Both the position numbers and the translations under genes were made by a program. 64,000 nucleotides of DNA. Source: a virus. The DNA is taken from positions 1-64,000 of IMG/VR virus record IMGVR_UViG_3300023179_000104, one strand, 5' to 3'. Below are positions 1 through 64,000 of the stretch, piece after piece. The number at the start of each line of letters is the position of its first letter. Within the stretch, counting starts at the first letter, position 1. A model generated the notes under the pieces. The model ran no database searches. It was not told where the DNA came from and saw only the letters and a list, made by a program, of their open reading frames with translations.

Positions 1-1
1 T

Positions 2-952
2 GGATCATTCTTCACATTCAAGAGTGCTACAGAATCCAAAACAGATGTTTCAACATCTACAGTTCTCTTTAAAATTAATGGTTCTGTTAAAGAATCGTTC
101 ATCAGAACAACTTATTATGGTTCTGGAAAAGTTTCTCTGCTTCGCGGTGCTGCAGAATCTTCAACAGTTAGAGTACCACCAGAAACTCAACTATTCAAAA
201 TTACTGGTGTTTCTACACAATCCACCACCAAAGGAAATTATACATCTTTTGGTACAGAATTTATTTCTGGAGCAGATACAGAATCTATCAGAAAAATTTA
301 TACTGGTTTTGGATCATTCTTCACATTCAAAGGTGTCACAGAATCGAGTTCGTTCTCGCCTGTTTCAAAAATTACAGATCTCAAAATTTCTGGATCTGCA
401 GAAATTACTCATACAGAATCTTATCAGGGAACAGGAACAGAATTTGTTTACAATTCTGCATCAATATCTCGCACATATCCAACTTACAATGGATCTGGAT
501 CAGAATTTATTTCAGGTGCAGCAAATCAAAAAACAATTTCTTCGTACAGTGGAAATGGAAATATTACAGAATTTGGTGGTTCTGCTCAATCTACATTCAC
601 AGCAATTCCATCAGAAACTCTACTTTACAGAATTTCTGGAACAGCAACAACAAGTTACAATTCAGTATATGCAGTACAAACATCTGGTCAATTCTCTTAT
701 ACAGGAAATGCAGATCTGCTTCGCAGACAAACATTCACTGGATCTGGATCTCTATTTGCACTCAACTCTGCAACAATTACACAAAGAGTTGTCATTATTG
801 TTGAAACAAATCTCTTCAGAATTAGTGGTGGTGAACGTAATAGCTACAACAGAATTTCTATATTTGAAAGCGGTACAATCAATATTTCTGGTAACTCTAC
901 AAATGAAAAAGTATTATTTGCACCAGCAAGAATTTTTGGTACAATAATTTAA
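2..952 (+). CDS. Repetitive beta-rich structural/adhesin-like protein, 3' part only
   Basis: The frame beginning at base 2 is open from the window edge to TAA at 950-952 (316 codons), so this is the 3' end of a gene starting outside. The protein is rich in Ser, Thr, Gly and aromatics and alternates two short repeats: an LFKI(T/S/N)G type and a Y-x-G-x-G-x-x-F-x-x-x-A type (about eight copies, e.g. YNGSGSEFISGA). A 21-base stretch at 1-21 recurs at 310-330, an in-frame period of 103 codons. Such repeats suit an elongated beta-structured virion fibre. Tail-fibre-type genes follow directly. Another long ORF overlaps in the third frame, but its composition (Leu/Gln rich, no repeats) marks it as a shadow. 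Role in adsorption is inferred. Confidence 0.75.
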   Translation, partial: GSFFTFKSATESKTDVSTSTVLFKINGSVKESFIRTTYYGSGKVSLLRGAAESSTVRVPPETQLFKITGVSTQSTTKGNYTSFGTEFISGADTESIRKIYTGFGSFFTFKGVTESSSFSPVSKITDLKISGSAEITHTESYQGTGTEFVYNSASISRTYPTYNGSGSEFISGAANQKTISSYSGNGNITEFGGSAQSTFTAIPSETLLYRISGTATTSYNSVYAVQTSGQFSYTGNADLLRRQTFTGSGSLFALNSATITQRVVIIVETNLFRISGGERNSYNRISIFESGTINISGNSTNEKVLFAPARIFGTII

Positions 953-959
953 AAATTTT

Positions 960-967
960 TATAAATA
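960..967 (+). promoter_or_regulatory. T4-type late promoter, exact TATAAATA
   Basis: This exact match to the T4 late -10 consensus lies 25 bases before the ATG at 992, just after the stop of the preceding fibre gene. It would be read by host RNA polymerase carrying gp55 (encoded at 28051) with the gp45 clamp. Confidence 0.75.
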
Positions 968-991
968 AAGTAGCAACTATTCAACTGCCAA

Positions 992-1180
992 ATGACAACA
1001 CAAGTACAGTTTCGTAGAGGAACTACAGCTCAACATGCTTCATTTACTGGTGCTCAAGCTGAAATTACAGTGGACACTGATAAAAAGACCGCTATTGTTC
1101 ATGATGGTTCTACAGCTGGCGGAATTGAATTAGCCAGGGCCGATGGTGCAATTGCTATGGCAATTGTATTCGGTTTGTGA
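992..1180 (+). CDS. Small tail protein, Mtd N-terminal-like domain
   Basis: A 62-residue protein that begins with a VQFRRGTTAQHASFTGAQAE segment and continues with an acidic stretch and a VHDGSTAGG segment. This is the pattern of the N-terminal domain of major tropism determinant and related tail-fibre proteins (R-R-G-T ... G-E/A-E ... D-G). Normally the domain heads a longer fibre; here it stands almost alone, with only a short hydrophobic tail. A late promoter sits at 960-967. It lies between two fibre-like genes, so a small fibre attachment or tip component is likely. The family is a motif-level recognition; the role is inferred. Confidence 0.65.
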   Translation: MTTQVQFRRGTTAQHASFTGAQAEITVDTDKKTAIVHDGSTAGGIELARADGAIAMAIVFGL

Positions 1181-1233
1181 TTTAGATATATAGTAATAAC
1201 GTAAAAAAACAGCACTCACAGGAATTTTAAAAA

Positions 1234-4200
1234 ATGGCAAAGCAGTTATCGTACTACTACACTTTTACTCCAGGAACAAGAACTGTTGTAATTACTGGTA
1301 ATGTTAACAGAAAAAGATTGTTACTAATTACCAATACAACACGTAATGTAATTATCTATAATATGACTCAGCCATCGCTGGGCGCATCTGCAATTACTTA
1401 TGATGCTGATACTGACCAAACTACAGTTGTATTGACATATGACACTGGAGCAGCTGGTCATCAATCAACAGATACTCTTCAAATTTTTGCTGAACAAGAT
1501 GCAGTAAGATTTGAACCTGCTGAATATTTGATTGATCCTGTCAGTAAACTTCGCGTATCAGAACCTAATACTCTGATTGATACGGACTTTGAATATGGTT
1601 TGCAATCAGCTAAATGGGAAAGTTTGGAAAGATGCAATAACGTTCCATCATTCTATTCAGTTTCTGGTGATACAAGTATTTCTAATATTGTTGCTATTAC
1701 AACAAATGGTGGTAGAGAAATTACTGTAACTACTGCAAGTGCTCACGGATTAACAACAGGTATTCCTATTGATGTTCGTGGACTTAACTCTATTACTGCC
1801 GAAGGTACTTGGTTAATTCGTAAAACAACTGATTATCAGTTTACTTACGAAACTCCTGTAACGCAAGCAGGAACTACTTCTCTGCCAATTTCAATTTTAA
1901 CACCTTATACTACAATTATTGTTGGTAGATTTTACGTTAACTCCGTACTTAACTTAGATAATACTGCAACAGTTGATGAAGGTCCTATGGTGACCGATGC
2001 GTTATCACCTTCTAGCACTCTTGCTGTAACAACAGCATATGATCACGGGTTTGTAACAAATTCACCTTTCTATTTGACAAATACACTTGGTAATATTTCG
2101 GTAAACTTTGACCCAGCATCCTTCTCGGTTGGTGGTAATATTGAAGACAGAACTTCATTTGATTATGATACAGGTTTCTTTAATCCTTATGAACCAGTTC
2201 ATGATGGTTGCACTTTAAAAAGAATTCCTGCAAATTACGTTGATACCAATACTGGAGCAACTGTAGCAATTTCTTCTGGTCAAATTTCTGGCACAACTTT
2301 AACCACAACAGGCAACCCATCACTTCTGCCAGGTCATACAATTACTGGTACTGGTGTTGCACCTAATACTATTATTTTAAGTGGTTCTGGTAACTCTTGG
2401 ACTGTTAATATTTCACAATCTACAACTAATGGTCCTCTAACTGCATCTTGGCCTACTGCTGGATTTATCAGAATTGATAATCACGGTTTACAAACTGGTG
2501 ATGCACTTTGCTATATTGGAACAACTCATACTACCAGTCCTCAAATTAATGCTGTATCTGCTGGATATTTCCAACTTGGGGCTGGTAATATTCCTACTTA
2601 CAACAACGATGGTACTGGTGGTGCAAACGCAGCTGGTTGGATGTATGCTGTAGTAATTGATAAAGATTTTATCAGAGTTGCTACTAATCCCAAAGATGCT
2701 AACGACGGTACAAATTTAATTTCATTCTCTAGTTTTGGTGGTAACTCCACTGCAACTCTGTTCTTCGGTCTGATGAACAAGAGAGGTTATGAAATTCAAT
2801 CAAGTATTTCTTCCATTCAAACTGTAGCAACTTCTTCTGAAGTAAGAGTAGCATTCCCTGCTGGTACTACTTGCAAATCTCTGAATATTTACCCAGAGAT
2901 GCAAATTACACTCAGTAATACTGGTGTATCTTCACTTGATGGTGTTTATGTAGTTAAAGAATATCCTACAACTTCTAATTTCTCTAATGAAATTTTCAAT
3001 GAAACGGATACTCACTTTATTATGGAGGGTCCAACAAACTCTTCTGGTAACCTTGCTACACAAGCATCTAGTGTAACATATTCACTTTCTGGAACTGCTT
3101 CTGCTGTAAATACCATTTTAACTCTTAGTAGTTATGAAAAATCAATTCAACCAACTTCAATCACTGCAGTTTCTGGTAGCACTGTAACTATTAATGGTGT
3201 TTCTGCTCTCGGTGATGGTAGCAATCCTTATCGTGTAGGTTCTGTTGTAAGATTTACTGCTCTTGGTTCACTGACTGGCGTAACTCCTAACCTGGATTAC
3301 TTCATCTCTGCAGTAGGATCAATTTCTTCAGGTTCTGCAACTCTTACACTTTCTTCTACACATCCAACAGTAGCAACAACTCCTGTAACTCTTGGTGGTA
3401 CAACTAGTGCTGCAACCTTTACTGGCACAATTACTGGTAATACTTTAACTGCTTCTTCTGTAACTGGATATCTTCAAGTAGGACAATTAATTACAGGAAC
3501 TGGAGTAACTGCTGGTACAGTTATTACTGGATTTGGTAGTGGTACTGGTGGTGCTGGTACTTATTATGTAAATATTCAACAAACTGTAAGCAGTGTTTCA
3601 ATGACTGCTTCTGCTAATTTAAAAGTTTATACCAACGGTATTCGTGCTCAAGTACATTCGGGTGCTAACTCTTGGCAGAATCATACAAGAATGTCAATTC
3701 ATGATTGGTGTTCATTAACTGGTAAAATGTTTACTCGTGAAGCAATTTCCAACACAGGACATTCCATTTATATTAAAAACCACGGACTTACAAATGGTCA
3801 ACCATTAATGTTTGTTGGTGGTGGTAATGGATTTGTAAACTCTGCTGGTAGTGGTAGTGCAGTTGCTTCTAACTATGCTATCTTAAATGAGTCTACAAAT
3901 GGAGGTTATGTTTATTTCGTTTTAGTAAGTGATAGAGATAATTTTACACTTTGGACCTCTGAACCAGATGGATTTACTGGTGCATATGGTGGTTGGGTAA
4001 CAACACCAACTGTTGGCGGAACAATGGGAACACTAAGCGGTAACGTTGCTCAAGTAGTTTTAAGCCCAACTGGATCTCCTTCAGTTCTTCCTATCACTCA
4101 ATCGGGCGGTATTTATCAGTTACATCCTGGATTTATTGTTGGTAACTTTACTTATAATACCAACTCAGTTGCTCAGGGTAGAGATCGTGCTATCTCTCAG

Positions 4201-7200
4201 AATGGAAAACTTCCAGCATGGTTAACAGATAATGCTCCTGTTATTGTTAAAGCAAACGTAGGTGCTACTCTTCCAACTAACGTTGGTAATTCTCCAAATA
4301 CTTATGCTTTTTATAACAAATACTTTACAAGAGGTGTTGAAGAAACAATTACTAACGTAACTTCATTTACTGGTTCTATTACTGGAACTACATTGACAAT
4401 ATCTGCTATTACTTACGGTGCTCTGCAAGTAGGTCAAGAATTATCTGGAACTGGTGTAAGTGCAGGTACATATATTACTGCATTTGGAACTGGTACTGGT
4501 CAAGCTGGTACATATTTTGTAAATAACTCACAATCAGTAGCTGGTGGTACTACATTTGTTGGTTATCAAAGATCTGAAATGACGCCTTCAGGTAAAAGTG
4601 AATTTGCTCTGGCAATTGTACAAAATGGTCAACCAATTGACTTCGGTGGCAGCCCAACTCCTGGTACTTCAACTGCAACGGCACCTGCTAAATTCTTCTG
4701 CACAAGAATTGTAGAAAATTCATATTCTAACTCATTCTTCCTTCCATTCCATGGCGGTGTTGCGGGACAAAGAACAACTTATGCAACTGGTGCTTTTGGT
4801 GGAACAACTGATACAGCATCTGTTCTTCCAGTTGCAGCAGGATATCCAAAACCAGCATTTGATTATGTAACTGACCGTTATAATATTAAGTGGCCAAGAA
4901 TTAGTTTGTTTATGTCACAAACTGGTAGTGCTTCACAAGGAAGTACAACATTTACTGGTAACGTTTACGGTACTGGAAACGTAGCATATAGTTCAATGCC
5001 AGTAACTGGTGGTGCTGCTACTAACGCAATTTCTGCTGGTAGTACGGGATCATTTGGTACAACCAAATATAATATGGTTCCAGTAACCAATGATATCTTT
5101 AAGATTACTCAAACTGGTTCTTCATTCCTGCCAACAGGTCAACCAACAATTCAGTTTACAATTAACTCTTCACAGTCAATGTCTTATGGTGCATATAATA
5201 ACGCAACTGTAGGTACAAGAGGAACTTCAACTGTTGGTGGTCCTTTTGGTGTAACAGCATATAAGTTTGGTACAACAGCATCTGCCAAAATTCCTAACTC
5301 TAATGCAAACAGAATTATTGTTCCTATTCAGAGAATGACATTCCTTGAGAATGATCTTGTTCGCTATGATACATCTGGAGGTTCTGAAATTGCTAGTTCA
5401 TTTACTGGCATTTCTGGTCTTCAAAATGGACAAGTTTATTCCATTAAAAACGTTTCATTAAAAACTCCTATTTCAACATCAATAAATACAGCAAAAACAA
5501 TATCTGCAACTGCAACTGTATTTGATCTTGATAATACTATTACTGATATTTTTACTGGATCTATTTCTGGCAATACTTTAACAGTAACTACAGTAATTTC
5601 AGGAACACTTCAAGTTGGTATGTCAATTACTGGTACTGGTATTGCTGCTGGTACAGTAGTTACCGCATTAGGTACTGGTATTGGTGGAGTTGGTACTTAT
5701 ACTATCAACGGTCAACCACAAACAGTATCTTCCACAACAATTCAAGGTGTAACTGCTATTGATATTATGGCAGGTGATATTCTTCAGATTGGTACTGATG
5801 GTTCTGAACAAGTTTATGTAAATCCAGCAGCAGTTATTACAGCAACAATTTCTGGTACTACTTTAACAGTAAGTGCTGTAAATGGAACTCTTACACCAAA
5901 TCAATTAATTACAACTTCTGGTACAACTGTAAATCCAGCACAAACTGTACTTGATAATACTGCAATTGTTAGTCAACTCAGTGGTACTACTGGCGGTGTT
6001 GGTACTTATTTAATTAATAATGCACAAACAATCTCAGTAACAACTAATATGATTGTTTCTGGTGGCAGCAATCAAATTACTGTAACTAGAGGTTATGGTG
6101 GAACAACTCCTGCAATTATTCCAGAAGGAACTCCATTGTATAAGATCTATGGTTCATTCCAGTTGTACTCGCAAGTACTTCTGCAACCAAGAGCACTTAG
6201 TTTTGGTATTACTACTGGTCAAATTGATGCCACTAATATGATCTTTAACTTTGGTGGTACTGTAGCTGCTAGCGGTACTCCAAAAGCGCACAACCTTCGT
6301 ACTGGAGATCCACTGCTTCTGTCATCTGGCGGCGGCGGCATTGTCAGTCCATTCGGTTATAGCATCGTCAACAGTGGAGCTAATGCCACTATTGTATATG
6401 CAATTGTTACTAGTGATTATGCATTCAAAATTGCTCCTACAAAAGAAGCAGCATTCTCTGACTTCTCAATGACAATCACTAACGTTGCTACATCATTTAC
6501 TACAATCGTAGATACAGTTCCTTTAAAATCTTTTGTTAATATTTCTGATGTTACACACAAACTGTTGAATGTTTCTTCTACAGGTTCTATTGACGGTCCT
6601 TATGTTGCAAACTCTGTAACTTCCAGAAAATTAAACTTAAAACCACAAACAAATACTTCTCTTACAATTAATTCTAGAGAATTAACATTTAATCCAGCAA
6701 AAACACTTAATCAAAAAACAGGTCAATTCATTTATACGGGTCATGGATTTTCAACTGGAACAAGAGTAATTTATTCTAGAAATAGTAATCCATTTGAAAT
6801 TGGTAGAGAGAAGCAAAGAAATTATCAAATTACTAACATAAGCAGAGTACAACAAGCAACTGCAACTGGTACTCCTGGTCTTGCAACACTGACATTCTCT
6901 GCTGCACATGGTTTAACAATTGGACAAATTTATCAAGCACAATACATCAATATTGATGGTACTAATGCTACAAATGAAACTTTTGATGCTGTAAGCGTTC
7001 CTGTATACGTCAGTTCCACAACTCAAGTTCAATATATCAGTCCTATTTCAAACACTGTAGTAAGTTCTACTGCAGTAACTGGTACGATGTCTCTGAGAGG
7101 AACTTTACATCCTCAAGCTGGATATAATGCACTCTATGATCTTGATCTTACTGCTGCTCCTTCAGGAAATGGAACAACTGTAACTTATACTTTTGCTAAT

Positions 7201-10200
7201 ACAATTTTAGAACCTTTTGCGGTTAATGATACTGTAAATGTAACTGGTGTTCTGGTTGCTGGAAGTACAAGTAATGGATATAATGGAACTTTTAAAGTTA
7301 CTGCTTGTACTACAACAAGTGTAACTGTAACAAACACTACAACTGGTGGTTCACCTTCAATTACTGCTACTGGATGTTCAGTAAGAGGTACTTATTATGT
7401 AATCAGAGATAGTTTTGATCTGTTCCGTTTAGCAAAAACAAAAGCAAATGCTCTGAGTGGTATTCCAATTGCCAATTATTCTACAACTGGTTCAAACCAG
7501 ATTGTACCAATGCAATTCAACCTCTATGCAATGCAAAGAACTTCTGGGGTAACTACAATTACAACTGGTAACCAAGCAGGTGGTGCTACAGCGCATGGTC
7601 TAGTAATTGGTATGGTTTATAATGCATCAATCATTGATATTAACTGTGGTGGTGCTTATGTATCTGGTTCTACTGTAGTTCCTTATACCTCACTGAACGC
7701 AAGTAATGTACAAATTACTGTAACTACAACCACTCAATTTACATATTCTAATCCTGGAACTGATATTCCATCTACAAACATTGGTAATACTAATACTCCA
7801 GTTGTTGGTACTATGACCATTTCTGGTCTGAATGAAGCGGGTCATAAATTGATTTCATATCAGGTGGCTGGCGAAACTATGGGTAATGGTACTGCTACCA
7901 TTAACTCTAAGGATGCTCTCCTCACTGATCCAACTACTTTATCAAACAATATTAGACCAGCAACTGAAAGAATTGTTCTTACTTCACACGGGTTTAGCAC
8001 TGGCGACCGTGTTATCTATCGCGTATGGGGTAATGGTACTCCAATTCTTGGATTAACTGATGGTGGTAACTATTATATCAATAATACATTCAACTCAATT
8101 ACATCGGGTCCTTTAGCTCGTGGTGGTACTGAAAGTGGTCAAACTGCTAACCAATTCTCACTTCACAACTCTTGGGTGGGCGCTTACACAAACACTGACT
8201 TAGTTGATATTCTCGGTGGTGGTACTGGTAACGTTCATCAATTCAAGATTTCCAACCCAACATTGAAAGGAACAACATATAAAGGTGAGTGGTCTTCTGG
8301 AGATAACTACTTCTATGGAGATATTGTTCTTTTCCGTAGTCAGTACTTTATGTCGAATAACGGCGTAATTACTTCTTCAGGATCTTTCCCAAATAATGGT
8401 CAACAACCCGTATTAAATAGCGGTATATTTAATAATAACTGGCAAGAAATTCCAAATCTACCAGCATACTCTTCAAGATTCCTTGCTCAGTATAAAGGTG
8501 GTGATGCGCTCAAAATTAGCAATACAGTTCCTTCAAGATCTGTTACATTTGCTTATAGTGCTGTATCAACTACAACTGGTATCTTCAACGTTTCTAACCA
8601 TAGATTAACAACTGGTGATGCTGTAATTTATCGCGTAAATGCTGCTGGTGGTAATAATTCTACTGCTGCTGCTACAACACTTTCTAATATTTACGGACAA
8701 ACAAATGGTACTGGTGATCTTCCAATGAGACCACAAGCAGGAAATAACCCTGCTACGAATAATGATAAATTTATTGCTGATTATGTTTACTATGTAAACG
8801 TACTTGATACTGGTAACTTTACTTTACACACATCACTTTCTGGTGCTATCGCGGGTCAATCTTATACTTCAACCGCACTTAATACAATTTCTGGTGCTGG
8901 TTTCGCTTTCTCTAGTGTTGCTGGTTCAAGAAATGCTGCTGGTCTTGTAAGTATCACAACTGGTGCTCACGGTCTGCAAGTAGGTGCTACTTACCTTGCT
9001 TCAATTAACGTTGATACTGCTGGTTTTGAGAACTATGATGCATACAACGTAACTATCAACGTAACGAGTTCTACAATAATTACATATCAGACAAATATTC
9101 TAGGTAGTAGTAACTCTGGTACGATCAGTGGTACATTCCGTCTAATTGATCAAACTGATCTGGTTGTTCCTGGTAGTGCATTTACTGGTATTGGTTCTTA
9201 TCATAGACTTGAAAAACTTGAAGGTCAAGTTTACGAACCAACTGTTATTGCTGTTAACAGTGATACTGAAATGGTTATTACTGATCCATTCCCATCCAGA
9301 CAGTTTACATTTAACCCACAAGGTACATTTAATTCACCATCAGGAACTCAATTACCAATTATTAACTTAACTAATGGTGATATCTATATTCCAGGTCATG
9401 GAATTACTACTGGCACTAAACTTTATTATTCTCCTGGTTTAAATATCGGTTTGACACTTGGTAACGTAACTGCTGGCGGCACTTATTATGCAATTAAAAT
9501 TAATGATGATATAATTCGCATTGCAACATCTCTGTCTAATGCTCTTCTGATGGTTCCAAATATTCCATCTAATACTGGTGCTGGTTTCTACCATTATATT
9601 GTTGTTGCAACTCCTGCTGGATCAACTAATATTCGCTATGATTCTAGTGGTAACTTGATTACTGATACTCAAGGTACTGGTTCACAGTATGCGGGTATTG
9701 CAAGTTCAAACTATTATTCCAATCAAAATGCTTCTAATATCAGTGCTGGTGTTCTACAAAGTTTGAATTTCCTCTATCCAACTGCTGTTTATGCAAGAGC
9801 AAATTGCATTAACTTACATAGACCATTTGATGGTGGTGTTGAACTTCAAAATGCTAAGGCTCCTCAAACACAAATTATTCGTCAAACCCGTAAGTATTTC
9901 CGTTATCAGTCAGGTAAAGGTTTACAATACTCTACTGGTATTAACTTTAACCCATCGCTTGACGTTTCATATATTACGCATGATGGTTCTACCTACGCAA
10001 CAATTGTTACCAGAAAAGCTCATAACTTCTCTGCTGGAAACAAAATTAAAGTTGAAAATGTAACAGTTGCAACTGGTTCCGCTGCTCCTTATACAAACCC
10101 TGCTAATAGCCTCTATTTTACTGTATTTGATACTCCTGATGAATTTACGCTTCGTTATGCAACCAATGGTTTGCCCGCTGATTTATCGCCATCAGGTTAT

Positions 10201-11436
10201 GCAAATCTGTTCCCATACGATTGGACTGATGCCAAAATTCGTGCTGGTATGTTTGACGATCAAAATGGTATGTTCTTTGAATTTGATGGACAAAATCTGT
10301 ATGTTGTAAGAAGATCTTCTACTGGTCAACTTGCTGGAACTGTTTCTGCAACATTTAACAGCAATACAATAACTGGCATTAATACCAAGTTTACTAAACA
10401 ATTAGCTGCTAATGATTATATTATAATTCGCGGTCAAACTTATAAAGTAACATCTGCACCTTCTGATACTAACATTCATATTTCTCCTTCATATAGAGGT
10501 GTTGCTGGTACAAGATTAATTGTAACTAAAGTTGATGAACTCAGAATTCCTCAATCACAATGGAATATTGATAAATGTGATGGAACTGGTGTTAGTGGAT
10601 TTAAATTAAATCTGAACAGAATGCAAATGGCATACATGGATTATTCCTGGTATGGTGCTGGTAGAGTACGCTTTGGTTTCAAAGATACTCATGGTAAAGT
10701 ATTCTATTGTCATGAAATTATTCACAACAATAAGAAAACTGAAGCTTATCTCCGTTCTGGTAACCTTCCCGCACGTTATGAAGTTCTGAATGGTGACAAT
10801 CCAACATACTCACCATCACTCTATCACTGGGGTGCATCAGTAATTATGGATGGTAAGTTTGAGGATGATAAAGCGTATCTGTTTACTGCTGCTTCTGGTT
10901 CTGGTGGTTCTGATATTATTACAGTTCCTTCAACACTTTTTGGTACTCAGGTTCCAATTATTTCAATGCGTCTTGCTCCTTCCGTAGATAGTTCTCTTGT
11001 AGGTGCTCTCGGTTCCCGAGATCTGATTAACAGAATGACACTGAAGCCAAACTCTTGCGGTATTGTTATTACTAATACTAACAATAAAGCATGTTCAGTT
11101 CGTCTAATTCTGAACGGTAATCTTTCTCAATCTGCATATTTTACAAACTACGGTACACCTTCATTAACTCAAGTTATTAAACATACTGGTGCTATTAGTG
11201 ATACTGTTTCTGGTGGTATAACGGTATTTGAATTCCGTGCTGCTTCTGGTGCATCTGTAACACAAGATCTTGGACAATTGATTGAACTTGGCAATTCAAT
11301 TATGGGTGGTGATTATGTATATCCCAATGGTCCTGATATTCTGACTCTGGCGGTAGTACCAACAGATTCTACTTCTGGTACTGCTGGTAATACATTCGTA
11401 ACTGCACGTCTCACTTGGACTGAATCACAAGCTTGA
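1234..11436 (+). CDS. Giant 3400-residue tail-fibre/adhesin-like repeat protein
   Basis: A single uninterrupted 10.2-kb reading frame with AGGA ahead of its ATG. Most of the protein is Thr/Ser/Gly/Asn-rich beta repeat. Two modules recur. One is FTG-I-(S/T)G-x-TLT ... GTG(V/I)-AGT ... G-G-GTY, seen near bases 2270, 3415, 4366, 5551 and 5842. The other is an (A/N)-H-G-(L/F)-x-T-G-x-x-(V/L)-x-Y segment, seen about 13 times from 1741 to 10018. After about residue 2860 the repeats end and a distinct C-terminal part of some 540 residues follows, including an FRYQSGKG segment. There is no signal peptide or membrane segment. Large virion adhesins of this kind are known in marine T4-like phages. Host-range or fibre function is inferred. 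A terminator follows at once. Confidence 0.8.
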
Positions 11437-11459
11437 TTTTTTCCAAAAACTCAATACTG

Positions 11460-11484
11460 GAGGGGGGAAACCCCCTCTTTTTTT
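11460..11484 (+). terminator. Intrinsic terminator after giant fibre gene
   Basis: GAGGGGG and CCCCCTC form a 7-bp stem around a GAAA tetraloop, followed by a run of T. The last T of the run is the first base of the next late promoter. Confidence 0.85.
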
Positions 11485-11491
11485 ATAAATA
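11484..11491 (+). promoter_or_regulatory. T4-type late promoter for gene 13 block
   Basis: Exact TATAAATA starting on the last T of the terminator tract, 24 bases before the gp13 ATG. AGGAG of the gp13 ribosome binding site follows. Confidence 0.8.
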
Positions 11492-11515
11492 CTTTTATAG
11501 GAGTATATTAACTTA

Positions 11516-12325
11516 ATGGCACGTCCAACATCCAGACAGCAATTAATTGATTATTGCCTTAGAAGGCTAGGTTTTCCCGTGTTAGAAATTAATGTGGACG
11601 ATGATCAGATTGAAGATCTGGTAGACGATGCTATTCAATTTTTTCAAGAAAGACATTTTGATGGTAATATTCGCACATTTTTAAAATATAAAGTTACTCC
11701 AGAAATTGTAGCGGCAGCAAAAACAAATAAAACAATTACGGTATCTGGAGTCACTCCGACAACTCTTTATGAACAAAATAATTATATTCCAATTCCAGAT
11801 CATATCTTGAGTATTCAACAAGTATATGCTCAAGATAATAGTGTATCTTCTGTATCTGGTAATATTTTTAGTATTAAATATCAATTATTTTTGAATGATT
11901 TTTATAACTTTGGTTCAATGGAAATTTTAAATTATTATATGATTAAAAGTTATTTGGAAACTTTGGATTGGGTAATTTCAAACTTTAAACCAGTACGTTG
12001 GAACAAAAGAGAAAATAAACTTTGGATTGATACTGATTGGGATCAATTAACTTCAGGGACATATTTAATTATTGATTGCTACAGAATGCTTGATCCAAAT
12101 GAAAGCACTGAAATTTGGAATGATGTATGGATGAAGAGATATCTTACTGCATTGATTAAACGTCAATGGGGTCAAAATCTTATTAAGTTTAAAAATGTAG
12201 CATTGCCTGGTGGTGTTACCTTAAATGGTAGAGAAATTTATGAAGATGCTGATACAGAAATTCAACAAATTATGGCAGAATTCCAACTGGCAGCAGAACT
12301 TCCACCCTTGGATATGATAGGATAA
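11516..12325 (+). CDS. 13: Neck / head completion protein gp13
   Basis: A 269-residue protein beginning with an ARPTSRQQLIDYCLRRLGFP segment and an INVDDDQIEDLVDDAIQFF segment, the hallmark N-terminus of T4-like gp13 (309 residues in T4). In T4, gp13 and gp14 form the neck that closes the filled head and joins it to the tail. The ATG has GGAG upstream and a late promoter at 11484. Its TAA overlaps the ATG of gene 14 by one base, so the two are likely translationally coupled. Family assignment rests on the N-terminal pattern and on position before 14-15-16-17. Confidence 0.93.
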   Translation: MARPTSRQQLIDYCLRRLGFPVLEINVDDDQIEDLVDDAIQFFQERHFDGNIRTFLKYKVTPEIVAAAKTNKTITVSGVTPTTLYEQNNYIPIPDHILSIQQVYAQDNSVSSVSGNIFSIKYQLFLNDFYNFGSMEILNYYMIKSYLETLDWVISNFKPVRWNKRENKLWIDTDWDQLTSGTYLIIDCYRMLDPNESTEIWNDVWMKRYLTALIKRQWGQNLIKFKNVALPGGVTLNGREIYEDADTEIQQIMAEFQLAAELPPLDMIG

Positions 12326-13431
12326 TGGCAAGAAATCTTTACTTCACCCAAGGAACTGTAGGTGAACAAAATTTAGTTCAAGATCTTATTGATGAACACA
12401 TCAAGATTTATGGTATTGAATGTTATTATATTCCTAGAAAAATTTATGAAGATAAACTTTGGAAAGATATTTATTATTCGGAGTTTAAAGATAGTTATTT
12501 AATTGAAATGTATCTTGAGAACTTTGAAGGATTTGGTGGTAAAGGAGATATGCTTTCCAAGTTCGGATTGAAAGTTACTGATGAAATTACTCTCACAGTA
12601 TCACGTCGTCGTTGGAAAGATTTTGTAGATCTTTCTACTAATAAAATTGTACAAGGAAGACCCAATGATGGTGATCTTATTTTCTTTCCATTAAATCAAA
12701 ATGTATTTGAAATTAAATTTGTAGAGAATCAAAGTCCATTTTATCAACTAAATAAATTATATGTTTATACTTTAACATGTGAAATGTTTGAGTATGGTGA
12801 TAGCATTTTTGATACTGGAAATTCTAAAATTGATAATCTTGATAAAGAAAGTGGTGACTATCCTATTATTCTTAATGTTGGTGGTATCGGAAACTTTACT
12901 CCAGGAGAAAAGATTTTTGGGTCTAAATTTACAGCAACTGCTTCTGGAGCATTAGTAAGTAATTATCTTGGTACTATTACAGTAACTTCATCTGGTGCTG
13001 GATATGTAACTCCACCAGTAGTTTCTGTTTATGATGTGCAAGGTAATTTTATTGATTATGGTTCTTGTACTATTTCTGGTGGTAAAGTTAAATCAATAAC
13101 TGGTCCAACCGCAATCTATACATTTTCTGGTGTGCCATCAATTGTTATTGGAGCATCTCCTAAAGATTCAACTGCAACTGTTGCTACTTGGGATCCTGAT
13201 AATAGAACTGTCACTGTTGTTTACGCTAAAGGTGATTTTGCTGACGGCGAGCTTATCAAAGGAGAGACCTCCAAATCTGCTTGGAAAATTACTGAAACTG
13301 ATGACATTGATACTAGTGGTGGAACTGATTGGTCTGAAAATAGACAAATTGAAGATGCTGGAAATCTTCTTATTGATTTTTCTGAATCAAATCCATTTGG
13401 TAATTTTGGAGATATGGAGGAGTTATTCTAA
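12325..13431 (+). CDS. 14: Neck protein gp14 with beta-rich insertion
   Basis: A 368-residue protein with a start TARNLYFTQGTVGEQ-like (MARNLYFTQGTVGEQ), an IYGIECYYIPRK segment and a C-terminal ESNPFGNFGDMEE region, typical of T4-like gp14. T4 gp14 is about 256 residues. The surplus lies around residues 190-330, is rich in Ser/Thr/Gly, and contains a SSGAGYVTPPVVSV segment like repeats in many phage structural proteins, so it is probably an added beta domain. It overlaps genes 13 and 15 by one base each. Role: neck formation with gp13 after DNA packaging. Confidence 0.92.
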   Translation: MARNLYFTQGTVGEQNLVQDLIDEHIKIYGIECYYIPRKIYEDKLWKDIYYSEFKDSYLIEMYLENFEGFGGKGDMLSKFGLKVTDEITLTVSRRRWKDFVDLSTNKIVQGRPNDGDLIFFPLNQNVFEIKFVENQSPFYQLNKLYVYTLTCEMFEYGDSIFDTGNSKIDNLDKESGDYPIILNVGGIGNFTPGEKIFGSKFTATASGALVSNYLGTITVTSSGAGYVTPPVVSVYDVQGNFIDYGSCTISGGKVKSITGPTAIYTFSGVPSIVIGASPKDSTATVATWDPDNRTVTVVYAKGDFADGELIKGETSKSAWKITETDDIDTSGGTDWSENRQIEDAGNLLIDFSESNPFGNFGDMEELF

Positions 13432-14234
13432 TGTTAGGAAATTATTTTTACCACAAAATTATTAGAAAAACAGTTACCACATTTGGTACTCTGTTTAATA
13501 ATGTACAAATTAAAAAATATGATGCTGAAGGAAACTTGATAAAGCAAGAAAAGGTTCCTTTGGCATATGGACCTATGCAAAAATTTCTTGCTAGGTTAAA
13601 ACAAAATCCAGATATTGATAGAAATTTTACTATTAATGTGCCAAGATTATCATTTGAAATGACAGCAATTTCATATGATGGTAGTAGAAAAGTTCCTCCT
13701 ATTCAACAGAATAGAGTAATTAATGATGAAACTAAAGGATATGATGTGCAGTATATGCCTGTTCCTTATAATGTTGAATTTGAATTAGGTATCATCACAA
13801 AATCACAAGATGATGCTTTGCAAATTCTTGAACAAATTCTTCCTTTCTTTCAACCACAATTTACTGTAACTATTGAAATGATTTCTGAAATGAATGAAAA
13901 TCGTGACATTCCTATCATATTAAATAGTGTTGACTTTAATGATGAATATGAAGGTGACTTAATGGAGCGCAGAACTATTACCTATACATTAAGATTTACA
14001 GCAAAAACTTATCTGTATGGTCCTATTAGTTCTGGTGATATCATTAAGAAATCTATTTCCAATATCAATATTGGTGATAAAGTTACAAATTCTAGAGTTC
14101 TTAAATATCAAGTAGAACCAGAAGCAATTACAGATTTGAATAATGATAATGTAATAAATGCTGCAGATACAGCATTGCTAACAGCAGAAGATGATTTTGG
14201 GTTCAACGAGGGGGTAACATATTATGGACCATAA
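13431..14234 (+). CDS. 15: Tail sheath stabiliser / tail terminator gp15
   Basis: A 267-residue protein (272 in T4) with the family N-terminus LGNYFYHKIIRKTVTTFGTLF and the SRKVPPIQQNRV segment. In T4, gp15 caps the tail and binds the neck. The last ~33 residues carry an unusual acidic motif at residues 235-246 (DLNNDNVINAAD) that looks like a calcium-binding dockerin/EF-hand loop. Gene 16 starts inside its final codons (11-base overlap). Family call is firm; calcium binding is inferred. Confidence 0.93.
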   Translation: MLGNYFYHKIIRKTVTTFGTLFNNVQIKKYDAEGNLIKQEKVPLAYGPMQKFLARLKQNPDIDRNFTINVPRLSFEMTAISYDGSRKVPPIQQNRVINDETKGYDVQYMPVPYNVEFELGIITKSQDDALQILEQILPFFQPQFTVTIEMISEMNENRDIPIILNSVDFNDEYEGDLMERRTITYTLRFTAKTYLYGPISSGDIIKKSISNINIGDKVTNSRVLKYQVEPEAITDLNNDNVINAADTALLTAEDDFGFNEGVTYYGP

Positions 14235-14646
14235 ATTTAAAGAAAATATGGAAGATCTTTTTGATATTGAACCTATAGAAGCAGAAGCAGAAATTGTTTC
14301 TTCCGAACCTTCTATTCAAAATGCAGATGATATTGATACAGATTATAAGTATGCTCGTAATGAATTATATGAATTAATTAAGAAAGGACAAGTTGCCATT
14401 GATGAATTGATTGATGTTGCTCGTAGTAGTAATCATCCTAGAGCATATGAGGTTGCATTTCAAGGCATTAAAAATGTTGCTGATATTACAGATAAGTTAG
14501 CAGATCTTCAAAAAAAGATGAAAGATATTAAAACAGAAAATAAAAAATCTTCTCCAACAACTGTTAACAATACTATGTTTGTTGGGTCAACTGCAGATCT
14601 TGCAAAGATGCTTAAAAATGCATCAAAAAACCTAAATAATCAATAA
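14224..14646 (+). CDS. 16: Terminase small subunit gp16
   Basis: A 140-residue, highly charged, helical protein (164 in T4) with a YARNELYELIKKGQ segment and a HPRAYEVAFQGIKNVADI segment that is typical of T4-like small terminases. It would form a ring that recognises DNA and regulates the gp17 motor during headful packaging. It follows gp15 with an overlap. Two small genes separate it from gene 17. Confidence 0.9.
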   Translation: MDHKFKENMEDLFDIEPIEAEAEIVSSEPSIQNADDIDTDYKYARNELYELIKKGQVAIDELIDVARSSNHPRAYEVAFQGIKNVADITDKLADLQKKMKDIKTENKKSSPTTVNNTMFVGSTADLAKMLKNASKNLNNQ

Positions 14647-14658
14647 AAGGAAATTAAG

Positions 14659-14928
14659 ATGAGAGTTAAACTATTAGGAACAGCAGTAACACTGACAACT
14701 ACTCCTTCTGTTATCGCAGCAACTGCAGTTGATGTTTTAGTTGTTCATCAATCTGGTGGTAGTGCTGCTAGAACTATAACACTTTATGAAAATGATGGAA
14801 CCACTGTAGTTGGTTCATATTTTCAAAATCCTGGTTCACAAATTGTTTTACATATCAAAGCAAATCAAAAATTGAAAGTGGATTCAGCATCTGATGTTCA
14901 TGTTACCCCAATAGGTTATTTTTCATAA
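14659..14928 (+). CDS. Small beta-rich virion-type protein, function unknown
   Basis: An 89-residue protein preceded by AAGGAAA, with no Cys, few charges, and predicted beta strands (ITLYENDGTTVVGSY, IVLHIKANQKLKV). Its composition resembles phage head-decoration or accessory structural proteins. Its place between genes 16 and 17 suggests a late virion gene. I do not recognise the family. Confidence 0.65.
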   Translation: MRVKLLGTAVTLTTTPSVIAATAVDVLVVHQSGGSAARTITLYENDGTTVVGSYFQNPGSQIVLHIKANQKLKVDSASDVHVTPIGYFS

Positions 14929-14950
14929 GAAAAAAAACTGTTTTACTACC

Positions 14951-15514
14951 ATGAAAATTTTCAAAAAATTTAGAAACCAACTTAAAGAAGATCATATTCC
15001 TATTGCTATGGGTAAGATGCTTGATAGTGAAGGTGCGATGATTAAAAATCAACTTGAAACGATTGAAAGATCTGTAGAACTTCTCAGAGCACAAATCAAA
15101 TCAGATGATATGCAGATCCCAGCATGGGTTCAAGCAAAGGTCACTCTTGCCACAGAAAACATTCTTACATGTGCTAATTACATGGCAGGTAAAGATGAAG
15201 AAGTTAAAGAAGAAATTGATCTAGAACTAAATAAACTATCCTTTAAGGAGTTTTTAGAACTAGATGAAGGAGCAGCTTGGACCAGAAAATCTGGAAAAAA
15301 TAAAAATGGTGGACTTAACGAAAAAGGAAGAAAATCTTACGAACGTGAACATCCTGGAAGCGACCTTAAGGCACCTTCAAAAAAGATTGGAAATCCCCGC
15401 AGGGCATCATTCTGTGCAAGAATGAAAGGTATGAAAGCAAAATTAACTTCAAGTAAAACTGCCAAAGATCCTGATAGCAGAATTAATAAATCATTGAGAG
15501 CTTGGAATTGTTAA
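14951..15514 (+). CDS. Conserved cyanophage-type protein, helical N-part plus DUF6321-like C-part
   Basis: A 187-residue protein in two parts. Residues about 18-90 (MGKMLDSEGAMIKNQLETIE, then IPAWVQAKVTLATENI) are helical and match a protein widespread beside T4-like structural genes. Residues about 107-187 match a DUF6321-like module: a WTRKSGKNKNGGLNEKGRKS segment, a REHPGS segment, an RRASFCARMKGM segment and a basic end. The C-part looks nucleic-acid or assembly related, but its function is unknown. It precedes the gene 17 late promoter. Confidence 0.7.
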   Translation: MKIFKKFRNQLKEDHIPIAMGKMLDSEGAMIKNQLETIERSVELLRAQIKSDDMQIPAWVQAKVTLATENILTCANYMAGKDEEVKEEIDLELNKLSFKEFLELDEGAAWTRKSGKNKNGGLNEKGRKSYEREHPGSDLKAPSKKIGNPRRASFCARMKGMKAKLTSSKTAKDPDSRINKSLRAWNC

Positions 15515-15518
15515 TTTT

Positions 15519-15526
15519 TATAAATA
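15519..15526 (+). promoter_or_regulatory. T4-type late promoter for gene 17
   Basis: Exact TATAAATA, 21 bases before the gp17 ATG, right after the stop of the preceding gene. Only a short leader with no strong ribosome binding site follows. Confidence 0.75.
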
Positions 15527-15546
15527 TTGAAATTTGCTAAAATAGT

Positions 15547-17214
15547 ATGTCTCAAAATCAAGTATATAAAGGTTCGCCTAATCTTAAAGCAGCGAATGTG
15601 CAAATTCAATTCACACCCAAACAAATTGAGGAATGGTTAAAATGTAAAGATAATCCTGTGTATTTTACAAAAAATTATATTAAAATTGTTTCTCTTGATG
15701 AAGGTTTAGTTCCTTTTGCAATGTGGGATTTTCAAGAGGATATGATTCGTAAATTTCATAAGAACCGTTTTAATATTGCTAAACTTCCTAGACAGACAGG
15801 AAAATCCACCACAGTGGTCTCCTACCTTCTACACTACGCTTTGTTTAATGATAATGTCAATATAGGTATTCTTGCAAACAAACTCTCAACCTCACGAGAA
15901 CTGCTTGGTAGATTGCAGTTGGCATATGAGAACCTTCCTAAGTGGATGCAGCAAGGTATCATATCATGGAATAAAGGTTCATTAGAATTAGAAAATGGTT
16001 CTAAAATTATGGCGGCATCTACCTCAAGTTCTGCTGTGCGAGGAATGTCATTCAATATTATTTTTCTTGACGAATTTGCATTCGTTCCTACGCATATAGC
16101 TGAACAGTTCTTTAGTTCAGTATATCCTACTATTTCTTCTGGTACAAAAACTAAAGTTATTATCATCTCTACACCAAACGGGATGAACATGTTTTACAAA
16201 CTTTGGCATGATGCTGAACGTGGTAAGAACGAATATATTACTACTGAAGTTCACTGGTCTCAAGTTCCTGGAAGAGATGCTAAATGGAAGGAGCAGACAA
16301 TTGCAAACACTTCACAAAGACAATTTACTCAAGAATTTGAATGTGAATTCTTAGGATCAGTTGATACTTTAATTGCCGCAAGCAAACTTCGTACAATGGT
16401 TTATGATGATCCTATTAAATCTTCTGCTGGGTTGGATGTTTACGAAGAACCAAAAGAAGATAACGATTATATTATGACTGTTGACGTTGCCAGAGGAACT
16501 GGAAACGATTATTCTGCTTTTGTAGTATTTGATATTACAAAATTTCCATATAAAATTGTTGCTAAGTATAGAAATAATGAAATTAAAGCAATTATTTTTC
16601 CCACAATTATTGAGCAAGTAGCAAAATCTTATAATAAAGCATACATTTTAACTGAAGTTAATGATATTGGTGATCAAGTTGCATCAATGATACACTTTGA
16701 TCTTGAGTATGATCACGTTCTTATGTGTGCTATGAGAGGTCGTGCTGGTCAAATTGTTGGTACTGGGTTCTCTGGAAAGAAAACTCAATTAGGAGTAAAG
16801 ATGTCCAAAACTGTTAAAAAAATTGGATGCTTAAATTTAAAAACATTTATTGAAGATGATAAGTTAATGATATCAGATTATGATACCATTAGTGAATTAA
16901 CAACTTTTATTCAAAAAAATAATTCATTTGAAGCAGAAGAAGGTTGTCATGATGACCTTGCAATGTGTCTAGTTATTTTTTGTTGGCTTGCTGTTCAAGA
17001 TTACTTCAAAGAAATGACGGACAATGATGTTCGTAAAAGAATTTATGAAGAACAGAAAAATCAAATTGAACAAGATATGTCACCTTTCGGATTTATTTCT
17101 GATGGTTTAAATGATGAAGAAAAAACTTTTGTGGATGTAAATGGTGACCGTTGGTACTTAGATGAATATGGAGATGTGTCAAACGAATTTACTTATATGA
17201 GCACATACCTTTGA
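15547..17214 (+). CDS. 17: Terminase large subunit gp17
   Basis: A 555-residue packaging motor (610 in T4). The N-terminal ATPase shows Walker A PRQTGKST at residues 81-88, Walker B LDEF (D175-E176) and coupling motif STPNG at about 208-212. The C-terminal RNase H-fold nuclease shows D313 (VDVARG), E370/D373 (LTEVNDIGD) and D469-D470 (CHDDLAM). It pumps DNA into the prohead through the gp20 portal and cuts the concatemer. It has its own late promoter. All catalytic residues are present, so it should be active. Confidence 0.96.
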   Translation: MSQNQVYKGSPNLKAANVQIQFTPKQIEEWLKCKDNPVYFTKNYIKIVSLDEGLVPFAMWDFQEDMIRKFHKNRFNIAKLPRQTGKSTTVVSYLLHYALFNDNVNIGILANKLSTSRELLGRLQLAYENLPKWMQQGIISWNKGSLELENGSKIMAASTSSSAVRGMSFNIIFLDEFAFVPTHIAEQFFSSVYPTISSGTKTKVIIISTPNGMNMFYKLWHDAERGKNEYITTEVHWSQVPGRDAKWKEQTIANTSQRQFTQEFECEFLGSVDTLIAASKLRTMVYDDPIKSSAGLDVYEEPKEDNDYIMTVDVARGTGNDYSAFVVFDITKFPYKIVAKYRNNEIKAIIFPTIIEQVAKSYNKAYILTEVNDIGDQVASMIHFDLEYDHVLMCAMRGRAGQIVGTGFSGKKTQLGVKMSKTVKKIGCLNLKTFIEDDKLMISDYDTISELTTFIQKNNSFEAEEGCHDDLAMCLVIFCWLAVQDYFKEMTDNDVRKRIYEEQKNQIEQDMSPFGFISDGLNDEEKTFVDVNGDRWYLDEYGDVSNEFTYMSTYL

Positions 17215-17226
17215 AATAGAGTAATT

Positions 17227-17234
17227 TATAAATA
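17227..17234 (+). promoter_or_regulatory. T4-type late promoter for gene 18
   Basis: Exact TATAAATA in the 55-base gap between genes 17 and 18. TAGGGG lies before the ATG at 17270. Confidence 0.8.
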
Positions 17235-17269
17235 AGTTTAGAATAAAATTTGAACTTTAGGGGTAACAG

Positions 17270-19222
17270 ATGGCAACACAATTATCGCCAGGTATTGTTG
17301 TTCAGGAGCGTGACTTTACAAATTCTCGTCTTCAAGAAACAATTACAAATATTGGAGCTATTGCTGGTCCTTTTACAAAGGGCGAAGTTGGAGTAGCAAA
17401 GCTTATTACAACTGAGAAAGATTTAGTCGCAACATTTGGCAAACCAACTGCCGATAATTATGAATATTGGTTCACTGCTTCTGAGTTTTTGAACTATGGA
17501 GGAAATCTTCAAATAGCAAGAATTTCTTCTTCTAACACATCATATCTTACAAATGCTAATGCAACAGGTGCTGTAGCAAGTGGAATTGCTTCTATAAAAA
17601 TTAATAATCTTTCTGATTATGAAGCAAGTGTAGAAAATACCACTCAAAATTATAGATTTGCTGCAAAAAATCCTGGTTCGTGGGGGAATAGTTTAAAAGT
17701 AGCAATTATTGATAAAGGTGCAGATCAAATTATCACTCTTGCTTCTGGAGTTTCGTTTGCTCAAGGTGCTACTGTAACTAACGGAGTTGCGACTGGTAAA
17801 GCATATGTATCAAACAGTGGCGATACAACTAAAGTTGCTGTTGTATTAAATGCGGGTTCAGTTAAATTTGATTCGGCAACAACTATTTCTGGCGCTTTAG
17901 TTTCTTCAGTAACAGATTGGTACGATGAGCAATATGCTGTTACTGGAACAATTAAATGGAATTCTATTGCTCCACGTCCTGGAACTTCTCCTTATGCAGC
18001 ATCTAAAGGTGGTGCTAATGATGAAATTCACGTAGTCGTAATTGATAGTGATGGTTCAATTACAGGATCAGCAAATTCAATTATTGAAAAACTTTTGTAT
18101 CTTTCCAAAGCATCTGATGCTAAAACAACTGAAGGAGAAGTTAACTTTTATAAAAGAGTTATTAAAGGTCGTTCAGAATATGTTTATTTGGGATCACACG
18201 AAACATCTTATGAATATGAACCTGCGGGATCAGTAGCAATTTCAGATACTGCGCTTGCGTCATCAACGTTTAAATTTGTTGGTCCTAAATCTTATGCATT
18301 TGCTGCTGGCACTGATTATCAAAATTATAATATAGGAAACGAAACTCAAACTTATATTGATGTTTTTGCTGATGTAGAAACATTGCCTATTGATTATATT
18401 CTTTCTGGACCAACAACTTCAAGCAAAGCAAGTGCATTAATCAATCTTGCTTCATCTAGAAAAGATTGTATTGCATTTATTTCTCCTAAAAGATCTGATC
18501 TTATTGGAAGTGATGCTTCTACAACAGCAGCACAGAAAAATAATGTAGTCAAATTTTTTGAATCAATCAGTGATAGTTCTTCTTATGCTGTATTTGATAA
18601 CAATTATAAGTACATTTATGACAGATTTAATGATGTTTATCGTTGGATTCCTTGTAGTGCTGACCTTGCTGGGTTGTGTGTAAATACTTCCGCTATTTCA
18701 GAACCTTGGTATTCTCCTGCTGGTTTCAATAGAGGAAATCTTCGCAACGCAATTAAAATTGCATTCAACCCAAATAAAGATCAAAGAGATGAATTATATG
18801 CTAAGCGTGTAAATCCAATCGTATCATTTACTGGACAGGGTGTTGTTCTTTATGGAGATAAAACTGCGCTTCGCAGTCCAAGTGCATTTGATAGAATTAA
18901 CGTTCGTCGTTTGTTTCTTATTCTTGAAAGAACAATTAAAGATTTTTCAAAAAATGTTTTGTTTGAATTAAATGATGAAACAACACGCAATAATTTTACT
19001 ACTCAAGTAAACAATTATCTGCGTGATATTCAAGCAAGAAGAGGTCTTACCGATTTCCTTGTAGTTGCTGATGCTTCTAACAATACACCTAGCGTGATTG
19101 ACAGAAATGAATTTGTTGCAGACATCTATATCAAGCCAAGTCGCTCTATTAATTTCATTACTCTTTCTTTTGTTGCTACCCGCACTGGAGTAAGTTTTGA
19201 TGAAGTAATCGGCAGAGTTTGA
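17270..19222 (+). CDS. 18: Tail sheath protein gp18
   Basis: A 650-residue protein (659 in T4). The N-terminus LSPGIVVQERDFTN and GAIAGPFTKGEVG are the standard contractile-sheath opening. The C-terminal half holds a WIPCSADLAGL segment and a SPAGFNRGNLRN segment (the conserved W-x-P-x-G region) and ends with a ~120-residue conserved domain (KDFSKNVLFELND). It polymerises around the gp19 tube and contracts at infection. It is one of the most strongly expressed late products, in line with a dedicated late promoter. Confidence 0.96.
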   Translation: MATQLSPGIVVQERDFTNSRLQETITNIGAIAGPFTKGEVGVAKLITTEKDLVATFGKPTADNYEYWFTASEFLNYGGNLQIARISSSNTSYLTNANATGAVASGIASIKINNLSDYEASVENTTQNYRFAAKNPGSWGNSLKVAIIDKGADQIITLASGVSFAQGATVTNGVATGKAYVSNSGDTTKVAVVLNAGSVKFDSATTISGALVSSVTDWYDEQYAVTGTIKWNSIAPRPGTSPYAASKGGANDEIHVVVIDSDGSITGSANSIIEKLLYLSKASDAKTTEGEVNFYKRVIKGRSEYVYLGSHETSYEYEPAGSVAISDTALASSTFKFVGPKSYAFAAGTDYQNYNIGNETQTYIDVFADVETLPIDYILSGPTTSSKASALINLASSRKDCIAFISPKRSDLIGSDASTTAAQKNNVVKFFESISDSSSYAVFDNNYKYIYDRFNDVYRWIPCSADLAGLCVNTSAISEPWYSPAGFNRGNLRNAIKIAFNPNKDQRDELYAKRVNPIVSFTGQGVVLYGDKTALRSPSAFDRINVRRLFLILERTIKDFSKNVLFELNDETTRNNFTTQVNNYLRDIQARRGLTDFLVVADASNNTPSVIDRNEFVADIYIKPSRSINFITLSFVATRTGVSFDEVIGRV

Positions 19223-19228
19223 TTATAA

Positions 19229-19236
19229 AATAAATA
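19229..19236 (+). promoter_or_regulatory. Late-promoter-like AATAAATA before gene 19
   Basis: Seven of eight bases match TATAAATA. It lies 22 bases before the gene 19 ATG, with AAGGAGA as ribosome binding site between them. Confidence 0.45.
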
Positions 19237-19258
19237 AACATAAGGAGATAATCAAACA

Positions 19259-19858
19259 ATGGCAAACTTAACTCAGTTTAAAGGAAAAATTGGATATGGC
19301 ATTCGCCCCAATTTGTTTCAAGTTTCAATTCCAACAGCACCAACAGCAACAACTTTAGCAACAAGTTACGCTGAAAATTTCACATTTCTTTGTCGTTCAG
19401 CTGGTATTCCAGCATCAAGCGTAGGTACTGTAGAAGTTCCTTTTAGAGGAAGAGTTATCAAACTTCCTGGAGATAGAACATTTGAAGCTTGGACAATAAC
19501 TATATTTGGAGACGAGAATTTAAAACTTAGAAGTTATTTTGAGAAATGGTTGGATGTATTAAATGAGCACACAAGTGGTGCTGGTTATACTAATTCAGCA
19601 AATTATTCTGCAACTCTTCAAGTTGATCAATTGTTTAGAGGTAGTGGTAAAGGAAGTCAAACAGGTAATGAAAAACCTCATTCAGTGATTAGATCTTATC
19701 AATTTATAAATTCTTTTCCAACTAATGTTTCACAAATTGATTTGTCTTATGATAACAATAATAGCATTGCTGAATATACTGTAGAATTTCAATATGATTA
19801 TTGGATTACTTCTGCTGTATCTAATGGAACTGCTACTATCGGTAATGACACTATTTAA
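19259..19858 (+). CDS. 19: Tail tube protein gp19
   Basis: A 199-residue protein (163 in T4) with LTQFKGKIGYGIRPNLFQVS, a CRSAGIPASSVGTVEVPFRG segment and RTFEAWTITIFGDE, the family signature. It forms the inner tube inside the gp18 sheath. A strong AAGGAG lies 10 bases before the ATG. The Gly/Ser-rich loop near residues 125-140 accounts for much of the extra length. Confidence 0.94.
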   Translation: MANLTQFKGKIGYGIRPNLFQVSIPTAPTATTLATSYAENFTFLCRSAGIPASSVGTVEVPFRGRVIKLPGDRTFEAWTITIFGDENLKLRSYFEKWLDVLNEHTSGAGYTNSANYSATLQVDQLFRGSGKGSQTGNEKPHSVIRSYQFINSFPTNVSQIDLSYDNNNSIAEYTVEFQYDYWITSAVSNGTATIGNDTI

Positions 19859-19892
19859 ACAAACTAAATAATATAAGGTTTGAAATTATAAA

Positions 19893-21539
19893 ATGGCTGA
19901 ATTGTTTGGATTTTCGTTAGATAAAAATAGCGAAAAGAAAAAAAAGCAGCAGGGACAATTATCTCCTGTTGCTCCTAATAATGATGATGGCACTGTAACA
20001 ATCTCTGCTGGAGGTTATTACGGTCAGTATGTTGATATTGAAGGAATTTCAAAAAATGAATTTGAAATGATCCGCAAGTATCGTGAAGTATCTTTACACC
20101 CAGAAGTAGATGGTGCTATTGATGAAGTAGTAAATGAAGCCATTGTTTCAGATTTAGATGATTCCCCAGTGGAAATTGAATTATCTAATCTTGAAGTTGG
20201 CGAAAATATTAAAAAAAGAATTCGTGAAGAATTTAAAGAAATTAAACGTTTATTGCAATTTGATAAAAAAGCATATCAAATGTTCCGTCGTTGGTATATT
20301 GATGGAAGATTATATTATCATAAAATAATTGATGTAAATAAACCTGGAGAAGGTATTAAAGAAATTCGTTATATTGATCCTCTTAAAATTAAAAAAATGA
20401 GAGAGGTAAAAAAACCAGACAGACCTCCCACTAATCAATTAGCACAAGTTGATTTTGGTGAAATCAAAGAATATTATTTATTTAATCCTAAAGGTATTTT
20501 TACGAGTACATCTACAGTACAAGGTCCTAGAGATTATATGGGGATCAAAATTTCTATAGATGCTATCACATTTGTTCCTTCTGGATTGATGGATCTTAAT
20601 TTAAATATTCCACTTTCATATCTTCACAAGGCACTTAAAGCGATTAATCAATTGAGAATGATTGAAGATTCTCTAGTTATCTATCGTTTGTCTCGTGCTC
20701 CAGAAAGAAGAATTTTTTATATTGATGTAGGTAATCTTCCTAAAGTAAAAGCAGAACAGTACCTTAGAGAGGTTATGTCGCGCTATAGAAATAAACTTGT
20801 ATATGATGCTAGTACAGGCGAAATTCGTGATGACAAGAAATTTATGAGCATGTTAGAGGATTTTTGGCTGCCTCGCAGAGAAGGTGGCAGAGGTACTGAA
20901 ATTACTACTCTTCCTGGTGCTCAAAACTTAGGTGAACTTAAAGACGTTGAATATTTCAAAAAAAAACTTTATGGTTCTTTAAATTTACCACCTTCAAGAG
21001 TTGGTGAAGATAATTCTTTTACTATTGGAAAATCTGATAATATTTTAAGAGATGAAATTAAATTTGTTAAATTCGTAGGAAGACTTAGAAAACAATTTGC
21101 GTATTTATTTAATGATATTTTAAAAACTCAATTAGTTCTTAAAAATGTAATTGCATTAGATGATTGGGAAACAATGGAAGAACATATTCAATATGACTTC
21201 TTATTTGACAATCATTTCTCTGAATTAAAAGATATTGAAATGATGAATGAGCGTTTAAATCTTGTAAATCAAGTTCAACCATTCATGGGAGTTTATTTCT
21301 CTAACGAATATGTCAAGAGAGAAATTTTAAAACAAACTGATCAAATTATTGTTGATATGAACAATCAAATTAAATCGGAAAAAAAATCTGGTGAACTTAT
21401 GGATATTCCTATAGCACCAGTAGAACCAGATCCAATGGCAACGCCACCTCCAAAAAATGGACCTAAAGAAACTAAACCAAAAGATTCTTTGAAACCACAA
21501 TCTTCTAATAAGGTTGCGTCAAAAGATTTTATGAAATAA
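19893..21539 (+). CDS. 20: Portal vertex protein gp20
   Basis: A 548-residue protein (524 in T4). Family segments include GISKNEFEMIRKYREVSLHP, IDEVVNEAI, RRWYIDGRLYYHKIID, YIDPLKIKKM and LEDFWLPRREGGRGTEI. It forms the dodecameric ring for DNA entry, initiates prohead assembly and docks gp17. The C-terminal ~40 residues are Pro/Lys rich and disordered-looking. Gene 20 is a standard diversity marker for cyanomyoviruses. Confidence 0.95.
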   Translation: MAELFGFSLDKNSEKKKKQQGQLSPVAPNNDDGTVTISAGGYYGQYVDIEGISKNEFEMIRKYREVSLHPEVDGAIDEVVNEAIVSDLDDSPVEIELSNLEVGENIKKRIREEFKEIKRLLQFDKKAYQMFRRWYIDGRLYYHKIIDVNKPGEGIKEIRYIDPLKIKKMREVKKPDRPPTNQLAQVDFGEIKEYYLFNPKGIFTSTSTVQGPRDYMGIKISIDAITFVPSGLMDLNLNIPLSYLHKALKAINQLRMIEDSLVIYRLSRAPERRIFYIDVGNLPKVKAEQYLREVMSRYRNKLVYDASTGEIRDDKKFMSMLEDFWLPRREGGRGTEITTLPGAQNLGELKDVEYFKKKLYGSLNLPPSRVGEDNSFTIGKSDNILRDEIKFVKFVGRLRKQFAYLFNDILKTQLVLKNVIALDDWETMEEHIQYDFLFDNHFSELKDIEMMNERLNLVNQVQPFMGVYFSNEYVKREILKQTDQIIVDMNNQIKSEKKSGELMDIPIAPVEPDPMATPPPKNGPKETKPKDSLKPQSSNKVASKDFMK

Positions 21540-21542
21540 ATA
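21535..21542 (+). promoter_or_regulatory. Late-promoter-like AATAAATA before the gene 21 pair
   Basis: Seven of eight bases match TATAAATA. It overlaps the gp20 stop codon, 20 bases before the ATG at 21562, followed by GAAGGAGA. Confidence 0.4.
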
Positions 21543-21561
21543 GAAGGAGAACATTAAAAAA

Positions 21562-21756
21562 ATGACCATTACTAAAGAATTAATTGATAAAATTGTAAAT
21601 GGCAAAAATGTTAATGCTTCAAATGAAGTTATTGATATTTTATATCATAAAGCAATTTCACAATTAGATGATTATAAGCAACAAGTTGCATTACAATTGA
21701 TGAATACAAAAACGGAAGAACAAATTATTAAAAATTCAATCGAAAAAGAAGAATGA
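21562..21756 (+). CDS. Small protein between genes 20 and 21, possible prohead-core protein
   Basis: A 64-residue helical, Lys/Glu-rich protein preceded by AGAAGGAGA. In T4 the interval between genes 20 and 21 holds the small prohead-core genes 67 and 68, and this gene has the same place and size class. It overlaps gene 21 by four bases (ATGA), so it is coupled to the protease. Core function is inferred from position alone; no sequence motif proves it. Confidence 0.65.
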   Translation: MTITKELIDKIVNGKNVNASNEVIDILYHKAISQLDDYKQQVALQLMNTKTEEQIIKNSIEKEE

Positions 21757-22397
21757 AACTTATTGTAGAGCACATTGAGGATATTCAACTTCTCATAGAA
21801 GAAAAAGACGGAAAAGAATATACATATATTCAAGGAGTATTTCTCCAAGGAGATATTAAAAACCGTAATGGTCGTGTATATCCTATGCCTGTACTTCAGC
21901 GAGAAGTAACTAATTATAGTTCAAACTATATTGACAAATCTCGTGCTCTTGGAGAACTCGGACATCCTGATGGACCCACCATCAATCTTGATAGAGTATC
22001 ACATAAAATTGTTGAACTTTATCAAGATGGGTCTAACTTCATTGGCAAGGCAAAACTTCTTGAAACTCCGATGGGTAATATTGCCAAAAATCTTCTTCGT
22101 GAGGGTGTGCAACTAGGAGTTTCTTCTAGAGGCGTTGGCAGTTTAGAATCCAAAGGTGATTCCAATTATGTTCGTGATGATTTTATGCTCACTACTGCTG
22201 CAGATATTGTAGCAGATCCTTCTGCTCCTGATGCATTTGTTAACGGAATTATGGAAGGAAAAGAGTGGGTATGGGATAACGGTATTCTTAAAGAATCTGA
22301 AATTCAAAAAGTGAAAAAAGAATTAGATAAAAGTTCTCGCAATCAACTTGAGGGTAAAATCCTTGAGTCATTTGGAAAACTGTTGTCTAACTTATAA
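21753..22397 (+). CDS. 21: Prohead core protease gp21
   Basis: A 214-residue serine protease (212 in T4). The catalytic His is H71 in GELGHPDG and the nucleophile is S124 or S125 in LGVSSRGVGS, the family layout. It cleaves the scaffold gp22 and trims gp23 during head maturation. gp23 here carries a fitting L-x-E site at residues 49-51. It is translated with the upstream 64-residue protein through an ATGA overlap. Confidence 0.94.
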   Translation: MKLIVEHIEDIQLLIEEKDGKEYTYIQGVFLQGDIKNRNGRVYPMPVLQREVTNYSSNYIDKSRALGELGHPDGPTINLDRVSHKIVELYQDGSNFIGKAKLLETPMGNIAKNLLREGVQLGVSSRGVGSLESKGDSNYVRDDFMLTTAADIVADPSAPDAFVNGIMEGKEWVWDNGILKESEIQKVKKELDKSSRNQLEGKILESFGKLLSNL

Positions 22398-22401
22398 AAA
22401 T

Positions 22402-22409
22402 AATAAATA
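22402..22409 (+). promoter_or_regulatory. Late-promoter-like AATAAATA before gene 22
   Basis: Seven of eight bases match TATAAATA, in the 50-base gap before gene 22. TAGGGG precedes the ATG. Confidence 0.4.
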
Positions 22410-22447
22410 ACTAGTAGAAAATCAAAGTATCCGTAGGGGTAATTTTA

Positions 22448-23620
22448 ATGGCAAATTCGTTAAACGAGAAATTTGAAGATTTCGTATCAGATAATATTGA
22501 TACAGATACCGTTACAGAAATGAACAACGCTGTAACTGCAGGTGCTGCACCTGCAGAAAAATCACATCTTCCCAGTGCTTCTGGTTCGGATGTTGCTGTC
22601 GCTAATGTAGAACCAATGGCGGCTGGATCCTCTGCCGAATACAATGGCAAATTCGAAAATTCTGGTGCTAAAGCAGCAGCTCCTATCAAAAAATCTAAAA
22701 CTCAAGTTAATGCGGGAGAGGGCGGTCAAGACCCAATGCCTAAACTTGGTTCATCATTTCCAGGTGATCGTAGTGGTAAAGGAACCACTCGTGGTGGCGG
22801 GGAATCAATGCCAACTCTTAAAAAAGAAGAGGTAGAAAAGGAAGATGAAGATAAAGATGAAGATAAAAAAGAAGATAAAAAACTTTATAAAAAAATGATG
22901 AAGAAGGAAGATGTTGATGTTACCGCTGATATAAATGCACTGGTACAAGGCGAAGATCTTTCGGAAGAATTTAAAGAAAAAGCAACTACAATTTTTGAAG
23001 CTGCTTTAGTTTCAAAAATTAATGAAGAAATTGAAACTATTGAGGAGCAATATATTGCTCAATTAAATGAGCACATTGAAGTGATAAAGGAAGAAATGGC
23101 TGATAAAGTCGATTCATTCCTTAACTATGTTGTAGAACAATGGATTCAGGATAATAAACTTGCTGTTGATTATGGTGTTCGCACCGAAATCGCAGAATCG
23201 TTTATGTCTGCTCTTAAAGGTGTATTTGAAGAACATTACATTGATATGCCTGAAGAGAAGTATGACATGGTTGAGGGCATGACAGAAAAACTTGATGAGA
23301 TGGAACAAAAACTCAACGAACAAATTGAAAAAAATATTGAATTAAATTCTGCTCTTGGAGAATTCATCAAAGAATCAATCGTTACTGAAGTATCCCAAGG
23401 TTTAGCAGATACTCAAAAAGAAAAACTCTTTTCCCTTTCTGCGGGCGTAGAGTTTACTAATGAGGAAACTTATCGTGAAAAAATTGAGACAATTAAAGAA
23501 AATTATTTCCCCAAAACTCAAATTTCCGAATCTGCTGAAGCATCTGATCCAGTAATTGAACAGGAAGTTCCTGCTCATATGGCTGCTTATGTTAATGCAA
23601 TCGCTCGTTATTCTAAATGA
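22448..23620 (+). CDS. 22: Prohead scaffold protein gp22
   Basis: A 390-residue acidic, coiled-coil-rich protein, longer than T4 gp22 (269). Residues 1-110 are Ala/Gly/Ser/Pro rich and low complexity. Residues about 122-155 alternate Lys and Asp/Glu. The rest is helical with heptad-like Glu/Lys patterns and ends VPAHMAAYVNAIARYSK, conserved in the family. It forms the inner scaffold around which gp23 assembles and is then degraded by gp21. Position between 21 and 23 is decisive. Confidence 0.92.
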   Translation: MANSLNEKFEDFVSDNIDTDTVTEMNNAVTAGAAPAEKSHLPSASGSDVAVANVEPMAAGSSAEYNGKFENSGAKAAAPIKKSKTQVNAGEGGQDPMPKLGSSFPGDRSGKGTTRGGGESMPTLKKEEVEKEDEDKDEDKKEDKKLYKKMMKKEDVDVTADINALVQGEDLSEEFKEKATTIFEAALVSKINEEIETIEEQYIAQLNEHIEVIKEEMADKVDSFLNYVVEQWIQDNKLAVDYGVRTEIAESFMSALKGVFEEHYIDMPEEKYDMVEGMTEKLDEMEQKLNEQIEKNIELNSALGEFIKESIVTEVSQGLADTQKEKLFSLSAGVEFTNEETYREKIETIKENYFPKTQISESAEASDPVIEQEVPAHMAAYVNAIARYSK

Positions 23621-23629
23621 TTATTAAAT

Positions 23630-23637
23630 TATAAATA
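23630..23637 (+). promoter_or_regulatory. T4-type late promoter for gene 23
   Basis: Exact TATAAATA in the gap before the major capsid gene. CTAAAGGAGAAA follows as a strong ribosome binding site. Confidence 0.85.
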
Positions 23638-23674
23638 GTTCAAACCTAACAATTCCTAAAGGAGAAAAAAGCAA

Positions 23675-25030
23675 ATGTTCAATACCGAGCATCTGCAGGA
23701 AAAGTGGGCACCCGTTCTGTCTCATGGCAATTTGCCCGAGATCAAAGATCATTATAAAAAGGCTGTCACTTCAATCCTGCTAGAAAACCAAGAAAAATTC
23801 CTCCGTGAGGAAAGAATGCTGACCGAAACAGCACCTACTAATCACGGTCCTATCAATACTGCTACCACTGGTACAGGTAATATTGCTGGTTTCGATCCCG
23901 TACTGATCTCACTGATCCGTCGTTCGATGCCTAATTTGATTGCATATGATATCTGTGGCGTACAACCAATGAACGGTCCTACTGGACTGATCTTTGCAAT
24001 GCGTTCACGTTATGATAATCAAACTGGCACTGAAACCTTCTACAACGAAGTCAATGGTCAGTTCTCTGGTTCACCTTATGTAACCGCTTCTGGTTCAACT
24101 GGCACTGCACCTACTGGCACCAACCCTGCTGTTCTGAATGACAGTGGTACTTATACCTCTGCTTCAGCAATGAGCACTGCTACTGCAGAATCTTTAGGTG
24201 ATGCATACACAAATGCATTCCCTGAAATGGCATTCTCTATTGAGAAAATTGCTGTTACTGCTAAGTCACGCGCTCTGAAAGCAGAATACACCATCGAACT
24301 CGCACAAGATCTCAAGGCAATTCATGGTCTTGATGCTGAAACTGAATTGGCAAACATTCTGTCTGCTGAAATTTTGACAGAAATTAACCGTGAAGTTGTT
24401 CGTACAGTATTCCGTTCCGCTAAGCCTGGTGCTCAGCAAAACGTTGCCACTCAAGGAACTTTTGATCTTGATATTGACTCCAACGGTCGTTGGTCAGTTG
24501 AGAAGTTTAAGGGTCTTCTGTTCCAAATTGAGCGTGAAATGAACGCTATTGCTAAAGAAACTCGTAGAGGAAAGGGCAACATGCTCATTTGCTCTTCAGA
24601 TGTTGCTTCTGCTCTGTCAATGGCGGGTGTTCTGGATTACACTCCTGCTTTGAATAACAACTTGAACGTTGATGATACTGGCAACACCTTTGTTGGTACT
24701 TTGAACGGTCGTATTAAAGTTTACATTGATCCTTATTCGGCACTTCCTACAGAAGGAAACACTGCTGCTCAGTTCTACATTGCTGGCTATAAAGGTACTT
24801 CACCTTATGATGCTGGTCTGTTCTACTGCCCATACGTTCCTCTCCAAATGGTTCGTGCAATCGGTCAGGATACATTCCAACCCAAGATTGGCTTTAAGAC
24901 TCGTTACGGAATGGTACTCAATCCATTCTCAAAGGGTGCTACTGCTCTGTCTGATTCAGATCCAATTGCTAATGGAAACCTCTCCACCAACGTTTACTAT
25001 CGTCGTGTAAGAGTTACCAACCTGATGTGA
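23675..25030 (+). CDS. 23: Major capsid protein gp23 (precursor)
   Basis: A 451-residue precursor (521 in T4). The N-terminal ~51 residues are a helical prodomain ending in M-L-T-E at residues 48-51, a typical gp21 cleavage site, so the mature protein would begin at T52. Family segments include a FDPVLISLIRRSMPNLIAYD stretch, a VQPMNGPTGLIFAMRSRY stretch, AEYTIELAQDLKAIHGLDAE and an IGFKTRYGMVLNPFSKG stretch near the end. It has an own late promoter, a strong ribosome binding site and a terminator right after, and its codons are visibly richer in C-ending choices than neighbouring genes, as expected for the most abundant virion protein. Confidence 0.97.
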   Translation: MFNTEHLQEKWAPVLSHGNLPEIKDHYKKAVTSILLENQEKFLREERMLTETAPTNHGPINTATTGTGNIAGFDPVLISLIRRSMPNLIAYDICGVQPMNGPTGLIFAMRSRYDNQTGTETFYNEVNGQFSGSPYVTASGSTGTAPTGTNPAVLNDSGTYTSASAMSTATAESLGDAYTNAFPEMAFSIEKIAVTAKSRALKAEYTIELAQDLKAIHGLDAETELANILSAEILTEINREVVRTVFRSAKPGAQQNVATQGTFDLDIDSNGRWSVEKFKGLLFQIEREMNAIAKETRRGKGNMLICSSDVASALSMAGVLDYTPALNNNLNVDDTGNTFVGTLNGRIKVYIDPYSALPTEGNTAAQFYIAGYKGTSPYDAGLFYCPYVPLQMVRAIGQDTFQPKIGFKTRYGMVLNPFSKGATALSDSDPIANGNLSTNVYYRRVRVTNLM

Positions 25031-25053
25031 TTTAATTCCATACAGGTCATTCT

Positions 25054-25082
25054 AGACCCCTCTCAGGAGGGGTCTTTTTTTT
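25054..25082 (+). terminator. Intrinsic terminator after gene 23
   Basis: AGACCCCTC and GAGGGGTCT style arms form a 9-bp stem with a 4-base loop, followed by eight T. It isolates the capsid transcript from the recombination block. Confidence 0.9.
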
Positions 25083-25106
25083 ACCTAAATAATTTTATTT
25101 AAAATA

Positions 25107-25625
25107 ATGTCTCAATCAACTTGGGTTAAAGAAAAAATTAATAATAGAAATTTTTTGGCACCTAATGGATTTAAATTATCATTAATTAATTTTCCTAAAA
25201 TTTCTTTTTATTGTCAATCAGCAAACATTCCTGGAATTTCTATTCCTGAAATTACTATTCCAACACCATTTAGAGATTATCCAGTTGCTGGCACTGAAAC
25301 TGAATATGAAGATCTTAGAGTAAATTTTCTAGTAGATGAAGATATGACTAATTACTGCACCATTCATAAATGGTTGCGTAAAACTGGTCTTGCAGAAACT
25401 TTTGATGAATATGAAAATCCACTAGAAGGTCAAGGTATTTTAGAAATTTTAAATAGTAATTGGAGACCTAATATTACTATTGAGTATGATGATCTTTTTC
25501 CAGTTTCCATAACTCCTTTGGAGTTTGATGCTACAAATACAACCGTAGAATATCTTACTGCTGCGGCGGTCTTTAAATATAAGATATATAGAATTAAGAA
25601 CAAAAATGGAGATGTTATTTCATAA
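25107..25625 (+). CDS. 3: Tail completion protein gp3
   Basis: A 172-residue protein (176 in T4) with a tail-tube-like fold signature: FLAPNGFKLSLINFPKISFY, then CQSANIPGISIPE, then EDLRVNFLVDEDMTNY. In T4, gp3 ends the tail tube. In T4-like marine phages its gene sits right after gene 23, as here. It overlaps uvsY by one base. Gene name is from position and the N-terminal pattern. Confidence 0.82.
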   Translation: MSQSTWVKEKINNRNFLAPNGFKLSLINFPKISFYCQSANIPGISIPEITIPTPFRDYPVAGTETEYEDLRVNFLVDEDMTNYCTIHKWLRKTGLAETFDEYENPLEGQGILEILNSNWRPNITIEYDDLFPVSITPLEFDATNTTVEYLTAAAVFKYKIYRIKNKNGDVIS

Positions 25626-26053
25626 TGAATTTTGAAGATATTATGAAAATGTGGGAACAGGATTCAAAAATTGATCCAATAGAACTTGATACTGCTTCTA
25701 TTAATATACCATCACTACACGCCAAATATTTAAAAATTTTTTCAGATTATCGTTTTAAAAAAAAACAAGCAACTTTGCAAATGAAGCAATTAGTTCGACA
25801 TAAATTTGAATATTATACAGGTAAAGCAAGTGCAGAAGAATATAAAAATAACCCATTTGATTTAAAAATTTTAAAATCAGATTTAAATCTTTATATTGAA
25901 TCTGATGAAGAAATTAAAAATTTACAATTAAGAATAGATCAATATGAAATCATTATTGATTATCTCGATGGGGTAATTAAAATGCTCAACAATAGATCTT
26001 ATCAAATTAAAAACGCCATTCAATGGAAAACTTATATTGAAGGAATTACTTAA
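25625..26053 (+). CDS. uvsY: Recombination mediator UvsY
   Basis: A 142-residue helical protein (137 in T4) with NFEDIMKMWEQDSKID, a PSLHAKYLKIFSDYR segment and a C-terminal IKNAIQWKTYIEG. UvsY helps UvsX displace the single-strand-binding protein and load on single-stranded DNA. It is coupled to gene 3 and to uvsW by one-base overlaps. Confidence 0.94.
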   Translation: MNFEDIMKMWEQDSKIDPIELDTASINIPSLHAKYLKIFSDYRFKKKQATLQMKQLVRHKFEYYTGKASAEEYKNNPFDLKILKSDLNLYIESDEEIKNLQLRIDQYEIIIDYLDGVIKMLNNRSYQIKNAIQWKTYIEGIT

Positions 26054-27519
26054 TGTCTAACATCCTTATCCGAAAGCGTAACGAAGTATATCTTGAACTT
26101 GAATGTGAAACTCATATTAAATATGAACTTTCGGAATATTTTACTTTTGAAGTTCCTGATGCAAAATTTATGCCACAATTTAAAAATAAATTATGGGATG
26201 GAAAAATTCGTTTGTTTAGTCCAGCAGAAGGAAAACTTTATATAGGATTATTATCGTATCTTATAGAGTGGGCAGAAGAATGTGAATACTCTTTTGTGTT
26301 TGAAGAAAATCAATTTTACGGAAAACCAAATGAAACAGATCCATTGATCTCACCAGAAGGTGTTAAAGATTATATGAATTATCTTACACCAAAAATTAAA
26401 CCACGCGATTATCAATATGATGCAGTTTATAGAGCATTAAAAAATTATCGCAGAATTATTTTATCTCCAACTGGTTCTGGTAAGTCATTTATGATTTATT
26501 CATTGGTAAGATACTTCACTGCCGCTAATTTTAAAACATTAATTATTGTACCAACTATTTCTTTGGTATCTCAACTTTTTAATGATTTTAAAGATTATGG
26601 ATGGGATGCCGATACTAATTGCCACAAAGTATTTGCGGGAGAAACAAAGTTATCGGATATGCCTGTAATCATAACTACTTGGCAAAGTATTTACAAACTT
26701 CCTAAAAAATATTTTGATAATTATACTGCTGTTATTGGAGATGAATGTCATACGTTTAAGGCAAAATCTTTGACTGGTATTATGACTAAACTTCATGAGG
26801 CAAAATATCGTATTGGATTTACGGGTACTTTAGATGGAACTAAAACACATCGTTTAGTTTTGGAGGGTCTGTTTGGACTTTCAAACAAAGTAACCAATAC
26901 TGCTGAGCTTATGAAAAAAGGTCAATTGTCAAATCTAAAAATTAATATTTTATTACTTAAACATGAATCTTATAAATTTGCAAGCTATCCCGATGAAATG
27001 GATTATATTGTATCACATCAAAAAAGAAATTTGTTTATTAAAAATTTAGTTAAAGACCTCACTGGTAACTCATTAGTTCTTTTCAATTACGTTGAAAAAC
27101 ACGGAGCACCTTTATTTGATATTATAAATAATGCTATAGGATCTGAACGTAATGTTTTCTTTGTTCACGGTGGAGTTGAAGCTGAAGAACGAGAACAAAT
27201 TCGTCAATTAACAGAACAACAAAATGACTGTGTAATTATTGCCAGTTACGGAACATTTTCTACTGGTATTAATATTAAAAATTTACACAATATTGTTTTT
27301 GCTTCTCCAAGCAAATCAAGAATTAGAAATTTACAATCAATTGGTAGAGTATTGAGAAAAGGTGATAATAAATCACAGGCAATACTATACGATATTGCTG
27401 ATGATTTTTCAAAAGGAAATTATAACAATTATACTTTAAATCATCTTAAAGAAAGAATTAAAATTTATAATGAAGAAAATTTTAATTACGAAATTATTCC
27501 AGTAAACATAAAAAAATGA
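26053..27519 (+). CDS. uvsW: UvsW RNA-DNA / DNA helicase
   Basis: A 488-residue superfamily-2 helicase (503 in T4). The N-terminal ~110 residues are the family's DNA-binding part. Then come Q-like PRDYQYDAV (117-125), Walker A PTGSGKS (139-145), DECH (230-233), motif III GFTGTLDG and motif VI QSIGRVLRKG. UvsW unwinds R-loops and branched DNA, shifting replication from origin- to recombination-driven start. All core motifs are intact. It overlaps the next gene by four bases. Confidence 0.95.
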   Translation: MSNILIRKRNEVYLELECETHIKYELSEYFTFEVPDAKFMPQFKNKLWDGKIRLFSPAEGKLYIGLLSYLIEWAEECEYSFVFEENQFYGKPNETDPLISPEGVKDYMNYLTPKIKPRDYQYDAVYRALKNYRRIILSPTGSGKSFMIYSLVRYFTAANFKTLIIVPTISLVSQLFNDFKDYGWDADTNCHKVFAGETKLSDMPVIITTWQSIYKLPKKYFDNYTAVIGDECHTFKAKSLTGIMTKLHEAKYRIGFTGTLDGTKTHRLVLEGLFGLSNKVTNTAELMKKGQLSNLKINILLLKHESYKFASYPDEMDYIVSHQKRNLFIKNLVKDLTGNSLVLFNYVEKHGAPLFDIINNAIGSERNVFFVHGGVEAEEREQIRQLTEQQNDCVIIASYGTFSTGINIKNLHNIVFASPSKSRIRNLQSIGRVLRKGDNKSQAILYDIADDFSKGNYNNYTLNHLKERIKIYNEENFNYEIIPVNIKK

Positions 27520-27926
27520 ATGAAAATCAATTTTTTGCTTCAATAAAATTAACTACGGGAGAAGAAATTCTTGGTCTTATTAAGATTGAAGAAGATGGTA
27601 TTTTAATTGAAAATCCTTTAATCTTAGAAGATATAAGTATTTTTAATGATATATTAGAAACTTCATCATCTAAAGGATTAAAACTTTCAAAATGGATTAA
27701 ATCTTCTACTGAAGATTTATTTTTTATTAAAGATAATAAAATTATTACTATTGGTGAATTAAAAGAACCAGGACTAACTTCTTATAAAAGAGCAGTAATA
27801 GATATTGCAAAAGGAAATCAAAATTTTAAAAAAGAAATTTGTACAGATAGAAAAAAATATAACGGACATCATAGTAATATAAATGATGCTCGTATTAAAT
27901 TTGAAAAATTATTTAATGATTATTAA
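27516..27926 (+). CDS. Unknown protein with Sm-like N-terminal signature
   Basis: A 136-residue protein. The first ~60 residues (FFASIKLTTGEEILGLIKIE, then IENPLIL) match the pattern of two further small proteins at 36075 and 36343: a beta strand, (S/T)-G-E-E-I, a strand and an N-P motif. This resembles an LSm-type barrel. The C-terminal half is basic (NFKKEICTDRKKYNGHHSN). It ends the gene 3-uvsY-uvsW block; its stop is followed by a promoter. Function unknown. Confidence 0.7.
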   Translation: MNENQFFASIKLTTGEEILGLIKIEEDGILIENPLILEDISIFNDILETSSSKGLKLSKWIKSSTEDLFFIKDNKIITIGELKEPGLTSYKRAVIDIAKGNQNFKKEICTDRKKYNGHHSNINDARIKFEKLFNDY

Positions 27927-27984
27927 TTAATACTAATATTGATTTTAAACCTCCACAGAGTTATTATACTGGTATTTTGAAGTG

Positions 27985-28014
27985 TTGTCAAGCCCCCCTA
28001 AAATGTGGTATAAT
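27985..28014 (+). promoter_or_regulatory. Sigma-70-type promoter before gene 55
   Basis: TTGTCA at 27985-27990 and TATAAT at 28009-28014 with an 18-base spacer. This fits transcription by unmodified host polymerase, as expected for a gene needed before late transcription. Confidence 0.75.
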
Positions 28015-28050
28015 ATGTACATACAAATATTAAGAGAGCAATGAAATCAA

Positions 28051-28527
28051 ATGAGAATGAAAAAAAAGCCAGAGCATTATGTAAACAATAAAGAATTTTT
28101 ATCTGCTTTATCCGCTTACAAAATTAAAGTTAATAAGGCATTGACAGAAGGAACCACTCGTCCTATAATACCAAAATACATTGCAGAATGTTTTTTGAAA
28201 ATTTCAACACACTTATCATATCGTCCTAATTTTGTTAACTATCCATTTAGAGAAGATATGATAAGTGATGGTGTTGAAAATTGCGTTCAATATATTGATA
28301 GATTTGACATAGAACGCACAAATCCATTTGCTTATTTTACTCAGATTATTTACTATGCTTTTCTTCGAAGAATTCAAAAGGAAAAGAAACAATTAGAAAT
28401 CAAAGCAAAAATTCTTGAACGATCTGGATATGATGAAGTATTACATGCAGATGCAAATGAATTAAATTTTTCCTCTTCCGATTACAATAGCATTAAACAA
28501 ACCATTGAACAAAAAAATAGAAGATGA
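28051..28527 (+). CDS. 55: Late-transcription sigma factor gp55
   Basis: A 158-residue minimal sigma factor (185 in T4). The region FREDMISDGVENCVQYIDRF followed by NPFAYFTQIIYYAFLRRIQK is a sigma-70 region 2 core, the part that reads the -10 element. It lacks regions 3 and 4. With host core enzyme and the gp45 clamp it reads TATAAATA promoters, of which this window has eight exact copies. Another ATG lies six bases inside (28057) and a 16-codon frame starts at 28041, so the exact start is uncertain. It overlaps gene 47. Confidence 0.93.
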   Translation: MRMKKKPEHYVNNKEFLSALSAYKIKVNKALTEGTTRPIIPKYIAECFLKISTHLSYRPNFVNYPFREDMISDGVENCVQYIDRFDIERTNPFAYFTQIIYYAFLRRIQKEKKQLEIKAKILERSGYDEVLHADANELNFSSSDYNSIKQTIEQKNRR

Positions 28528-29570
28528 AAGTAGCTTTACTTACCGATACACACTATGGATTTAAGAAAGGTAGTCAAGATTTTCACGATTACTTTCTTAA
28601 ATTTTATAATGATGTATTTTTTCCTACCCTAAAAAAAGAAAAAATCAAGCACATTATTCATATGGGAGATGTGTTTGATATTCGTAAGAATATTGATTTT
28701 TGGAGTTTGAACTGGGCAAAGAAAAATATTTTTAAACCACTTGAGGAGATGGGTATTACCTGTGATCTCTTAGTTGGTAATCATGATAGTTTTTATAAAA
28801 ATACTTTAGAGATTAATTCTCTAGAATGTTTGCTTCTTGATTTTGCTAATCTTCGTGTCTTTAGTAGTCCTTCTGAAGTAACCTTAGATAAAACTAAACT
28901 AATGTATGTTCCGTGGATTTGTCAAGATAATGAACAACAAACTCTTAATCTTATTCAAGATACTGAAGCAAAGGTAGTATTGGGTCATTTAGAACTTAAA
29001 GGGTTTGCTGCCAATTTAGGTTGGACATGTGAGCATGGATATGATGCATCTATCTTTGATAAATTTGAGTTAGTAATGTCTGGACATTTTCATACTCGTA
29101 GTAAAAGACATAATATTCAGTATGTCGGAAATGCATATCAAATGTATTGGAATGATTATAATGATAAACGTGGGTTTAATATTTTTGATACTAATACTCA
29201 AAAACTTAAATTTTATGAAAATCCTTATCAGATGTTTCATAAAATTTTCTATGATGATACTAAGAATGATTATTACGACATTGACTTTGAGAAATATAAA
29301 AATACTTGTATCAAATTAATTGTAGAAAATAAAACTGATTATACTCAATTTGATTATATTGTTAGTAATCTTCAGGATGTTGTAATCGATCTTAAAATAG
29401 TTGAAGATTTTTCTGTTGAAGGTAATACAGATGATGATATTGAACTGGAACATGAAGATACATTAACTATTCTTGAAAAGTATATTGATGAAATAAATAC
29501 CAGTTTAGATAGTGTAAAATTGAAAGAAATCATGAAATCACTTTATGTTGAGGCATTAGAGGTGGTATAA
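28524..29570 (+). CDS. 47: Recombination nuclease subunit gp47 (Mre11-like)
   Basis: A 348-residue metallophosphoesterase (339 in T4). Metal-binding motifs are D8-x-H10 (DTHYG), GDVFD (about 48-52), GNHD (about 90-93) and the terminal GHFHTR. With gp46 it resects DNA ends to start recombination-dependent replication. It is coupled to genes 55 and the next gene by overlaps. Confidence 0.95.
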   Translation: MKVALLTDTHYGFKKGSQDFHDYFLKFYNDVFFPTLKKEKIKHIIHMGDVFDIRKNIDFWSLNWAKKNIFKPLEEMGITCDLLVGNHDSFYKNTLEINSLECLLLDFANLRVFSSPSEVTLDKTKLMYVPWICQDNEQQTLNLIQDTEAKVVLGHLELKGFAANLGWTCEHGYDASIFDKFELVMSGHFHTRSKRHNIQYVGNAYQMYWNDYNDKRGFNIFDTNTQKLKFYENPYQMFHKIFYDDTKNDYYDIDFEKYKNTCIKLIVENKTDYTQFDYIVSNLQDVVIDLKIVEDFSVEGNTDDDIELEHEDTLTILEKYIDEINTSLDSVKLKEIMKSLYVEALEVV

Positions 29571-29836
29571 TGTATATTTTATGTCTTAGGGGAAAGGAAG
29601 ATGAAGGTGCATATGCAATGGCAAATGATCAAGGTAAAAAAATTCTTTTAATGTTTGAAGAAGAAGATGATGCTAACCGATACATTGGAATGCTTGAAGC
29701 GGAAGATTTTGTTCCTTTAATTGCTGTAGAAATTGATGCTAATAGTATGATTAATATGTGTGAAAATTCTGGATATGAATTTATGATTGTAACACCCAAT
29801 GAACTTGTAATTCCACCCTCTTATAATGACTTATGA
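29570..29836 (+). CDS. DUF3110-like small protein
   Basis: An 88-residue acidic protein with YILCLRGKEDEGAYAM, LLMFEEEDDANRYIGMLEAE and VEIDANSMINMCENSGYEF. This matches the DUF3110 family of cyanobacteria, plastids and cyanophages. Function is unknown. It sits between genes 47 and 46 with overlaps on both sides, an arrangement seen in cyanomyoviruses, so it may act with or be co-regulated with the nuclease complex. Confidence 0.75.
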   Translation: MYILCLRGKEDEGAYAMANDQGKKILLMFEEEDDANRYIGMLEAEDFVPLIAVEIDANSMINMCENSGYEFMIVTPNELVIPPSYNDL

Positions 29837-31566
29837 TTATTTTTAAAACCATTCGCTTTAAGAATTTTCTTTCTACTGGTAATAATTTTACAGAAATTTC
29901 TTTAAATTCTCATAGAAATAATATTATTGTTGGTACTAATGGTGCTGGTAAGAGTACCATTTTAGATGCTCTTACTTTTGGGTTGTTCAATAAACCTTTT
30001 CGTAAAATTAATAAACCTCAACTAGTTAATTCTATTAATTGTAAAGAATGTTCTGTTGAGATTGAATTCTCTGTGAGCAAAAAAGAATATAAAGTAATAC
30101 GTGGGATGAAACCAAACATATTTGAAGTATATGTAAATGGTAAAATGCTTGATCAAGATGCTGCTATTGTAGATCAGCAAAAATTTTTGGAGCAAAACAT
30201 TCTTAAACTTAACTACAAATCATTCACGCAAATTGTTGTACTTGGTTCTAGTACGTTTATTCCTTTTATGCAATTGCCATTGGCATCTCGTAGGGAAATT
30301 ATTGAGGATCTTTTGGACATTCAAGTATTCAGTATTATGAATACTAATTTGAAAGAAAGAACAAAACGATTAGTTGATGATATGCGGGTCACTGAGAACA
30401 ATATTGATCTTGTCAAACATAAAATTGAAACGCAAGAAAATCTTATTAAAGAACTTGAAAGTAAAAGTGATAGTATTGTTTTAGATAAGTCAAATAAAAT
30501 TGATCAATTTTTCAAACAAAGCAATTTTCTTTTAGAAGAAAATGAAGATCTTAATATTTACATATCCGAAAAGCAATCTGAACTATCTGGACAGGATAAA
30601 TTATCTAGTAAATTTGATAATTTAAAAGAATATAAGTTTAAATTTAAAAATAAAATTTCAAATTTAACTAAAGAAAATCAATTTTATAATCAAAACGACA
30701 ACTGCCCTACTTGCAAACAAATTTTAGACGAAAGTTTTAAATTAGAAAAGATTGCTAAGAATTATAGTGCCTTAAAGGAAACAGAAAATGCTTGGACGGA
30801 GTTGGAAAATGAAATGCAAAAGGTTGAGAAACAGTTAGATAATTTTAAAAAAATTAATTCGGATATCCAAAACAAATACTCACAGATTGATAAAAACAAT
30901 AGTATGATTAATCATTTACAAATAGAAATTAATCAACTAGAAAAAGAAATCAATGATGTTCAAGATCAAAAAAATAGTTCTAATAAAGAAAGAGAAGTTC
31001 TTGATAAATTAAATCTACAATTAAATTCATATGAAGAAATGTTTATTACACACAAACAAAACAAAGATTATTATAATCTTTGTTCAAATTTACTAAAAGA
31101 TACGGGAATTAAAACTAAAATCATTAAACGATATTTGCCTGTAATGAATAAACATATTAATCAATTTCTTCAACAAATGGATTTCTTTGTGAATTTTACT
31201 CTCAGCGAAAGTTTTGAAGAAACTATTAAATCTCGTTACCGAGATGATTTTAGTTATTCATCATTTTCGGAGGGAGAAAAATCTCGTATTGATATCTCTC
31301 TGATGTTGACTTGGCGAGCAGTAGCAAAACTTAAAAATAGTGTGGATACCAATCTGTTGATCCTAGATGAAATTTTTGATAGTTCACTTGACAACACGGG
31401 CACTGATGAGTTATCATTCATATTGAGGAACTTCACCAGCGATGTAAATCTTTTTATCATCTCTCATCGAGAGCATATGATTGAGAAGTTTGATCGAGTT
31501 CTTAAATTTAACAAAGTGAAAAATTTTAGTAAAATGGAGGAATTGACAAATGCAATGGAAGTATAA
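29833..31566 (+). CDS. 46: Recombination nuclease subunit gp46 (Rad50-like ATPase)
   Basis: A 577-residue SMC-type ATPase (560 in T4). Walker A is GTNGAGKST (about 36-44). Two long coiled-coil stretches flank a zinc hook CPTC (C291, C294). The signature FSEGEKS is at about 478-484 and Walker B LLILDEIFD follows. It forms the DNA-end-processing complex with gp47. Order and length are canonical. Confidence 0.96.
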   Translation: MIIFKTIRFKNFLSTGNNFTEISLNSHRNNIIVGTNGAGKSTILDALTFGLFNKPFRKINKPQLVNSINCKECSVEIEFSVSKKEYKVIRGMKPNIFEVYVNGKMLDQDAAIVDQQKFLEQNILKLNYKSFTQIVVLGSSTFIPFMQLPLASRREIIEDLLDIQVFSIMNTNLKERTKRLVDDMRVTENNIDLVKHKIETQENLIKELESKSDSIVLDKSNKIDQFFKQSNFLLEENEDLNIYISEKQSELSGQDKLSSKFDNLKEYKFKFKNKISNLTKENQFYNQNDNCPTCKQILDESFKLEKIAKNYSALKETENAWTELENEMQKVEKQLDNFKKINSDIQNKYSQIDKNNSMINHLQIEINQLEKEINDVQDQKNSSNKEREVLDKLNLQLNSYEEMFITHKQNKDYYNLCSNLLKDTGIKTKIIKRYLPVMNKHINQFLQQMDFFVNFTLSESFEETIKSRYRDDFSYSSFSEGEKSRIDISLMLTWRAVAKLKNSVDTNLLILDEIFDSSLDNTGTDELSFILRNFTSDVNLFIISHREHMIEKFDRVLKFNKVKNFSKMEELTNAMEV

Positions 31567-31861
31567 TGAAGATAAAATCCTCAAAGATATTGAAGATTAT
31601 GTGGTAACTACCTATCATGGTCATTACTGTGGTGATCAAGAAGGTTATGATGATATTCAAACGATTGATTTGATGGCAGCAAAGAAACTTGCTGCTCCGT
31701 TTTGCCAAGCAAATATTCTTAAATACGGTTCACGTTATGGTGATAAAGATGGACATAACAAACGTGACTTGCTAAAAGTCATTCATTATGCTATGCTACT
31801 ACTTCACTTTGATTCACACTATTCTCGCAAAGATAACGGTCTTACTGAATTTAAATCTTAA
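31550..31861 (+). CDS. DUF3310-like small protein
   Basis: A 103-residue protein with AAPFCQANILKYGSRYGDKD (about 48-67) then KRDLLKVIHYAMLLL (71-85). The F-C-x-x-N-x-x-K-Y ... D-L-x-K-x-x-x-Y order matches DUF3310, a family spread through phages that includes the T7 1.7 nucleotide kinase. Kinase activity is not evident here. It overlaps the end of gene 46 and ends two bases before gene 45. Confidence 0.65.
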   Translation: MQWKYNEDKILKDIEDYVVTTYHGHYCGDQEGYDDIQTIDLMAAKKLAAPFCQANILKYGSRYGDKDGHNKRDLLKVIHYAMLLLHFDSHYSRKDNGLTEFKS

Positions 31862-31863
31862 TT

Positions 31864-32523
31864 ATGAAACTTTCCGAAAACACTTTTAATATTCTTAAGA
31901 ATTTTGCTGGTATTAATCAGTCAATTTCTGTAAAATCAGGTAACACTCTTCGCACTATTTCTGTGGCAGAAAACATTTTTGCTGTGGCAAATGTAGAAGA
32001 AAAGTTTCCTCGCAACTTTTCACTATATGATCTTAATGAATTTCTTGGCGGAATGTCGCTGATGAAAAATGCTGAAATGATATTTGATGATGGTGATTTT
32101 GTTCGCATCAAAACTAATCGATCACAAATTAAATATTTCTTTTCAGACGATAGCTTGATTAAGCAAGCACCAAACGCAGATATTAAACTTCCTGATGAGG
32201 ATGTACAATTTTCATTGACTGAAGCAGATCTTAATAGTGTTATTCGTGCTGCTTCAGTATATCAACTTCCAGATTTTTCTGTCATTGGTGATGGTGAAGA
32301 AATTCATATTGTTGCTCGTGATAAAGAAAATGACACCTCTAACACTTTTTCCATTGCAGTTGGAAATACTAAAGAAGAATTTGTTTTTAATCTTAAGGTT
32401 GAAAATATTAAACTTCTTAAAGGTGATTATCATGTGAGTATTTCAAAGGAATTGATCAGTAAATTTATTCATCAATCTATTCCTTTGGTATACTATATTG
32501 CATTAGAACCAGATTCTAATTGA
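31864..32523 (+). CDS. 45: Sliding clamp gp45
   Basis: A 219-residue trimeric-clamp protein (228 in T4). Family segments: MKLSENTFNILKNFAGINQS, NFSLYDLNEFLGG and the C-terminal PLVYYIALEPDSN. It tethers gp43 to DNA and is also the mobile enhancer of late transcription with gp55. It stands before the clamp-loader genes 44 and 62. Confidence 0.95.
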   Translation: MKLSENTFNILKNFAGINQSISVKSGNTLRTISVAENIFAVANVEEKFPRNFSLYDLNEFLGGMSLMKNAEMIFDDGDFVRIKTNRSQIKYFFSDDSLIKQAPNADIKLPDEDVQFSLTEADLNSVIRAASVYQLPDFSVIGDGEEIHIVARDKENDTSNTFSIAVGNTKEEFVFNLKVENIKLLKGDYHVSISKELISKFIHQSIPLVYYIALEPDSN

Positions 32524-32541
32524 CCTTTATTTTTTTATATA

Positions 32542-33483
32542 ATGCAAGACAAATATCTTTGGTGTGAAAAGTACAGACCACAAACAATTGAAGAATGTAT
32601 ACTTCCTGATAGTATCAAACGGGATCTTCAGCAACAGGTAGATGCTGGTGAGTTGAATAATCTTCTTCTCACTGGTCCTCCTGGTGTTGGTAAAACCACT
32701 GCTGCAAAGGCACTCTGTAATCAATTAAACCTATCTTATATTGTAATCAATGGATCTGACGAAGGACGATTTTTGGACACGGTACGGAACCAAGCAAAAA
32801 CTTTTGCAACGACCGTTTCACTTCAAGGAAGTAAACACAAGGTCATCATTATTGATGAAGCAGATAACACGGGGAATGATGTACAACTCTTATTGCGGAG
32901 TAGTATTGAGGCGTATCATAGAAACTGCAGATTTATCTTTACCTGCAATTACAAAAACAAAATCATCGAGCCTATTCAATCAAGATGTTCAGTCATTGAT
33001 TTTACTTACAAAAAAAAGGAGCGAGCATCCGTCGCTTCTCAATTCTTTAACCGAGTACGGAAAATCTTGGCTGAAGAAAATGTTGAATATGACGCCAAAG
33101 TAGTTGCTGAATTAATTCAGAAGCACTTTCCAGATTGGCGTAGTATCTTAAATCAACTTCAAAAATATGGTAACACTGGTTCTATTAACACTGGAATTCT
33201 TGCAGAAGTTTCCGATGTGAATATGAAAGAATTGATGGATTCTTTAAAAAATAAAGAATTTAATACTGTTCGTAAGTGGGTAGTTGCTAATCTTGATAAT
33301 GACTTTAATATGGTAATTCATCGTATCTATGATGCAATGTACGATGCATTGGTTCCTAATACTATCCCCGCTGCCGTTCTAGTGATTGCTAAGTATCAGT
33401 ATCAAGCAGCATTTGCTGCAGATCAAGAAATTAATCTTCTTGCTTGTCTCGTTGAAATTATGATGGAGTGTGAGTTTAAGTAA
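32542..33483 (+). CDS. 44: Clamp loader ATPase subunit gp44
   Basis: A 313-residue AAA+ ATPase (319 in T4). Walker A is GPPGVGKT (45-52), Walker B DEAD (105-108), and the arginine finger motif SRC is at 147-149. The N-terminus (DKYLWCEKYRPQTIEECILP) is the standard opening of RFC-type proteins. With gp62 it opens and loads gp45. The 18-base gap to gene 45 has no clear ribosome binding site. Confidence 0.96.
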   Translation: MQDKYLWCEKYRPQTIEECILPDSIKRDLQQQVDAGELNNLLLTGPPGVGKTTAAKALCNQLNLSYIVINGSDEGRFLDTVRNQAKTFATTVSLQGSKHKVIIIDEADNTGNDVQLLLRSSIEAYHRNCRFIFTCNYKNKIIEPIQSRCSVIDFTYKKKERASVASQFFNRVRKILAEENVEYDAKVVAELIQKHFPDWRSILNQLQKYGNTGSINTGILAEVSDVNMKELMDSLKNKEFNTVRKWVVANLDNDFNMVIHRIYDAMYDALVPNTIPAAVLVIAKYQYQAAFAADQEINLLACLVEIMMECEFK

Positions 33484-33511
33484 ATGCAAAACTTATTAAT
33501 GGATAATTATT

Positions 33512-33727
33512 ATGACTAAAGAATCTTATTTTGTTATTGCTAAAAACGGTGTTGCTCAACTCCGTAGTTTGTCTGGTCCTGTTGCCACATTTGGTAAGGA
33601 TGTTTCTTCTGCCGTAATTCAAGGAGATAACATTGTAGTTACTCAGTACAATGGAACTATCCAGATTTTTCAATTTACTGCATCTGGTAAAGGTGTAATG
33701 GGTCCTGTACGTACTATTAAAGCATGA
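33512..33727 (+). CDS. Small unknown protein between genes 44 and 62
   Basis: A 71-residue beta-rich protein (SYFVIAKNGVAQLRSLSGPV, then NIVVTQYNGTIQIFQF). Its ATG overlaps nothing upstream, but its TGA overlaps the gene 62 ATG (ATGA), so it is part of the clamp-loader operon. I do not recognise a domain. Confidence 0.7.
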   Translation: MTKESYFVIAKNGVAQLRSLSGPVATFGKDVSSAVIQGDNIVVTQYNGTIQIFQFTASGKGVMGPVRTIKA

Positions 33728-34104
33728 AAACAGAACTTAAAGATTGGTTAAATTCCATCAATCATGAAAAAGAAAATATTATGATTGATGAAAATCAAAA
33801 GGAATACCCCCCATATATTATTAATCGGTGTTTATCTGCATTTATAGATACTATTATGTTTGCAAATGAAATGAATATTAATCATCATCTTTCTTCAAAA
33901 CTGCAATATCAGTTTTTACTAAATATTGTCAGACCAAAAAGAAGATTTTCTCCTTGGTTGAAAAAGGAAAAATTAGATGATATTGAAGTAGTTAAATCTT
34001 ATTATGGATATAGTAATGAGAAAGCAAAAACTGCTTTAAATATTCTTTCTGAAGAGCAACTTAATTCTATTAAATTGAAACAAATTAGAGGTGGAAGACA
34101 ATGA
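33724..34104 (+). CDS. 62: Clamp loader small subunit gp62
   Basis: A 126-residue protein, shorter than T4 gp62 (187). It shows LKDWLNSINHEKEN, a YPPYIINRCLSAFIDTIMFA segment and RRFSPWLKKE, the pattern of marine T4-like gp62. It completes the gp44/gp62 loader. Coupled to the gene before and to regA by ATGA overlaps. Call rests on motif pattern and position. Confidence 0.9.
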   Translation: MKTELKDWLNSINHEKENIMIDENQKEYPPYIINRCLSAFIDTIMFANEMNINHHLSSKLQYQFLLNIVRPKRRFSPWLKKEKLDDIEVVKSYYGYSNEKAKTALNILSEEQLNSIKLKQIRGGRQ

Positions 34105-34538
34105 CGACAGCAACTGATATTGAAGTATCTTGGACACCAAATCAAATGGTGGAAGTTACATTGGGTCAGCCTGATGATTTTCTTAAAGTTCGTGAAACAC
34201 TGACTCGCATTGGAGTTGCATCACGCAAGGAAAAGAAACTCTATCAGAGCTGCCATATTTTGCATAAACAGGGACGATACTATATTGTTCACTTTAAAGA
34301 ACTGTTTGCACTTGATGGTAAACGTGCCAACCTAACATTAAATGATGTTCAGCGTCGTAATCGTATTACTCAACTATTAGTTGATTGGGAATTGATTACG
34401 GTATTAAAACCCGAGCAAATTGAAGATGTATCTCCATTAAATCAAATTAAAGTTATTGCTTACAAAGAAAAAAGTGAATGGATTTTGGAAGCAAAATATA
34501 ATATCGGCAAGAAAAAAGTAGTGATAACCGAAGAATAA
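34101..34538 (+). CDS. regA: RegA translational repressor
   Basis: A 145-residue RNA-binding protein (122 in T4). The diagnostic stretch is a YQSCHILHKQGRYYIVHFKE segment, followed by LDGKRANLTLNDVQRRN. RegA binds early mRNAs near their start codons and blocks translation, including its own operon in T4. Gene 62-regA order is conserved. An intrinsic terminator follows. Confidence 0.95.
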   Translation: MTTATDIEVSWTPNQMVEVTLGQPDDFLKVRETLTRIGVASRKEKKLYQSCHILHKQGRYYIVHFKELFALDGKRANLTLNDVQRRNRITQLLVDWELITVLKPEQIEDVSPLNQIKVIAYKEKSEWILEAKYNIGKKKVVITEE

Positions 34539-34543
34539 TATAC

Positions 34544-34566
34544 GGGGGGCTCCACTCCCTTTTTTT
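34544..34566 (+). terminator. Intrinsic terminator after regA
   Basis: A G-run at 34544-34548 pairs with CTCCC at 34555-34559 (one G-T pair), followed by seven T. It ends the replication block before the hsp20 leader. Confidence 0.7.
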
Positions 34567-34584
34567 ATGTTATTTGATATATAC

Positions 34585-34613
34585 TAATGATGTTGCCTTC
34601 GGGAACATCATTA
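34585..34613 (+). promoter_or_regulatory. Stable UUCG-capped hairpin in the hsp20 leader
   Basis: A 12-bp stem with one bulged G (34595) closed by C(TTCG)G, the exceptionally stable tetraloop. There is no T-run after it, so it is not a terminator. It lies 15 bases before the ribosome binding site of the heat-shock gene and could act as an mRNA stabiliser or part of a regulatory leader. Confidence 0.6.
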
Positions 34614-34640
34614 ACTTACAGACGCTTAAGGAGGTCTATC

Positions 34641-35081
34641 ATGTTTACAACTAATGTAGTAAAATACAATGTCACTGACATTAATAAATTAATCGAAGAT
34701 GCTAGTAGATTTGGCATCGGGATGGATGAATGGATTCGTAGGTTCGCCACAGTACATGAATCAACACCAAATTTTCCACCATACAATCTTATTCAAGAAA
34801 ACTCTACCCAGTATACTTTAGAAATTGCTCTGGCTGGATACAGAAAAGAGGACATTGAAGTTTTCACTGAATGGAATAAACTTTTTGTCAAATGTGATAA
34901 ATCCGAAAATGAATATGAATACTTGCATAATGGTATTGCTAAAAGAGCATTCACTCGTACCTGGACTTTATCAGATGATGTAGAAATTGGTAATGTAGCT
35001 TTTGCTGATGGTCTTTTGACTATTACACTTAATCGTGTCATTCCAGAACATCAGAAGAAAAAAATTTATAAGTTAAGCTAA
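34641..35081 (+). CDS. hsp20: Small heat-shock protein Hsp20
   Basis: A 146-residue alpha-crystallin-type chaperone. The start at 34641 is chosen because AAGGAGG (34628-34634) sits seven bases upstream. A longer frame from 34587 would begin inside the leader hairpin. The crystallin domain spans about residues 45-140 with a LEIALAGYRKEDIEVFTEWN stretch and the family end motif ADGLLTITLNR. Hsp20 genes occur at this place in cyanomyoviruses and may protect proteins during infection. A terminator follows. Confidence 0.92.
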   Translation: MFTTNVVKYNVTDINKLIEDASRFGIGMDEWIRRFATVHESTPNFPPYNLIQENSTQYTLEIALAGYRKEDIEVFTEWNKLFVKCDKSENEYEYLHNGIAKRAFTRTWTLSDDVEIGNVAFADGLLTITLNRVIPEHQKKKIYKLS

Positions 35082-35110
35082 ATAGTATTGAGCTAACTAT
35101 CGTCGCCGCT

Positions 35111-35149
35111 GGAGCCTCCCTGCCAAATAACAGGGGTGGCTCCTTTTTT
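35111..35149 (+). terminator. Intrinsic terminator after hsp20
   Basis: GGAGCC/GGCTCC and CCCTG/CAGGG form a two-part stem with small internal loop and an 8-base apical loop, followed by six T. The last T starts a late promoter. Confidence 0.85.
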
Positions 35150-35156
35150 ATAAATA
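35149..35156 (+). promoter_or_regulatory. T4-type late promoter overlapping a terminator tract
   Basis: Exact TATAAATA beginning on the final T of the hsp20 terminator, 12 bases before the ATG at 35169. Confidence 0.75.
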
Positions 35157-35168
35157 AAAATAAAACGG

Positions 35169-35330
35169 ATGAAGACCTTTAAGCAATATATTTCTGAAAT
35201 GAAAGGAGATTTTGGTACTAACCCTCCTAAACCAAAAGTAAAATGCTATGGTAAAACCACAACATATAAATCAACAGGTAAGAAGGTGTGTGCATACAAA
35301 TCAAGTTCATCTCGTGGCGGTGATTCATGA
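35169..35330 (+). CDS. Small 53-residue basic protein
   Basis: A 53-codon frame starting MKTFKQYISEMKGDFG, then Lys/Thr/Ser rich with two Cys (VKCYG and VCAYK). Many cyanophage virion proteins start with a similar K-T-F-K-x-(Y/F)-(I/L)-x-E peptide. It has its own late promoter and its stop overlaps the ATG of the next gene (ATGA), both arguing that it is real. Function unknown. Confidence 0.65.
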   Translation: MKTFKQYISEMKGDFGTNPPKPKVKCYGKTTTYKSTGKKVCAYKSSSSRGGDS

Positions 35331-36037
35331 AAACTTATAACGATTTAAAATTAACTTTACGTTATCATAATACTCTTAATCCTAAATTCTGGATTGGCGA
35401 AGCAATTAAACCAGAAGTAAGAGAAGCATTATTAAAAATTGCTGATGAGTGGGCAAAGTTTGCTAACATTCCACTTCACGCCATTCAAGATGTAATTTTG
35501 GTTGGCGGTAATGCTAACTATAATTATACTAAATATTCTGATTTAGATCTTCATTTGTTAGTAAGGAAGGAAGAGATTGCTAATTGTCCAGAATTAATTG
35601 ATGATTATCTTCAGGATAAGAAACAATTGTGGGCATTAACTCATGACATTCAAATCTATGGTCATGATGTAGAATTATATGCTCAAGATTTATCTGCATC
35701 AACTCCATCAGGTCAAGGAGTATTTTCACTTCAAAGCAGTTTGTGGTTAATCCGTCCCGTATATCAAGAGATTAATTTATCTGATCCAGCAATTACTTCT
35801 AAAGTAAAACAGTATATGAATAAAATTGATTTCCTTATTGATAATAGAGCAGATGATCGTGATGCTTTTGAAAAACTTAAAGAAAAAATTCGTGATATGA
35901 GAGCATCATCTATTCAACGTGGTGGTGAGTTTGCTGTGGAAAATTTAGTATTTAAAGAACTTCGCAACAGAGGATACTTAGATAAACTCAGTCAGCATTT
36001 AAAAAATATTAAAGTCACAAGCTTGTCTCTTCGTTGA
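35327..36037 (+). CDS. Nucleotidyltransferase-fold protein
   Basis: A 236-residue protein. Residues 58-80 hold LVGGNANYNYTKYSDLDLHL, i.e. GG-x-(8)-S-D-L-D (D72, D74), the metal-binding core of pol-beta-type nucleotidyltransferases. A GHDVELYAQD segment may supply the third acidic residue (E or D near 117-121). A helical C-terminal domain follows. Substrate unknown; it could modify a nucleotide, tRNA end or protein. It is coupled to the 53-residue gene. Confidence 0.75.
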   Translation: MKTYNDLKLTLRYHNTLNPKFWIGEAIKPEVREALLKIADEWAKFANIPLHAIQDVILVGGNANYNYTKYSDLDLHLLVRKEEIANCPELIDDYLQDKKQLWALTHDIQIYGHDVELYAQDLSASTPSGQGVFSLQSSLWLIRPVYQEINLSDPAITSKVKQYMNKIDFLIDNRADDRDAFEKLKEKIRDMRASSIQRGGEFAVENLVFKELRNRGYLDKLSQHLKNIKVTSLSLR

Positions 36038-36051
36038 TCTTGTGGTATAAT
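36023..36051 (+). promoter_or_regulatory. Sigma-70-type promoter before the Sm-like/gene 43 operon
   Basis: TTGTCT and TATAAT with a 17-base spacer. The -35 lies in the last codons of the nucleotidyltransferase gene. It would drive 36075, 36343 and gene 43 early. Confidence 0.7.
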
Positions 36052-36074
36052 AAAGTATAATTTGTGCGAGGTTT

Positions 36075-36398
36075 ATGACCGTTCAACTTGTGCTGCTTAA
36101 ATCTGGTGAAGAGATTATTGCAGATGTTAGAGAAATTGTGGACAAAGATACTGAAAAACCAATGAGTTTAGTATTCATCAATCCTCATATTTTGACAAGT
36201 TCTGGTGATACTTTAATGTTTGATCCATGGATTCCATTGTCCGATTCACGACAATTTTTTATTCCCTATGATTGGGTAGTAACTATTTGTCAACCAGTAA
36301 ATCACATTGTAGAAGAATTTAACAACCAATTTGGAGAAAATAATGACAGTCAAAGTAATTCTATTGAAAACAAATCAGACACTGATTTCGGAAATTGA
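36075..36398 (+). CDS. Small Sm-like protein
   Basis: A 107-residue protein with VQLVLLKSGEEIIADVREIV, then FINPHIL, and a DWVVTICQPVNHIVEEF end. Strand, S-G-E-E-I-I-A, strand and N-P are shared with the proteins at 27516 and 36343, an LSm-like barrel pattern. It overlaps the next gene by 56 bases in another frame. A sigma-70-type promoter precedes it. Function unknown; position before gene 43 suggests an early role. Confidence 0.75.
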   Translation: MTVQLVLLKSGEEIIADVREIVDKDTEKPMSLVFINPHILTSSGDTLMFDPWIPLSDSRQFFIPYDWVVTICQPVNHIVEEFNNQFGENNDSQSNSIENKSDTDFGN

Positions 36399-36672
36399 AG
36401 AACGAGAAGATGAAGATGCTGATTGCGTACTAATTAATCCTAAAGAAATTATACGCAACTATCTTTACAAAGAAGATGATCCAGTTGTTCCTAACTCATT
36501 AAAATTTGGTGAAGAATATATTGGTGGCGAAAGTTCACGGGTGTATCTAACTCTAGACAATTATATTGAATATACTTATCAAAAACAAATTCCAATCAGA
36601 TCTGCTGATATTATGACTATTGTAGAACCTCGTGAGGATCTACTAAAATTTTACCGTGATGTAGTTGGTTAA
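36343..36672 (+). CDS. Second small Sm-like protein
   Basis: A 109-residue protein. The ATG at 36343 is chosen because GGAG lies six bases upstream; a TTG at 36331 in the same frame lacks this. The start TVKVILLKTNQTLISEIEER and the later VLINPKEI copy the pattern of its neighbour at 36075, with the S-G-E-E turn changed to T-N-Q-T. It looks like a diverged tandem duplicate. Its TAA overlaps the gene 43 ATG. Confidence 0.75.
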   Translation: MTVKVILLKTNQTLISEIEEREDEDADCVLINPKEIIRNYLYKEDDPVVPNSLKFGEEYIGGESSRVYLTLDNYIEYTYQKQIPIRSADIMTIVEPREDLLKFYRDVVG

Positions 36673-39164
36673 TGAATTTTTACACAAATGTTGCTATTGT
36701 TTCCGACACTGTTTTTTATCGTGGATTTTCGGAAGGTGAGCGTGTTGAGTTGAGGGAAAAATTTTCCCCAACTCTTTTTGTTTCAACTAAAAAAGAAACC
36801 AAATATAAAACTCTTGAGGGTGAATGTGTAGAGCCCATTAAATTTAGTGGTATTGGTGAAGCAAAAGAATTTGTTAAAAACTATGAGACGGTGGAAAATT
36901 TTACCATTTATGGTAATACTAAGTATCTGTATCAATATATCTTGTCTGAGTATCCCAAAGAAGTTGATTATGATTTTACTAAACTAAATATTCTTTCTTT
37001 GGATATTGAAACTACTTCAGAGAATGGGTTCCCAAGTGTTGAAGAAGCAATTGAGGAAATCCTCTGCATTACTGTTAAAGATTTTTCATCTAAAAAAATT
37101 ACAACCTGGGGTTGTGGTGAGTTTGAAAACTTTCGTGATGATGTGAATTATATTTACTGCAAGAACGAGCAAGATCTCCTTTTAAAATTCCAGCAGTTTT
37201 GGGTTGGTGCAACACCAGACATTGTTACTGGATGGAATGTCAAACACTTTGATATGCCATTCATCTGTCGTCGTATGGATCGTGTGCTTAATAGTAAACA
37301 TATGAGATCTTTATCTCCCTGGAACTTTGTTTATGAACGTGATGTTTATATTAAAGGTCAGAAAAAGATTTATTATGATATTCTTGGAGTTGCCACATTA
37401 GATTATTATGATCTCTATCAGAAGTTTACCTATACTAATCAGGAGAGTTATCGTCTGGATCATATTGCATCTGTAGAACTTGGTGCAAACAAACTAGATC
37501 ATAGTGAGTTTGAAAACTTCCAAGATTTCTATCGTAACAATTGGCAGAAGTTTATTGAGTACAACATTCATGACGTAGAACTTGTGGATATGTTGGAAGA
37601 TAAAATGAAACTGATTGAACTTGCCGTTACAATGGCATATGACGCAAAGGTAAACTTTGAGGATGTTTTCTATCAAGTTCGTATGTGGGATAGTATCATT
37701 TACGATGCTCTCTCGCAGGAAAATATTATTATTCCTCCAAAGAGTGATAGTACTAAGGATCAGCAATATGCTGGCGCTTATGTAAAAGAACCTGTTCCTG
37801 GTATGTATGATTGGGTGGTCAACTTTGACTTAAACTCCCTGTACCCTCACTTGATTATGCAGTACAACATCAGTCCCGAAACACTCTTGGACGAGCGTGT
37901 GGGTGGTATTAATGTTGACCGCCTGCTCAATCGGGAGATTGATACGAGCACCCTACAAGGCGTTACACTGTGTCCTAACGGCACTTTGTACGACACCAGA
38001 AAACAGGGGTTTCTTCCTAAACTGATGCAGAAGATTTATGATGAACGTACCATCTATAAAAAGAAAATGCTTGCTGCTAAACAGGAATATGAAAATACTA
38101 AAAATCCTGAATTGCTAAAAGATATCTCTAAGTACAATAACATTCAGATGGCACGTAAGATCCAACTTAACTCTGCCTATGGTGCTATTGGCAATGAATA
38201 TTTTCGCTATTTCCGAATAGAGAATGCTGAGGCAATTACCTTGTCTGGTCAACTTTCAATTCGTTGGATTGAAAAGAAAATGAATGAATACCTTAACCGT
38301 ATCTTAAAAACTGGAGACAAAGATTATGTCATTGCTATTGATACCGATTCCATTTATCTTAATTTGGGTGATTTGGTGCAATCTGTATTCAAGGGAAGAA
38401 AGGCGCCTGATGAGAAAATTGTTGAGTTCCTTGACAAGATCTGTCAAGTGGAACTTGAACCTTTTATTGAAAGTTGCTATGAAGAACTGGCAAAGTATGT
38501 AAATGCTTATGAGCAGAAGATGAATATGAAGCGTGAGAACATTGCTAATCGTGGTTTCTGGACTGTGAAGAAGCGTTATGTACTCAATGTATGGGATAGT
38601 GAGGGTGTTCGCTATAAGCAACCTAAGATGAAAATTTGTGGTATGGAAACTCAACGTTCTTCTACTCCATCATACTTTCGGGATAAATTATATGAGTCAT
38701 ATAAAATTATTATCAATGGAACTAATGATGATCTTATTGCATTCATTGAGAAGATTAAAAATCATAGTAAAAAGCAAAGCTATATTGATGTGGCATCACC
38801 TAGAAGTTGTAATAATCTTGAAAAATATAAAAGTAATAGTAGCATTTATAAATCAGCTACTCCAATTGCCGTCAGAGGTGCATTACTTTATAATTACTAT
38901 GTTAAGCAGCATAAGATTACTAATAGATTTCCTCTTATCCAAGAGGGAGAAAAAATCAAATTCATCTATTTAAAAACCCCAAATCCAATTGGAGAGAATG
39001 TAATTTCATTCTTTCAAAGTATCCCGCCTGAATTTGGTCTAGAAAAGTACATTGATTACACATTGCAATTTGAAAAATCTTTTCTAGAACCACTCAAATC
39101 TGTGCTAGAATGTATTGGTTGGGATTATCAGCGTCGTGGCTCACTTACAAGTTTTTTTAGTTGA
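36672..39164 (+). CDS. 43: Family-B DNA polymerase gp43
   Basis: An 830-residue replicative polymerase (898 in T4). The 3'-5' exonuclease shows D111-x-E113 (LDIETT) and VTGWNVKHFDMPF. Polymerase motifs are A DLNSLYPHLI (D386), B KIQLNSAYGAIGNEY and C IDTDS (D557, D559). The C-terminus SLTSFFS ends with a clamp-binding-like peptide (T-S-F-F). It works with the gp45 clamp. It is not split, unlike gene 43 in some T4 relatives. Confidence 0.97.
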   Translation: MNFYTNVAIVSDTVFYRGFSEGERVELREKFSPTLFVSTKKETKYKTLEGECVEPIKFSGIGEAKEFVKNYETVENFTIYGNTKYLYQYILSEYPKEVDYDFTKLNILSLDIETTSENGFPSVEEAIEEILCITVKDFSSKKITTWGCGEFENFRDDVNYIYCKNEQDLLLKFQQFWVGATPDIVTGWNVKHFDMPFICRRMDRVLNSKHMRSLSPWNFVYERDVYIKGQKKIYYDILGVATLDYYDLYQKFTYTNQESYRLDHIASVELGANKLDHSEFENFQDFYRNNWQKFIEYNIHDVELVDMLEDKMKLIELAVTMAYDAKVNFEDVFYQVRMWDSIIYDALSQENIIIPPKSDSTKDQQYAGAYVKEPVPGMYDWVVNFDLNSLYPHLIMQYNISPETLLDERVGGINVDRLLNREIDTSTLQGVTLCPNGTLYDTRKQGFLPKLMQKIYDERTIYKKKMLAAKQEYENTKNPELLKDISKYNNIQMARKIQLNSAYGAIGNEYFRYFRIENAEAITLSGQLSIRWIEKKMNEYLNRILKTGDKDYVIAIDTDSIYLNLGDLVQSVFKGRKAPDEKIVEFLDKICQVELEPFIESCYEELAKYVNAYEQKMNMKRENIANRGFWTVKKRYVLNVWDSEGVRYKQPKMKICGMETQRSSTPSYFRDKLYESYKIIINGTNDDLIAFIEKIKNHSKKQSYIDVASPRSCNNLEKYKSNSSIYKSATPIAVRGALLYNYYVKQHKITNRFPLIQEGEKIKFIYLKTPNPIGENVISFFQSIPPEFGLEKYIDYTLQFEKSFLEPLKSVLECIGWDYQRRGSLTSFFS

Positions 39165-39170
39165 GGTATT

Positions 39171-40181
39171 ATGAGTTTTTTAAAAAATGTTATTAAAGAG
39201 TTAGACAATCCATACGCAAATGTTGTGGATGATTCAGCTGTATGTAAAACGTTTGTTGATACTGGGTCTTACATACTCAATGCTCTTATTAGTGGAAGCA
39301 TATTTGGTGGTCTTCCATCAAATAAAATCACTGCACTTGCGGGAGAATCTGGTACAGGGAAAACTTTCCTTGCCCTCTCCATCGTCAAGCATTTTCTTGA
39401 TAGCAACTTGGAAGCACAAGTAATCTATTTTGAATCTGAATCAGCCATCGAAAAAGATATGCTTGATGTTCGTGGTATTGATATTAAACGTGTTGGTTTA
39501 GTTCCTGTTACTACAGTACAAGAGTTTCGCACTCAAAGTATTAAAGTACTTGATGAATATATGAAACTTAAGAAAGAAGATAGACCTCCGTTGCTTTTTG
39601 TGCTAGATTCCTTAGGTATGCTCTCTACCACCAAAGAGGTTCAGGATGCTACAGATGGTAAAGAAACTAAAGACATGACCCGTGCTCAGGTTATCAAATC
39701 CATCTTTCGTATTCTTTCACTCAAGTTGGGCCAAGCAGAAATTCCTTTGATTGTTACAAATCACACATATGATGTGGTTGGTGCTTATGTACCAACTAAA
39801 GAAATGGGTGGTGGTAGTGGTCTAAAGTATTCAGCATCGTCCATTCTTTTCCTTTCCAAGAAGAAGGAGAAAGATGGTACTGAAGTTGTTGGCAACATCA
39901 TTAAAGTGAAGGCAAATAAGTCACGCTTTACAAAAGAAAATTCTACTATTGAAACGAGGTTATATTATGATGCAAGAGGTCTCGACAAGTATTATGGGTT
40001 GGTCGAACTTGGAGCAAAGTACGGAGTATTTGAACCTGTGGGTAACCGTGTTAAGGTGGGTAATGCTACTGTATATCCTTCGGTCATTTATAAAGATCCT
40101 GATAAGTATTTTACTCCAGAAATCCTCCAAGCACTTGACGAATGTGCTCAAAAAGAATTCTCCTACGGATCAGAATCTTGA
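39171..40181 (+). CDS. uvsX: UvsX recombinase (RecA-like)
   Basis: A 336-residue strand-exchange protein (391 in T4). Walker A is GESGTGKT (58-65), Walker [10 protein letters not shown], and the loop with [16 protein letters not shown] is typical. It forms filaments with UvsY help. Six bases follow gene 43. Its TGA overlaps the gp41 ATG. Confidence 0.96.
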
Positions 40182-41563
40182 TGGAAACAATTGAAAGTAC
40201 AATTTTGAAAAATCTTATTTCTAATGAGAGTTTTATGCGTAAAGTAATCCCTTATATTAAAGGGGAATATTTTACGCAATATTCTGATAAAATTTTGTTT
40301 AATATTATTTCAGATTTTGTAGTTTCATATGGTCAATCTCCCACAAAAGAAGTTCTACAAATTGAAGTAGAAAATCGTAAAGATTTAACGGAAGATTCTT
40401 ATAAAGAATTACAAATCAAGATTGATAATATTAGTGACACTGAAGTAGATTTTCAATGGATATTGGATTCTACTGAAAAATGGTGTAAGCAAAGAGCAGT
40501 ATATCTTGCACTTCTTGAGAGTGTTAAGATTGCTGATGGTAAAGATAAGAATCGCACTGAAGATGCTATTCCAAGTATTCTTCAGGAAGCACTTGCTGTA
40601 TCATTTGATGAGCACATTGGACATGATTACATTGACGATTCTGAAAAAAGATTTGAATATTATCATCGAAAGGAAAATAAAATTCCATTTGATATAACAC
40701 TTTTTAATAAAATTACCAAAGGTGGTCTTCCAAATAAAACATTAAATGTTGCTCTCGCTGGAACTGGTGTTGGTAAATCATTGTTTATGTGTCACTGTGC
40801 TGCGGCTGCTCTTATTGAAAGTAAGAATGTTTTATACATTACTTTAGAAATGTCAGAGGAAAAAATTGCTGAACGTATTGATGCTAATCTTCTTAATGTC
40901 AATATCAAAGATATTGAAGATATGCCAGAACAATTGTTTAGTAGTAAGATTACTCGACTGGCACAGAAAACTACAGGAAAACTTATTGTTAAAGAGTATC
41001 CAACTGCATCTGCTCATTCTGGACATTTTAAAGCATTGCTTAATGATCTTTCAATGAAGAAAAGTTTTGAACCAGATTTGATCTTTATTGATTATCTAAA
41101 CATCTGTGCTTCATCTAGATATAAAGGAACCTTGGTTAATTCTTATACCTATGTCAAAGCAATTGCTGAGGAACTTAGAGGATTGGCTGTGGAATTCAAT
41201 GTCCCCATCATGTCTGCTACTCAAACTACTCGTAGTGGTTATGGTAGTACTGATGTTGACCTTACTGACACTTCTGAATCCTTTGGTCTTCCTGCTACTG
41301 CTGACTTTATGTTTGCTCTTATAAGTACTGAAGAACTTGAAAATCTTAATCAAATTATGGTTAAACAACTTAAGAACCGCTATAATGATCCCACTATGTT
41401 CAAAAGATTTGTGGTGGGTATTGACAGAACAAAGATGAGGTTGTATGATGTAGAGGAATCTGCACAGAAAGACATTGGTGATTCTGGGCAGGAATATGAC
41501 TTTGAGGAAGTTGCCAAAACTCAAAGTATTTCAAAGGCAAAACTAACTAATTTTAAATTTTAA
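40181..41563 (+). CDS. 41: Replicative helicase gp41
   Basis: A 460-residue DnaB-type helicase (475 in T4). I start it at the ATG overlapping the uvsX stop (TGATG), because [20 protein letters not shown] matches the family start; an in-frame ATG 39 bases earlier lies inside uvsX. The RecA core shows AGTGVGKS (193-200), LEMSEE, and Walker B LIFIDYLNI. It unwinds DNA at the fork with the gp61 primase. Confidence 0.95.
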   Translation: METIESTILKNLISNESFMRKVIPYIKGEYFTQYSDKILFNIISDFVVSYGQSPTKEVLQIEVENRKDLTEDSYKELQIKIDNISDTEVDFQWILDSTEKWCKQRAVYLALLESVKIADGKDKNRTEDAIPSILQEALAVSFDEHIGHDYIDDSEKRFEYYHRKENKIPFDITLFNKITKGGLPNKTLNVALAGTGVGKSLFMCHCAAAALIESKNVLYITLEMSEEKIAERIDANLLNVNIKDIEDMPEQLFSSKITRLAQKTTGKLIVKEYPTASAHSGHFKALLNDLSMKKSFEPDLIFIDYLNICASSRYKGTLVNSYTYVKAIAEELRGLAVEFNVPIMSATQTTRSGYGSTDVDLTDTSESFGLPATADFMFALISTEELENLNQIMVKQLKNRYNDPTMFKRFVVGIDRTKMRLYDVEESAQKDIGDSGQEYDFEEVAKTQSISKAKLTNFKF

Positions 41564-41566
41564 TCT

Positions 41567-41971
41567 ATGACTATTGATTTTGATAAGTATGTTCAATTTG
41601 TTGGTGCTGTTACCAGTCCAGCATCCCGTAATATCACAGAGTTTGTTGATCACATTCTTGAATTGAAAGATCAAGGTGCTGACATTCAACGTCTACTTAC
41701 TGCTGCTTGTGGTATTACTGCTGAGGGTGGAGAGTTTACTGAGATTGTAAAGAAGATTGCATTTCAAGGCAAACCTTATAATAAAGATAACATCTATCAT
41801 ATGAAGCGTGAACTTGGAGATATCCTCTGGTATATTGCTCAAGCGTGTATTGCTCTTGATATTTCATTTGAAGAGATTGCTCAGATGAACTTTGAGAAAC
41901 TGACTGCACGATACCCAGAAGGAGCATTCAGTATTGAACGAAGTGAGAACCGAGTCGCAAACGATCTTTAA
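41567..41971 (+). CDS. mazG: MazG-type nucleotide pyrophosphohydrolase
   Basis: A 134-residue protein with the all-alpha NTP pyrophosphohydrolase motif E-x-x-E (EGGEFTEIVKK, about 54-64) and E-x-x-D (ELGDILWY, about 84-91), then an ARYPEGAFS end. MazG is common in cyanophages. It was proposed to hydrolyse ppGpp; biochemical work favours dGTP/dCTP, so it may help recycle host nucleotides. Located directly after gp41 in the early block. Confidence 0.93.
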   Translation: MTIDFDKYVQFVGAVTSPASRNITEFVDHILELKDQGADIQRLLTAACGITAEGGEFTEIVKKIAFQGKPYNKDNIYHMKRELGDILWYIAQACIALDISFEEIAQMNFEKLTARYPEGAFSIERSENRVANDL

Positions 41972-41977
41972 TAAATA
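41970..41977 (+). promoter_or_regulatory. Late-promoter-like AATAAATA before the 41999 cassette
   Basis: Seven of eight bases match TATAAATA. It overlaps the mazG stop and lies directly upstream of a hairpin that abuts the next start codon. Confidence 0.4.
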
Positions 41978-41998
41978 CCCCCATAAGGGGGATTTTTT
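41978..41998 (+). terminator. Hairpin-T tract abutting the start codon at 41999
   Basis: CCCCC and GGGGG pair around ATAA, followed by A and six T, with ATG next. It fits a small intrinsic terminator for mazG. The 3' arm GGGGGA is also the only ribosome-binding-like sequence for the next gene, so the hairpin may hide it. Confidence 0.7.
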
Positions 41999-43447
41999 AT
42001 GTCTACTGAAAAAAAAGATAAATGGATAAAATATTTTCAAGGTAAAGGTGATGTTGATACTTTTGTTAGAGCTACTGGTAGTGTAAAAAATAAAAGCTAT
42101 CTTTATGATTTAGAGGGCAAAAAAACTTCAACAAAACTTGAACATGGTGAACCCATACTTGTAAAAGAAAGAGAAGAATATATTATACAAGGACCATTTG
42201 CACACAAACTTTTTATTGAATCATCCAAAGGAAATGGGTGGCTTCATGTTGATAATATAGATAAAGGTATAGGGCAAAGAGCATCCATACGATTGGAATC
42301 TAATAAACTTATTGGATTGGGTGAACGGATGATAGTCCCTATGTTAAATGGTGAAGAAAATGTTTCATGCAGAATTTTCAAAACTGCGGAAAAACTTGCT
42401 ATATCAATTTTACATGGACTTGAGAATGAACCATCTGTTCCTGATTATATTGTTGACCAAGTATCACAGTTATTTTATGATGATGTAGTGTATACTCAAA
42501 ATTCATTAATAAGTGGAAATGTTGATTTTAAATGGAATGGTTCTGTTTCTGAAATTGAAAAAAATTCAATGGGAGTATATCTGGGAGAACTATTAATTGG
42601 TTATATGGCTTTAGTTGGAAAAACAGAATGTTTTTCAGAACCAGACATAGTAAAATTTCCAATTGAATATTTTGGAGTACCAGAAAATCCAGCATTTTCA
42701 GGAATTGATTCATTCATACAATATCAAGATAGGGGAAAAAATCAAGATGGCGGGAAATTTTTAATATCATCTAAAGCTGGCAATAAAGGTGCATCACCAT
42801 CTATATGGAAAAATATTATGCCGTATTTAAAACCCAATAAGTTAGATAGTAATACAAACGCCACTTTAGAAAAACTATATAATATTTGTAAAAATATTGA
42901 TGGTGGTAAAATAACTGGTCGTAAAGGTATGCAATATGTTTATAGATATGGCGTGAAAGAAATTTTGAATTACGAAGTTGGTCCTACAACTAGAGATGGA
43001 TCTGGGAAAGAAAAGGCAGTTGTAAATCCACAGGATTTTTATAATGTACTTAAAGCAGGTAAACCATATCCTCCTGTATATGATAATATAATATTAGATG
43101 CTATTAAAATACAAAAGAGTTTAAATTCTACAGAATTTAAATCTGCAAGCTCTACTGCAGTAACAACTGCATTGGAAAAAGGTGTTGGAATGAGTTCTTT
43201 TTTTTGTAGATATATTTCAGACAAACTAAATAATGAAATAAATTCTCTAGATAAGATGCGTAATACTGTATCTGGTAGAGTAGTTTATCAAGCATATTTA
43301 AATACACCAAAATTTAAAAAAGGTAAAATATATTTTACTACCAAAAAAGCAACAAAAGCTAGTTTAATTACCACTGGATCTAAATCTGGTGCAACTAAAA
43401 TTGATATGTCAAATACAGTTAATTATAATTTAATATTTGAAAACTAA
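41999..43447 (+). CDS. Unknown 482-residue protein, possible PD-(D/E)xK-like fold
   Basis: I do not recognise the family with certainty. The central part has an ordered set of acidic and Lys residues: E197 (VYLGELLIGY), D237 (SGIDSFI) and ISSK (256-259, K259) followed by AGNKGASPS. E ... D ... x-x-K spacing with a beta strand before SSK resembles restriction-type nucleases, although the last acidic position is Ser. The C-terminal 60 residues are Lys/Thr rich. Its TAA overlaps the next ATG, making it the first gene of a coupled cassette with a ligase-like and a nucleotidyltransferase gene. The nuclease idea is a weak inference. Confidence 0.6.
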   Translation: MSTEKKDKWIKYFQGKGDVDTFVRATGSVKNKSYLYDLEGKKTSTKLEHGEPILVKEREEYIIQGPFAHKLFIESSKGNGWLHVDNIDKGIGQRASIRLESNKLIGLGERMIVPMLNGEENVSCRIFKTAEKLAISILHGLENEPSVPDYIVDQVSQLFYDDVVYTQNSLISGNVDFKWNGSVSEIEKNSMGVYLGELLIGYMALVGKTECFSEPDIVKFPIEYFGVPENPAFSGIDSFIQYQDRGKNQDGGKFLISSKAGNKGASPSIWKNIMPYLKPNKLDSNTNATLEKLYNICKNIDGGKITGRKGMQYVYRYGVKEILNYEVGPTTRDGSGKEKAVVNPQDFYNVLKAGKPYPPVYDNIILDAIKIQKSLNSTEFKSASSTAVTTALEKGVGMSSFFCRYISDKLNNEINSLDKMRNTVSGRVVYQAYLNTPKFKKGKIYFTTKKATKASLITTGSKSGATKIDMSNTVNYNLIFEN

Positions 43448-44655
43448 TGGCAAACATAGTTAAACTAAAACACCTTGAACATCTTGAAGATGAAGTTTTG
43501 AACTACGGTTCGGAAGGATGTTTTGCGATTGTTAAATTCCTTACTGAACTTAAAAATATGATCGGCAAAAAATCTACGGGTGGATTTCTTCAAACTAAAT
43601 GGGATGGTGCTCCCTCTGTAGTTTGTGGAGTACATCCAATAACTGGAGGATTTTTTGTCGGAACTAAATCTGTATTTAATAAAAAAGATCCAAAAATTTG
43701 CTTTACTCCTGGCGATATTGACTCAATGTATGAGAACGAGTTAAATAAAAAACTTAAAGATTGTCTTAAGTATTTTTCACAACTCGGTATCACTGGGGTC
43801 ATTCAAGGAGATCTTCTATATACTAATGATAAAAAAACTCAAAGAATAAATGATGAAGAACTTGTAGTATTCAGACCTAATACAATTACATATGGTATCC
43901 CAACTGATCATCCGATTGGTCAAAAAGTCAATAGATCTAAAATTGGAGTGGTTTTTCATACTAATTATGCTGGTGGTCCTGATCTTGCAGATATGTCTGC
44001 AAGACCTCGTGTGGATATTTCAAAGTTTAATTCTGTTGATGATGTTGCCGTTATCTCTAATGATACGCAAGTTCAGCAAGTATCTTTTACGAAAACAGAA
44101 GAACAAACATTCAACAGATACATTCAAAAAATAAACAGAATGTGTGAGATCTCTGCAAAATTTCATGATTACATTGTGGAAAATTCAGGCACTACTGGAG
44201 ATGCAAAGTTTTTTGTTGGATCTTATTTAAAACCATTTTTTAATAATGAAATTAAAGAAGCAAGAACTATTAATAATGTTGATGCTACTCTAAAATCTTT
44301 TGCTGAATTTTATAAAACAAAAATGGATAAGGAAATTAATTCAGTAAAAACTGCAGCAGCACAAACAAAAAAGCGCGAATTTTTATACACGGGTGTTAAA
44401 TACTTAGAAGATCATCAAAATGAATTCAAGGCATTTGTTGCACTTTATCAAACCATTCAAGAAGCAAAGTTATTCATTATACAAAAACTGGATTCATTAG
44501 AACAGTTCAGAACTTTTGTTGAGATTGATGGAGGTTACAAAGTTACTACTCCAGAAGGTTATGTTCTTCATCAAGATGGGGATATGGTGAAATTAGTTAA
44601 TCGCATTGAGTTCAGTAAAAACAATTTTACAATAGAAAAGAACTGGAAGAAATGA
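43447..44655 (+). CDS. Ligase/nucleotidyltransferase-like protein (KxDG motif, DUF6267-like)
   Basis: A 402-residue protein. LQTKWDGAPSVV (K51-x-D53-G54) fits motif I of ATP-dependent ligases and capping enzymes. GGFFVGTKSVF follows where motif Ia is expected, GVIQGDLLYT (117-126) fits motif III with Q for E, KIGVVFHTNY (165-174) fits IIIa, and near the C-terminus PEGYVLH (motif IV, E-G-x-V) is followed by DMVKLVN (motif V Lys). The order is right for an RNA-ligase-type enzyme. It resembles proteins called DUF6267 in marine T4-like phages. A central helical insert separates IIIa from IV. Activity is an inference. Confidence 0.65.
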   Translation: MANIVKLKHLEHLEDEVLNYGSEGCFAIVKFLTELKNMIGKKSTGGFLQTKWDGAPSVVCGVHPITGGFFVGTKSVFNKKDPKICFTPGDIDSMYENELNKKLKDCLKYFSQLGITGVIQGDLLYTNDKKTQRINDEELVVFRPNTITYGIPTDHPIGQKVNRSKIGVVFHTNYAGGPDLADMSARPRVDISKFNSVDDVAVISNDTQVQQVSFTKTEEQTFNRYIQKINRMCEISAKFHDYIVENSGTTGDAKFFVGSYLKPFFNNEIKEARTINNVDATLKSFAEFYKTKMDKEINSVKTAAAQTKKREFLYTGVKYLEDHQNEFKAFVALYQTIQEAKLFIIQKLDSLEQFRTFVEIDGGYKVTTPEGYVLHQDGDMVKLVNRIEFSKNNFTIEKNWKK

Positions 44656-45224
44656 GCCTCATAGAATATAAAAGTTGTTACTTTACTTTTGGTAGATTTC
44701 AGCCCTGCACTATAGGACATGCGGATAACTTTGCCAATTTAAAAAAGATTGCTGGTACTAATGATTATCGCATTTACATCAGTCAGTCAGTAGATACAAA
44801 AGGTAATAATCCTTTACCTGCTGATGTTAAACTTACTTATATGAATAAGTCATTGCCAGAACATCGTGGTAAAATATTCAGTAGCGCAACTGCAAAAGAC
44901 CCTGTAACTATTCTACAGGAGTTACAGTCCTTAGGATATGACAACGCATACTTTGTTGTAGGGTCTGATAGAGTTCCTGCTATGCAATGGATTAAAAAAT
45001 ATAATGGTAAGGACTTTGTATTCAATGAACTTGATGTAATTTCTTCGGGTGATAGAGATGCTGATGGTGATACCTTTGCAATCTCTGGAACTAAAATGAG
45101 ACGTGCAGCATTTGCTGGTGACTTTAAAACTTTTAGAACTGGTATTCCTACAGCATTAACTGATACAGATTGTAAAAAACTTATGAAAGAAATTCAAACA
45201 AGATTGCCCGCAAATTTTAAATAA
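44652..45224 (+). CDS. HIGH-type nucleotidyltransferase (NMNAT/cytidylyltransferase-like)
   Basis: A 190-residue Rossmann-type protein. FGRFQPCTIGHADNF (13-27) contains the T-x-G-H form of the HIGH motif, and ISGTKMR (144-150) is the ISSTxxR-type motif. FVVGSDRV (101-108) is also typical. Such enzymes join a nucleotide to NMN, pantetheine-phosphate or CMP/FAD precursors. NMN adenylyl transfer is one option, and some large T4-like phages carry NadM. ATGA overlap couples it to the ligase-like gene. Confidence 0.8.
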   Translation: MSLIEYKSCYFTFGRFQPCTIGHADNFANLKKIAGTNDYRIYISQSVDTKGNNPLPADVKLTYMNKSLPEHRGKIFSSATAKDPVTILQELQSLGYDNAYFVVGSDRVPAMQWIKKYNGKDFVFNELDVISSGDRDADGDTFAISGTKMRRAAFAGDFKTFRTGIPTALTDTDCKKLMKEIQTRLPANFK

Positions 45225-45234
45225 AAAAACAAAA

Positions 45235-45939
45235 ATGCATTTACCAATCATAAACATTCAAAAAAATGGTGAAAGTAAATATATTGATATTATACAAAAT
45301 GCATTTGAAAAAGCAAAAAAATATGAAAGTAAACTTTCAGATTGGATTATTACTATGGAGGGAATGTCGGGGGTTCAGTATAGACATTTTGTAAATAATT
45401 TATTTGAAAATATTGAAAACTCTAACTACCTTGAAATAGGATGTTGGAAGGGATCTACTACATGTTCTGCCGCTTATAAAAATTTAATTAAAACATATTG
45501 TATTGATAATTGGAAAGAGTTTGGTGGACCCAAAGATCAATTCTCAAATAATATTAGTAGATGTATGACTGAAAGTGATGATAAATGTGATATTGAATTA
45601 GTTGAAAATGATTTTAGGAAATTACAATATGATAACATTGGCAAATATAATGTTTATATGTTTGATGGTCCACACTCACAAGATGATCAAAGGGATGCAT
45701 TAATAGTTGTTAAGGATGCACTTGAAGATGAATTTATTTTTATTTGCGACGATTGGAATTGGGGTGAGGTGAGAGAAGGTACTAGACAAGGATTAGAACA
45801 ATCTAATATGAAAGTAATTTATTCAATTGATCTTAGAACTACTCCTGATAATACTACTTGCAGTTTTGAGAATGGTTATGAAAGAAGTGACTGGCACAAT
45901 GGGTATTATATTTCAGTAATTAAAAAGTTAAATAAATAA
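45235..45939 (+). CDS. Class I SAM-dependent methyltransferase-like protein
   Basis: A 234-residue protein. NYLEIGCWKGST (64-75) is motif I of the Rossmann methyltransferase fold, and YMFDGPHSQDDQ (about 141-152) gives the acidic motif IV region, similar to the Methyltransf_24 group that acts on sugars or small molecules. It begins ten bases after the nucleotidyltransferase gene. Substrate unknown. Another methyltransferase with glycosyltransferases lies at 58798-60780. Confidence 0.75.
   Translation: MHLPIINIQKNGESKYIDIIQNAFEKAKKYESKLSDWIITMEGMSGVQYRHFVNNLFENIENSNYLEIGCWKGSTTCSAAYKNLIKTYCIDNWKEFGGPKDQFSNNISRCMTESDDKCDIELVENDFRKLQYDNIGKYNVYMFDGPHSQDDQRDALIVVKDALEDEFIFICDDWNWGEVREGTRQGLEQSNMKVIYSIDLRTTPDNTTCSFENGYERSDWHNGYYISVIKKLNK
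45931..45938 (+). promoter_or_regulatory. Late-promoter-like AATAAATA before 45963
   Basis: Seven of eight bases match TATAAATA, overlapping the stop of the methyltransferase gene, 24 bases before the next ATG. Confidence 0.35.
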
Positions 45940-45962
45940 TATATTAGTAATTCAAAACATTA

Positions 45963-47066
45963 ATGTATAATTTTTCTGAATACTCCACCAAAGTGTACAT
46001 GCGCGAAAAGTACTATAGTGGAGAAATGTTTCCAGAAGGAATGAGAGTAAAGAATAATAACGATAGAGTAGGTGTTATAATTCGTCGGGGACCAAATTAT
46101 GTAATTTGTTTAGACGAGAATCAAAAAACTTTTAGGAGTTGGATTTCTGATGTTCATGAAGTGCATGAATTAGGAACTGATGAAACGAGAGAATATCTTC
46201 AAGGATTGACGCCAGGACAAAAAATTGAAAAATATGCAAAGACGAAAACCCCTGAACACACTACAATCATAAATAAAAGAAAAAGTGTTCAAAAAGAAAT
46301 GTACAACGATAGTTTTTCCAAATTTTTAATTGAAAGATCCGCTAATGGAATTAGCGGAAAAAATTGTTTTGGAGAAGTAGAAAATCAAGAAGAAGTAGTA
46401 AATAATTTTTCCAAAGAATTGATTGCTGAGGCAGAGAAAAGTTTAAAAACTGATAATCCTTGTTGGAAAGGTTATAAACCAGTAGGCACCAAAAAGAAAA
46501 ATGGTAAAACAGTTCCTAATTGCGTTCCCGAAGAAGTAGAAAATTCTACTGCAGATAAAAAAGCTGATAAAGCAGGAATGAAAAAATATCATATGACTTC
46601 TGCTGAATGGGAAAAATCTGAAATGGATAAAAAAGCAGATGCCAAACTTGATAAAAAAACAAAAAAAGAAGGATTAGATCCTGTTGGTAAAGAAGATGCT
46701 GATGTTAACAATGATGGTAAAGTTGATAAAACTGATAGCTATTTAAAGAAGCGTCGTGTCGCAATTTCAAAATCAATTACTAAAAAAGAAGAATATTCGG
46801 ATTGGAGAAATGAACTTGAAGAAGGTAAAAAACCAAAAGAAGGTGAGCAAGTTCCTGAAGTAAAAGAATCTTCATGTGGAAATTGTGGAACATGCAGCAA
46901 GTGTAAATCAATAAAGATGGAAGATAAATTGTCTCCCTCAGAAACAGGAAAAAAAGAAAAATTAGTTAAGTCAATGAAAAAAAATTTAAAGGATTTTAAA
47001 TCACGTTATGGAGAACGTGGTAAATCAGTTATGTACGCTACTGCCACAAAAATGGCAAAAGAATAA
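45963..47066 (+). CDS. Modular Lys/Glu-rich cyanophage-type protein with EF-hand-like loop
   Basis: A 367-residue protein of several short modules. Residues ~30-75 ([20 protein letters not shown]) form a small barrel-like part. Next comes a Cys pair module ([20 protein letters not shown], then PNCVPEE). Residues 247-258 ([12 protein letters not shown]) are an EF-hand/dockerin-like calcium loop. Residues ~305-316 hold four Cys ([10 protein letters not shown]), a possible metal site. The end [20 protein letters not shown] is common in cyanophage proteins. The middle is Lys/Glu-rich and probably disordered. A virion role is plausible; none is proven. Confidence 0.7.
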
Positions 47067-47069
47067 ATA
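47062..47069 (+). promoter_or_regulatory. Late-promoter-like AATAAATA before 47098
   Basis: Seven of eight bases match TATAAATA, overlapping the preceding stop. TTAGGAG follows as ribosome binding site. Confidence 0.4.
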
Positions 47070-47097
47070 AAGTGTATTTTAATTATTAGGAGTTACC

Positions 47098-47286
47098 ATG
47101 ACTACCGCATTTATTCTTGCTACAGTTAAAACATTGAGCGCAGCAAATGTTCAACTTGGACTTGGCGCTCTCTTAGCATTATCTGAAGTTCTTGGAGCAG
47201 ATCCAAGAATTAAATCAAATGGAATTATTTCGTTTGTTTTACTTCAAGTACAAAATTTCTTGAGAAGAAAAAAAGAAGAAGTTTAA
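47098..47286 (+). CDS. Small hydrophobic protein
   Basis: A 62-residue protein with an apolar stretch at about residues 4-32 (FILATVKTLSAANVQLGLGA), a short hydrophobic helix near 42-54 and a basic tail (FLRRKKEEV). TTAGGAG precedes the ATG. It may be a membrane or virion-internal peptide. Holin-like properties (small, hydrophobic, charged tail) are possible but not shown. Confidence 0.65.
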   Translation: MTTAFILATVKTLSAANVQLGLGALLALSEVLGADPRIKSNGIISFVLLQVQNFLRRKKEEV

Positions 47287-47322
47287 ATTTTTTGATTTGT
47301 TGAAATTAAATAATTTTAATGA

Positions 47323-47347
47323 GGGGGGTGCTATGTCCCCTTTTTTT
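47323..47347 (+). terminator. Intrinsic terminator after 47098 gene
   Basis: A G-run at 47323-47327 pairs with TCCCC at 47336-47340 (one G-T pair), followed by seven T whose last base starts a late promoter. Confidence 0.75.
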
Positions 47348-47354
47348 ATAAATA
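47347..47354 (+). promoter_or_regulatory. T4-type late promoter overlapping a terminator tract
   Basis: Exact TATAAATA starting on the last T of the terminator, upstream of the gene at 47386, which has TAAGGAGA as ribosome binding site. Confidence 0.8.
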
Positions 47355-47385
47355 TAAAAAGAAACGACCAATAAGGAGAATTAAC

Positions 47386-47940
47386 ATGCCTCTCTGGGGA
47401 AAAAGTACAGGCGACGAATCAAGACCTAAGTGGTTAAGACCAGAAGATCAGCCAGCAAATAACTTGAATACTGCATTTGCAGATGCTCGTGGATGGGTGA
47501 TCAAACATGCTAATGGTTTTGAAGAAGTAATTGCTACTATAAGTAATCTTGGTGGTGCTGGTGCTACTGACCTTTTGGGCAATGCTACAATTGCTAGTGT
47601 ATATTTTGCCGCAAAAACTTATGCAAGAAATGTTACTGGTACAGTAATTGTTAATTATAATGAACTTGTAACAGTAACTGCAGGAGCAACTCTTGTAGTT
47701 ACTGGATCTGTATCTGGTGCTATTACTGCAACTGCTGCTACACAAACAGGAGTTCAGCAAGTAGCATTTACATTTACAGTACCTAACTCAGCACAGACAC
47801 TTTCAATTGGTGCTCAGACAATTTCTGGTACTATTGTTGATAAAGGTACAGCAACTGCTTCTGACAAAGTATTTGTAAGTGGAGATATTATTAATACTGC
47901 TGCTGGTACAGGAACGGTCAAGACAATCGCTGTTGCATAA
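47386..47940 (+). CDS. Virion structural protein, cyanophage type
   Basis: A 184-residue protein. The N-terminus PLWGKSTGDESRPKWLRPED and WVIKHANGFEEVIATISNLG recur in structural proteins of marine T4-like phages. The rest is Thr/Ala/Val-rich beta sequence, as in decoration or whisker proteins. It has an own late promoter and strong ribosome binding site, indicating high late expression. Exact place in the particle is unknown. Confidence 0.75.
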   Translation: MPLWGKSTGDESRPKWLRPEDQPANNLNTAFADARGWVIKHANGFEEVIATISNLGGAGATDLLGNATIASVYFAAKTYARNVTGTVIVNYNELVTVTAGATLVVTGSVSGAITATAATQTGVQQVAFTFTVPNSAQTLSIGAQTISGTIVDKGTATASDKVFVSGDIINTAAGTGTVKTIAVA

Positions 47941-47943
47941 TAA

Positions 47944-48306
47944 ATGAGATTTGATGAACTGAATGAAGATAATTATATTTTCTTCGCAATTAAACATTAT
48001 AACAATCCTCAATGTACAACCAGAGAGGAATTTGAAGAAGATCTTAAAAGATTTAAATATGTTAAAAAGTTGATTAGGAAATATCTAAAAGATAATATTC
48101 TTAAACATCATTTAATTTTAAATCATTTAATTATTCTCTTTAATGTTTTTAATGACGCCACTGTACCACTGTTATTTTATAAAATTGAAAGTAATTGTTG
48201 GCCAGTTCTAAAATCTTTTCTACTTTATCTTGATAGATTTCCTGAAGGATATTTAAATTATCTTGATCCAGATTCTAAATCTTTAGAAGAACTAAATAAG
48301 ATATGA
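47944..48306 (+). CDS. Conserved small helical protein, function unknown
   Basis: A 120-residue protein: RFDELNEDNYIFFAIKHYNN start, EEFEEDLKRFKYVKKLIRKY, then a LILNHLIILFNVF hydrophobic helix and an LDRFPEGYLNYLDPD end. It is widespread in cyanomyoviruses to my knowledge, with no assigned function. Its position within virion-type genes suggests a late role. It overlaps the next gene by four bases. Confidence 0.7.
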   Translation: MRFDELNEDNYIFFAIKHYNNPQCTTREEFEEDLKRFKYVKKLIRKYLKDNILKHHLILNHLIILFNVFNDATVPLLFYKIESNCWPVLKSFLLYLDRFPEGYLNYLDPDSKSLEELNKI

Positions 48307-49073
48307 AAGACTTAAGAGAACTTCTACAAAAAGCACGAAAAAAAGTATGGGAAGATGCTGCTGTTAATTCAGTAGGCACTGGTGCCAATCTTTCAATGCC
48401 TCCTGCTGTAGAACCATTTGTTTCTTCCAAAAAGAAAAAAACTTATGATGGAAGAACAAAAGCTGGTAGAAAATTTGTAAACGCTATTCTATTAAATAGA
48501 GATAAAAGAGCAAAGAAAAAAATGACTAAAGAAGAACTAAACATTTTTGAGGCTGATGATAATGCAAAGCAAGGTCCTTCAGAAACTGAAAGGGCACAGA
48601 AACAAATTACTCAGCAGAAAAAATTAAATAAGCAGAAAGAGATTCAGCAAAAATCTCAAGAAGCTAAGGCAAAGATGCAGAATAAAACTAAAGAGATGGA
48701 CACTTTAATGAAAGCTCGTCTGTCTGATTTTAGAAAAAAAGCTGCTCAAAAAACTACTCAACTTCAAAAACAAAATGCTAGTTTTGAACCTGATGGTGAA
48801 CAACTTCAAGAAACAATTGGAATAATTCAACACGGTCAAGAAGTTCTTTCTACTTTAATGCGTCTGGCTGGTGATGCTACCTTTGAATACAAAGAAGGAT
48901 TTGTTCAATTTCCTGATGGTAGAAGTATGAAGGTTAATTCTGATATTGCAAAAAGAGTTGTATCAACGTTTGAAGCGTTAGATCATATTAGGCAACAACA
49001 ATATAGATTTCTTATGAATCGTGACCTCGAATCGTTTATGAAAGTATTGAATTTTTCCACATCTGCGATGTGA
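48303..49073 (+). CDS. Coiled-coil structural-type protein
   Basis: A 256-residue protein. The start contains NSVGTGANLSMPPAVEPF and KKKKTYDGRTKAGRKFVNAI, a motif pair common in marine T4-like phage proteins. Residues ~85-155 are Lys/Gln/Glu-rich coiled coil. The C-terminal part (QETIGIIQHGQEVLSTLMRL) is helical. Probably virion-associated or an assembly factor; not proven. Confidence 0.7.
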   Translation: MKDLRELLQKARKKVWEDAAVNSVGTGANLSMPPAVEPFVSSKKKKTYDGRTKAGRKFVNAILLNRDKRAKKKMTKEELNIFEADDNAKQGPSETERAQKQITQQKKLNKQKEIQQKSQEAKAKMQNKTKEMDTLMKARLSDFRKKAAQKTTQLQKQNASFEPDGEQLQETIGIIQHGQEVLSTLMRLAGDATFEYKEGFVQFPDGRSMKVNSDIAKRVVSTFEALDHIRQQQYRFLMNRDLESFMKVLNFSTSAM

Positions 49074-49080
49074 GGATAAA

Positions 49081-49533
49081 ATGTTTAGCACCAAACAACC
49101 TCAATCAAAAATTGATGTTTTAGAATCTAAAGTTGATATTTATGAAAAGTTATCAAGAGAAATGCTTGATAAACTTGAATCGGCAGTAGAAAAAATATCC
49201 GAATCTAATAATAGAATTGCTTTAATTCTTGCTAAACATGATGAAAGAATTGAACAAAGTATTAAATCTGATTCTCTCATTATTAAGATGATTGAAGATT
49301 TAAGAAAAGAAAATACAGAAGAACACGCTCGCACATTAGAACGTGTTCGTAGAGTAGAAGAAAGATCAGAAGAATTTAGTAGAGTTAAGTGGATGACAAT
49401 TGGGATTGGAGTATTTGGCGCTGTCCTTGCAACTGCAGTATCAACTTTGGCTTCTGGGTGGTTGACACCAGGCGAATTGGGGTATAAAATGGAGCATAGA
49501 TATGTCCCAAACCAAGAAAACGTTCGTAAATGA
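49081..49533 (+). CDS. Coiled-coil protein with one membrane segment
   Basis: A 150-residue protein. Residues ~8-100 form a long coiled coil with heptads (KIDVLESKVDIYEKLSREML). A membrane helix follows at about 104-126 (WMTIGIGVFGAVLATAVSTL), then a polar tail of ~22 residues. This topology occurs in phage proteins encoded near lysis or head genes. It overlaps the primase gene by four bases. Function unknown; a membrane-anchored lysis or exclusion role is possible. Confidence 0.7.
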   Translation: MFSTKQPQSKIDVLESKVDIYEKLSREMLDKLESAVEKISESNNRIALILAKHDERIEQSIKSDSLIIKMIEDLRKENTEEHARTLERVRRVEERSEEFSRVKWMTIGIGVFGAVLATAVSTLASGWLTPGELGYKMEHRYVPNQENVRK

Positions 49534-50531
49534 GTTTTATTGACACCAAATACATCAACCTCATCTCCCCTCAATTAGTAAAGTTTACAAAGAAAAAAGA
49601 AGATCTTTATACATTTAGATGCCCCTATTGTGGAGATTCTTCCAAGAATCAAAACAAAACTAGGGGATATTTTTATCGTAAACGTTCTGATTTTTTCTTT
49701 AAATGTCATAACTGTGGGCAAGGCAGAACGCTGGCAAATTTCTTTAAGGACAATTGTGTTTCACTTTATGATGAGTACGTTCTAGAGCGATATAAGGAGG
49801 GGCTGACGGGCAAATCAACTAACACCCCCAACCCAAAATTTAATATTTCTAAACCAATTTTTGTAAAATCTAAACCGTCAGAAGATGTAAATATTTTATC
49901 TAATCTTGAAAAAATATCAGATCTAAATAGTACACATGCCGCTAAAGCTTACCTCATCAATCGTCAAATACCAGAGAAATATTTCTCAAATTTCTATTAC
50001 GCAGAGGACTTTAATGCTTGGGCTTGCTTGGAAAATACTCAACAAGAGTCAAGAATTGTTATCCCACTATTTACAGCAGAAGGAAAAGTATTTGGACATC
50101 AAGGTAGATCTTTGGATAAAAATACAAAGTTACGTTATATTACTACCATACTGGATAAAGAACATCCTAAAGTATTCGGACTCAATAATATAAACCCTGC
50201 CGAGAAAATATATGTCACAGAAGGACCATTTGATTCACTATTCCTACAAAATGCCATCGCAATGTGCGGATCTGATGTTGCCCTTGATCAGTTTAAATTC
50301 AATGATGTTGTTTATGTTTTGGACAATGAGCCCAGAAATAGACAGATCGTTGATCGATATGAAAAACTCATTGATCAAGGTAAATCTTTAGTTATTTGGC
50401 ATCAAGAAATTAAAGAAAAAGACATTAATGATATGGTAATTGCTGGACGAAATGTTCAACATGTAGTAGAATGCAATACCTATCAGGGATTAGAAGCAAA
50501 AATCAAATTAACCTCCTGGAAAAAAATATGA
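49530..50531 (+). CDS. 61: DNA primase gp61
   Basis: A 333-residue primase (342 in T4). The zinc finger is CPYC (C31, C34) with CHNC (C59, C62). The Toprim core shows YVTEGPFDSLF (catalytic E) and VVYVLDNEPRN. It makes RNA primers for lagging-strand synthesis bound to gp41. Its TGA overlaps the nrdA ATG. Confidence 0.95.
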   Translation: MSFIDTKYINLISPQLVKFTKKKEDLYTFRCPYCGDSSKNQNKTRGYFYRKRSDFFFKCHNCGQGRTLANFFKDNCVSLYDEYVLERYKEGLTGKSTNTPNPKFNISKPIFVKSKPSEDVNILSNLEKISDLNSTHAAKAYLINRQIPEKYFSNFYYAEDFNAWACLENTQQESRIVIPLFTAEGKVFGHQGRSLDKNTKLRYITTILDKEHPKVFGLNNINPAEKIYVTEGPFDSLFLQNAIAMCGSDVALDQFKFNDVVYVLDNEPRNRQIVDRYEKLIDQGKSLVIWHQEIKEKDINDMVIAGRNVQHVVECNTYQGLEAKIKLTSWKKI

Positions 50532-52843
50532 GTAACGGAATTAAAGTTGTAAAACGCGGCGGAACAATCGAATCTTTAAATCTTGATAAGATTCATTCTA
50601 TGGTTGATTGTGCTTGCGGCGGCCTTTCTGGAGTTTCTACATCACAAGTAGAAATGAATTCGGGCATTCAATTTTATGATGGAATTACAACTGACGAAAT
50701 TCAAGAAATTTTAATTCGTTCTGCCAGTGATCTTATTTCACTGGAAAATCCCAATTATCAATTTGTCGCAGCACGTCTTTTATTGTTTGGATTATATAAA
50801 CAAGTATTTGGAGCAGATTGGAATCAAGGATTTCCTACAATCAAAGAAGTTTTACTTAATGGTGTAGAAAAAAAAATTTATGATTGTCAATTAATTGACA
50901 AATATACAAATGAGGAGTGGATTAAAATTAATTCTCTCATTCGTCATGATAGAGATTACTTATTCACTTATGCTGGACTTAGGCAAGTAGTGGATAAATA
51001 TCTTGTACAAGATCGCAGTAGCGGTGGGGTATACGAAACTCCACAATACGCTTATATGTTAGTTGCAGCAACCATTTTTGCTAAATATCCAAAACAAACA
51101 CGATTAGATTATGTGAAAAAGTATTATGATGCAATCTCAAAACACAGAATCAATGTACCAACACCCATCCTCGCAGGAGTTAGAACACCACTTAGACAAT
51201 TTGCGTCTTGTGTTCTTATTGATAGTGATGACACCCTCGACAGTATCTTTAGTAGTGACATGGCTATTGGTCGTTATGTTGCACAACGCGCAGGCATCGG
51301 TGTCAATGCAGGCAGAATCCGTGCTCTCAATAGTAAAATCAGAGGCGGAGAAGTTTCTCATACGGGGGTTATCCCGTTCCTCAAAAAGTTTGAATCAACT
51401 GTCAGATGCTGTACACAGAACGGGATTCGTGGTGGAAGTGCTACTGTCCATTTTCCAATCTGGCACAAAGAAATAGAAGATATTATTGTATTAAAAAACA
51501 ATAAAGGAACCGAAGATAATCGTGTTCGCAAGTTAGATTATAGTATTCAAATCAGTAAACTTTTTTATGAAAGATTTATTAGAAATGAAAATATTTCTCT
51601 CTTCTCTCCACACGACGTTCCTGATTTATCTGATGCTTTTGGGCTCCCTGGATTTGATGAGCTATACAATGTTTACGAACGAGATACTTCTATTCCGAAA
51701 AAAACTATTGGTGCTCAAGAACTTTTTTTAAATCTTTTGAAAGAAAGAGCAGAAACTGGTCGTATTTATATTATGAATATTGATCATTGCAATGATCATT
51801 CTTCATTTAAAGATAAAATTTGGATGAGTAATCTTTGTCAAGAGATTACCCTGCCAACCAAACCTCTTCAACATATTGATGATCCTAATGGTGAAATTGC
51901 TTTGTGTATTTTATCTGCAATTAATATAGGTAAAATTAAATCTGATGAAGAATTTGAATCTCTTTGTGATTTAAGTGTACGTTCATTAGATGAATTAATT
52001 GATTATCAAGATTATCCTGTATTAGCAGCCGAAAAATCTACTAAAGCACGTAGATCATTAGGTATTGGATTTATTGGTCTTGCACATTATCTAGCAAAAC
52101 TTGGATTTGATTATAATTCTCAAGAAGCTTGGGATGCTATTCACGAACTTTCTGAATCATTTCAATACTTTCTTTTGAAATCATCTAATCAACTTGCCAA
52201 AGAAAAAGGTGCTTGTGGGTATTTTACTCGCACTAAATATGCAGATGGTATTCTTCCTATCGATACCTATAAGAAGGATGTTGATGAAATTTCTACCAAA
52301 GGTTATAACCATGATTGGGAGTTACTCAGAACATCTATTCTGGAACACGGGCTTAGGCACTCAACACTGTCCGCACAGATGCCATCGGAGAGCAGTTCCG
52401 TTGTGTCAAATGCCACAAACGGCATTGAACCGCCTAGAGGATACTTGTCCATTAAAAAATCAAAGAAGGGACCACTCAAACAAATTGTTCCTCAATATGC
52501 AACACTTAAAAATAACTATACTCTTTTATGGGATATGCCTGACAATAATGGTTATATTAACATTGTTGCCATTATGCAAAAGTTTTTTGATCAAGCGATT
52601 AGTGGAAACTGGTCATACAACCCAGAAAATTATGAAGACAATGAAGTTCCAGTAAGTGTAATGGCAAATGATTTGCTTAAAACTTATAAGTATGGTTGGA
52701 AGACAAGTTATTATCAAAATACATATGATATTAAAACTGATGAAAATGAAACAGAGGAATCTAAAAAAGAAAATATTCAAAATTTAATTAAAAATATTTT
52801 AAATTTATCAGAGGAGGCAAATTGTGACAGTTGTTCAATTTAA
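50528..52843 (+). CDS. nrdA: Ribonucleotide reductase large subunit NrdA
   Basis: A 771-residue class I catalytic subunit (754 in T4). The start at 50528 is favoured because it overlaps the gp61 stop (ATGA) and gives MSNGIKVVKRGG; an in-frame ATG 57 bases earlier lies inside gene 61. Landmarks: ASCVLIDSDDT with a redox Cys, RAGIGVNAGRIRA, SNLCQEITLPT with N, C and E of the active site, and the C-terminal CDSC pair. It reduces NDPs to dNDPs to feed genome synthesis. Confidence 0.95.
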   Translation: MSNGIKVVKRGGTIESLNLDKIHSMVDCACGGLSGVSTSQVEMNSGIQFYDGITTDEIQEILIRSASDLISLENPNYQFVAARLLLFGLYKQVFGADWNQGFPTIKEVLLNGVEKKIYDCQLIDKYTNEEWIKINSLIRHDRDYLFTYAGLRQVVDKYLVQDRSSGGVYETPQYAYMLVAATIFAKYPKQTRLDYVKKYYDAISKHRINVPTPILAGVRTPLRQFASCVLIDSDDTLDSIFSSDMAIGRYVAQRAGIGVNAGRIRALNSKIRGGEVSHTGVIPFLKKFESTVRCCTQNGIRGGSATVHFPIWHKEIEDIIVLKNNKGTEDNRVRKLDYSIQISKLFYERFIRNENISLFSPHDVPDLSDAFGLPGFDELYNVYERDTSIPKKTIGAQELFLNLLKERAETGRIYIMNIDHCNDHSSFKDKIWMSNLCQEITLPTKPLQHIDDPNGEIALCILSAINIGKIKSDEEFESLCDLSVRSLDELIDYQDYPVLAAEKSTKARRSLGIGFIGLAHYLAKLGFDYNSQEAWDAIHELSESFQYFLLKSSNQLAKEKGACGYFTRTKYADGILPIDTYKKDVDEISTKGYNHDWELLRTSILEHGLRHSTLSAQMPSESSSVVSNATNGIEPPRGYLSIKKSKKGPLKQIVPQYATLKNNYTLLWDMPDNNGYINIVAIMQKFFDQAISGNWSYNPENYEDNEVPVSVMANDLLKTYKYGWKTSYYQNTYDIKTDENETEESKKENIQNLIKNILNLSEEANCDSCSI

Positions 52844-54002
52844 AATTAATAATGAATTTGAAATGAAAGGTCTAACAGTTTTTAATAAAGATATAATTGA
52901 TTCTAAGAAACAACCAATGTTTTTTGGTGCTCCTTTGGGCATTCAAAGGTACGATTCTTATAAATATCCTGTGTTTGATAAACTTACTCAAACTCAACTA
53001 GGATATTTTTGGAGACCTGAAGAAGTTTCTTTACAGAAAGATCGTGCTGATTATCAAACTCTTCGTCCAGAGCAAAAACATATCTTTACTTCTAACTTGA
53101 AGTATCAAATTATGCTTGATTCTGTACAAGGTCGTGGTCCTGGAATGGCATTTATTCCATACTGTTCACTTCCTGAATTGGAAGCTTGTATGGAAGTGTG
53201 GGGATTTATGGAAATGATTCATAGTCGTTCTTATACATATATTATTAAAAATGTGTATTCAGATCCTGCAGAAGTATTTGATACTATTTTAACTGATAAT
53301 ATGATTCTTTCTCGTGCCGAAAGTGTTACTGGAGCATATGATGATTTTATTAATGATGCTCATGTTTATGGCACTAGTGAGCGTTGGCGACACAACTTAG
53401 AAGGTGTTTCGTCTGCTCAATGTGATCTTTATGAACTTAAGAGAAAACTTTATCGTGCTATGATTAATGTAAACATTCTAGAGGGGATTAGATTTTATGT
53501 CTCGTTTGCGTGTTCTTTTGCGTTTGGGGAACTTAAACTCATGGAGGGATCTGCCAAAATTATCTCTCTTATCGCAAGAGATGAAAATCAGCATCTTGTC
53601 ATCACTCAAAACATCCTCAACAAATGGCGTGAGGGGGATGATCCAGAGATGCTCAAAATCGCTGCAGAAGAAGAAGAGTGGGTTTATCAAACGTTTGATG
53701 CAGCAGTAAATGAGGAAAAAATTTGGGCAGATTATCTGTTTAAAAATGGTAGTATGATTGGATTAAATTCTAAGCTCTTAATTCAATATGTTGAATGGAT
53801 TGCAAATCGTCGTATGAAATCAATTGGACTTAAACCACAATATGATATTCCCGCTAAAAATAATCCTCTTCCTTGGACTGAGCATTGGATTAGTTCTAAA
53901 GGTCTTCAGGTTGCTCCTCAAGAAACTGAAGTTGAATCTTATGTCGTTGGTGGTATTAAACAAGATGTTAAAAAAGATACTTTTGCTGGTTTTAAATTAT
54001 GA
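52824..54002 (+). CDS. nrdB: Ribonucleotide reductase small subunit NrdB
   Basis: A 392-residue ferritin-like radical subunit (388 in T4). It starts at GTG 52824, chosen because GAGGAGG lies six bases upstream; the gene begins inside the end of nrdA. Iron ligand segments are FMEMIHSRSYTYI and LIARDENQHLVIT. It supplies the tyrosyl radical to NrdA. The 20-base overlap with nrdA supports coupled translation. Confidence 0.95.
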   Translation: MTVVQFKINNEFEMKGLTVFNKDIIDSKKQPMFFGAPLGIQRYDSYKYPVFDKLTQTQLGYFWRPEEVSLQKDRADYQTLRPEQKHIFTSNLKYQIMLDSVQGRGPGMAFIPYCSLPELEACMEVWGFMEMIHSRSYTYIIKNVYSDPAEVFDTILTDNMILSRAESVTGAYDDFINDAHVYGTSERWRHNLEGVSSAQCDLYELKRKLYRAMINVNILEGIRFYVSFACSFAFGELKLMEGSAKIISLIARDENQHLVITQNILNKWREGDDPEMLKIAAEEEEWVYQTFDAAVNEEKIWADYLFKNGSMIGLNSKLLIQYVEWIANRRMKSIGLKPQYDIPAKNNPLPWTEHWISSKGLQVAPQETEVESYVVGGIKQDVKKDTFAGFKL

Positions 54003-54145
54003 AAAAATATTTAAGAAAAAAAAACATAGACAAGTTAATCAAAATAAAAGAACAACTAGAGAAGGTGGGTCCGAAGAGTTTGTCTCAAGCATACATGTTG
54101 TCAGTACTGAAACGAAAATTCCCGATCCCTGGTTCAATTGAATAG
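53999..54145 (+). CDS. Small 48-residue basic protein after nrdB
   Basis: A 48-codon frame whose ATG overlaps the nrdB stop (ATGA). It is Lys-rich (KKYLRKKNIDKLIKIKEQLE) and ends FPIPGSIE. Coupled start and tight position suggest a real gene, but I see no ribosome binding site of its own and no known domain. Confidence 0.45.
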   Translation: MKKYLRKKNIDKLIKIKEQLEKVGPKSLSQAYMLSVLKRKFPIPGSIE

Positions 54146-54152
54146 ATAAATA
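54145..54152 (+). promoter_or_regulatory. Late-promoter-like GATAAATA before the endonuclease-like gene
   Basis: Seven of eight bases match TATAAATA. A start point about six bases downstream would leave GGAGGG at 54162 in the leader of the gene starting at 54178. Confidence 0.45.
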
Positions 54153-54177
54153 CCTTTACATGGAGGGTTTTTTTATT

Positions 54178-54531
54178 ATGAAACCACAATCAGCTAAAAA
54201 TAAAGGAAGAATTCTCCAAAAATGGGTCAGAGATAAACTTATTGAAGCACTTGATATTCATCCAGAAGATATTGAATCTCGTAGTATGGGAGCAGGCGGA
54301 GAAGACCTTATCATGGCTCGTGCTGCCAGATTAAAGTTTCCTCATAGTATTGAATGTAAAAATGTAGAGAAGCTAAATATATGGGATGCCTACGAACAGG
54401 CATCTGCAAACTCTGGTGACTATGAACCTCTTGTTGTCATTAAAAAAAATGGCAAAAAACCTTTGGTTGTGTTAGACGCAGAATATTTTATTAATTTATT
54501 CGGAGAAAAAAATGACTTTAAATCTTCATAA
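54178..54531 (+). CDS. PD-(D/E)xK-like nuclease, cyanophage type
   Basis: A 117-residue protein. I choose ATG 54178 since GGAGGG lies ten bases upstream; ATG 54160 would have almost no leader. The sequence SRSMGAGGEDLIMARAA gives D43 and FPHSIECKN gives E59-x-K61, the nuclease core pattern, after KNKGRILQKWVRDKLIEAL, typical of a small endonuclease found in T4-like marine phages. Possible roles are host DNA breakdown or branch cutting. Its end overlaps the next gene by 20 bases. Confidence 0.75.
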   Translation: MKPQSAKNKGRILQKWVRDKLIEALDIHPEDIESRSMGAGGEDLIMARAARLKFPHSIECKNVEKLNIWDAYEQASANSGDYEPLVVIKKNGKKPLVVLDAEYFINLFGEKNDFKSS

Positions 54532-55354
54532 CTTTTTTAAGTATTATGATGAACACAATGTAAATCATATTTCTGCAGTAGGCATTTTAGAGAAATCAAT
54601 TTCAACTCTATTAGTGCCAAATGCTGATTGGGTAATAACGTATAGAGGAAAAGCTGCAATTCTTGGAGAAGCAGTAGATCTTCATAAATTCTTTCAGTAT
54701 TATAATGAAAAACTTTCAAATCATGTAGCAGCAGTTGATCAACTTCAGAAAGAAGTTCCTGCTGAATTGCTTTTAGATACTGCTGATTGGGCAAAAAAAT
54801 ATAGAGAAAAACCACCAGCACCAAAAGAAATTAATTTAAACGTTCCTTACTACAATCAAGTAGATAATTATAGGGATGCTGGAAGAACTTGCAACTCTTC
54901 ATCCTGTGCTATGTGTCTTGAGTTTTTAAAACCAGGAACACTTCATGGAACTAAGGGAGATGATGTCTACATTCAAAAAGTATTTTCAATTGGCGACACA
55001 ACTGATCACTCAGTTCAAACTCAGGCTCTTGCATCTTATGGTGTTAAATCTGAATTTAATTACAATCTTGGTTTTTCTGATATTGATAAAAGTTTATCTG
55101 TTGGGAAACCTGTTGTTATTGGTATTTTACACAGGGGTTCTCTTTCTGCTCCTACTGGCGGGCATATGGTTGTAGTCAAAGGTAAGACTGCTAAAGGTGA
55201 TTATTATATCAATGATCCTTATGGTTCATTAAATGATGGATATACTGGTCCCGTAGAAAATGGTAAGAATTGTGTCTATACAAAAGAAATTCTTATATAT
55301 CGTTGGTTAGATCAAGGTGCAGATAAAACTGGATGGGGAAGAATTTTTAAGTGA
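54512..55354 (+). CDS. C39-like cysteine peptidase with duplicated N-terminal repeats
   Basis: A 280-residue protein. Residues ~5-47 and ~57-100 are tandem copies (LH-F-F-x-Y-Y-x-E ... AV-x-x-L ... ADW-x-x-x-Y-R). The rest is a papain-like C39-type peptidase: VPYYNQVDN (Q115 near oxyanion), Cys127 in RTCNSSSCAM, His218 in GGHMVVVKG and Asp235 in YYINDPYG. There is no signal peptide. Such enzymes can cleave proteins or peptidoglycan cross-links, so an endolysin-like role with the N-terminal repeats as binding modules is plausible. It lies next to RlpA-like and lipoprotein genes. Confidence 0.75.
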   Translation: MTLNLHNFFKYYDEHNVNHISAVGILEKSISTLLVPNADWVITYRGKAAILGEAVDLHKFFQYYNEKLSNHVAAVDQLQKEVPAELLLDTADWAKKYREKPPAPKEINLNVPYYNQVDNYRDAGRTCNSSSCAMCLEFLKPGTLHGTKGDDVYIQKVFSIGDTTDHSVQTQALASYGVKSEFNYNLGFSDIDKSLSVGKPVVIGILHRGSLSAPTGGHMVVVKGKTAKGDYYINDPYGSLNDGYTGPVENGKNCVYTKEILIYRWLDQGADKTGWGRIFK

Positions 55355-55390
55355 AATTAACAGCAGGAATCAATTATAATTTGATGTTTT

Positions 55391-55621
55391 TCATTTTTTG
55401 AATTTACATTCTAACCATTTCCATAATACGATTAAACCAATCGCAACTGAGACCCAACCAATAGCAGAGATACCTGAAAATTCTTTAAGACAACTTTTAA
55501 ATGGACCTAGATGAACTTCTCCATCACAAATAGTTGTTTTTGTTGTAGTATTTCCTTTAGAATCTTTTGTGATTTCTATCACTAATTCATTTAATTCTCT
55601 GTATTCATTTTGATTATTCAT
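55391..55621 (-). CDS. Small single-pass membrane protein
   Basis: A 76-residue protein on the - strand. The N-terminal ~50 residues are polar (YRELNELVIEITKDSKGNTT) and the C-terminal helix ISAIGWVSVAIGLIVLWKWL spans the membrane, ending KFKK. This is a C-tail-anchored layout. It overlaps the upstream 66-residue gene by eight bases. Function unknown; position in a putative lysis region makes a holin or spanin partner possible. Confidence 0.65.
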   Translation of the reverse strand: MNNQNEYRELNELVIEITKDSKGNTTTKTTICDGEVHLGPFKSCLKEFSGISAIGWVSVAIGLIVLWKWLECKFKK

Positions 55622-55814
55622 CCCAAGATCCTTCCTGTTTATGTATCCAAACTTTTAAATCTTTTACATATTTTCTTAATATTTGTGCTTGTTCTTCGTG
55701 CCATGGATCTTCTGTTTTCATTCCGATCCTAATATGATTGTCTATTGCTTGTAACATCTGGTGAATGGGAGCATTCCATGGCTCCCTAATTGGAGTATTC
55801 CACTCTCTTGGCAT
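55614..55814 (-). CDS. Conserved small helical protein
   Basis: A 66-residue protein on the - strand with REWNTPIREPWNAPIHQMLQ and a HEEQAQILRKYVKDLKVWIH helix. A protein with the same N-T-P-I-R-x-P-W start is frequent in cyanophages. It is the first gene of a two-gene - strand unit. Upstream (55841-55848 on the + strand) the reverse complement reads CATAAATA, a late-promoter-like element. Function unknown. Confidence 0.65.
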   Translation of the reverse strand: MPREWNTPIREPWNAPIHQMLQAIDNHIRIGMKTEDPWHEEQAQILRKYVKDLKVWIHKQEGSWDE

Positions 55815-55840
55815 ACATTTGGTTATATTATCACCATTAA

Positions 55841-55848
55841 TATTTATG
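55841..55848 (-). promoter_or_regulatory. Late-promoter-like CATAAATA for the minus-strand pair
   Basis: On the - strand the sequence reads CATAAATA (seven of eight matches), 27 bases before the start of the 66-residue gene. Confidence 0.35.
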
Positions 55849-55854
55849 CGGTGA

Positions 55855-55883
55855 TTGACAAAATCCTAAATAAATGTTATATT
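55855..55883 (+). promoter_or_regulatory. Sigma-70-type promoter before the RlpA-like gene
   Basis: TTGACA and TATATT with a 17-base spacer. It is divergent from the minus-strand pair and leaves a leader of about 115 bases before the ATG at 56009. That leader carries CTCAC (55892) and GTGAG (55921), which could pair, but I recognise no riboswitch. Confidence 0.75.
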
Positions 55884-56008
55884 ATGAATTCCTCACAACT
55901 GGGGATCACATCATTATAACGTGAGTGAAAATTAGAGCCGTGGAAGGTGCCTGCTGAGAGGTTTGGTGTACCCCCCTTCTATACGGATGTAGAATTCTAT
56001 TTAACTAA

Positions 56009-56371
56009 ATGCTTTTTAAAACACTTTCAATTCTTGCTATTGCTGTAACTGGTTTATCTCCTATTAAAGCAAAAGCAGCGAGCGGATGTTCCCTCGCATC
56101 ACATTATGGAGTCGGTGATGGATATCACGGGCAGACAACTGCCAATGGCGAAAAATACAATGCTTATGAAAAATCGGTAGCACATAAATGGTTACCATTT
56201 GGCACAAAGTTGATAGTTACGAATCAACAAAATGGTAAATCAGTGATTGTGCGTGTAAATGATCGTGGACCTTATGTTGGTGGCAGAGATCTTGACTTAT
56301 CTTATGGTGCGTTCTCTTCTATTGCTTTACCTAGTCAAGGAGTTGCTAACATCTGCTATGCAACTTTATAG
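56009..56371 (+). CDS. Secreted RlpA-like double-psi beta-barrel protein
   Basis: A 120-residue protein with a signal peptide (basic start, apolar core at 5-17, cleavage likely after AKA at 21-23). The mature part is an RlpA-type barrel: ASHYGVGDGYHGQTTANGE (29-48), AHKWLPFGT (58-66), VRVNDRGPYVGGRDLDLSYG (81-100). Cellular RlpA is an outer-membrane lipoprotein that binds or cuts denuded glycan strands. This one lacks a lipobox and the SPOR domain, so it would be periplasmic. A role in peptidoglycan breakdown at lysis is inferred. Driven by a sigma-70-type promoter. Confidence 0.85.
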   Translation: MLFKTLSILAIAVTGLSPIKAKAASGCSLASHYGVGDGYHGQTTANGEKYNAYEKSVAHKWLPFGTKLIVTNQQNGKSVIVRVNDRGPYVGGRDLDLSYGAFSSIALPSQGVANICYATL

Positions 56372-56376
56372 TATTT

Positions 56377-56384
56377 GATAAATA
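56377..56384 (+). promoter_or_regulatory. Late-promoter-like GATAAATA before the lipoprotein gene
   Basis: Seven of eight bases match TATAAATA. It lies just before the hairpin at 56387 that precedes the ATG at 56411. Confidence 0.35.
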
Positions 56385-56386
56385 TT

Positions 56387-56410
56387 GGGGAGTTACACTC
56401 CCCTTTTTTT
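56387..56410 (+). terminator. Intrinsic terminator abutting the lipoprotein start codon
   Basis: GGGGAGT and ACTCCCC form a perfect 7-bp stem with a TAC loop, followed by seven T. The next base begins the ATG at 56411, as at 41999. Confidence 0.85.
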
Positions 56411-56809
56411 ATGTTCAATTTTAATTTTGGTAAAAAGAAAACATCTATAAAAACAATATTAATACTTACATTGATTGTAGCATCACTTTCATCTTGTCTT
56501 AAGATAGAAGATAAACATATCTGGGATATTATTTACGAAGCATTAGTAAAGTATCAACCAGATTCTTCTTTAATACCAGAACTACAGAAAGATCCTGGTA
56601 TTATTGAAAGAAAAGCAAAACGAACTGTTGATAAAACAATCAGAGATTACGAACGCTTGACGGGGGACGATGGAACTGTTAAGATATCACCTCCAAAATA
56701 CTCAGAAAAACCAGTGGACACTTCTGTGTGCTATACTGATGAGTGTAGATCACTGGGAGGGGAAATTAGATTATGTGCTCCATGGGTTGACGACTGCCCT
56801 AAACAGTGA
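56411..56809 (+). CDS. Small lipoprotein, possible outer-membrane lysis component
   Basis: A 132-residue protein with basic start (FNFNFGKKKTSIK), apolar core (TILILTLIVAS) and lipobox L26-S-S-C29, so it should be lipidated at C29. The mature part is helical then Pro-rich (KISPPKYSEKPVD) and ends in a four-Cys segment (VCYTDECRSLGGEIRLCAPW, then DDCPKQ). No ribosome binding site is apparent, because the T tract of a terminator touches the ATG. Lipid anchor, small size and neighbours fit an outer-membrane spanin-like or envelope protein. That role is inferred. Confidence 0.7.
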   Translation: MFNFNFGKKKTSIKTILILTLIVASLSSCLKIEDKHIWDIIYEALVKYQPDSSLIPELQKDPGIIERKAKRTVDKTIRDYERLTGDDGTVKISPPKYSEKPVDTSVCYTDECRSLGGEIRLCAPWVDDCPKQ

Positions 56810-56910
56810 TATTGTTGTTACATGAACTCCAGCAAGGTGTTTGCTAGGATATAAAAAACTGACGCCTCCCTCTGCAGAAAGAGTAACCATCAGGTCAGTG
56901 TTCATAAAAT
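56810..56910 (+). other. Non-coding stretch with weak hairpins before tRNA-Ser
   Basis: No gene is visible. AGCAA/TTGCT (56831-56845) and ACTGAC/GTCAGT (56858-56899, enclosing CTCT/AGAG) can form stems. They may be a processed tRNA leader or a small RNA; the evidence is only base pairing. Confidence 0.3.
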
Positions 56911-57001
56911 AGAAGTGTGACAGAGAGGGTTATTGCTGGGGATTGCTAATCCCCTGATACATGCTACAATATATCCGTTGGTTCAAATCCAACCACTTCC
57001 G
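56911..57001 (+). tRNA. tRNA-Ser (GCT)
   Basis: A 91-base class II cloverleaf. Acceptor AGAAGTG/CACTTCC with discriminator G57001, anticodon stem GGGGA/TCCCC with loop TTGCTAA (anticodon GCT at 56945-56947), variable arm stem GATA/TATC, T-arm GTTGG-TTCAAAT-CCAAC. It reads AGC/AGU Ser codons. Two A-C mismatches (first acceptor pair, first D-stem pair) are odd, each where a G would pair. CCA is not encoded. Confidence 0.75.
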
Positions 57002-57003
57002 TT

Positions 57004-57075
57004 GGAATTGTAGCTCAGTGGTAGAGCACTCGGCTGATAACCGAGCGGTCACAAGTTCAAATCTTGTCGATTCCA
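57004..57075 (+). tRNA. tRNA-Ile (GAT)
   Basis: A 72-base cloverleaf with acceptor GGAATTG/CGATTCC (one G-T), discriminator A, D-stem GCTC/GAGC, anticodon loop CTGATAA (GAT at 57036-57038) and T-arm with TTCAAAT. It starts three bases after tRNA-Ser. CCA is not encoded. Confidence 0.93.
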
Positions 57076-57113
57076 TTTGACAATCTAAGCACTCTTTGTT
57101 ATGATCGTTTTAT

Positions 57114-57186
57114 GTTTCGGTAGCTCAGTGGAAAGAGCATCTGCCTTCTAAGCAGTTGGTCGCTGGTTCGATCCCAGCCCGAAACG
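57114..57186 (+). tRNA. tRNA-Arg (TCT)
   Basis: A 73-base cloverleaf with acceptor GTTTCGG/CCGAAAC, discriminator G, D-stem GCTC/GAGC, anticodon stem TCTGC/GCAGT-like pairing, loop CTTCTAA (TCT at 57147-57149) and T-loop TTCGATC. It reads AGA/AGG, codons frequent in this AT-rich phage (for example AGA throughout the virion genes). CCA is not encoded. Confidence 0.93.
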
Positions 57187-57187
57187 C

Positions 57188-57216
57188 TTGACAATTATGA
57201 GTGAATGCTTTATAAT
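57188..57216 (+). promoter_or_regulatory. Consensus sigma-70 promoter inside an inverted repeat
   Basis: TTGACA and TATAAT with an ideal 17-base spacer, two bases after tRNA-Arg. GACAATTAT (57190-57198) and ATAATTGTC (57212-57220) are perfect inverted arms covering the -35 and -10, so the promoter is also a dyad. Confidence 0.85.
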
Positions 57217-57223
57217 TGTCATG

Positions 57224-57244
57224 AAGAAATTTGTCAAATTTCTT
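57224..57244 (+). repeat. Perfect 10-bp inverted repeat at the start of the short transcript
   Basis: AAGAAATTTG and CAAATTTCTT are separated by one T, about where the transcript from the 57188 promoter would begin, and are followed by A and five T. It could act as an attenuator-like hairpin or operator. Confidence 0.6.
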
Positions 57245-57269
57245 ATTTTTGTGCGTTTTACAATTTTTT

Positions 57270-57297
57270 GAAATCTCATATGAGATTTCTTTTTTTT
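57270..57297 (+). terminator. Intrinsic terminator directly before tRNA-Asn
   Basis: GAAATCTCAT and ATGAGATTTC form a 20-base palindrome followed by eight T; the last T is the first base of tRNA-Asn. It would end a short RNA begun near 57222. Confidence 0.75.
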
Positions 57298-57369
57298 GGG
57301 GTGTAGCTCAGCGGTAGTAGCGGGATGCTGTTAACATCTAGGTCGCAGGTTCGATCCCTGCCACCCCAG
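57297..57369 (+). tRNA. tRNA-Asn (GTT)
   Basis: A 73-base cloverleaf with acceptor TGGGGTG/CACCCCA (seven pairs), discriminator G, anticodon stem GGATG/CATCT (one G-T), loop CTGTTAA (GTT at 57330-57332) and T-arm GCAGG-TTCGATC-CCTGC. A frame that runs on into the next gene begins inside this tRNA and is not used. CCA is not encoded. Confidence 0.92.
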
Positions 57370-57420
57370 TTGGAAGTAAGAACTGCGATTGCCCATATAT
57401 ACAATAAAATACTTAATATT

Positions 57421-57717
57421 ATGACCAAGATTAGATGCAAATTTTGCAATAAAGAATTACAAACTTCTCAAGTAAATAAAGGGATTGGATGTCACTGTCC
57501 AAATGAAACTTATATCACGCTTGATCGTTCTGGTCAGGTGAAAATTTCTGCTAAAGATATGTCATTAGTTGAGATTATTGAAGGGGTATCCAAGAAACGT
57601 TTGACAAGTCAAAAAAAATCTGATACTCTTCTTACAGACGCAGATCTCCAATGGCAAGAAGAACGCAGAGAACGAAAAGTTTCTCGCAAACTTTTAGATT
57701 CAGTGGAGATACGCTGA
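57421..57717 (+). CDS. Small zinc-ribbon-like protein, cyanophage type
   Basis: A 98-residue protein starting at ATG 57421; upstream in-frame sequence lies in tRNA-Asn. CKFC (C6, C9) and CHC (C24, C26) near the start suggest a metal site. The rest is charged and helical (QWQEERRERKVSRKLLDSVE). Similar short Cys proteins are frequent next to tRNAs in cyanophages. Function unknown. Confidence 0.7.
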   Translation: MTKIRCKFCNKELQTSQVNKGIGCHCPNETYITLDRSGQVKISAKDMSLVEIIEGVSKKRLTSQKKSDTLLTDADLQWQEERRERKVSRKLLDSVEIR

Positions 57718-57724
57718 TATCTAA

Positions 57725-57795
57725 CGGGGCGTAGTATAGTGGCAGAATGCCGCGTTTGGGACGCGGAGGTGCAAGTTCGATTCTTGCCGCCCCGA
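57725..57795 (+). tRNA. tRNA-Pro (TGG)
   Basis: A 71-base cloverleaf with acceptor CGGGGCG/CGCCCCG, discriminator A, anticodon stem CCGCG/CGCGG, loop TTTGGGA (TGG at 57757-57759) and T-loop TTCGATT. The D-arm (GTAT ... ATGC) is tight against the anticodon stem. CCA is not encoded. Confidence 0.9.
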
Positions 57796-57799
57796 CTTT

Positions 57800-57892
57800 G
57801 GGAGTGTAGCTCAATTGGCAGAGCGGAAAGCTTATACCTTTCGTATACGGCAGATTACCGTGCGGTTGGGGGTTCAAGTCCCTCCATTCCTA
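57800..57892 (+). tRNA. Odd tRNA, class II size; anticodon TAT (Ile) or GAT by another fold
   Basis: A 93-base cloverleaf. Acceptor GGGAGTG/CATTCCT (two G-T), D-stem GCTC/GAGC and T-arm GGGGG-TTCAAGT-CCCTC are sound. The standard anticodon arm GAAAG-CTTATAC-CTTTC gives TAT (57833-57835) and leaves a 25-base variable arm with stem ACGG/CCGT. In another fold TACGG-CAGATTA-CCGTG (57846-57862) is the anticodon arm with GAT, a normal 5-base variable loop and a 20-base insertion. Neither is a standard combination, so the isotype is unsure. Confidence 0.6.
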
Positions 57893-57904
57893 CTTGACAA
57901 AGTA

Positions 57905-57913
57905 TGTTATAAT
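57905..57913 (+). promoter_or_regulatory. Extended -10 promoter candidate before 57937
   Basis: ATGTTATAAT-type extended -10 (TG-N-TATAAT). A TTGACA lies at 57894 but only eight bases away, too close to serve as its -35. Confidence 0.4.
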
Positions 57914-57936
57914 ATATCTGTTAATTTAATTTAAAG

Positions 57937-58149
57937 ATGAATAGTCAAAAACTTTTTCGTAAATTTGCTAATGAAATTCAAATCTTCAATGATGCAATTG
58001 ATGGAATCGTCAACTTAGAGGATGAGTATCCTCAACTTTATAAAAAACTTTATGAGTTTTATGATGTAAATGGTCTTCAACTATATGGAGATACCGATGA
58101 TGATTATGAAATTGTTTTAACTCAATTAGAAAAGGACTTGACAATATGA
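57937..58149 (+). CDS. Small acidic protein, function unknown
   Basis: A 70-residue acidic, helical protein (FRKFANEIQIFNDAIDGIVN, then LYKKLYEFYDVNGLQLYGDT). No domain recognised. An extended -10 promoter candidate is upstream and its last codons contain the -35 of the next promoter. Confidence 0.6.
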   Translation: MNSQKLFRKFANEIQIFNDAIDGIVNLEDEYPQLYKKLYEFYDVNGLQLYGDTDDDYEIVLTQLEKDLTI

Positions 58150-58166
58150 GCAGACCATGCTATTAT
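58138..58166 (+). promoter_or_regulatory. Sigma-70-type promoter before 58190
   Basis: TTGACA and TATTAT with a 17-base spacer, overlapping the end of the 57937 gene. Confidence 0.75.
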
Positions 58167-58189
58167 TAATGTGTAATTAAAATTTTTTT

Positions 58190-58432
58190 ATGACTGTCAC
58201 TGCTCCTAAAGTTATTTTTGAACGTGAGGGATATCGCTTTGTTCAAAAAGGTATTATTGAACTGAATGGTATGCCTGATTTCAGAATGCAAAAAAAAGAT
58301 TATTATACTAAACGATGGAACGACATTTATCTTTTTGATAATCAAATGCAATGCTTAACTGCTATGGAAGATATTGAATATGCAAAATGGTTAGATCCTG
58401 ATTGCGTTCCCGCCTATAGGCATTATACTTAA
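58190..58432 (+). CDS. Small conserved cyanophage-type protein
   Basis: An 80-residue protein (FEREGYRFVQKGIIELNGMP, FRMQKKDYYTKRWNDIYLF, AKWLDPDCVPAYRHYT). It looks like a compact alpha/beta protein. No known domain. A good early-type promoter with 17-base spacer lies upstream, so early expression is likely. Confidence 0.65.
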   Translation: MTVTAPKVIFEREGYRFVQKGIIELNGMPDFRMQKKDYYTKRWNDIYLFDNQMQCLTAMEDIEYAKWLDPDCVPAYRHYT

Positions 58433-58453
58433 CTCAAGAAAAGGATTTTTAAT

Positions 58454-58795
58454 ATGCCATTAAATAACACTCCACTTAATTGGAAAAATAAAACTGAATT
58501 TGTACCCACTAAACCAGAGGAAAAAACTATGTCTACTTTTGATTATTTAAATAACGCAGAAACTGAACTTCGAAATGCTTTAAAATCTACAACTGATCTT
58601 TCTCAAGCATATCAACTTCGTAGAATTGTTGATACGATTAATACTGTAGAGGAAATTAAAAATCAATTTAAGTTTTCGGTATCAGAAGATAGTAAAATTA
58701 AAGATGGATTTTTTCACAGTGAAAACTTTGAAGATATGTATGGAGGAATGCCATTTCCGAGTGCAAGCTCGCCTGATAAATTAATTCTTGGCTGA
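58454..58795 (+). CDS. Small protein of unknown function
   Basis: A 113-residue protein preceded by AAAAGGA. A second in-frame ATG at 58529 (MSTFDYLNNAETELRNALKS) with GAGGA upstream could be the true start, since the helical domain begins there; the first 25 residues look unstructured. Function unknown. Confidence 0.6.
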   Translation: MPLNNTPLNWKNKTEFVPTKPEEKTMSTFDYLNNAETELRNALKSTTDLSQAYQLRRIVDTINTVEEIKNQFKFSVSEDSKIKDGFFHSENFEDMYGGMPFPSASSPDKLILG

Positions 58796-58797
58796 TT

Positions 58798-59568
58798 ATG
58801 ATTCCTGTATTAGGTGTTCCTATTCTTAATAGAGGAGATTTGTTATTAGATCTTGTAAGCAGCATTGATTATCCTGTAGAAAAACTTGCTATTGTTCAGA
58901 ATAGTCAAGAACCAGATGTAGTTGATGCTGTTGAAAAGATCAAAGGTGATATCAATCCTTATGTAAAATCTGTATATGTTTCTGTTCCATTTAGAAACAT
59001 TGGTTGTGGTCCTTCTTGGAATCATATTATTAAAAGTTTTTCTGAAGCATCTCTTTGGGTAATTTCAAATAATGATATGATCTTTGCAGCGGGCAATTTA
59101 GAAAAAATTTATATTGAACATACAAAAAATCCTGATGCATTTCTTATGGCAATTGGATTTGGACTTTTTGGAATCACTCCTTATATTGTTCATACGTGTG
59201 GATTGTTTGATGAAAATCTTTATCCAGCATATTTTGAAGACAATGATTATCAATTTAGATTAGAAAGAAGTGGCGTTCAAAAAATTGATGTTCCATCAAG
59301 AGTTGTTAGAGAGGAAGGTAGTTTTACGATCAGAAGTAATACTAATTATAATTCTGCTAATGGTAAAAGTTATCCAATAAACGAAAAATATTTTCATGAA
59401 AAATGGGGCGTGAATCAAATTTTTCCCGATGGTTCAGTTGGTTATAAACATCCTTATAATAATTCAGCATTGCTTATAGGAACTTGGAATTATGATCCTA
59501 TAAGAAGAAGAATTCAAAATCAATATTGGAATAATATGGATTCTTTTAGTAATAAAACAATTTTTTAA
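58798..59568 (+). CDS. Glycosyltransferase family 2-like
   Basis: A 256-residue GT-A fold protein. GVPILNRGDLLLDLVSSI (6-23) is the nucleotide-sugar strand, NND (91-93) is in the D-x-D place, and YFEDNDYQFRLERSG (145-159) is the E-D-x-D-x-x-x-R region typical of rhamnosyl-type GT2 enzymes. It likely glycosylates a phage or host surface glycan or protein. It heads a three-gene glycan cluster. Confidence 0.85.
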   Translation: MIPVLGVPILNRGDLLLDLVSSIDYPVEKLAIVQNSQEPDVVDAVEKIKGDINPYVKSVYVSVPFRNIGCGPSWNHIIKSFSEASLWVISNNDMIFAAGNLEKIYIEHTKNPDAFLMAIGFGLFGITPYIVHTCGLFDENLYPAYFEDNDYQFRLERSGVQKIDVPSRVVREEGSFTIRSNTNYNSANGKSYPINEKYFHEKWGVNQIFPDGSVGYKHPYNNSALLIGTWNYDPIRRRIQNQYWNNMDSFSNKTIF

Positions 59569-59569
59569 T

Positions 59570-60220
59570 ATGTCATTTAATAAATTGATTATTGATTCTA
59601 CAAATTCACGAACTGATCTTTGTGATCTTGGAGTTAAATATCCAACAGATAAATCTCCATATAATGTGGGATCAAGTAGTGGTCATAGGCATCCTTATAC
59701 TGCTGTGTATGATCTTCTCTTTGCTTCACTAAGATATAAAGATATCAACTTTGGTGAGATTGGAATTGAGTATAACAAATCTATGATTTGCTGGAGAAAT
59801 TATTTTACTAAAGCAAAACTTTGGGGATGGGAATACTATCAAGAAAAAATTGATAAAGCTTTACTGGATGGATTGAAAGATGTTACATATATTAATATGA
59901 ATGTATCTTTAGAAAATTCAATTGAAGAAGGATTTAAACAATCTGGAGTTAAATTTGATATTATTATTGATGATTCTACACATGTATTTGAAGATCAAAT
60001 ACGAATTTCTAAAATAGTTCATGAGTACATAAAACCTGGAGGTTATTTTATTATAGAAGATATCTTCAGAAATAGATCGGAAATTGATTACTATCAATCG
60101 ATCGGTGATTATTCAAAGTATTATCACAGCATCACATTTGTTGATACTGAACATTCAAATAAACTATCAGAACACTGGGATAACGACAAACTATTAGTAA
60201 TGATAAGAAACGAATTATGA
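59570..60220 (+). CDS. Class I SAM methyltransferase-like, sugar O-methylation type
   Basis: A 216-residue protein. LGVKYPTDKSP and HPYTAVYDLLF open as in macrolide-sugar O-methyltransferases; FGEIGIEYNKSM (61-72) is motif I with E for the usual G-G, and IIIDDSTHVFEDQ (131-143) carries the metal-binding D-D-x-x-H. It lies between two glycosyltransferase genes, so a methylated glycan is likely. Substrate unproven. Confidence 0.78.
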   Translation: MSFNKLIIDSTNSRTDLCDLGVKYPTDKSPYNVGSSSGHRHPYTAVYDLLFASLRYKDINFGEIGIEYNKSMICWRNYFTKAKLWGWEYYQEKIDKALLDGLKDVTYINMNVSLENSIEEGFKQSGVKFDIIIDDSTHVFEDQIRISKIVHEYIKPGGYFIIEDIFRNRSEIDYYQSIGDYSKYYHSITFVDTEHSNKLSEHWDNDKLLVMIRNEL

Positions 60221-60780
60221 TACACATTATCACTCCATGTTCTCGTCCAGAGAATTTAATCTTTATGAGAGATTCTGTTCCAGCAGAATGTAATTGGATT
60301 ATTGTTTATGATAAGTTAGCAAAACCAACTTCAGAAATTAAAGGAGCAACTATTTTATATTCTCCATATACTGGGTGTGTGGGAAATCCGAATAGAAATT
60401 ATGCATTAGATAATATTGAATTTTCTGATACTGATTGGATATACATTCTTGATGATGATAATATTATTCATCCAGAATGGTTTAATAATGTAAAAGATTT
60501 TACTGCTGATTATCTTAATATGATTGCTTGGGGACAAGTTTGGAAAAATAATAGTATTCGTTTAACTCCCACGAATGATCCAGACATTGGAAACATTGAC
60601 ACTTCTTGTTATATGGTTAGGGGTAGATTAATGAAAACTCTTCGTTATGAAATGATCTATGAGGCTGATGGAGTTATGGCAAGAGAAGCATATAAACAAG
60701 GAGGTTTTATGATGCTTGATCAATATCTTGGGTATTATAATTACCTTAGAACACCTGAAGATAGGGACTTGATATTATAA
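60217..60780 (+). CDS. Small GT-A glycosyltransferase-like protein
   Basis: A 187-residue protein. IHIITPCSRPENL (2-14) starts the fold, and YILDDDNIIHPEWF (76-89) gives a clear D-x-D (79-81). The protein is short for GT2 and lacks a long acceptor domain. Its ATG overlaps the methyltransferase stop (ATGA). Likely adds or extends a sugar in the same pathway as its neighbours. Confidence 0.8.
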   Translation: MIHIITPCSRPENLIFMRDSVPAECNWIIVYDKLAKPTSEIKGATILYSPYTGCVGNPNRNYALDNIEFSDTDWIYILDDDNIIHPEWFNNVKDFTADYLNMIAWGQVWKNNSIRLTPTNDPDIGNIDTSCYMVRGRLMKTLRYEMIYEADGVMAREAYKQGGFMMLDQYLGYYNYLRTPEDRDLIL

Positions 60781-60825
60781 TTAAATATAATAGTCCTGGA
60801 ATGACTTAAAACTTATACTGGTGGA

Positions 60826-60837
60826 GTCAAATTTGAC
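60826..60837 (+). repeat. 12-bp perfect palindrome in the leader of 60880
   Basis: GTCAAATTTGAC, an exact dyad 42 bases before the start codon, followed by a CA-rich stretch (60845-60863). Could be an operator; only symmetry supports it. Confidence 0.4.
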
Positions 60838-60879
60838 CCTATTACCACACACAAACACACACATTAAAGGAGAAAACAA

Positions 60880-61077
60880 ATGACACCTTACGAACTACGT
60901 TTTGAAATCTTTAAGCAAGCAAATGGCCTTGCTCAAGACAAATATCATGCAGCATTTGCCATTGTTGAACAATGGAATGAACATAATTCTGTAAAAACAG
61001 ATTATCCAGATTTTCCTTCTTATGAGGAGATTGAAGCACTTGCTGATAAAATCAACGCTTTTGTAAGCAAAAACTAG
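60880..61077 (+). CDS. Small conserved protein with strong ribosome binding site
   Basis: A 65-residue helical protein (YELRFEIFKQANGLAQDKYH, then VEQWNEHNS, and EEIEALADKINAFVSKN). AAAGGAG lies eight bases ahead of the ATG. Similar short proteins occur in cyanophages. The unusually strong binding site implies abundant product. Function unknown. Confidence 0.7.
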   Translation: MTPYELRFEIFKQANGLAQDKYHAAFAIVEQWNEHNSVKTDYPDFPSYEEIEALADKINAFVSKN

Positions 61078-61081
61078 GTTT

Positions 61082-61125
61082 CCAATTCCCAGTTAAAGAA
61101 TTGGTGGTGTGGCCCAGCCGCACCC
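61082..61125 (+). other. Two hairpins between 60880 gene and tRNA-Gly
   Basis: CCAATTC/GAATTGG (61082-61104) and GGTG/CACC (61105-61124 region) can form adjacent stems just ahead of tRNA-Gly. No T tract follows, so this looks like a processed tRNA leader more than a terminator. Confidence 0.35.
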
Positions 61126-61126
61126 T

Positions 61127-61198
61127 GCGAAATTAGTTCAGTGGTAGAACGCTATCCTTCCAAGTTAGATGTCAGGAGTTCGAATCTCCTATTTCGCT
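61127..61198 (+). tRNA. tRNA-Gly (TCC)
   Basis: A 72-base cloverleaf with acceptor GCGAAAT/ATTTCGC, discriminator T, D-stem GTTC/GAAC, anticodon loop CTTCCAA (TCC at 61159-61161) and T-arm AGGAG-TTCGAAT-CTCCT. One T-T mismatch sits in the anticodon stem. CCA is not encoded. Confidence 0.88.
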
Positions 61199-61201
61199 TA
61201 T

Positions 61202-61209
61202 TATAAATA
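61202..61209 (+). promoter_or_regulatory. T4-type late promoter for the 61238 fibre gene
   Basis: Exact TATAAATA, four bases after tRNA-Gly and 28 bases before the ATG. It is overlapped by the inverted repeat at 61206-61226. Confidence 0.8.
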
Positions 61210-61226
61210 CTTTTACGAAAAGTATT
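61206..61226 (+). repeat. 9-bp inverted repeat overlapping a late promoter and start point
   Basis: AATACTTTT and AAAAGTATT are perfect arms around ACG. The left arm begins inside the TATAAATA box, so the dyad spans the expected transcription start. Confidence 0.55.
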
Positions 61227-61237
61227 AAAGTCACCGA

Positions 61238-63373
61238 ATGTCAAGTATATATGTTGACGAAGTTGTAGCAAGCGGTTTAACTCAGGTAAATTTTCCTCAA
61301 GGTATTAAAATCGGTGCTGCTAAAACTATAGATCTAAGCGCGTCAGCTATTAGTTTGACCTCTGGAATTGGTCTTGCTGGCCAAGTATTAGCTGCTACTG
61401 GTACTGGACTTACTTGGACCACTAAAAATGATACTAATACTACCTATAGTTTTGATGGCAGAGGTCTTGCTGTAAATGATGTTAAACTTGATCTTACTGC
61501 TGGAGGATCTGGATCTGGCGTTCAAACTATTACACTTGCTGGACAAAATGCAACTACAGTTACTTACGATAGTAACTCTCGTTTAGTTAGAATTTCTTCC
61601 ACTGACACCAATACTACCTATGGATTGTCTGCAGTAGATGGTATTACTGGTAAAAAAATTATCAGAGTTTCTGGTTCTGATTCAACTACAAATGATGTAA
61701 TTTTGGTTGCTGGTTCTAATATTGATCTTAGCAGAAATAATAATGAAATTACTATCAATACACTTCTTTCTGGAACAATAAGTGGTCCTGTTTCTTCTGT
61801 CAATGGGGCAATTGCTTTATTTAATAGCACTGATGGAACTACTTTAAAAAATTCTAATGTTACAGTAACTACTTCTGGTGCTATTGTAACTCCATCTGGT
61901 GTAGCAAATTTACTTCCATTTTATTATTCCACTCAAGCAAACTTTCCTAACCCCACTCAATATAAAGGAGCAATTGCATACTCTGATAATGGCGGCAATC
62001 TTTTTTATGCAACCAATGCACAATGGAATCAATTAGCAAAACTTTCTGATATATCTCCAGACACTAATACTACTTATAGTGTATCAGCAGTTGATGGCAA
62101 CACATCTCAGAAAAAACTTATTCGTTTAACTGATTCAAATGCAATCACTGATGATGTAACTTTAGTTGCTGGTAATGGCATTTCTTTATCGAGAACAAAT
62201 GATGAAATTACTTTTGCATCTAAAACTTATAATATTTCTGCAGAAATTGGTAGTGGGAATGCAGTAAACTTACGCCTTAGTGATTCTTCATCTGGAACTG
62301 ATGATGTTACTTTTGCTGGCGCTAATGGTATTGTATTAACAAGAACTGATCAAAATACAATTTCAATTGGCACTACAAATTCTGGTATTACTCAATATAC
62401 TGATGCAAATGCTAAACTTGCTGCATTTACTGCATTAAATAATGGCACAAAATCTGGTATTAATTTTGTTTATGACTCTAATAATAATGTAATTAATACA
62501 ATTGTTACTGCTAGTGGCACAGGAGGGGGCGGATCTGCAATTCTTTATGATTTTTATGGAACAAATACCACTAGCAATCAAGTAATTTTAAATCTTGATC
62601 CTAGTGATGGTACTACTGATACAGTAGAATTTGCTGGTGCTGGAGGAACTACAGTTTCTTGGGATAACATTAATAAAAAAGCAACTATTATTAGCACTGC
62701 TCCTGTTAATGCTGATTGGAATGCTAGTACTGGATTAGCACAAATTCTTAATAAACCTTCTATTCCAGCAGCATATACACTTCCAACTGCTTCAACTTCA
62801 GTTCTTGGGGGAGTTAAAATTGATGGAACTACAATTACTATCACTGCAAGTGGCATAATTAGTGCAACTCCTGGTGCTTATGTTTTACCAGCGGCAACAC
62901 CAACAACTCTTGGTGGTATAAAAATTGGTGCTGGCCTTGATATTGATGGCAATGGTGTAGTCACAGTTACTGCTAGTGGTGTGGGAGGAGGATTAGTTAC
63001 TCGTCAAGCATTAACGGGAACTACATCATCACTTGTCAATAATGCCACCGCAGAACTAAATATAGTTGGATATAAATCATATACTTTATTGAAGATTCAA
63101 ACATCAGCAGCAGCATGGGTCAGAGTTTATACAGACGATGCATCCAGAGATGCTGATGTTACAAGAAGTGAAGGACAAGATCCTGTCGCTGGATCTGGTG
63201 TCGTAACCGAAGTGATAACAACTGGAGCACAAACAGTTCTTATTTCTCCTGGTGTAATTGGTTTCAATAATGATTCCACACCTAATACAAATATTTACCT
63301 TTCTGTTACCAACAGAAGTGGTTCAACAACTTCCATTACTGTAACCCTTACCGCAATTAGATTAGAGGCATAA
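61238..63373 (+). CDS. Tail-fibre-like repeat protein
   Basis: A 711-residue protein starting SSIYVDEVVASGLTQVNFPQ. The body repeats a ~75-residue unit: D-T-N-T-T-Y-(S/G) then (V/L)SAVDG, I-R-(V/L), D-V-x-L-V-A-G, then I-x-L-S-R-x-x-x-E-I-T (e.g. 61434, 61608, 62061). The C-terminal ~130 residues after a Gly-rich linker differ (LNIVGYKSYTLLKIQTSAAA) and resemble a beta-sandwich tip. No ribosome binding site is obvious; an exact late promoter is present. Fibre or adhesin role is inferred from composition and repeats. Confidence 0.8.
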   Translation: MSSIYVDEVVASGLTQVNFPQGIKIGAAKTIDLSASAISLTSGIGLAGQVLAATGTGLTWTTKNDTNTTYSFDGRGLAVNDVKLDLTAGGSGSGVQTITLAGQNATTVTYDSNSRLVRISSTDTNTTYGLSAVDGITGKKIIRVSGSDSTTNDVILVAGSNIDLSRNNNEITINTLLSGTISGPVSSVNGAIALFNSTDGTTLKNSNVTVTTSGAIVTPSGVANLLPFYYSTQANFPNPTQYKGAIAYSDNGGNLFYATNAQWNQLAKLSDISPDTNTTYSVSAVDGNTSQKKLIRLTDSNAITDDVTLVAGNGISLSRTNDEITFASKTYNISAEIGSGNAVNLRLSDSSSGTDDVTFAGANGIVLTRTDQNTISIGTTNSGITQYTDANAKLAAFTALNNGTKSGINFVYDSNNNVINTIVTASGTGGGGSAILYDFYGTNTTSNQVILNLDPSDGTTDTVEFAGAGGTTVSWDNINKKATIISTAPVNADWNASTGLAQILNKPSIPAAYTLPTASTSVLGGVKIDGTTITITASGIISATPGAYVLPAATPTTLGGIKIGAGLDIDGNGVVTVTASGVGGGLVTRQALTGTTSSLVNNATAELNIVGYKSYTLLKIQTSAAAWVRVYTDDASRDADVTRSEGQDPVAGSGVVTEVITTGAQTVLISPGVIGFNNDSTPNTNIYLSVTNRSGSTTSITVTLTAIRLEA

Positions 63374-63374
63374 G

Positions 63375-64000
63375 ATGGCAATTTTAAAAAGCGTTGTTCA
63401 AGTTAATAACGGAAACACTGGTTGGACGAAAACAAATGTCCTGGATGCATTAGAAAATACTTTTGCTAACTTGGGATTTCATGGAGGATCACAAATAAAT
63501 GGAGTTGTTTGTTGTGCTCTTGCTCCTGGTTCTGACCTTCCCTATAATAATAATTTTATTAATAACACCGCCTGGAGAAATTGCGGTGGCGGTGAAGCGG
63601 GAGGAAACGCATCTTATATTGGATCTACTTATTATACATATCAAGTTACTGTAAGTGGATCAACATATTTAATGCAACAAACTGCAACTTGTACCGAGGT
63701 AAATTATAATTATACTAATACTTTTGTTGTTGATCCACTTGCAATTGCTACTGGAGACCCGATTATTTACAATTCAACCGTTACAATTAATATTTCGGGA
63801 GGAGGATCTTTAGTAAATGGTAGGACATATTATGTAATTGCAGATCTTTCTAATAGAATAAAATTAGCAACCAGTCAACAAAATGCTTTAGACGGAATTG
63901 CTATTAATTTTTCAAATTATGTATATCCTGGTAGTGGCGCAACGATAACATTTACAATTGGTCCACTTTTGCAAAATCCTAATCTTACCGTTAGGCAATC
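63375..64000 (+). CDS. Fibre-type structural protein, 5' part only
   Basis: An open frame from ATG 63375 to the window edge (208 codons visible), one base after the preceding stop. It starts AILKSVVQVNNGNTGWTKTN (residues 2-21), with two adjacent Cys at about 46-47. Residues ~127-180 (DPLAIATGDPIIYN ... NGRTYYVIADLSNRIKLATS) repeat a module seen in the 1234-11436 giant protein near its C-terminal third. It is probably a further tail-fibre or baseplate-linked adhesin. Confidence 0.75.
   Translation, partial: MAILKSVVQVNNGNTGWTKTNVLDALENTFANLGFHGGSQINGVVCCALAPGSDLPYNNNFINNTAWRNCGGGEAGGNASYIGSTYYTYQVTVSGSTYLMQQTATCTEVNYNYTNTFVVDPLAIATGDPIIYNSTVTINISGGGSLVNGRTYYVIADLSNRIKLATSQQNALDGIAINFSNYVYPGSGATITFTIGPLLQNPNLTVRQ

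Follow-up and report, generated by a model that had tools for sequence, protein, structure and literature searches.

A predicted ligase-like DUF6267 protein linked to an exchangeable nuclease-like cassette in T4-like phages

Most marine T4-like phages carry a unit of three adjacent genes in which a putative PD-(D/E)xK-type nuclease (gene 1, hereafter X) is followed by a DUF6267 protein of predicted ligase-like fold (gene 2) and an NMNAT-like nucleotidyltransferase of the HIGH superfamily (NTase, gene 3). Across the relatives of the phage analysed here (IMG/VR record IMGVR_UViG_3300023179_000104, positions 1 to 64,000; this whole stretch of 64,000 nucleotides is the window), X is a hyperdiverse, exchangeable cassette that is swapped exactly. 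The linkage of the three genes and their predicted folds are well supported; the biological role that we infer for them, cutting DNA and then joining or marking it late in infection, is put forward tentatively. Marine T4-like phages carrying the unit were previously thought to be without a ligase of their own, and a 2010 review asked both whether distant ligase homologues had gone unrecognised and whether an undescribed route of DNA degradation was in use (PMC2984593). A ligase fold for DUF6267 bears directly on that ligase and nuclease question, and the pairing of a fixed ligase and NTase with an exchangeable nuclease had no counterpart in the literature and databases consulted.

Organisation, recurrence and late-promoter motif

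Table 1. Features of the locus, with positions in the window
Feature	Position	Strand	Description
T4-type late promoter core AATAAATA	41970..41977	+	29 nt upstream of gene 1 start
Hairpin CCCCC-ATAA-GGGGG, then A + T6	41978..41998	+	terminator-like; ends at gene 1 ATG
Gene 1 (X)	41999..43447	+	482-aa putative PD-(D/E)xK-type nuclease; E197...D237...S257-S-K259; SH3-like N-terminal part
Gene 2	43447..44655	+	DUF6267 (PF19782), predicted ligase-like covalent nucleotidyltransferase; predicted catalytic Lys K51
Gene 3	44652..45224	+	HIGH-superfamily nucleotidyltransferase, NMNAT-like
Gene 4	45235..45939	+	SAM methyltransferase (Methyltransf_24); optional insertion, probably outside unit
Next late promoter core AATAAATA	45931..45938	+	precedes following gene at 45963 (+ strand NATAAATA positions)

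A preliminary description of the locus had placed four open reading frames head to tail at 41999-45939, and all four were found there, together with the junctions reported between them (TAATG at 43445-43449, ATGA at 44652-44655 and 10 bases between 45224 and 45235). It had treated the four as one coupled set; a survey of co-occurrence upheld this for genes 1 to 3, which recur together, but not for gene 4, which varies between relatives and probably lies outside the unit. Absent from that description were the exchangeability of X, the late-promoter motif and the identity of gene 2 as a named DUF.

Phages with widely differing hosts have the X-DUF6267-NTase trio: it occurs in cyanophages, in phages of Methylophilales and Pelagibacter and in MAG-binned phages, and also in the soil Stenotrophomonas phage DLP_6, where it lies outside the replication cluster; DUF6267 and NTase are fused into one protein in S-PM2 and at loci L136-L138. 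Mean pairwise identity is 0.48 for X against 0.88 for DUF6267 and 0.90 for NTase, with an abrupt drop at the gene boundary, and relatives that are 83-94% identical in genes 2 and 3 share about 35-53% identity in gene 1.

The arrangement of promoter core and hairpin before X recurs in many relatives, and NATAAATA is the late promoter published for S-PM2 (PMC2984593). When unique stretches upstream of X were scanned for the motif [AC]TAAATA, 81 of 87 had it within 60 nt, compared with 13 of 105 DUF6267 starts and 107 of 363 other ORFs. To judge from this motif, the unit is apparently switched on late in infection; the next late promoter core is its boundary.

The ligase-like protein and its nucleotidyltransferase partner

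Gene 2 is a full-length member of PF19782 in Pfam (4.4e-121, 405 bits against a cut-off of 27, profile positions 2-376 of 376), a family also labelled T4-GC 71 and phrog_455 and present in 471 phage records, nearly all of them cyanomyoviruses. DUF6267 is without a recorded function, no naming paper was found in the literature searched, and its S-PM2 member (S-PM2_138) is entered as 'unknown' in a list of conserved cyanomyovirus genes (PMC2984593). The ligase motifs read from the sequence at the outset are all present (K51-W-D-G-A-P, V-I-Q-G-D122, K-I-G-V-V-F-H-T, E370-G-Y-V and V-K382-L-V-N-R386) and stand in the ligase order I, III, IIIa, IV, V, the IIIa-like stretch ending at H171-T172. Across 66 homologues K51, D53, G54, P56, Q120-G121-D122 and H171-T172 are invariant and E370, G371, K382 and R386 nearly so, a degree of conservation which argues that the motifs did not arise by chance.

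When the predicted structure of gene 2 (AF2, pLDDT 89.3) was searched with VIA-align, nearly all of the 50 matches listed were ligases, and a fold unrelated to ligases, which would have spoken against the initial ligase-like reading, was not seen. The best match among those listed was 6vt0, an RNA ligase from Naegleria (Z 7.5, rmsd 4.1, 179 aligned), followed by T4 Rnl2 (2hvq, Z 6.4), T4 Rnl1 (2c5u, 6.1), an archaeal RNA ligase (5d1o, 5.9) and human DNA ligase 1 (5.8); these best matches span residues 8-396. As a Z below 8 is non-decisive alone by the tool's own scale, the best value of 7.5 makes the ligase fold convincing only jointly with the motifs; and since a profile comparison of DUF6267 with T4 Rnl2 relatives was not significant (hhalign probability 0.1-0.3%), the ligase call is carried by fold and motifs rather than by profile homology. 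Taken together, predicted fold and conserved motifs make it very likely that gene 2 encodes a covalent nucleotidyltransferase with the ligase/RNA-ligase fold and no OB domain.

The fold predicted for DUF6267 is that of the adenylylation domain of T4 Rnl2 and the Naegleria RNA ligase, and its motifs (I, III, IIIa, IV, V) follow one another as they do there. Unlike these enzymes, DUF6267 has Asp (D122) in place of the ligase Glu in motif III, a helical insertion of ~150 aa between IIIa and IV, and no C-terminal domain: the protein ends about 20 residues past K382, with no OB-fold domain after motif V. Short DUF6267 forms in Syn9 and S-RIM2 read QAD at motif III, and short, solo forms outside the unit occur in P-SSM2, S-SM2 and ACG-2014f, with one form in S-T4 and L038-L042.

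The assignment of gene 3 to the HIGH nucleotidyltransferases was confirmed along with its motifs, G-R-F-Q-P-C-T-I-G-H and I-S-G-T-K-M-R, and five residues (G14, R15, P18, G22 and H23) never vary among 18 homologues. It matches PF01467 (9.9e-5) and phrog_3041 (7.1e-62) and has no NCBIfam match; in a PDB profile search the best matches to enzymes, namely NadD, MJ0541 and NadR, were weak (E 0.016-0.9) and mixed with unrelated chains. Like the NMN/nicotinate-nucleotide adenylyltransferases NadM, NadD and NadR, gene 3 has GRFxPxxxGH and SxxK[ML]R; unlike them, it occurs in relatives as a fusion with DUF6267, with Pol-beta or with KOW-like parts.

The exchangeable nuclease-like gene

The E...D...SSK pattern originally pointed out in gene 1 is conserved, with E197, D237, S257 and K259 invariant and S258 nearly so across 31 homologues; this is the E...D...[DES]xK pattern of the PD-(D/E)xK type, with Ser replacing the second acid. 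The slot directly beside DUF6267 is occupied by at least 13 different sequence families, and gene 1 belongs to one of them. S-x-K is conserved in 13/13 slot families, compared with a mean of 1.84 and a maximum of 6 in 2000 column shuffles, with 6 for the next pairs and with 11 of 27 in other families; an upstream D is conserved alongside it in 8 slot families, the next pair in 3. Conserved columns were used for this test in place of a plain D...SxK regular expression, which was rejected as evidence, being too common in long proteins (shuffled baseline 0.63). The slot protein of L038/L039 proved to be a DNA methylase and was not taken as an X.

One slot family (CL2) matches both REase_II (4.3e-8) and, at 3.3e-7, a type II nicking endonuclease across its D..ISHK site, with the E/D/SxK residues arranged as in gene 1, and the gene 1 profile aligns (95.6%) with that of another (CL4) such that D and SxK fall in register. 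The initial view of gene 1 as nuclease-like withstood testing; gene 1 itself has no match to any REase model. Its secondary structure has an order of elements that fits an alpha-beta-beta-beta core; a PDB fold search matched the SH3-like N-terminus and gave no match for the core, and the 7 structural relatives that BFVD gave at E<=0.001 all lack a named function. Direct plasmid searches found nothing for X. The D...S-x-K with a helix Glu is shared with type II PD-(D/E)xK restriction endonucleases, and the layout is reminiscent of Cfr10I/NgoMIV; unlike those enzymes, X is without a cognate methylase. No DNA methyltransferase co-varies with X, which is constantly accompanied by DUF6267 and the NTase instead.

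Possible roles of the unit

The explanation we favour, at a probability slightly short of even, is a late operon in which a swapped PD-(D/E)xK-type nuclease, DUF6267 and the NMNAT-like NTase cut DNA and then join or mark it, in phage conflict or maturation. It builds on what the analysis showed: the fold predicted for gene 2 and its motifs, the linkage, the cassette exchange and the late-promoter motif. X would be an endo- or nicking nuclease acting on DNA rather than RNA; its sequence, and with it presumably its target, changes from phage to phage by cassette replacement. Lys51 of DUF6267 would attack ATP (or another nucleotide), the nucleotide being passed to a nucleic-acid 5' end, and, in the simplest scheme, after X had cut or nicked, DUF6267 would seal or modify (adenylylate) the 5' ends late in infection, with gene 3 working together with it. 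Since sealing would be sequence-independent, exchange of the cutter could leave the ligase conserved, in contrast to a restriction system protected by a methylase. The likely purpose would be conflict with competing DNA (host, prophage or co-infecting phage), or alternatively DNA maturation ahead of packaging. Weighing against this explanation are the confinement of PDB matches for gene 1 to its N-terminus, the non-significant Rnl2 comparison, best Z of 7.5, motif III Asp and missing OB-type domain of DUF6267, and a late promoter read from a sequence motif rather than from a transcript. A more specific version, decidedly unlikely, is a restriction-like system of new logic in which protection from a swappable sequence-specific nuclease comes from a specificity-blind ligase/nucleotidyltransferase pair, resealing or marking self DNA, in place of a specificity-matched methylase. 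Such a system would be expressed late and, if true, would give abundant marine phages a weapon against competing DNA.

It is worth considering whether DUF6267 is instead the missing replicative DNA ligase of cyanomyoviruses, a functional stand-in for T4 gp30, with X a separate nuclease that degrades host DNA in place of denA/denB. The distribution of ligases is suggestive: 15 DUF6267-bearing records (S-WAM2, S-PM2, S-8S56, S-RIM2, Melnitz-3, P-SSM2, S-T4, Syn9, HTVC008M, P-HM1, S-SM2, S-CAM1, ACG-2014f and two IMG/VR records) have neither the PF01068 DNA ligase nor the PF09414 RNA ligase, an NAD ligase is absent from all nine DUF6267 records tested for one, and T4, KVP40, Aeh1, IME13 and Cr30 have both PF01068 and PF09414 and no DUF6267; the unit also adjoins gp43-uvsX-gp41. 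This complementarity is, however, confounded by phylogeny (Kyanoviridae versus others), a late-promoter motif stands directly 5' of the unit, and the host ligase can serve, as the review argued (PMC2984593). DLP_6, moreover, carries a recognisable DNA ligase as well as DUF6267, so the strict 'missing gp30' reading was downgraded and is kept as a rival that we regard as unlikely.

A low probability likewise attaches to RNA (tRNA) repair, in which DUF6267 would act as an RNA ligase and, together with partner PNK and Pol-beta proteins, mend tRNA cut by host anticodon nucleases, X being an unrelated neighbour. The closest folds to gene 2 among the matches listed are RNA ligases, the window holds 7 tRNA genes, and PNK-like kinases accompany DUF6267 in one lineage and in HTVC008M, with Pol-beta nucleotidyltransferases in that lineage, these parts forming fusions with the HIGH NTase or with proteins beside it. 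Such accessory domains, present in some lineages, would suit RNA repair too and count against the cut-and-join explanation; they recall the RNA-repair sets of jumbo phages, which combine RNA ligase, PNK and the RlaP Pol-beta (PMC7824862). Unlike in those sets, the universal partners of DUF6267 are X and the HIGH NTase: neither PNK nor Pol-beta is present in the window's immediate unit or in most of the cyanophages examined, and the constant neighbour, with the late promoter before it, is the DNA-restriction-like X. Highly improbable, finally, is a DUF6267 that is no ligase and either caps RNA or passes NMP on to a small molecule or protein, with X and NTase in a modification or metabolite pathway. 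The absent OB domain, the motif III Asp, the NMNAT-type partner and an adenylate kinase in some units would fit this, whereas the nearest folds among the matches listed are polynucleotide ligases and motif V (VKLVNRIEFSK) is, by eye, like that of Rnl2.

Gene 4 matches PF13578 (2.8e-7) and no DNA methylase model. It was rejected as a member of the unit, being an optional insert missing from most relatives; among those examined it occurs elsewhere at just two loci, L001 and L002 (also numbered L151/L152).

Genomic setting and predicted late transcription

The virus record runs to 66,499 bases, of which the window covers 64,000. Directly upstream of the four-gene set lie DNA polymerase, UvsX, a gp41-type helicase and MazG in T4-like order, the order also found in cyanomyoviruses. 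The preliminary description had placed four genes head to tail with TAATG, ATGA and 10-base junctions, and every coordinate and junction checked in the window matched.

Coordinates of the gene set and of associated features
Feature	Sequence	Position (strand)
Gene 1 (X), putative PD-(D/E)xK-type nuclease	window	41999-43447 (+)
Gene 2, DUF6267 (PF19782)	window	43447-44655 (+)
Gene 3, HIGH nucleotidyltransferase (NTase)	window	44652-45224 (+)
Gene 4, SAM methyltransferase	window	45235-45939 (+)
Terminator-like hairpin, CCCCC-ATAA-GGGGG + T6	window	41978-41998
Next late promoter core	window	45931
Gene after the unit	window	45963-47066
Split DUF6267, S-PM2p138/p139	S-PM2, AJ630128 (L044)	4986-6765
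Candidate NTase relative	phiM12 (L285)	8296-10104

Gene 1 is preceded, at a distance of 29 nt, by a late promoter core, AATAAATA; the S-PM2 late promoter has been published as NATAAATA (PMC2984593). Because the next core in the window stands just before the following gene, genes 1-4 are predicted from sequence to form one late transcription unit. When [AC]TAAATA was counted in unique 60-nt stretches upstream of X (gene 1 and the proteins in its slot elsewhere), 81 of 87 carried it, mostly at -35 to -25, against 13/105 DUF6267 starts and 107/363 other ORFs. The hairpin falls between the late promoter core and gene 1 and runs right up to the ATG, with no Shine-Dalgarno sequence in between, and this promoter-hairpin layout is repeated in relatives.

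Gene 1 and its slot

Gene 1 matched nothing in Pfam, PHROG, NCBIfam or PADLOC. Across 156 DUF6267 loci surveyed for an ORF of at least 150 aa abutting the DUF6267 start, 13 lacked one, a few ended at contig edges and most others had one; in 69 loci the junction was the same TAATG-type one-base overlap as in the window. These ORFs form many clusters without BLAST similarity to each other. S-x-K is a conserved pair in every one of the 13 slot families that contain two or more diverged members, one of which probably has ELK as its true site; column-shuffled controls averaged 1.84 and never exceeded 6 and the next best residue pairs reached 6; it was conserved in 11 of 27 other families from the same loci. 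A conserved Asp precedes it in 8 of the 13 (next pair, 3). Isolates outside this sample carry comparable sites: HTVC008M (TDF..ISLK), P-HM1 (PADL..GISLK), S-CAM1 (NDI..LSVK), S-RIM2 (PMDI..GVSLK) and Melnitz-3 (TDI..FSLK).

By profile alignment, gene 1 aligns with slot cluster CL4 (95.6%), the D and SxK positions of the two coinciding; CL4 in turn aligns with CL13 (95%), represented by L020, a BLAST relative of S-PM2_140. One slot cluster matches type II restriction enzyme (4.3e-8) and nicking endonuclease (3.3e-7) models, both matches falling over its D..ISHK site; its invariant E106, D152 and S167-H168-K169 parallel E197, D237 and S257-S258-K259 of gene 1, around which the structure model places a helix-strand-strand-strand arrangement. 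A PDB search with the gene 1 core gave no match. We consider gene 1 likely to be a PD-(D/E)xK-type nuclease.

Mean pairwise protein identities among ten close relatives were 0.48 (gene 1), 0.88 (gene 2), 0.90 (gene 3) and 0.74 (MazG, eight of the relatives). At the junction of genes 1 and 2, nucleotide identity was about 53/60 immediately on the gene 2 side but fell to 20-34/60 immediately on the gene 1 side.

The ligase-like protein and the nucleotidyltransferase

Gene 2 matches the DUF6267 model over its full length (4.4e-121), and tblastn recovered relatives from 471 phage records, almost all of them from cyanomyoviruses. Across 66 homologues there is no variation at K51, D53, G54, P56, Q120-G121-D122 or H171-T172 and hardly any at E370, G371, K382 or R386; these residues correspond, in order, to ligase motifs I, III, IIIa, IV and V, although motif III has Asp where ligases have Glu. 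For the AlphaFold2 model (pLDDT 89), VIA-align run on Foldseek candidates gave a list made up almost entirely of ligases, including Naegleria RNA ligase (Z 7.5, 179 aligned residues), T4 Rnl2 (6.4), T4 Rnl1 (6.1), an archaeal RNA ligase (5.9) and human DNA ligase 1 (5.8). The match covers residues 8-396, skipping a helical insertion (about 209-349) missing from short DUF6267 forms; an OB domain is absent. As profile-profile comparison of gene 2/DUF6267 with Rnl2 was not significant, placement in the ligase-like covalent nucleotidyltransferase superfamily is made by predicted fold and motifs, which render it very probable.

Gene 3 matches CTP_transf_like and conserves GRF[NQ]PxxxGH and SxxK[ML]R; its nearest related enzymes by profile, through weak matches, are nicotinate/nicotinamide-nucleotide adenylyltransferases. 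DUF6267 and NTase are fused in loci L136-L138 and in S-PM2. A frame change splits DUF6267 in the older S-PM2 record, while LN828717 covers it in one piece (tblastn); the split is possibly a sequencing error, and the true gene is therefore likely the fusion. One marine T4-like lineage fuses a Pol-beta nucleotidyltransferase to the HIGH NTase (L098, L104, L107, L124), with adenylate-kinase-like (L104, L124) and PNK-like (L104, L113, L124) proteins after DUF6267; HTVC008M has a PNK-like kinase at its DUF6267/NTase locus. A PAP2-like domain also lies within the fusion in two lineage members. Residues 11-96 of the gene after the unit are domain phrog_395, the C-terminal part of HIGH nucleotidyltransferase in other phages; some records annotate a small stand-alone version as ribonucleotide reductase NrdB, apparently in error.

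Distribution and possible roles

Phages of Synechococcus, Prochlorococcus, Methylophilales and Pelagibacter carry the X-DUF6267-NTase trio, as do phage-like contigs that binning placed with many marine taxa; in the soil Stenotrophomonas phage DLP_6 it adjoins thymidylate synthase rather than replication genes. One record (L170) has a Cr30-like X followed directly by DUF6267. In Caulobacter phage Cr30, X and NTase are present but DUF6267 is missing; phiM12 likewise lacks DUF6267, pairing X with an apparent NTase relative that has a degraded GH motif. This candidate reads TVEHEEL in place of TVGHEKL; the relationship was drawn by eye and a profile match was not obtained.

The best-supported claim, structural and genetic in kind, is that the unit is a mobile, late set in which an exchangeable nuclease-like protein of restriction type stands beside a ligase-like covalent nucleotidyltransferase and a second nucleotidyltransferase, which is NMNAT-like. 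Such a set might cut and then seal or mark the ends, and could serve either in conflicts with other DNA or in the maturation of DNA. That DUF6267 is instead a replicative ligase is a live alternative: fifteen DUF6267 records searched gave no PF01068 (DNA ligase) or PF09414 (RNA ligase) match, both families are present, and DUF6267 absent, in T4, KVP40, Aeh1, IME13 and Cr30, and a 2010 review describes cyanomyoviruses as without gp30 (the T4 DNA ligase) and denA/denB, allowing for unrecognised homologues or routes (PMC2984593). Plain replacement of gp30 is, however, weakened by the late promoter motif and by DLP_6, which carries DUF6267 and a DNA ligase. A role in RNA repair is also a live alternative.

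Short DUF6267 forms of about 295 aa, which lack the helical insertion, lie far from MazG in P-SSM2, S-SM2 and ACG-2014f; S-T4, with two such places, has a short form away from MazG. These forms (loci L173, L174, L202 and L204) retain the active-site residues.

Follow-up and report, generated by a model that had tools for sequence, protein, structure and literature searches.

The DNA analysed here (the window) comprises 64,000 nucleotides of a viral record of 66,499 bases, which may itself be a fragment. Seven tRNAs were detected in the window by ARAGORN, all on the + strand. The best DNA matches of this tRNA array are Synechococcus phages, and the gene order of nrdA, nrdB, small genes and tRNA array is, by reading, as in S-PM2; the source virus looks like a T4-like cyanophage. 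Upstream of the array, between two short ORFs, the + strand carries a strong hairpin with T7 behind it at 56387-56403, and this hairpin is terminator-like on the - strand too. Within the array, a promoter and three dyads occupy the spacer between tRNA-Arg and tRNA-Asn (57188-57297); the features of this spacer and its flanks are:

57077-57105, + strand: sister promoter TTGACA-17-TATGAT with an imperfect dyad, between tRNA-Ile and tRNA-Arg
57114-57187, + strand: tRNA-Arg (TCT), 5' neighbour of the unit (ARAGORN; Rfam RF00005 gives 57114-57186)
57188-57216, + strand: sigma-70-type promoter TTGACA-17-TATAAT, 12/12 consensus match, 0-1 nt past the tRNA-Arg end
57189-57221, + strand: first dyad, an inverted repeat embedding the promoter and proposed as a trailer hairpin of tRNA-Arg (from folds, a dyad scan and relatives)
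57221-57271, + strand: 16-codon frame from ATG (57221) to TGA (57271), taken as a by-product of the hairpins
57222-57224, + strand: expected transcription start, predicted from the position of the -10
57224-57244, + strand: second dyad (leader hairpin I), AAGAAATTT-GTC-AAATTTCTT, then ATTTTT
57270-57297, + strand: third dyad (leader hairpin II), an intrinsic-terminator-like palindrome, GAAATCTCATATGAGATTTC, plus T8, adjoining tRNA-Asn
57296-57370, + strand: tRNA-Asn (GTT), 3' neighbour of the unit (ARAGORN start 57296; Rfam start 57297)

The preliminary description of this spacer had reported a perfect promoter between two tRNAs, inverted-repeat arms over both hexamers, a 10-bp hairpin with a T run at the expected start, and a 20-base palindrome with eight T reaching tRNA-Asn, and each of these elements was recovered. 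The hexamers TTGACA (57188-57193) and TATAAT (57211-57216) are separated by 17 nt, and the exact promoter sequence is one of three in the 66,499-base record, both strands counted. The arms of the first dyad, TGACAATTAT (57189-57198) and ATAATTGTCA (57212-57221), pair over 10 bp around a 13-nt centre and span each hexamer except its first T. The second dyad has 10-bp arms and a 1-nt centre (9 bp and a 3-nt loop in the folded form) and begins 1-2 nt past the expected start point. The third consists of the palindrome at 57270-57289 and the T8 at 57290-57297, with the G+C-bearing stem and T run of an intrinsic terminator (8 pairs, 3 of them G-C, and a loop of 4); no T run follows the first dyad. 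By reading, the first acceptor G of tRNA-Asn is 57298.

RNA folding of the whole unit gave -27.3 kcal/mol (z -4.85), with -12.2 kcal/mol (z -5.27) for the first dyad alone, -4.8 kcal/mol (z -1.77) for hairpin I (57222-57250) and -9.3 kcal/mol (z -3.77) for hairpin II (57264-57297). The dyad of the sister promoter is poor, the fold of 57076-57113 reaching only -3.7 kcal/mol (z -0.91). None of 1000 dinucleotide shuffles of the 110-nt segment contained three dyads that do not overlap and have arms of 8 bp or more. Across the contig, 5809 overlapping windows of this length were examined and two contained three such dyads, both representing this unit, and its dyad density is unmatched elsewhere in the window. 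Since window-wide scans revealed no excess of promoters (67 vs 73.1 in shuffles) or terminators (8 vs 7.6), it is the combination and place of the elements that stand out. The 16-codon frame noted previously exists, with no support as a gene; as a leader peptide it was rejected, because it begins at about the expected +1, leaves no room for a ribosome-binding site and is encoded by the palindromes.

Recurrence of promoter-embedding dyads behind tRNAs

No second copy of the unit was found in the record, only the palindrome matching itself on the opposite strand. For 57222-57297, blastn at E up to 10 detected no relative among 50,697 phage records, with two weak partial matches. In IMG/VR, the terminator palindrome pattern matched 2 loci, neither of which has tRNAs, and in Rfam only the tRNAs of the window scored above threshold, the best match to 57185-57300 being far under it. 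A further 40 IMG/VR stretches contain the exact arms of the first dyad around a variable centre; most of them, judged by eye, lie in a spacer with a tRNA gene on each side, and most keep the spacing of the window. These 40 arm-chosen loci entered the trailer-hairpin set described below and lie outside the main count and the 109-site pair count.

The main scan combined a tRNA T-arm with TTGACA-17-TANNNT in viral contigs and set no condition on the arms, which avoids circularity. A dyad was scored when it was perfect, anchored on the -35 and at least 6 bp long. The far control consisted of promoters at the same loci separated from any tRNA of the same strand by more than 300 nt. Duplicate promoters were removed (142 to 133 abutting a tRNA, 177 to 164 far), and sites less than 60 nt from a locus end were left out of the main and context counts. 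Many sites come from related phages, so that these counts represent non-independent events. Among the matches listed, 91 of the 133 distinct tRNA-abutting promoters carry a dyad and 42 lack one of 6 bp, against 3/164 far promoters with a dyad; this control rules out the dyads as a mere consequence of the promoter consensus. By context, dyads were present in 81/94 promoters with a tRNA on both sides, 13/44 with one upstream only, 13/88 with one downstream only and 6/239 far promoters, again among the matches listed. Some of the 13 downstream-only cases follow tRNA-like ends missed by ARAGORN (by eye).

A second sample comprised 80 loci picked by an RlpA-like protein (naming by eye) encoded upstream of the array. 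Here, 28 of the 30 distinct tRNA-abutting promoters contain a dyad, and such a promoter occurs in 37 of the 67 loci having at least two tRNAs. When the 3' halves were swapped among promoters of the tRNA set, 28% of the chimeras still reached 6 bp because class 1 (below) is uniform, and the argument is therefore borne by the far control and the paired changes.

Four geometries were distinguished. The right arm lies over the -10 in class 1, as in the window; the hairpin sits between the -35 and the -10 in class 2; class 3 resembles class 2 with a shift of one base; and class 4 is short, with few cases. In the set of dyad promoters with tRNAs on both sides, for which an upstream tRNA within 15 nt was required, the first base of TTGACA falls within 1 nt of the tRNA end (-1 to +1) in all 151 of the matches listed. 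Among these, the next tRNA follows the -10 by 7-17 nt in 110, making them almost leaderless, and the remaining 41 have leaders of 43-124 nt from the -10. The unit at 57188-57297 belongs with these tRNA-spacer dyad promoters, its TTGACA lying no more than 1 nt away from the 3' end of the tRNA and its dyad exceeding 6 bp on the -35. With 81 nt between the -10 and the acceptor G, its leader belongs to the long kind. The loci of the window itself (L001-L003, L049 and L050) were left out of the context, trailer-hairpin, G-U/A-C, loop-type, 5'-flank and 151-promoter counts.

Behind the corresponding tRNA-Arg(TCT), the closest syntenic relative (L046) retains a dyad of 8 bp, the promoter there having TAAGAT as its -10. 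Its order is tRNA-Arg(TCT) with the dyad promoter, 8 nt, tRNA-Thr, about 260 nt, tRNA-Asn, tRNA-Val, a homologue of the ORF at 57421, and tRNA-Pro.

Paired changes in the arms and a probable role in upstream RNA

Conservation of the arms in relatives had been set beforehand as a test of the preliminary description, and the outcome goes further than that test asked: complementary pairing is kept while the bases change, and the relative just described retains the dyad. At the pair joining position 9 with the fourth base of the -10, the 109 sites among the matches listed comprise C-G 85, T-A 18, T-G 4 and C-A 2. The left arm TTGACAAT accompanies the right arm ATTGTC in 42/53 cases, compared with 1/69 for other left arms (matches listed). 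In class 2, double changes affect three pairs, with 23 double-changed cells vs 7.3 in shuffles (0/500). In class 1, 9 such cells vs 3.7 in shuffles (0/500) were found at one outer pair only, and the single covarying pair is not above shuffles (1.4); both classes were evaluated among the matches listed. Across these sequences the pairing of the arms, not their letters, is apparently what is kept.

These changes bear on whether the dyad is a DNA operator, bound by a dimeric protein that would repress the promoter. Both hexamers are covered by the arms and GACA...TGTC is invariant in classes 1 and 2, as such a site might require; the other arm bases vary, but in pairs and at several spacings. Hairpins also occur at the same place behind promoterless tRNAs: among the matches listed, one lies within a few bases of the 3' end in 259/727 spacers vs 34/727 at +100 nt (spacers under 30 nt, those less than 200 nt from a locus end and duplicates left out). 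Among the 4-nt loops of 101 distinct promoterless trailer hairpins listed, 19 are stable RNA tetraloops in the sense orientation (UNCG/GNRA) and 3 are the antisense equivalents (p 0.0009), and the loop types point to sense-strand RNA. Single mismatches give a weaker signal, with 37 G-U and 21 A-C cases (p 0.048); at the class 1 pair the corresponding counts are 4 and 2, all among the matches listed. With this evidence, an operator is highly unlikely to be the explanation. Because the first dyad adjoins the 3' end of tRNA-Arg and fits the trailer-hairpin habit, it probably acts in the upstream RNA, beyond any operator role. The 13/88 dyad promoters without an upstream ARAGORN tRNA indicate that a trailer role alone is insufficient.

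The symmetry could in principle also create a second promoter on the opposite strand, where ATGACA-17-CATAAT (10/12) and TTGACA-17-TATAAA can be read. In the commonest class 1 sequences, however, the reverse -10 is TTTGAT (by reading), so that symmetry does not preserve a reverse promoter, and all seven tRNAs lie on the + strand. We regard a two-way promoter as extremely improbable.

The leader, its putative terminator and the reading of the unit

Long leaders of class 2 contain two added hairpins, giving three in succession between two tRNAs. In the isolate S-SKS1, such a three-hairpin spacer folds at -28.8 kcal/mol (z -5.23); it shares the order of parts with the window unit, whose sequence is unrelated and A+T-rich. 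The special trait of the window is the T8 after the last hairpin, adjoining a tRNA, as a terminator of this kind is rarely seen elsewhere. Among the matches listed, 12/789 tRNA 5' flanks have a hairpin and at least 6 T in 8 nt, one of them at L189, where a dyad promoter of class 1 leads into a hairpin, TTATTTT and then tRNA-Gly. In the 80 protein-chosen loci, 4/300 flanks are T-rich, and in all four the hairpin is the promoter dyad itself.

Structured RNAs were identified in the leaders of related arrays. Family A5 (19 leaders; L138:9966-10002, L237:7801-7837) is a structured RNA between promoter and tRNA with 9 covarying pairs. Its first domain has no Rfam match, its second domain is abiF RNA (42.2 and 49.3 bits, cut-off 37), and the derived model R1 scores 99 bits in S-SRM01. 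Family A4 (L109:3064-3129; L237:7917-8000) has the form GAGGKTAAGTC...TTATGAG...CACTTAMTCC with double changes at 4 pairs in 10 sequences, and Rfam gave no match for L109:3030-3135. Family A3, before tRNA-Gly (L232:7030-7075), consists of GTGTGAAGGAAG and a hairpin, its loop often GNRA, with double changes at 5/6 pairs. In a viral contig of 248,835 bases, manA RNA and tmRNA were observed at L028:3858-4065 and 4628-4927, within an array of 26 ARAGORN genes.

The unit could be a dedicated small RNA gene of about 70-75 nt, framed by promoter, a 5' hairpin flush with the start, and terminator, its proximity to tRNA-Asn being incidental. Such framing, and the structured RNAs in related promoter-tRNA spacers, one family with abiF RNA, would suit this reading. 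Against it stand the absence of relatives of 57222-57297 among the phage records, the lack of an Rfam family above threshold and the weak fold of hairpin I, and we consider it unlikely. Alternatively, the spacer could be a deletion junction at which the promoter of a lost tRNA was joined to the terminator of a lost gene, any short RNA being a by-product. The window passes directly from tRNA-Arg to tRNA-Asn, where L046 has tRNA-Thr and about 260 nt after the Arg promoter, and loss of tRNA-Thr and its neighbour could account for the second half of the unit without any function. However, only one relative shares the neighbourhood closely, it has no terminator ahead of tRNA-Asn, and a junction accounts for the second half only, not for the perfect dyad; a deletion origin seems rather unlikely.

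The reading that we favour, and hold to be fairly probable, is a PeSL-type (promoter-early stem-loop) cassette of a tRNA array, in which the first dyad has a double use and a leaky terminator precedes tRNA-Asn. As DNA, the first dyad would contain an early promoter of the host (sigma-70-like) type, from which transcription starts anew in the direction of tRNA-Asn and the genes beyond. In read-through RNA it would form a hairpin from the 3' end of tRNA-Arg, most likely helping to set or protect this end during processing of a multi-tRNA precursor; since the first hairpin would be absent from the RNA of its own promoter, it could act only in read-through RNA. The other two hairpins would be part of the 5' leader transcribed from the embedded promoter, and hairpin II with its T8 would serve as an attenuator, a leaky terminator just ahead of tRNA-Asn. 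Most transcripts are likely to be short RNAs of about 70-75 nt, with some reading through into tRNA-Asn. An efficient terminator would mean that the promoter does not serve tRNA-Asn, and terminator efficiency decides between an attenuator of tRNA-Asn and a stand-alone small RNA. The preliminary description had offered a small RNA gene or a regulated start of tRNA-Asn with an attenuator: the second option comes near to our favoured reading, given the recurrent pre-tRNA promoters and the terminator-like T8 hairpin, and the first is less likely: related spacers carry structured RNAs, yet no relative of 57222-57297 was found among the phage records.

Tentatively, and with clearly less than even confidence, we extend this to phage tRNA arrays in general. 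Here the -35 would have to serve as the 5' side of the stem in the trailer hairpin of the upstream tRNA, so that a single stretch of 33 bases closes one precursor and opens another; in the window, the restart would feed a terminated small RNA gating tRNA-Asn. If promoter and trailer hairpin share bases, the promoter sequence is constrained by RNA folding. The arrangement, if true, would allow the formation of tRNA 3' ends in cyanophage infections to be tested simply by mutation, and would provide a marker for array punctuation and for the structured RNAs behind it. To our knowledge, the transcription and cutting of phage tRNA arrays are poorly known. A literature search of titles and abstract openings, outside which the PeSL papers lay, returned no description of promoters embedded in hairpins of such arrays.

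Comparison with array RNAs, attenuators and PeSL cassettes

The manA, wcaG and abiF RNAs of cyanophages are alike in their siting in or near tRNA arrays, and none matches the window unit. The search for abiF RNA in the record of the window gave no match, as was the case for the control genomes. The AbiF toxin is neutralised by abiF RNA (PMC12373285), and abiF RNA has been reported from S-CREM1 (PMC9964418). Because of this neutralisation, abiF RNA carried within the tRNA array of a phage could serve counter-defence. Compared with an intrinsic terminator or attenuator before a gene, the window has the same palindrome and T8, but the gene next to these is a tRNA instead of a coding gene. No antiterminator fold was identified in the unit.

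PeSL cassettes of T4-type phages consist of a stem-loop that overlaps or abuts a sigma-70-type early promoter in a short intergenic space, and their definition includes several alike copies per genome, serving recombination. They are reportedly the subject of Arbiol 2010 and Comeau 2014. The window has a predicted strong promoter (a 12/12 sequence match) and stem-loops that overlap it (57189-57221) or abut it (from 57224), and alike copies are absent from the 66,499-base record, possibly a fragment. Having no second copy there, the unit is filed as a variant working like PeSL, not as a proven member. In S-PM2, the PeSL density around the ORFan region is below that of other T4-like phages (PMC4503421).

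We surveyed 16 intergenic stretches, hand-picked from 50 kb of RB49, for promoters, either annotated or apparent, among the early genes. In 11 of them a promoter matches in at least 10/12 positions, and in 6 of these 11 it is overlapped by a stem-loop of 6 bp or more; one promoter is directly followed by a terminator-like hairpin. RB49 and the window are alike in the sigma-70-type promoter overlapped or abutted by a stem-loop within a short intergenic space. They differ in that the arms in RB49 mostly flank the -10, leave the -35 unused and lie between protein genes, whereas the stem in the window lies on the -35 and at the 3' end of a tRNA. By this analogy, the unit may be regarded as a tRNA-spacer variant of the T4-type PeSL cassettes.
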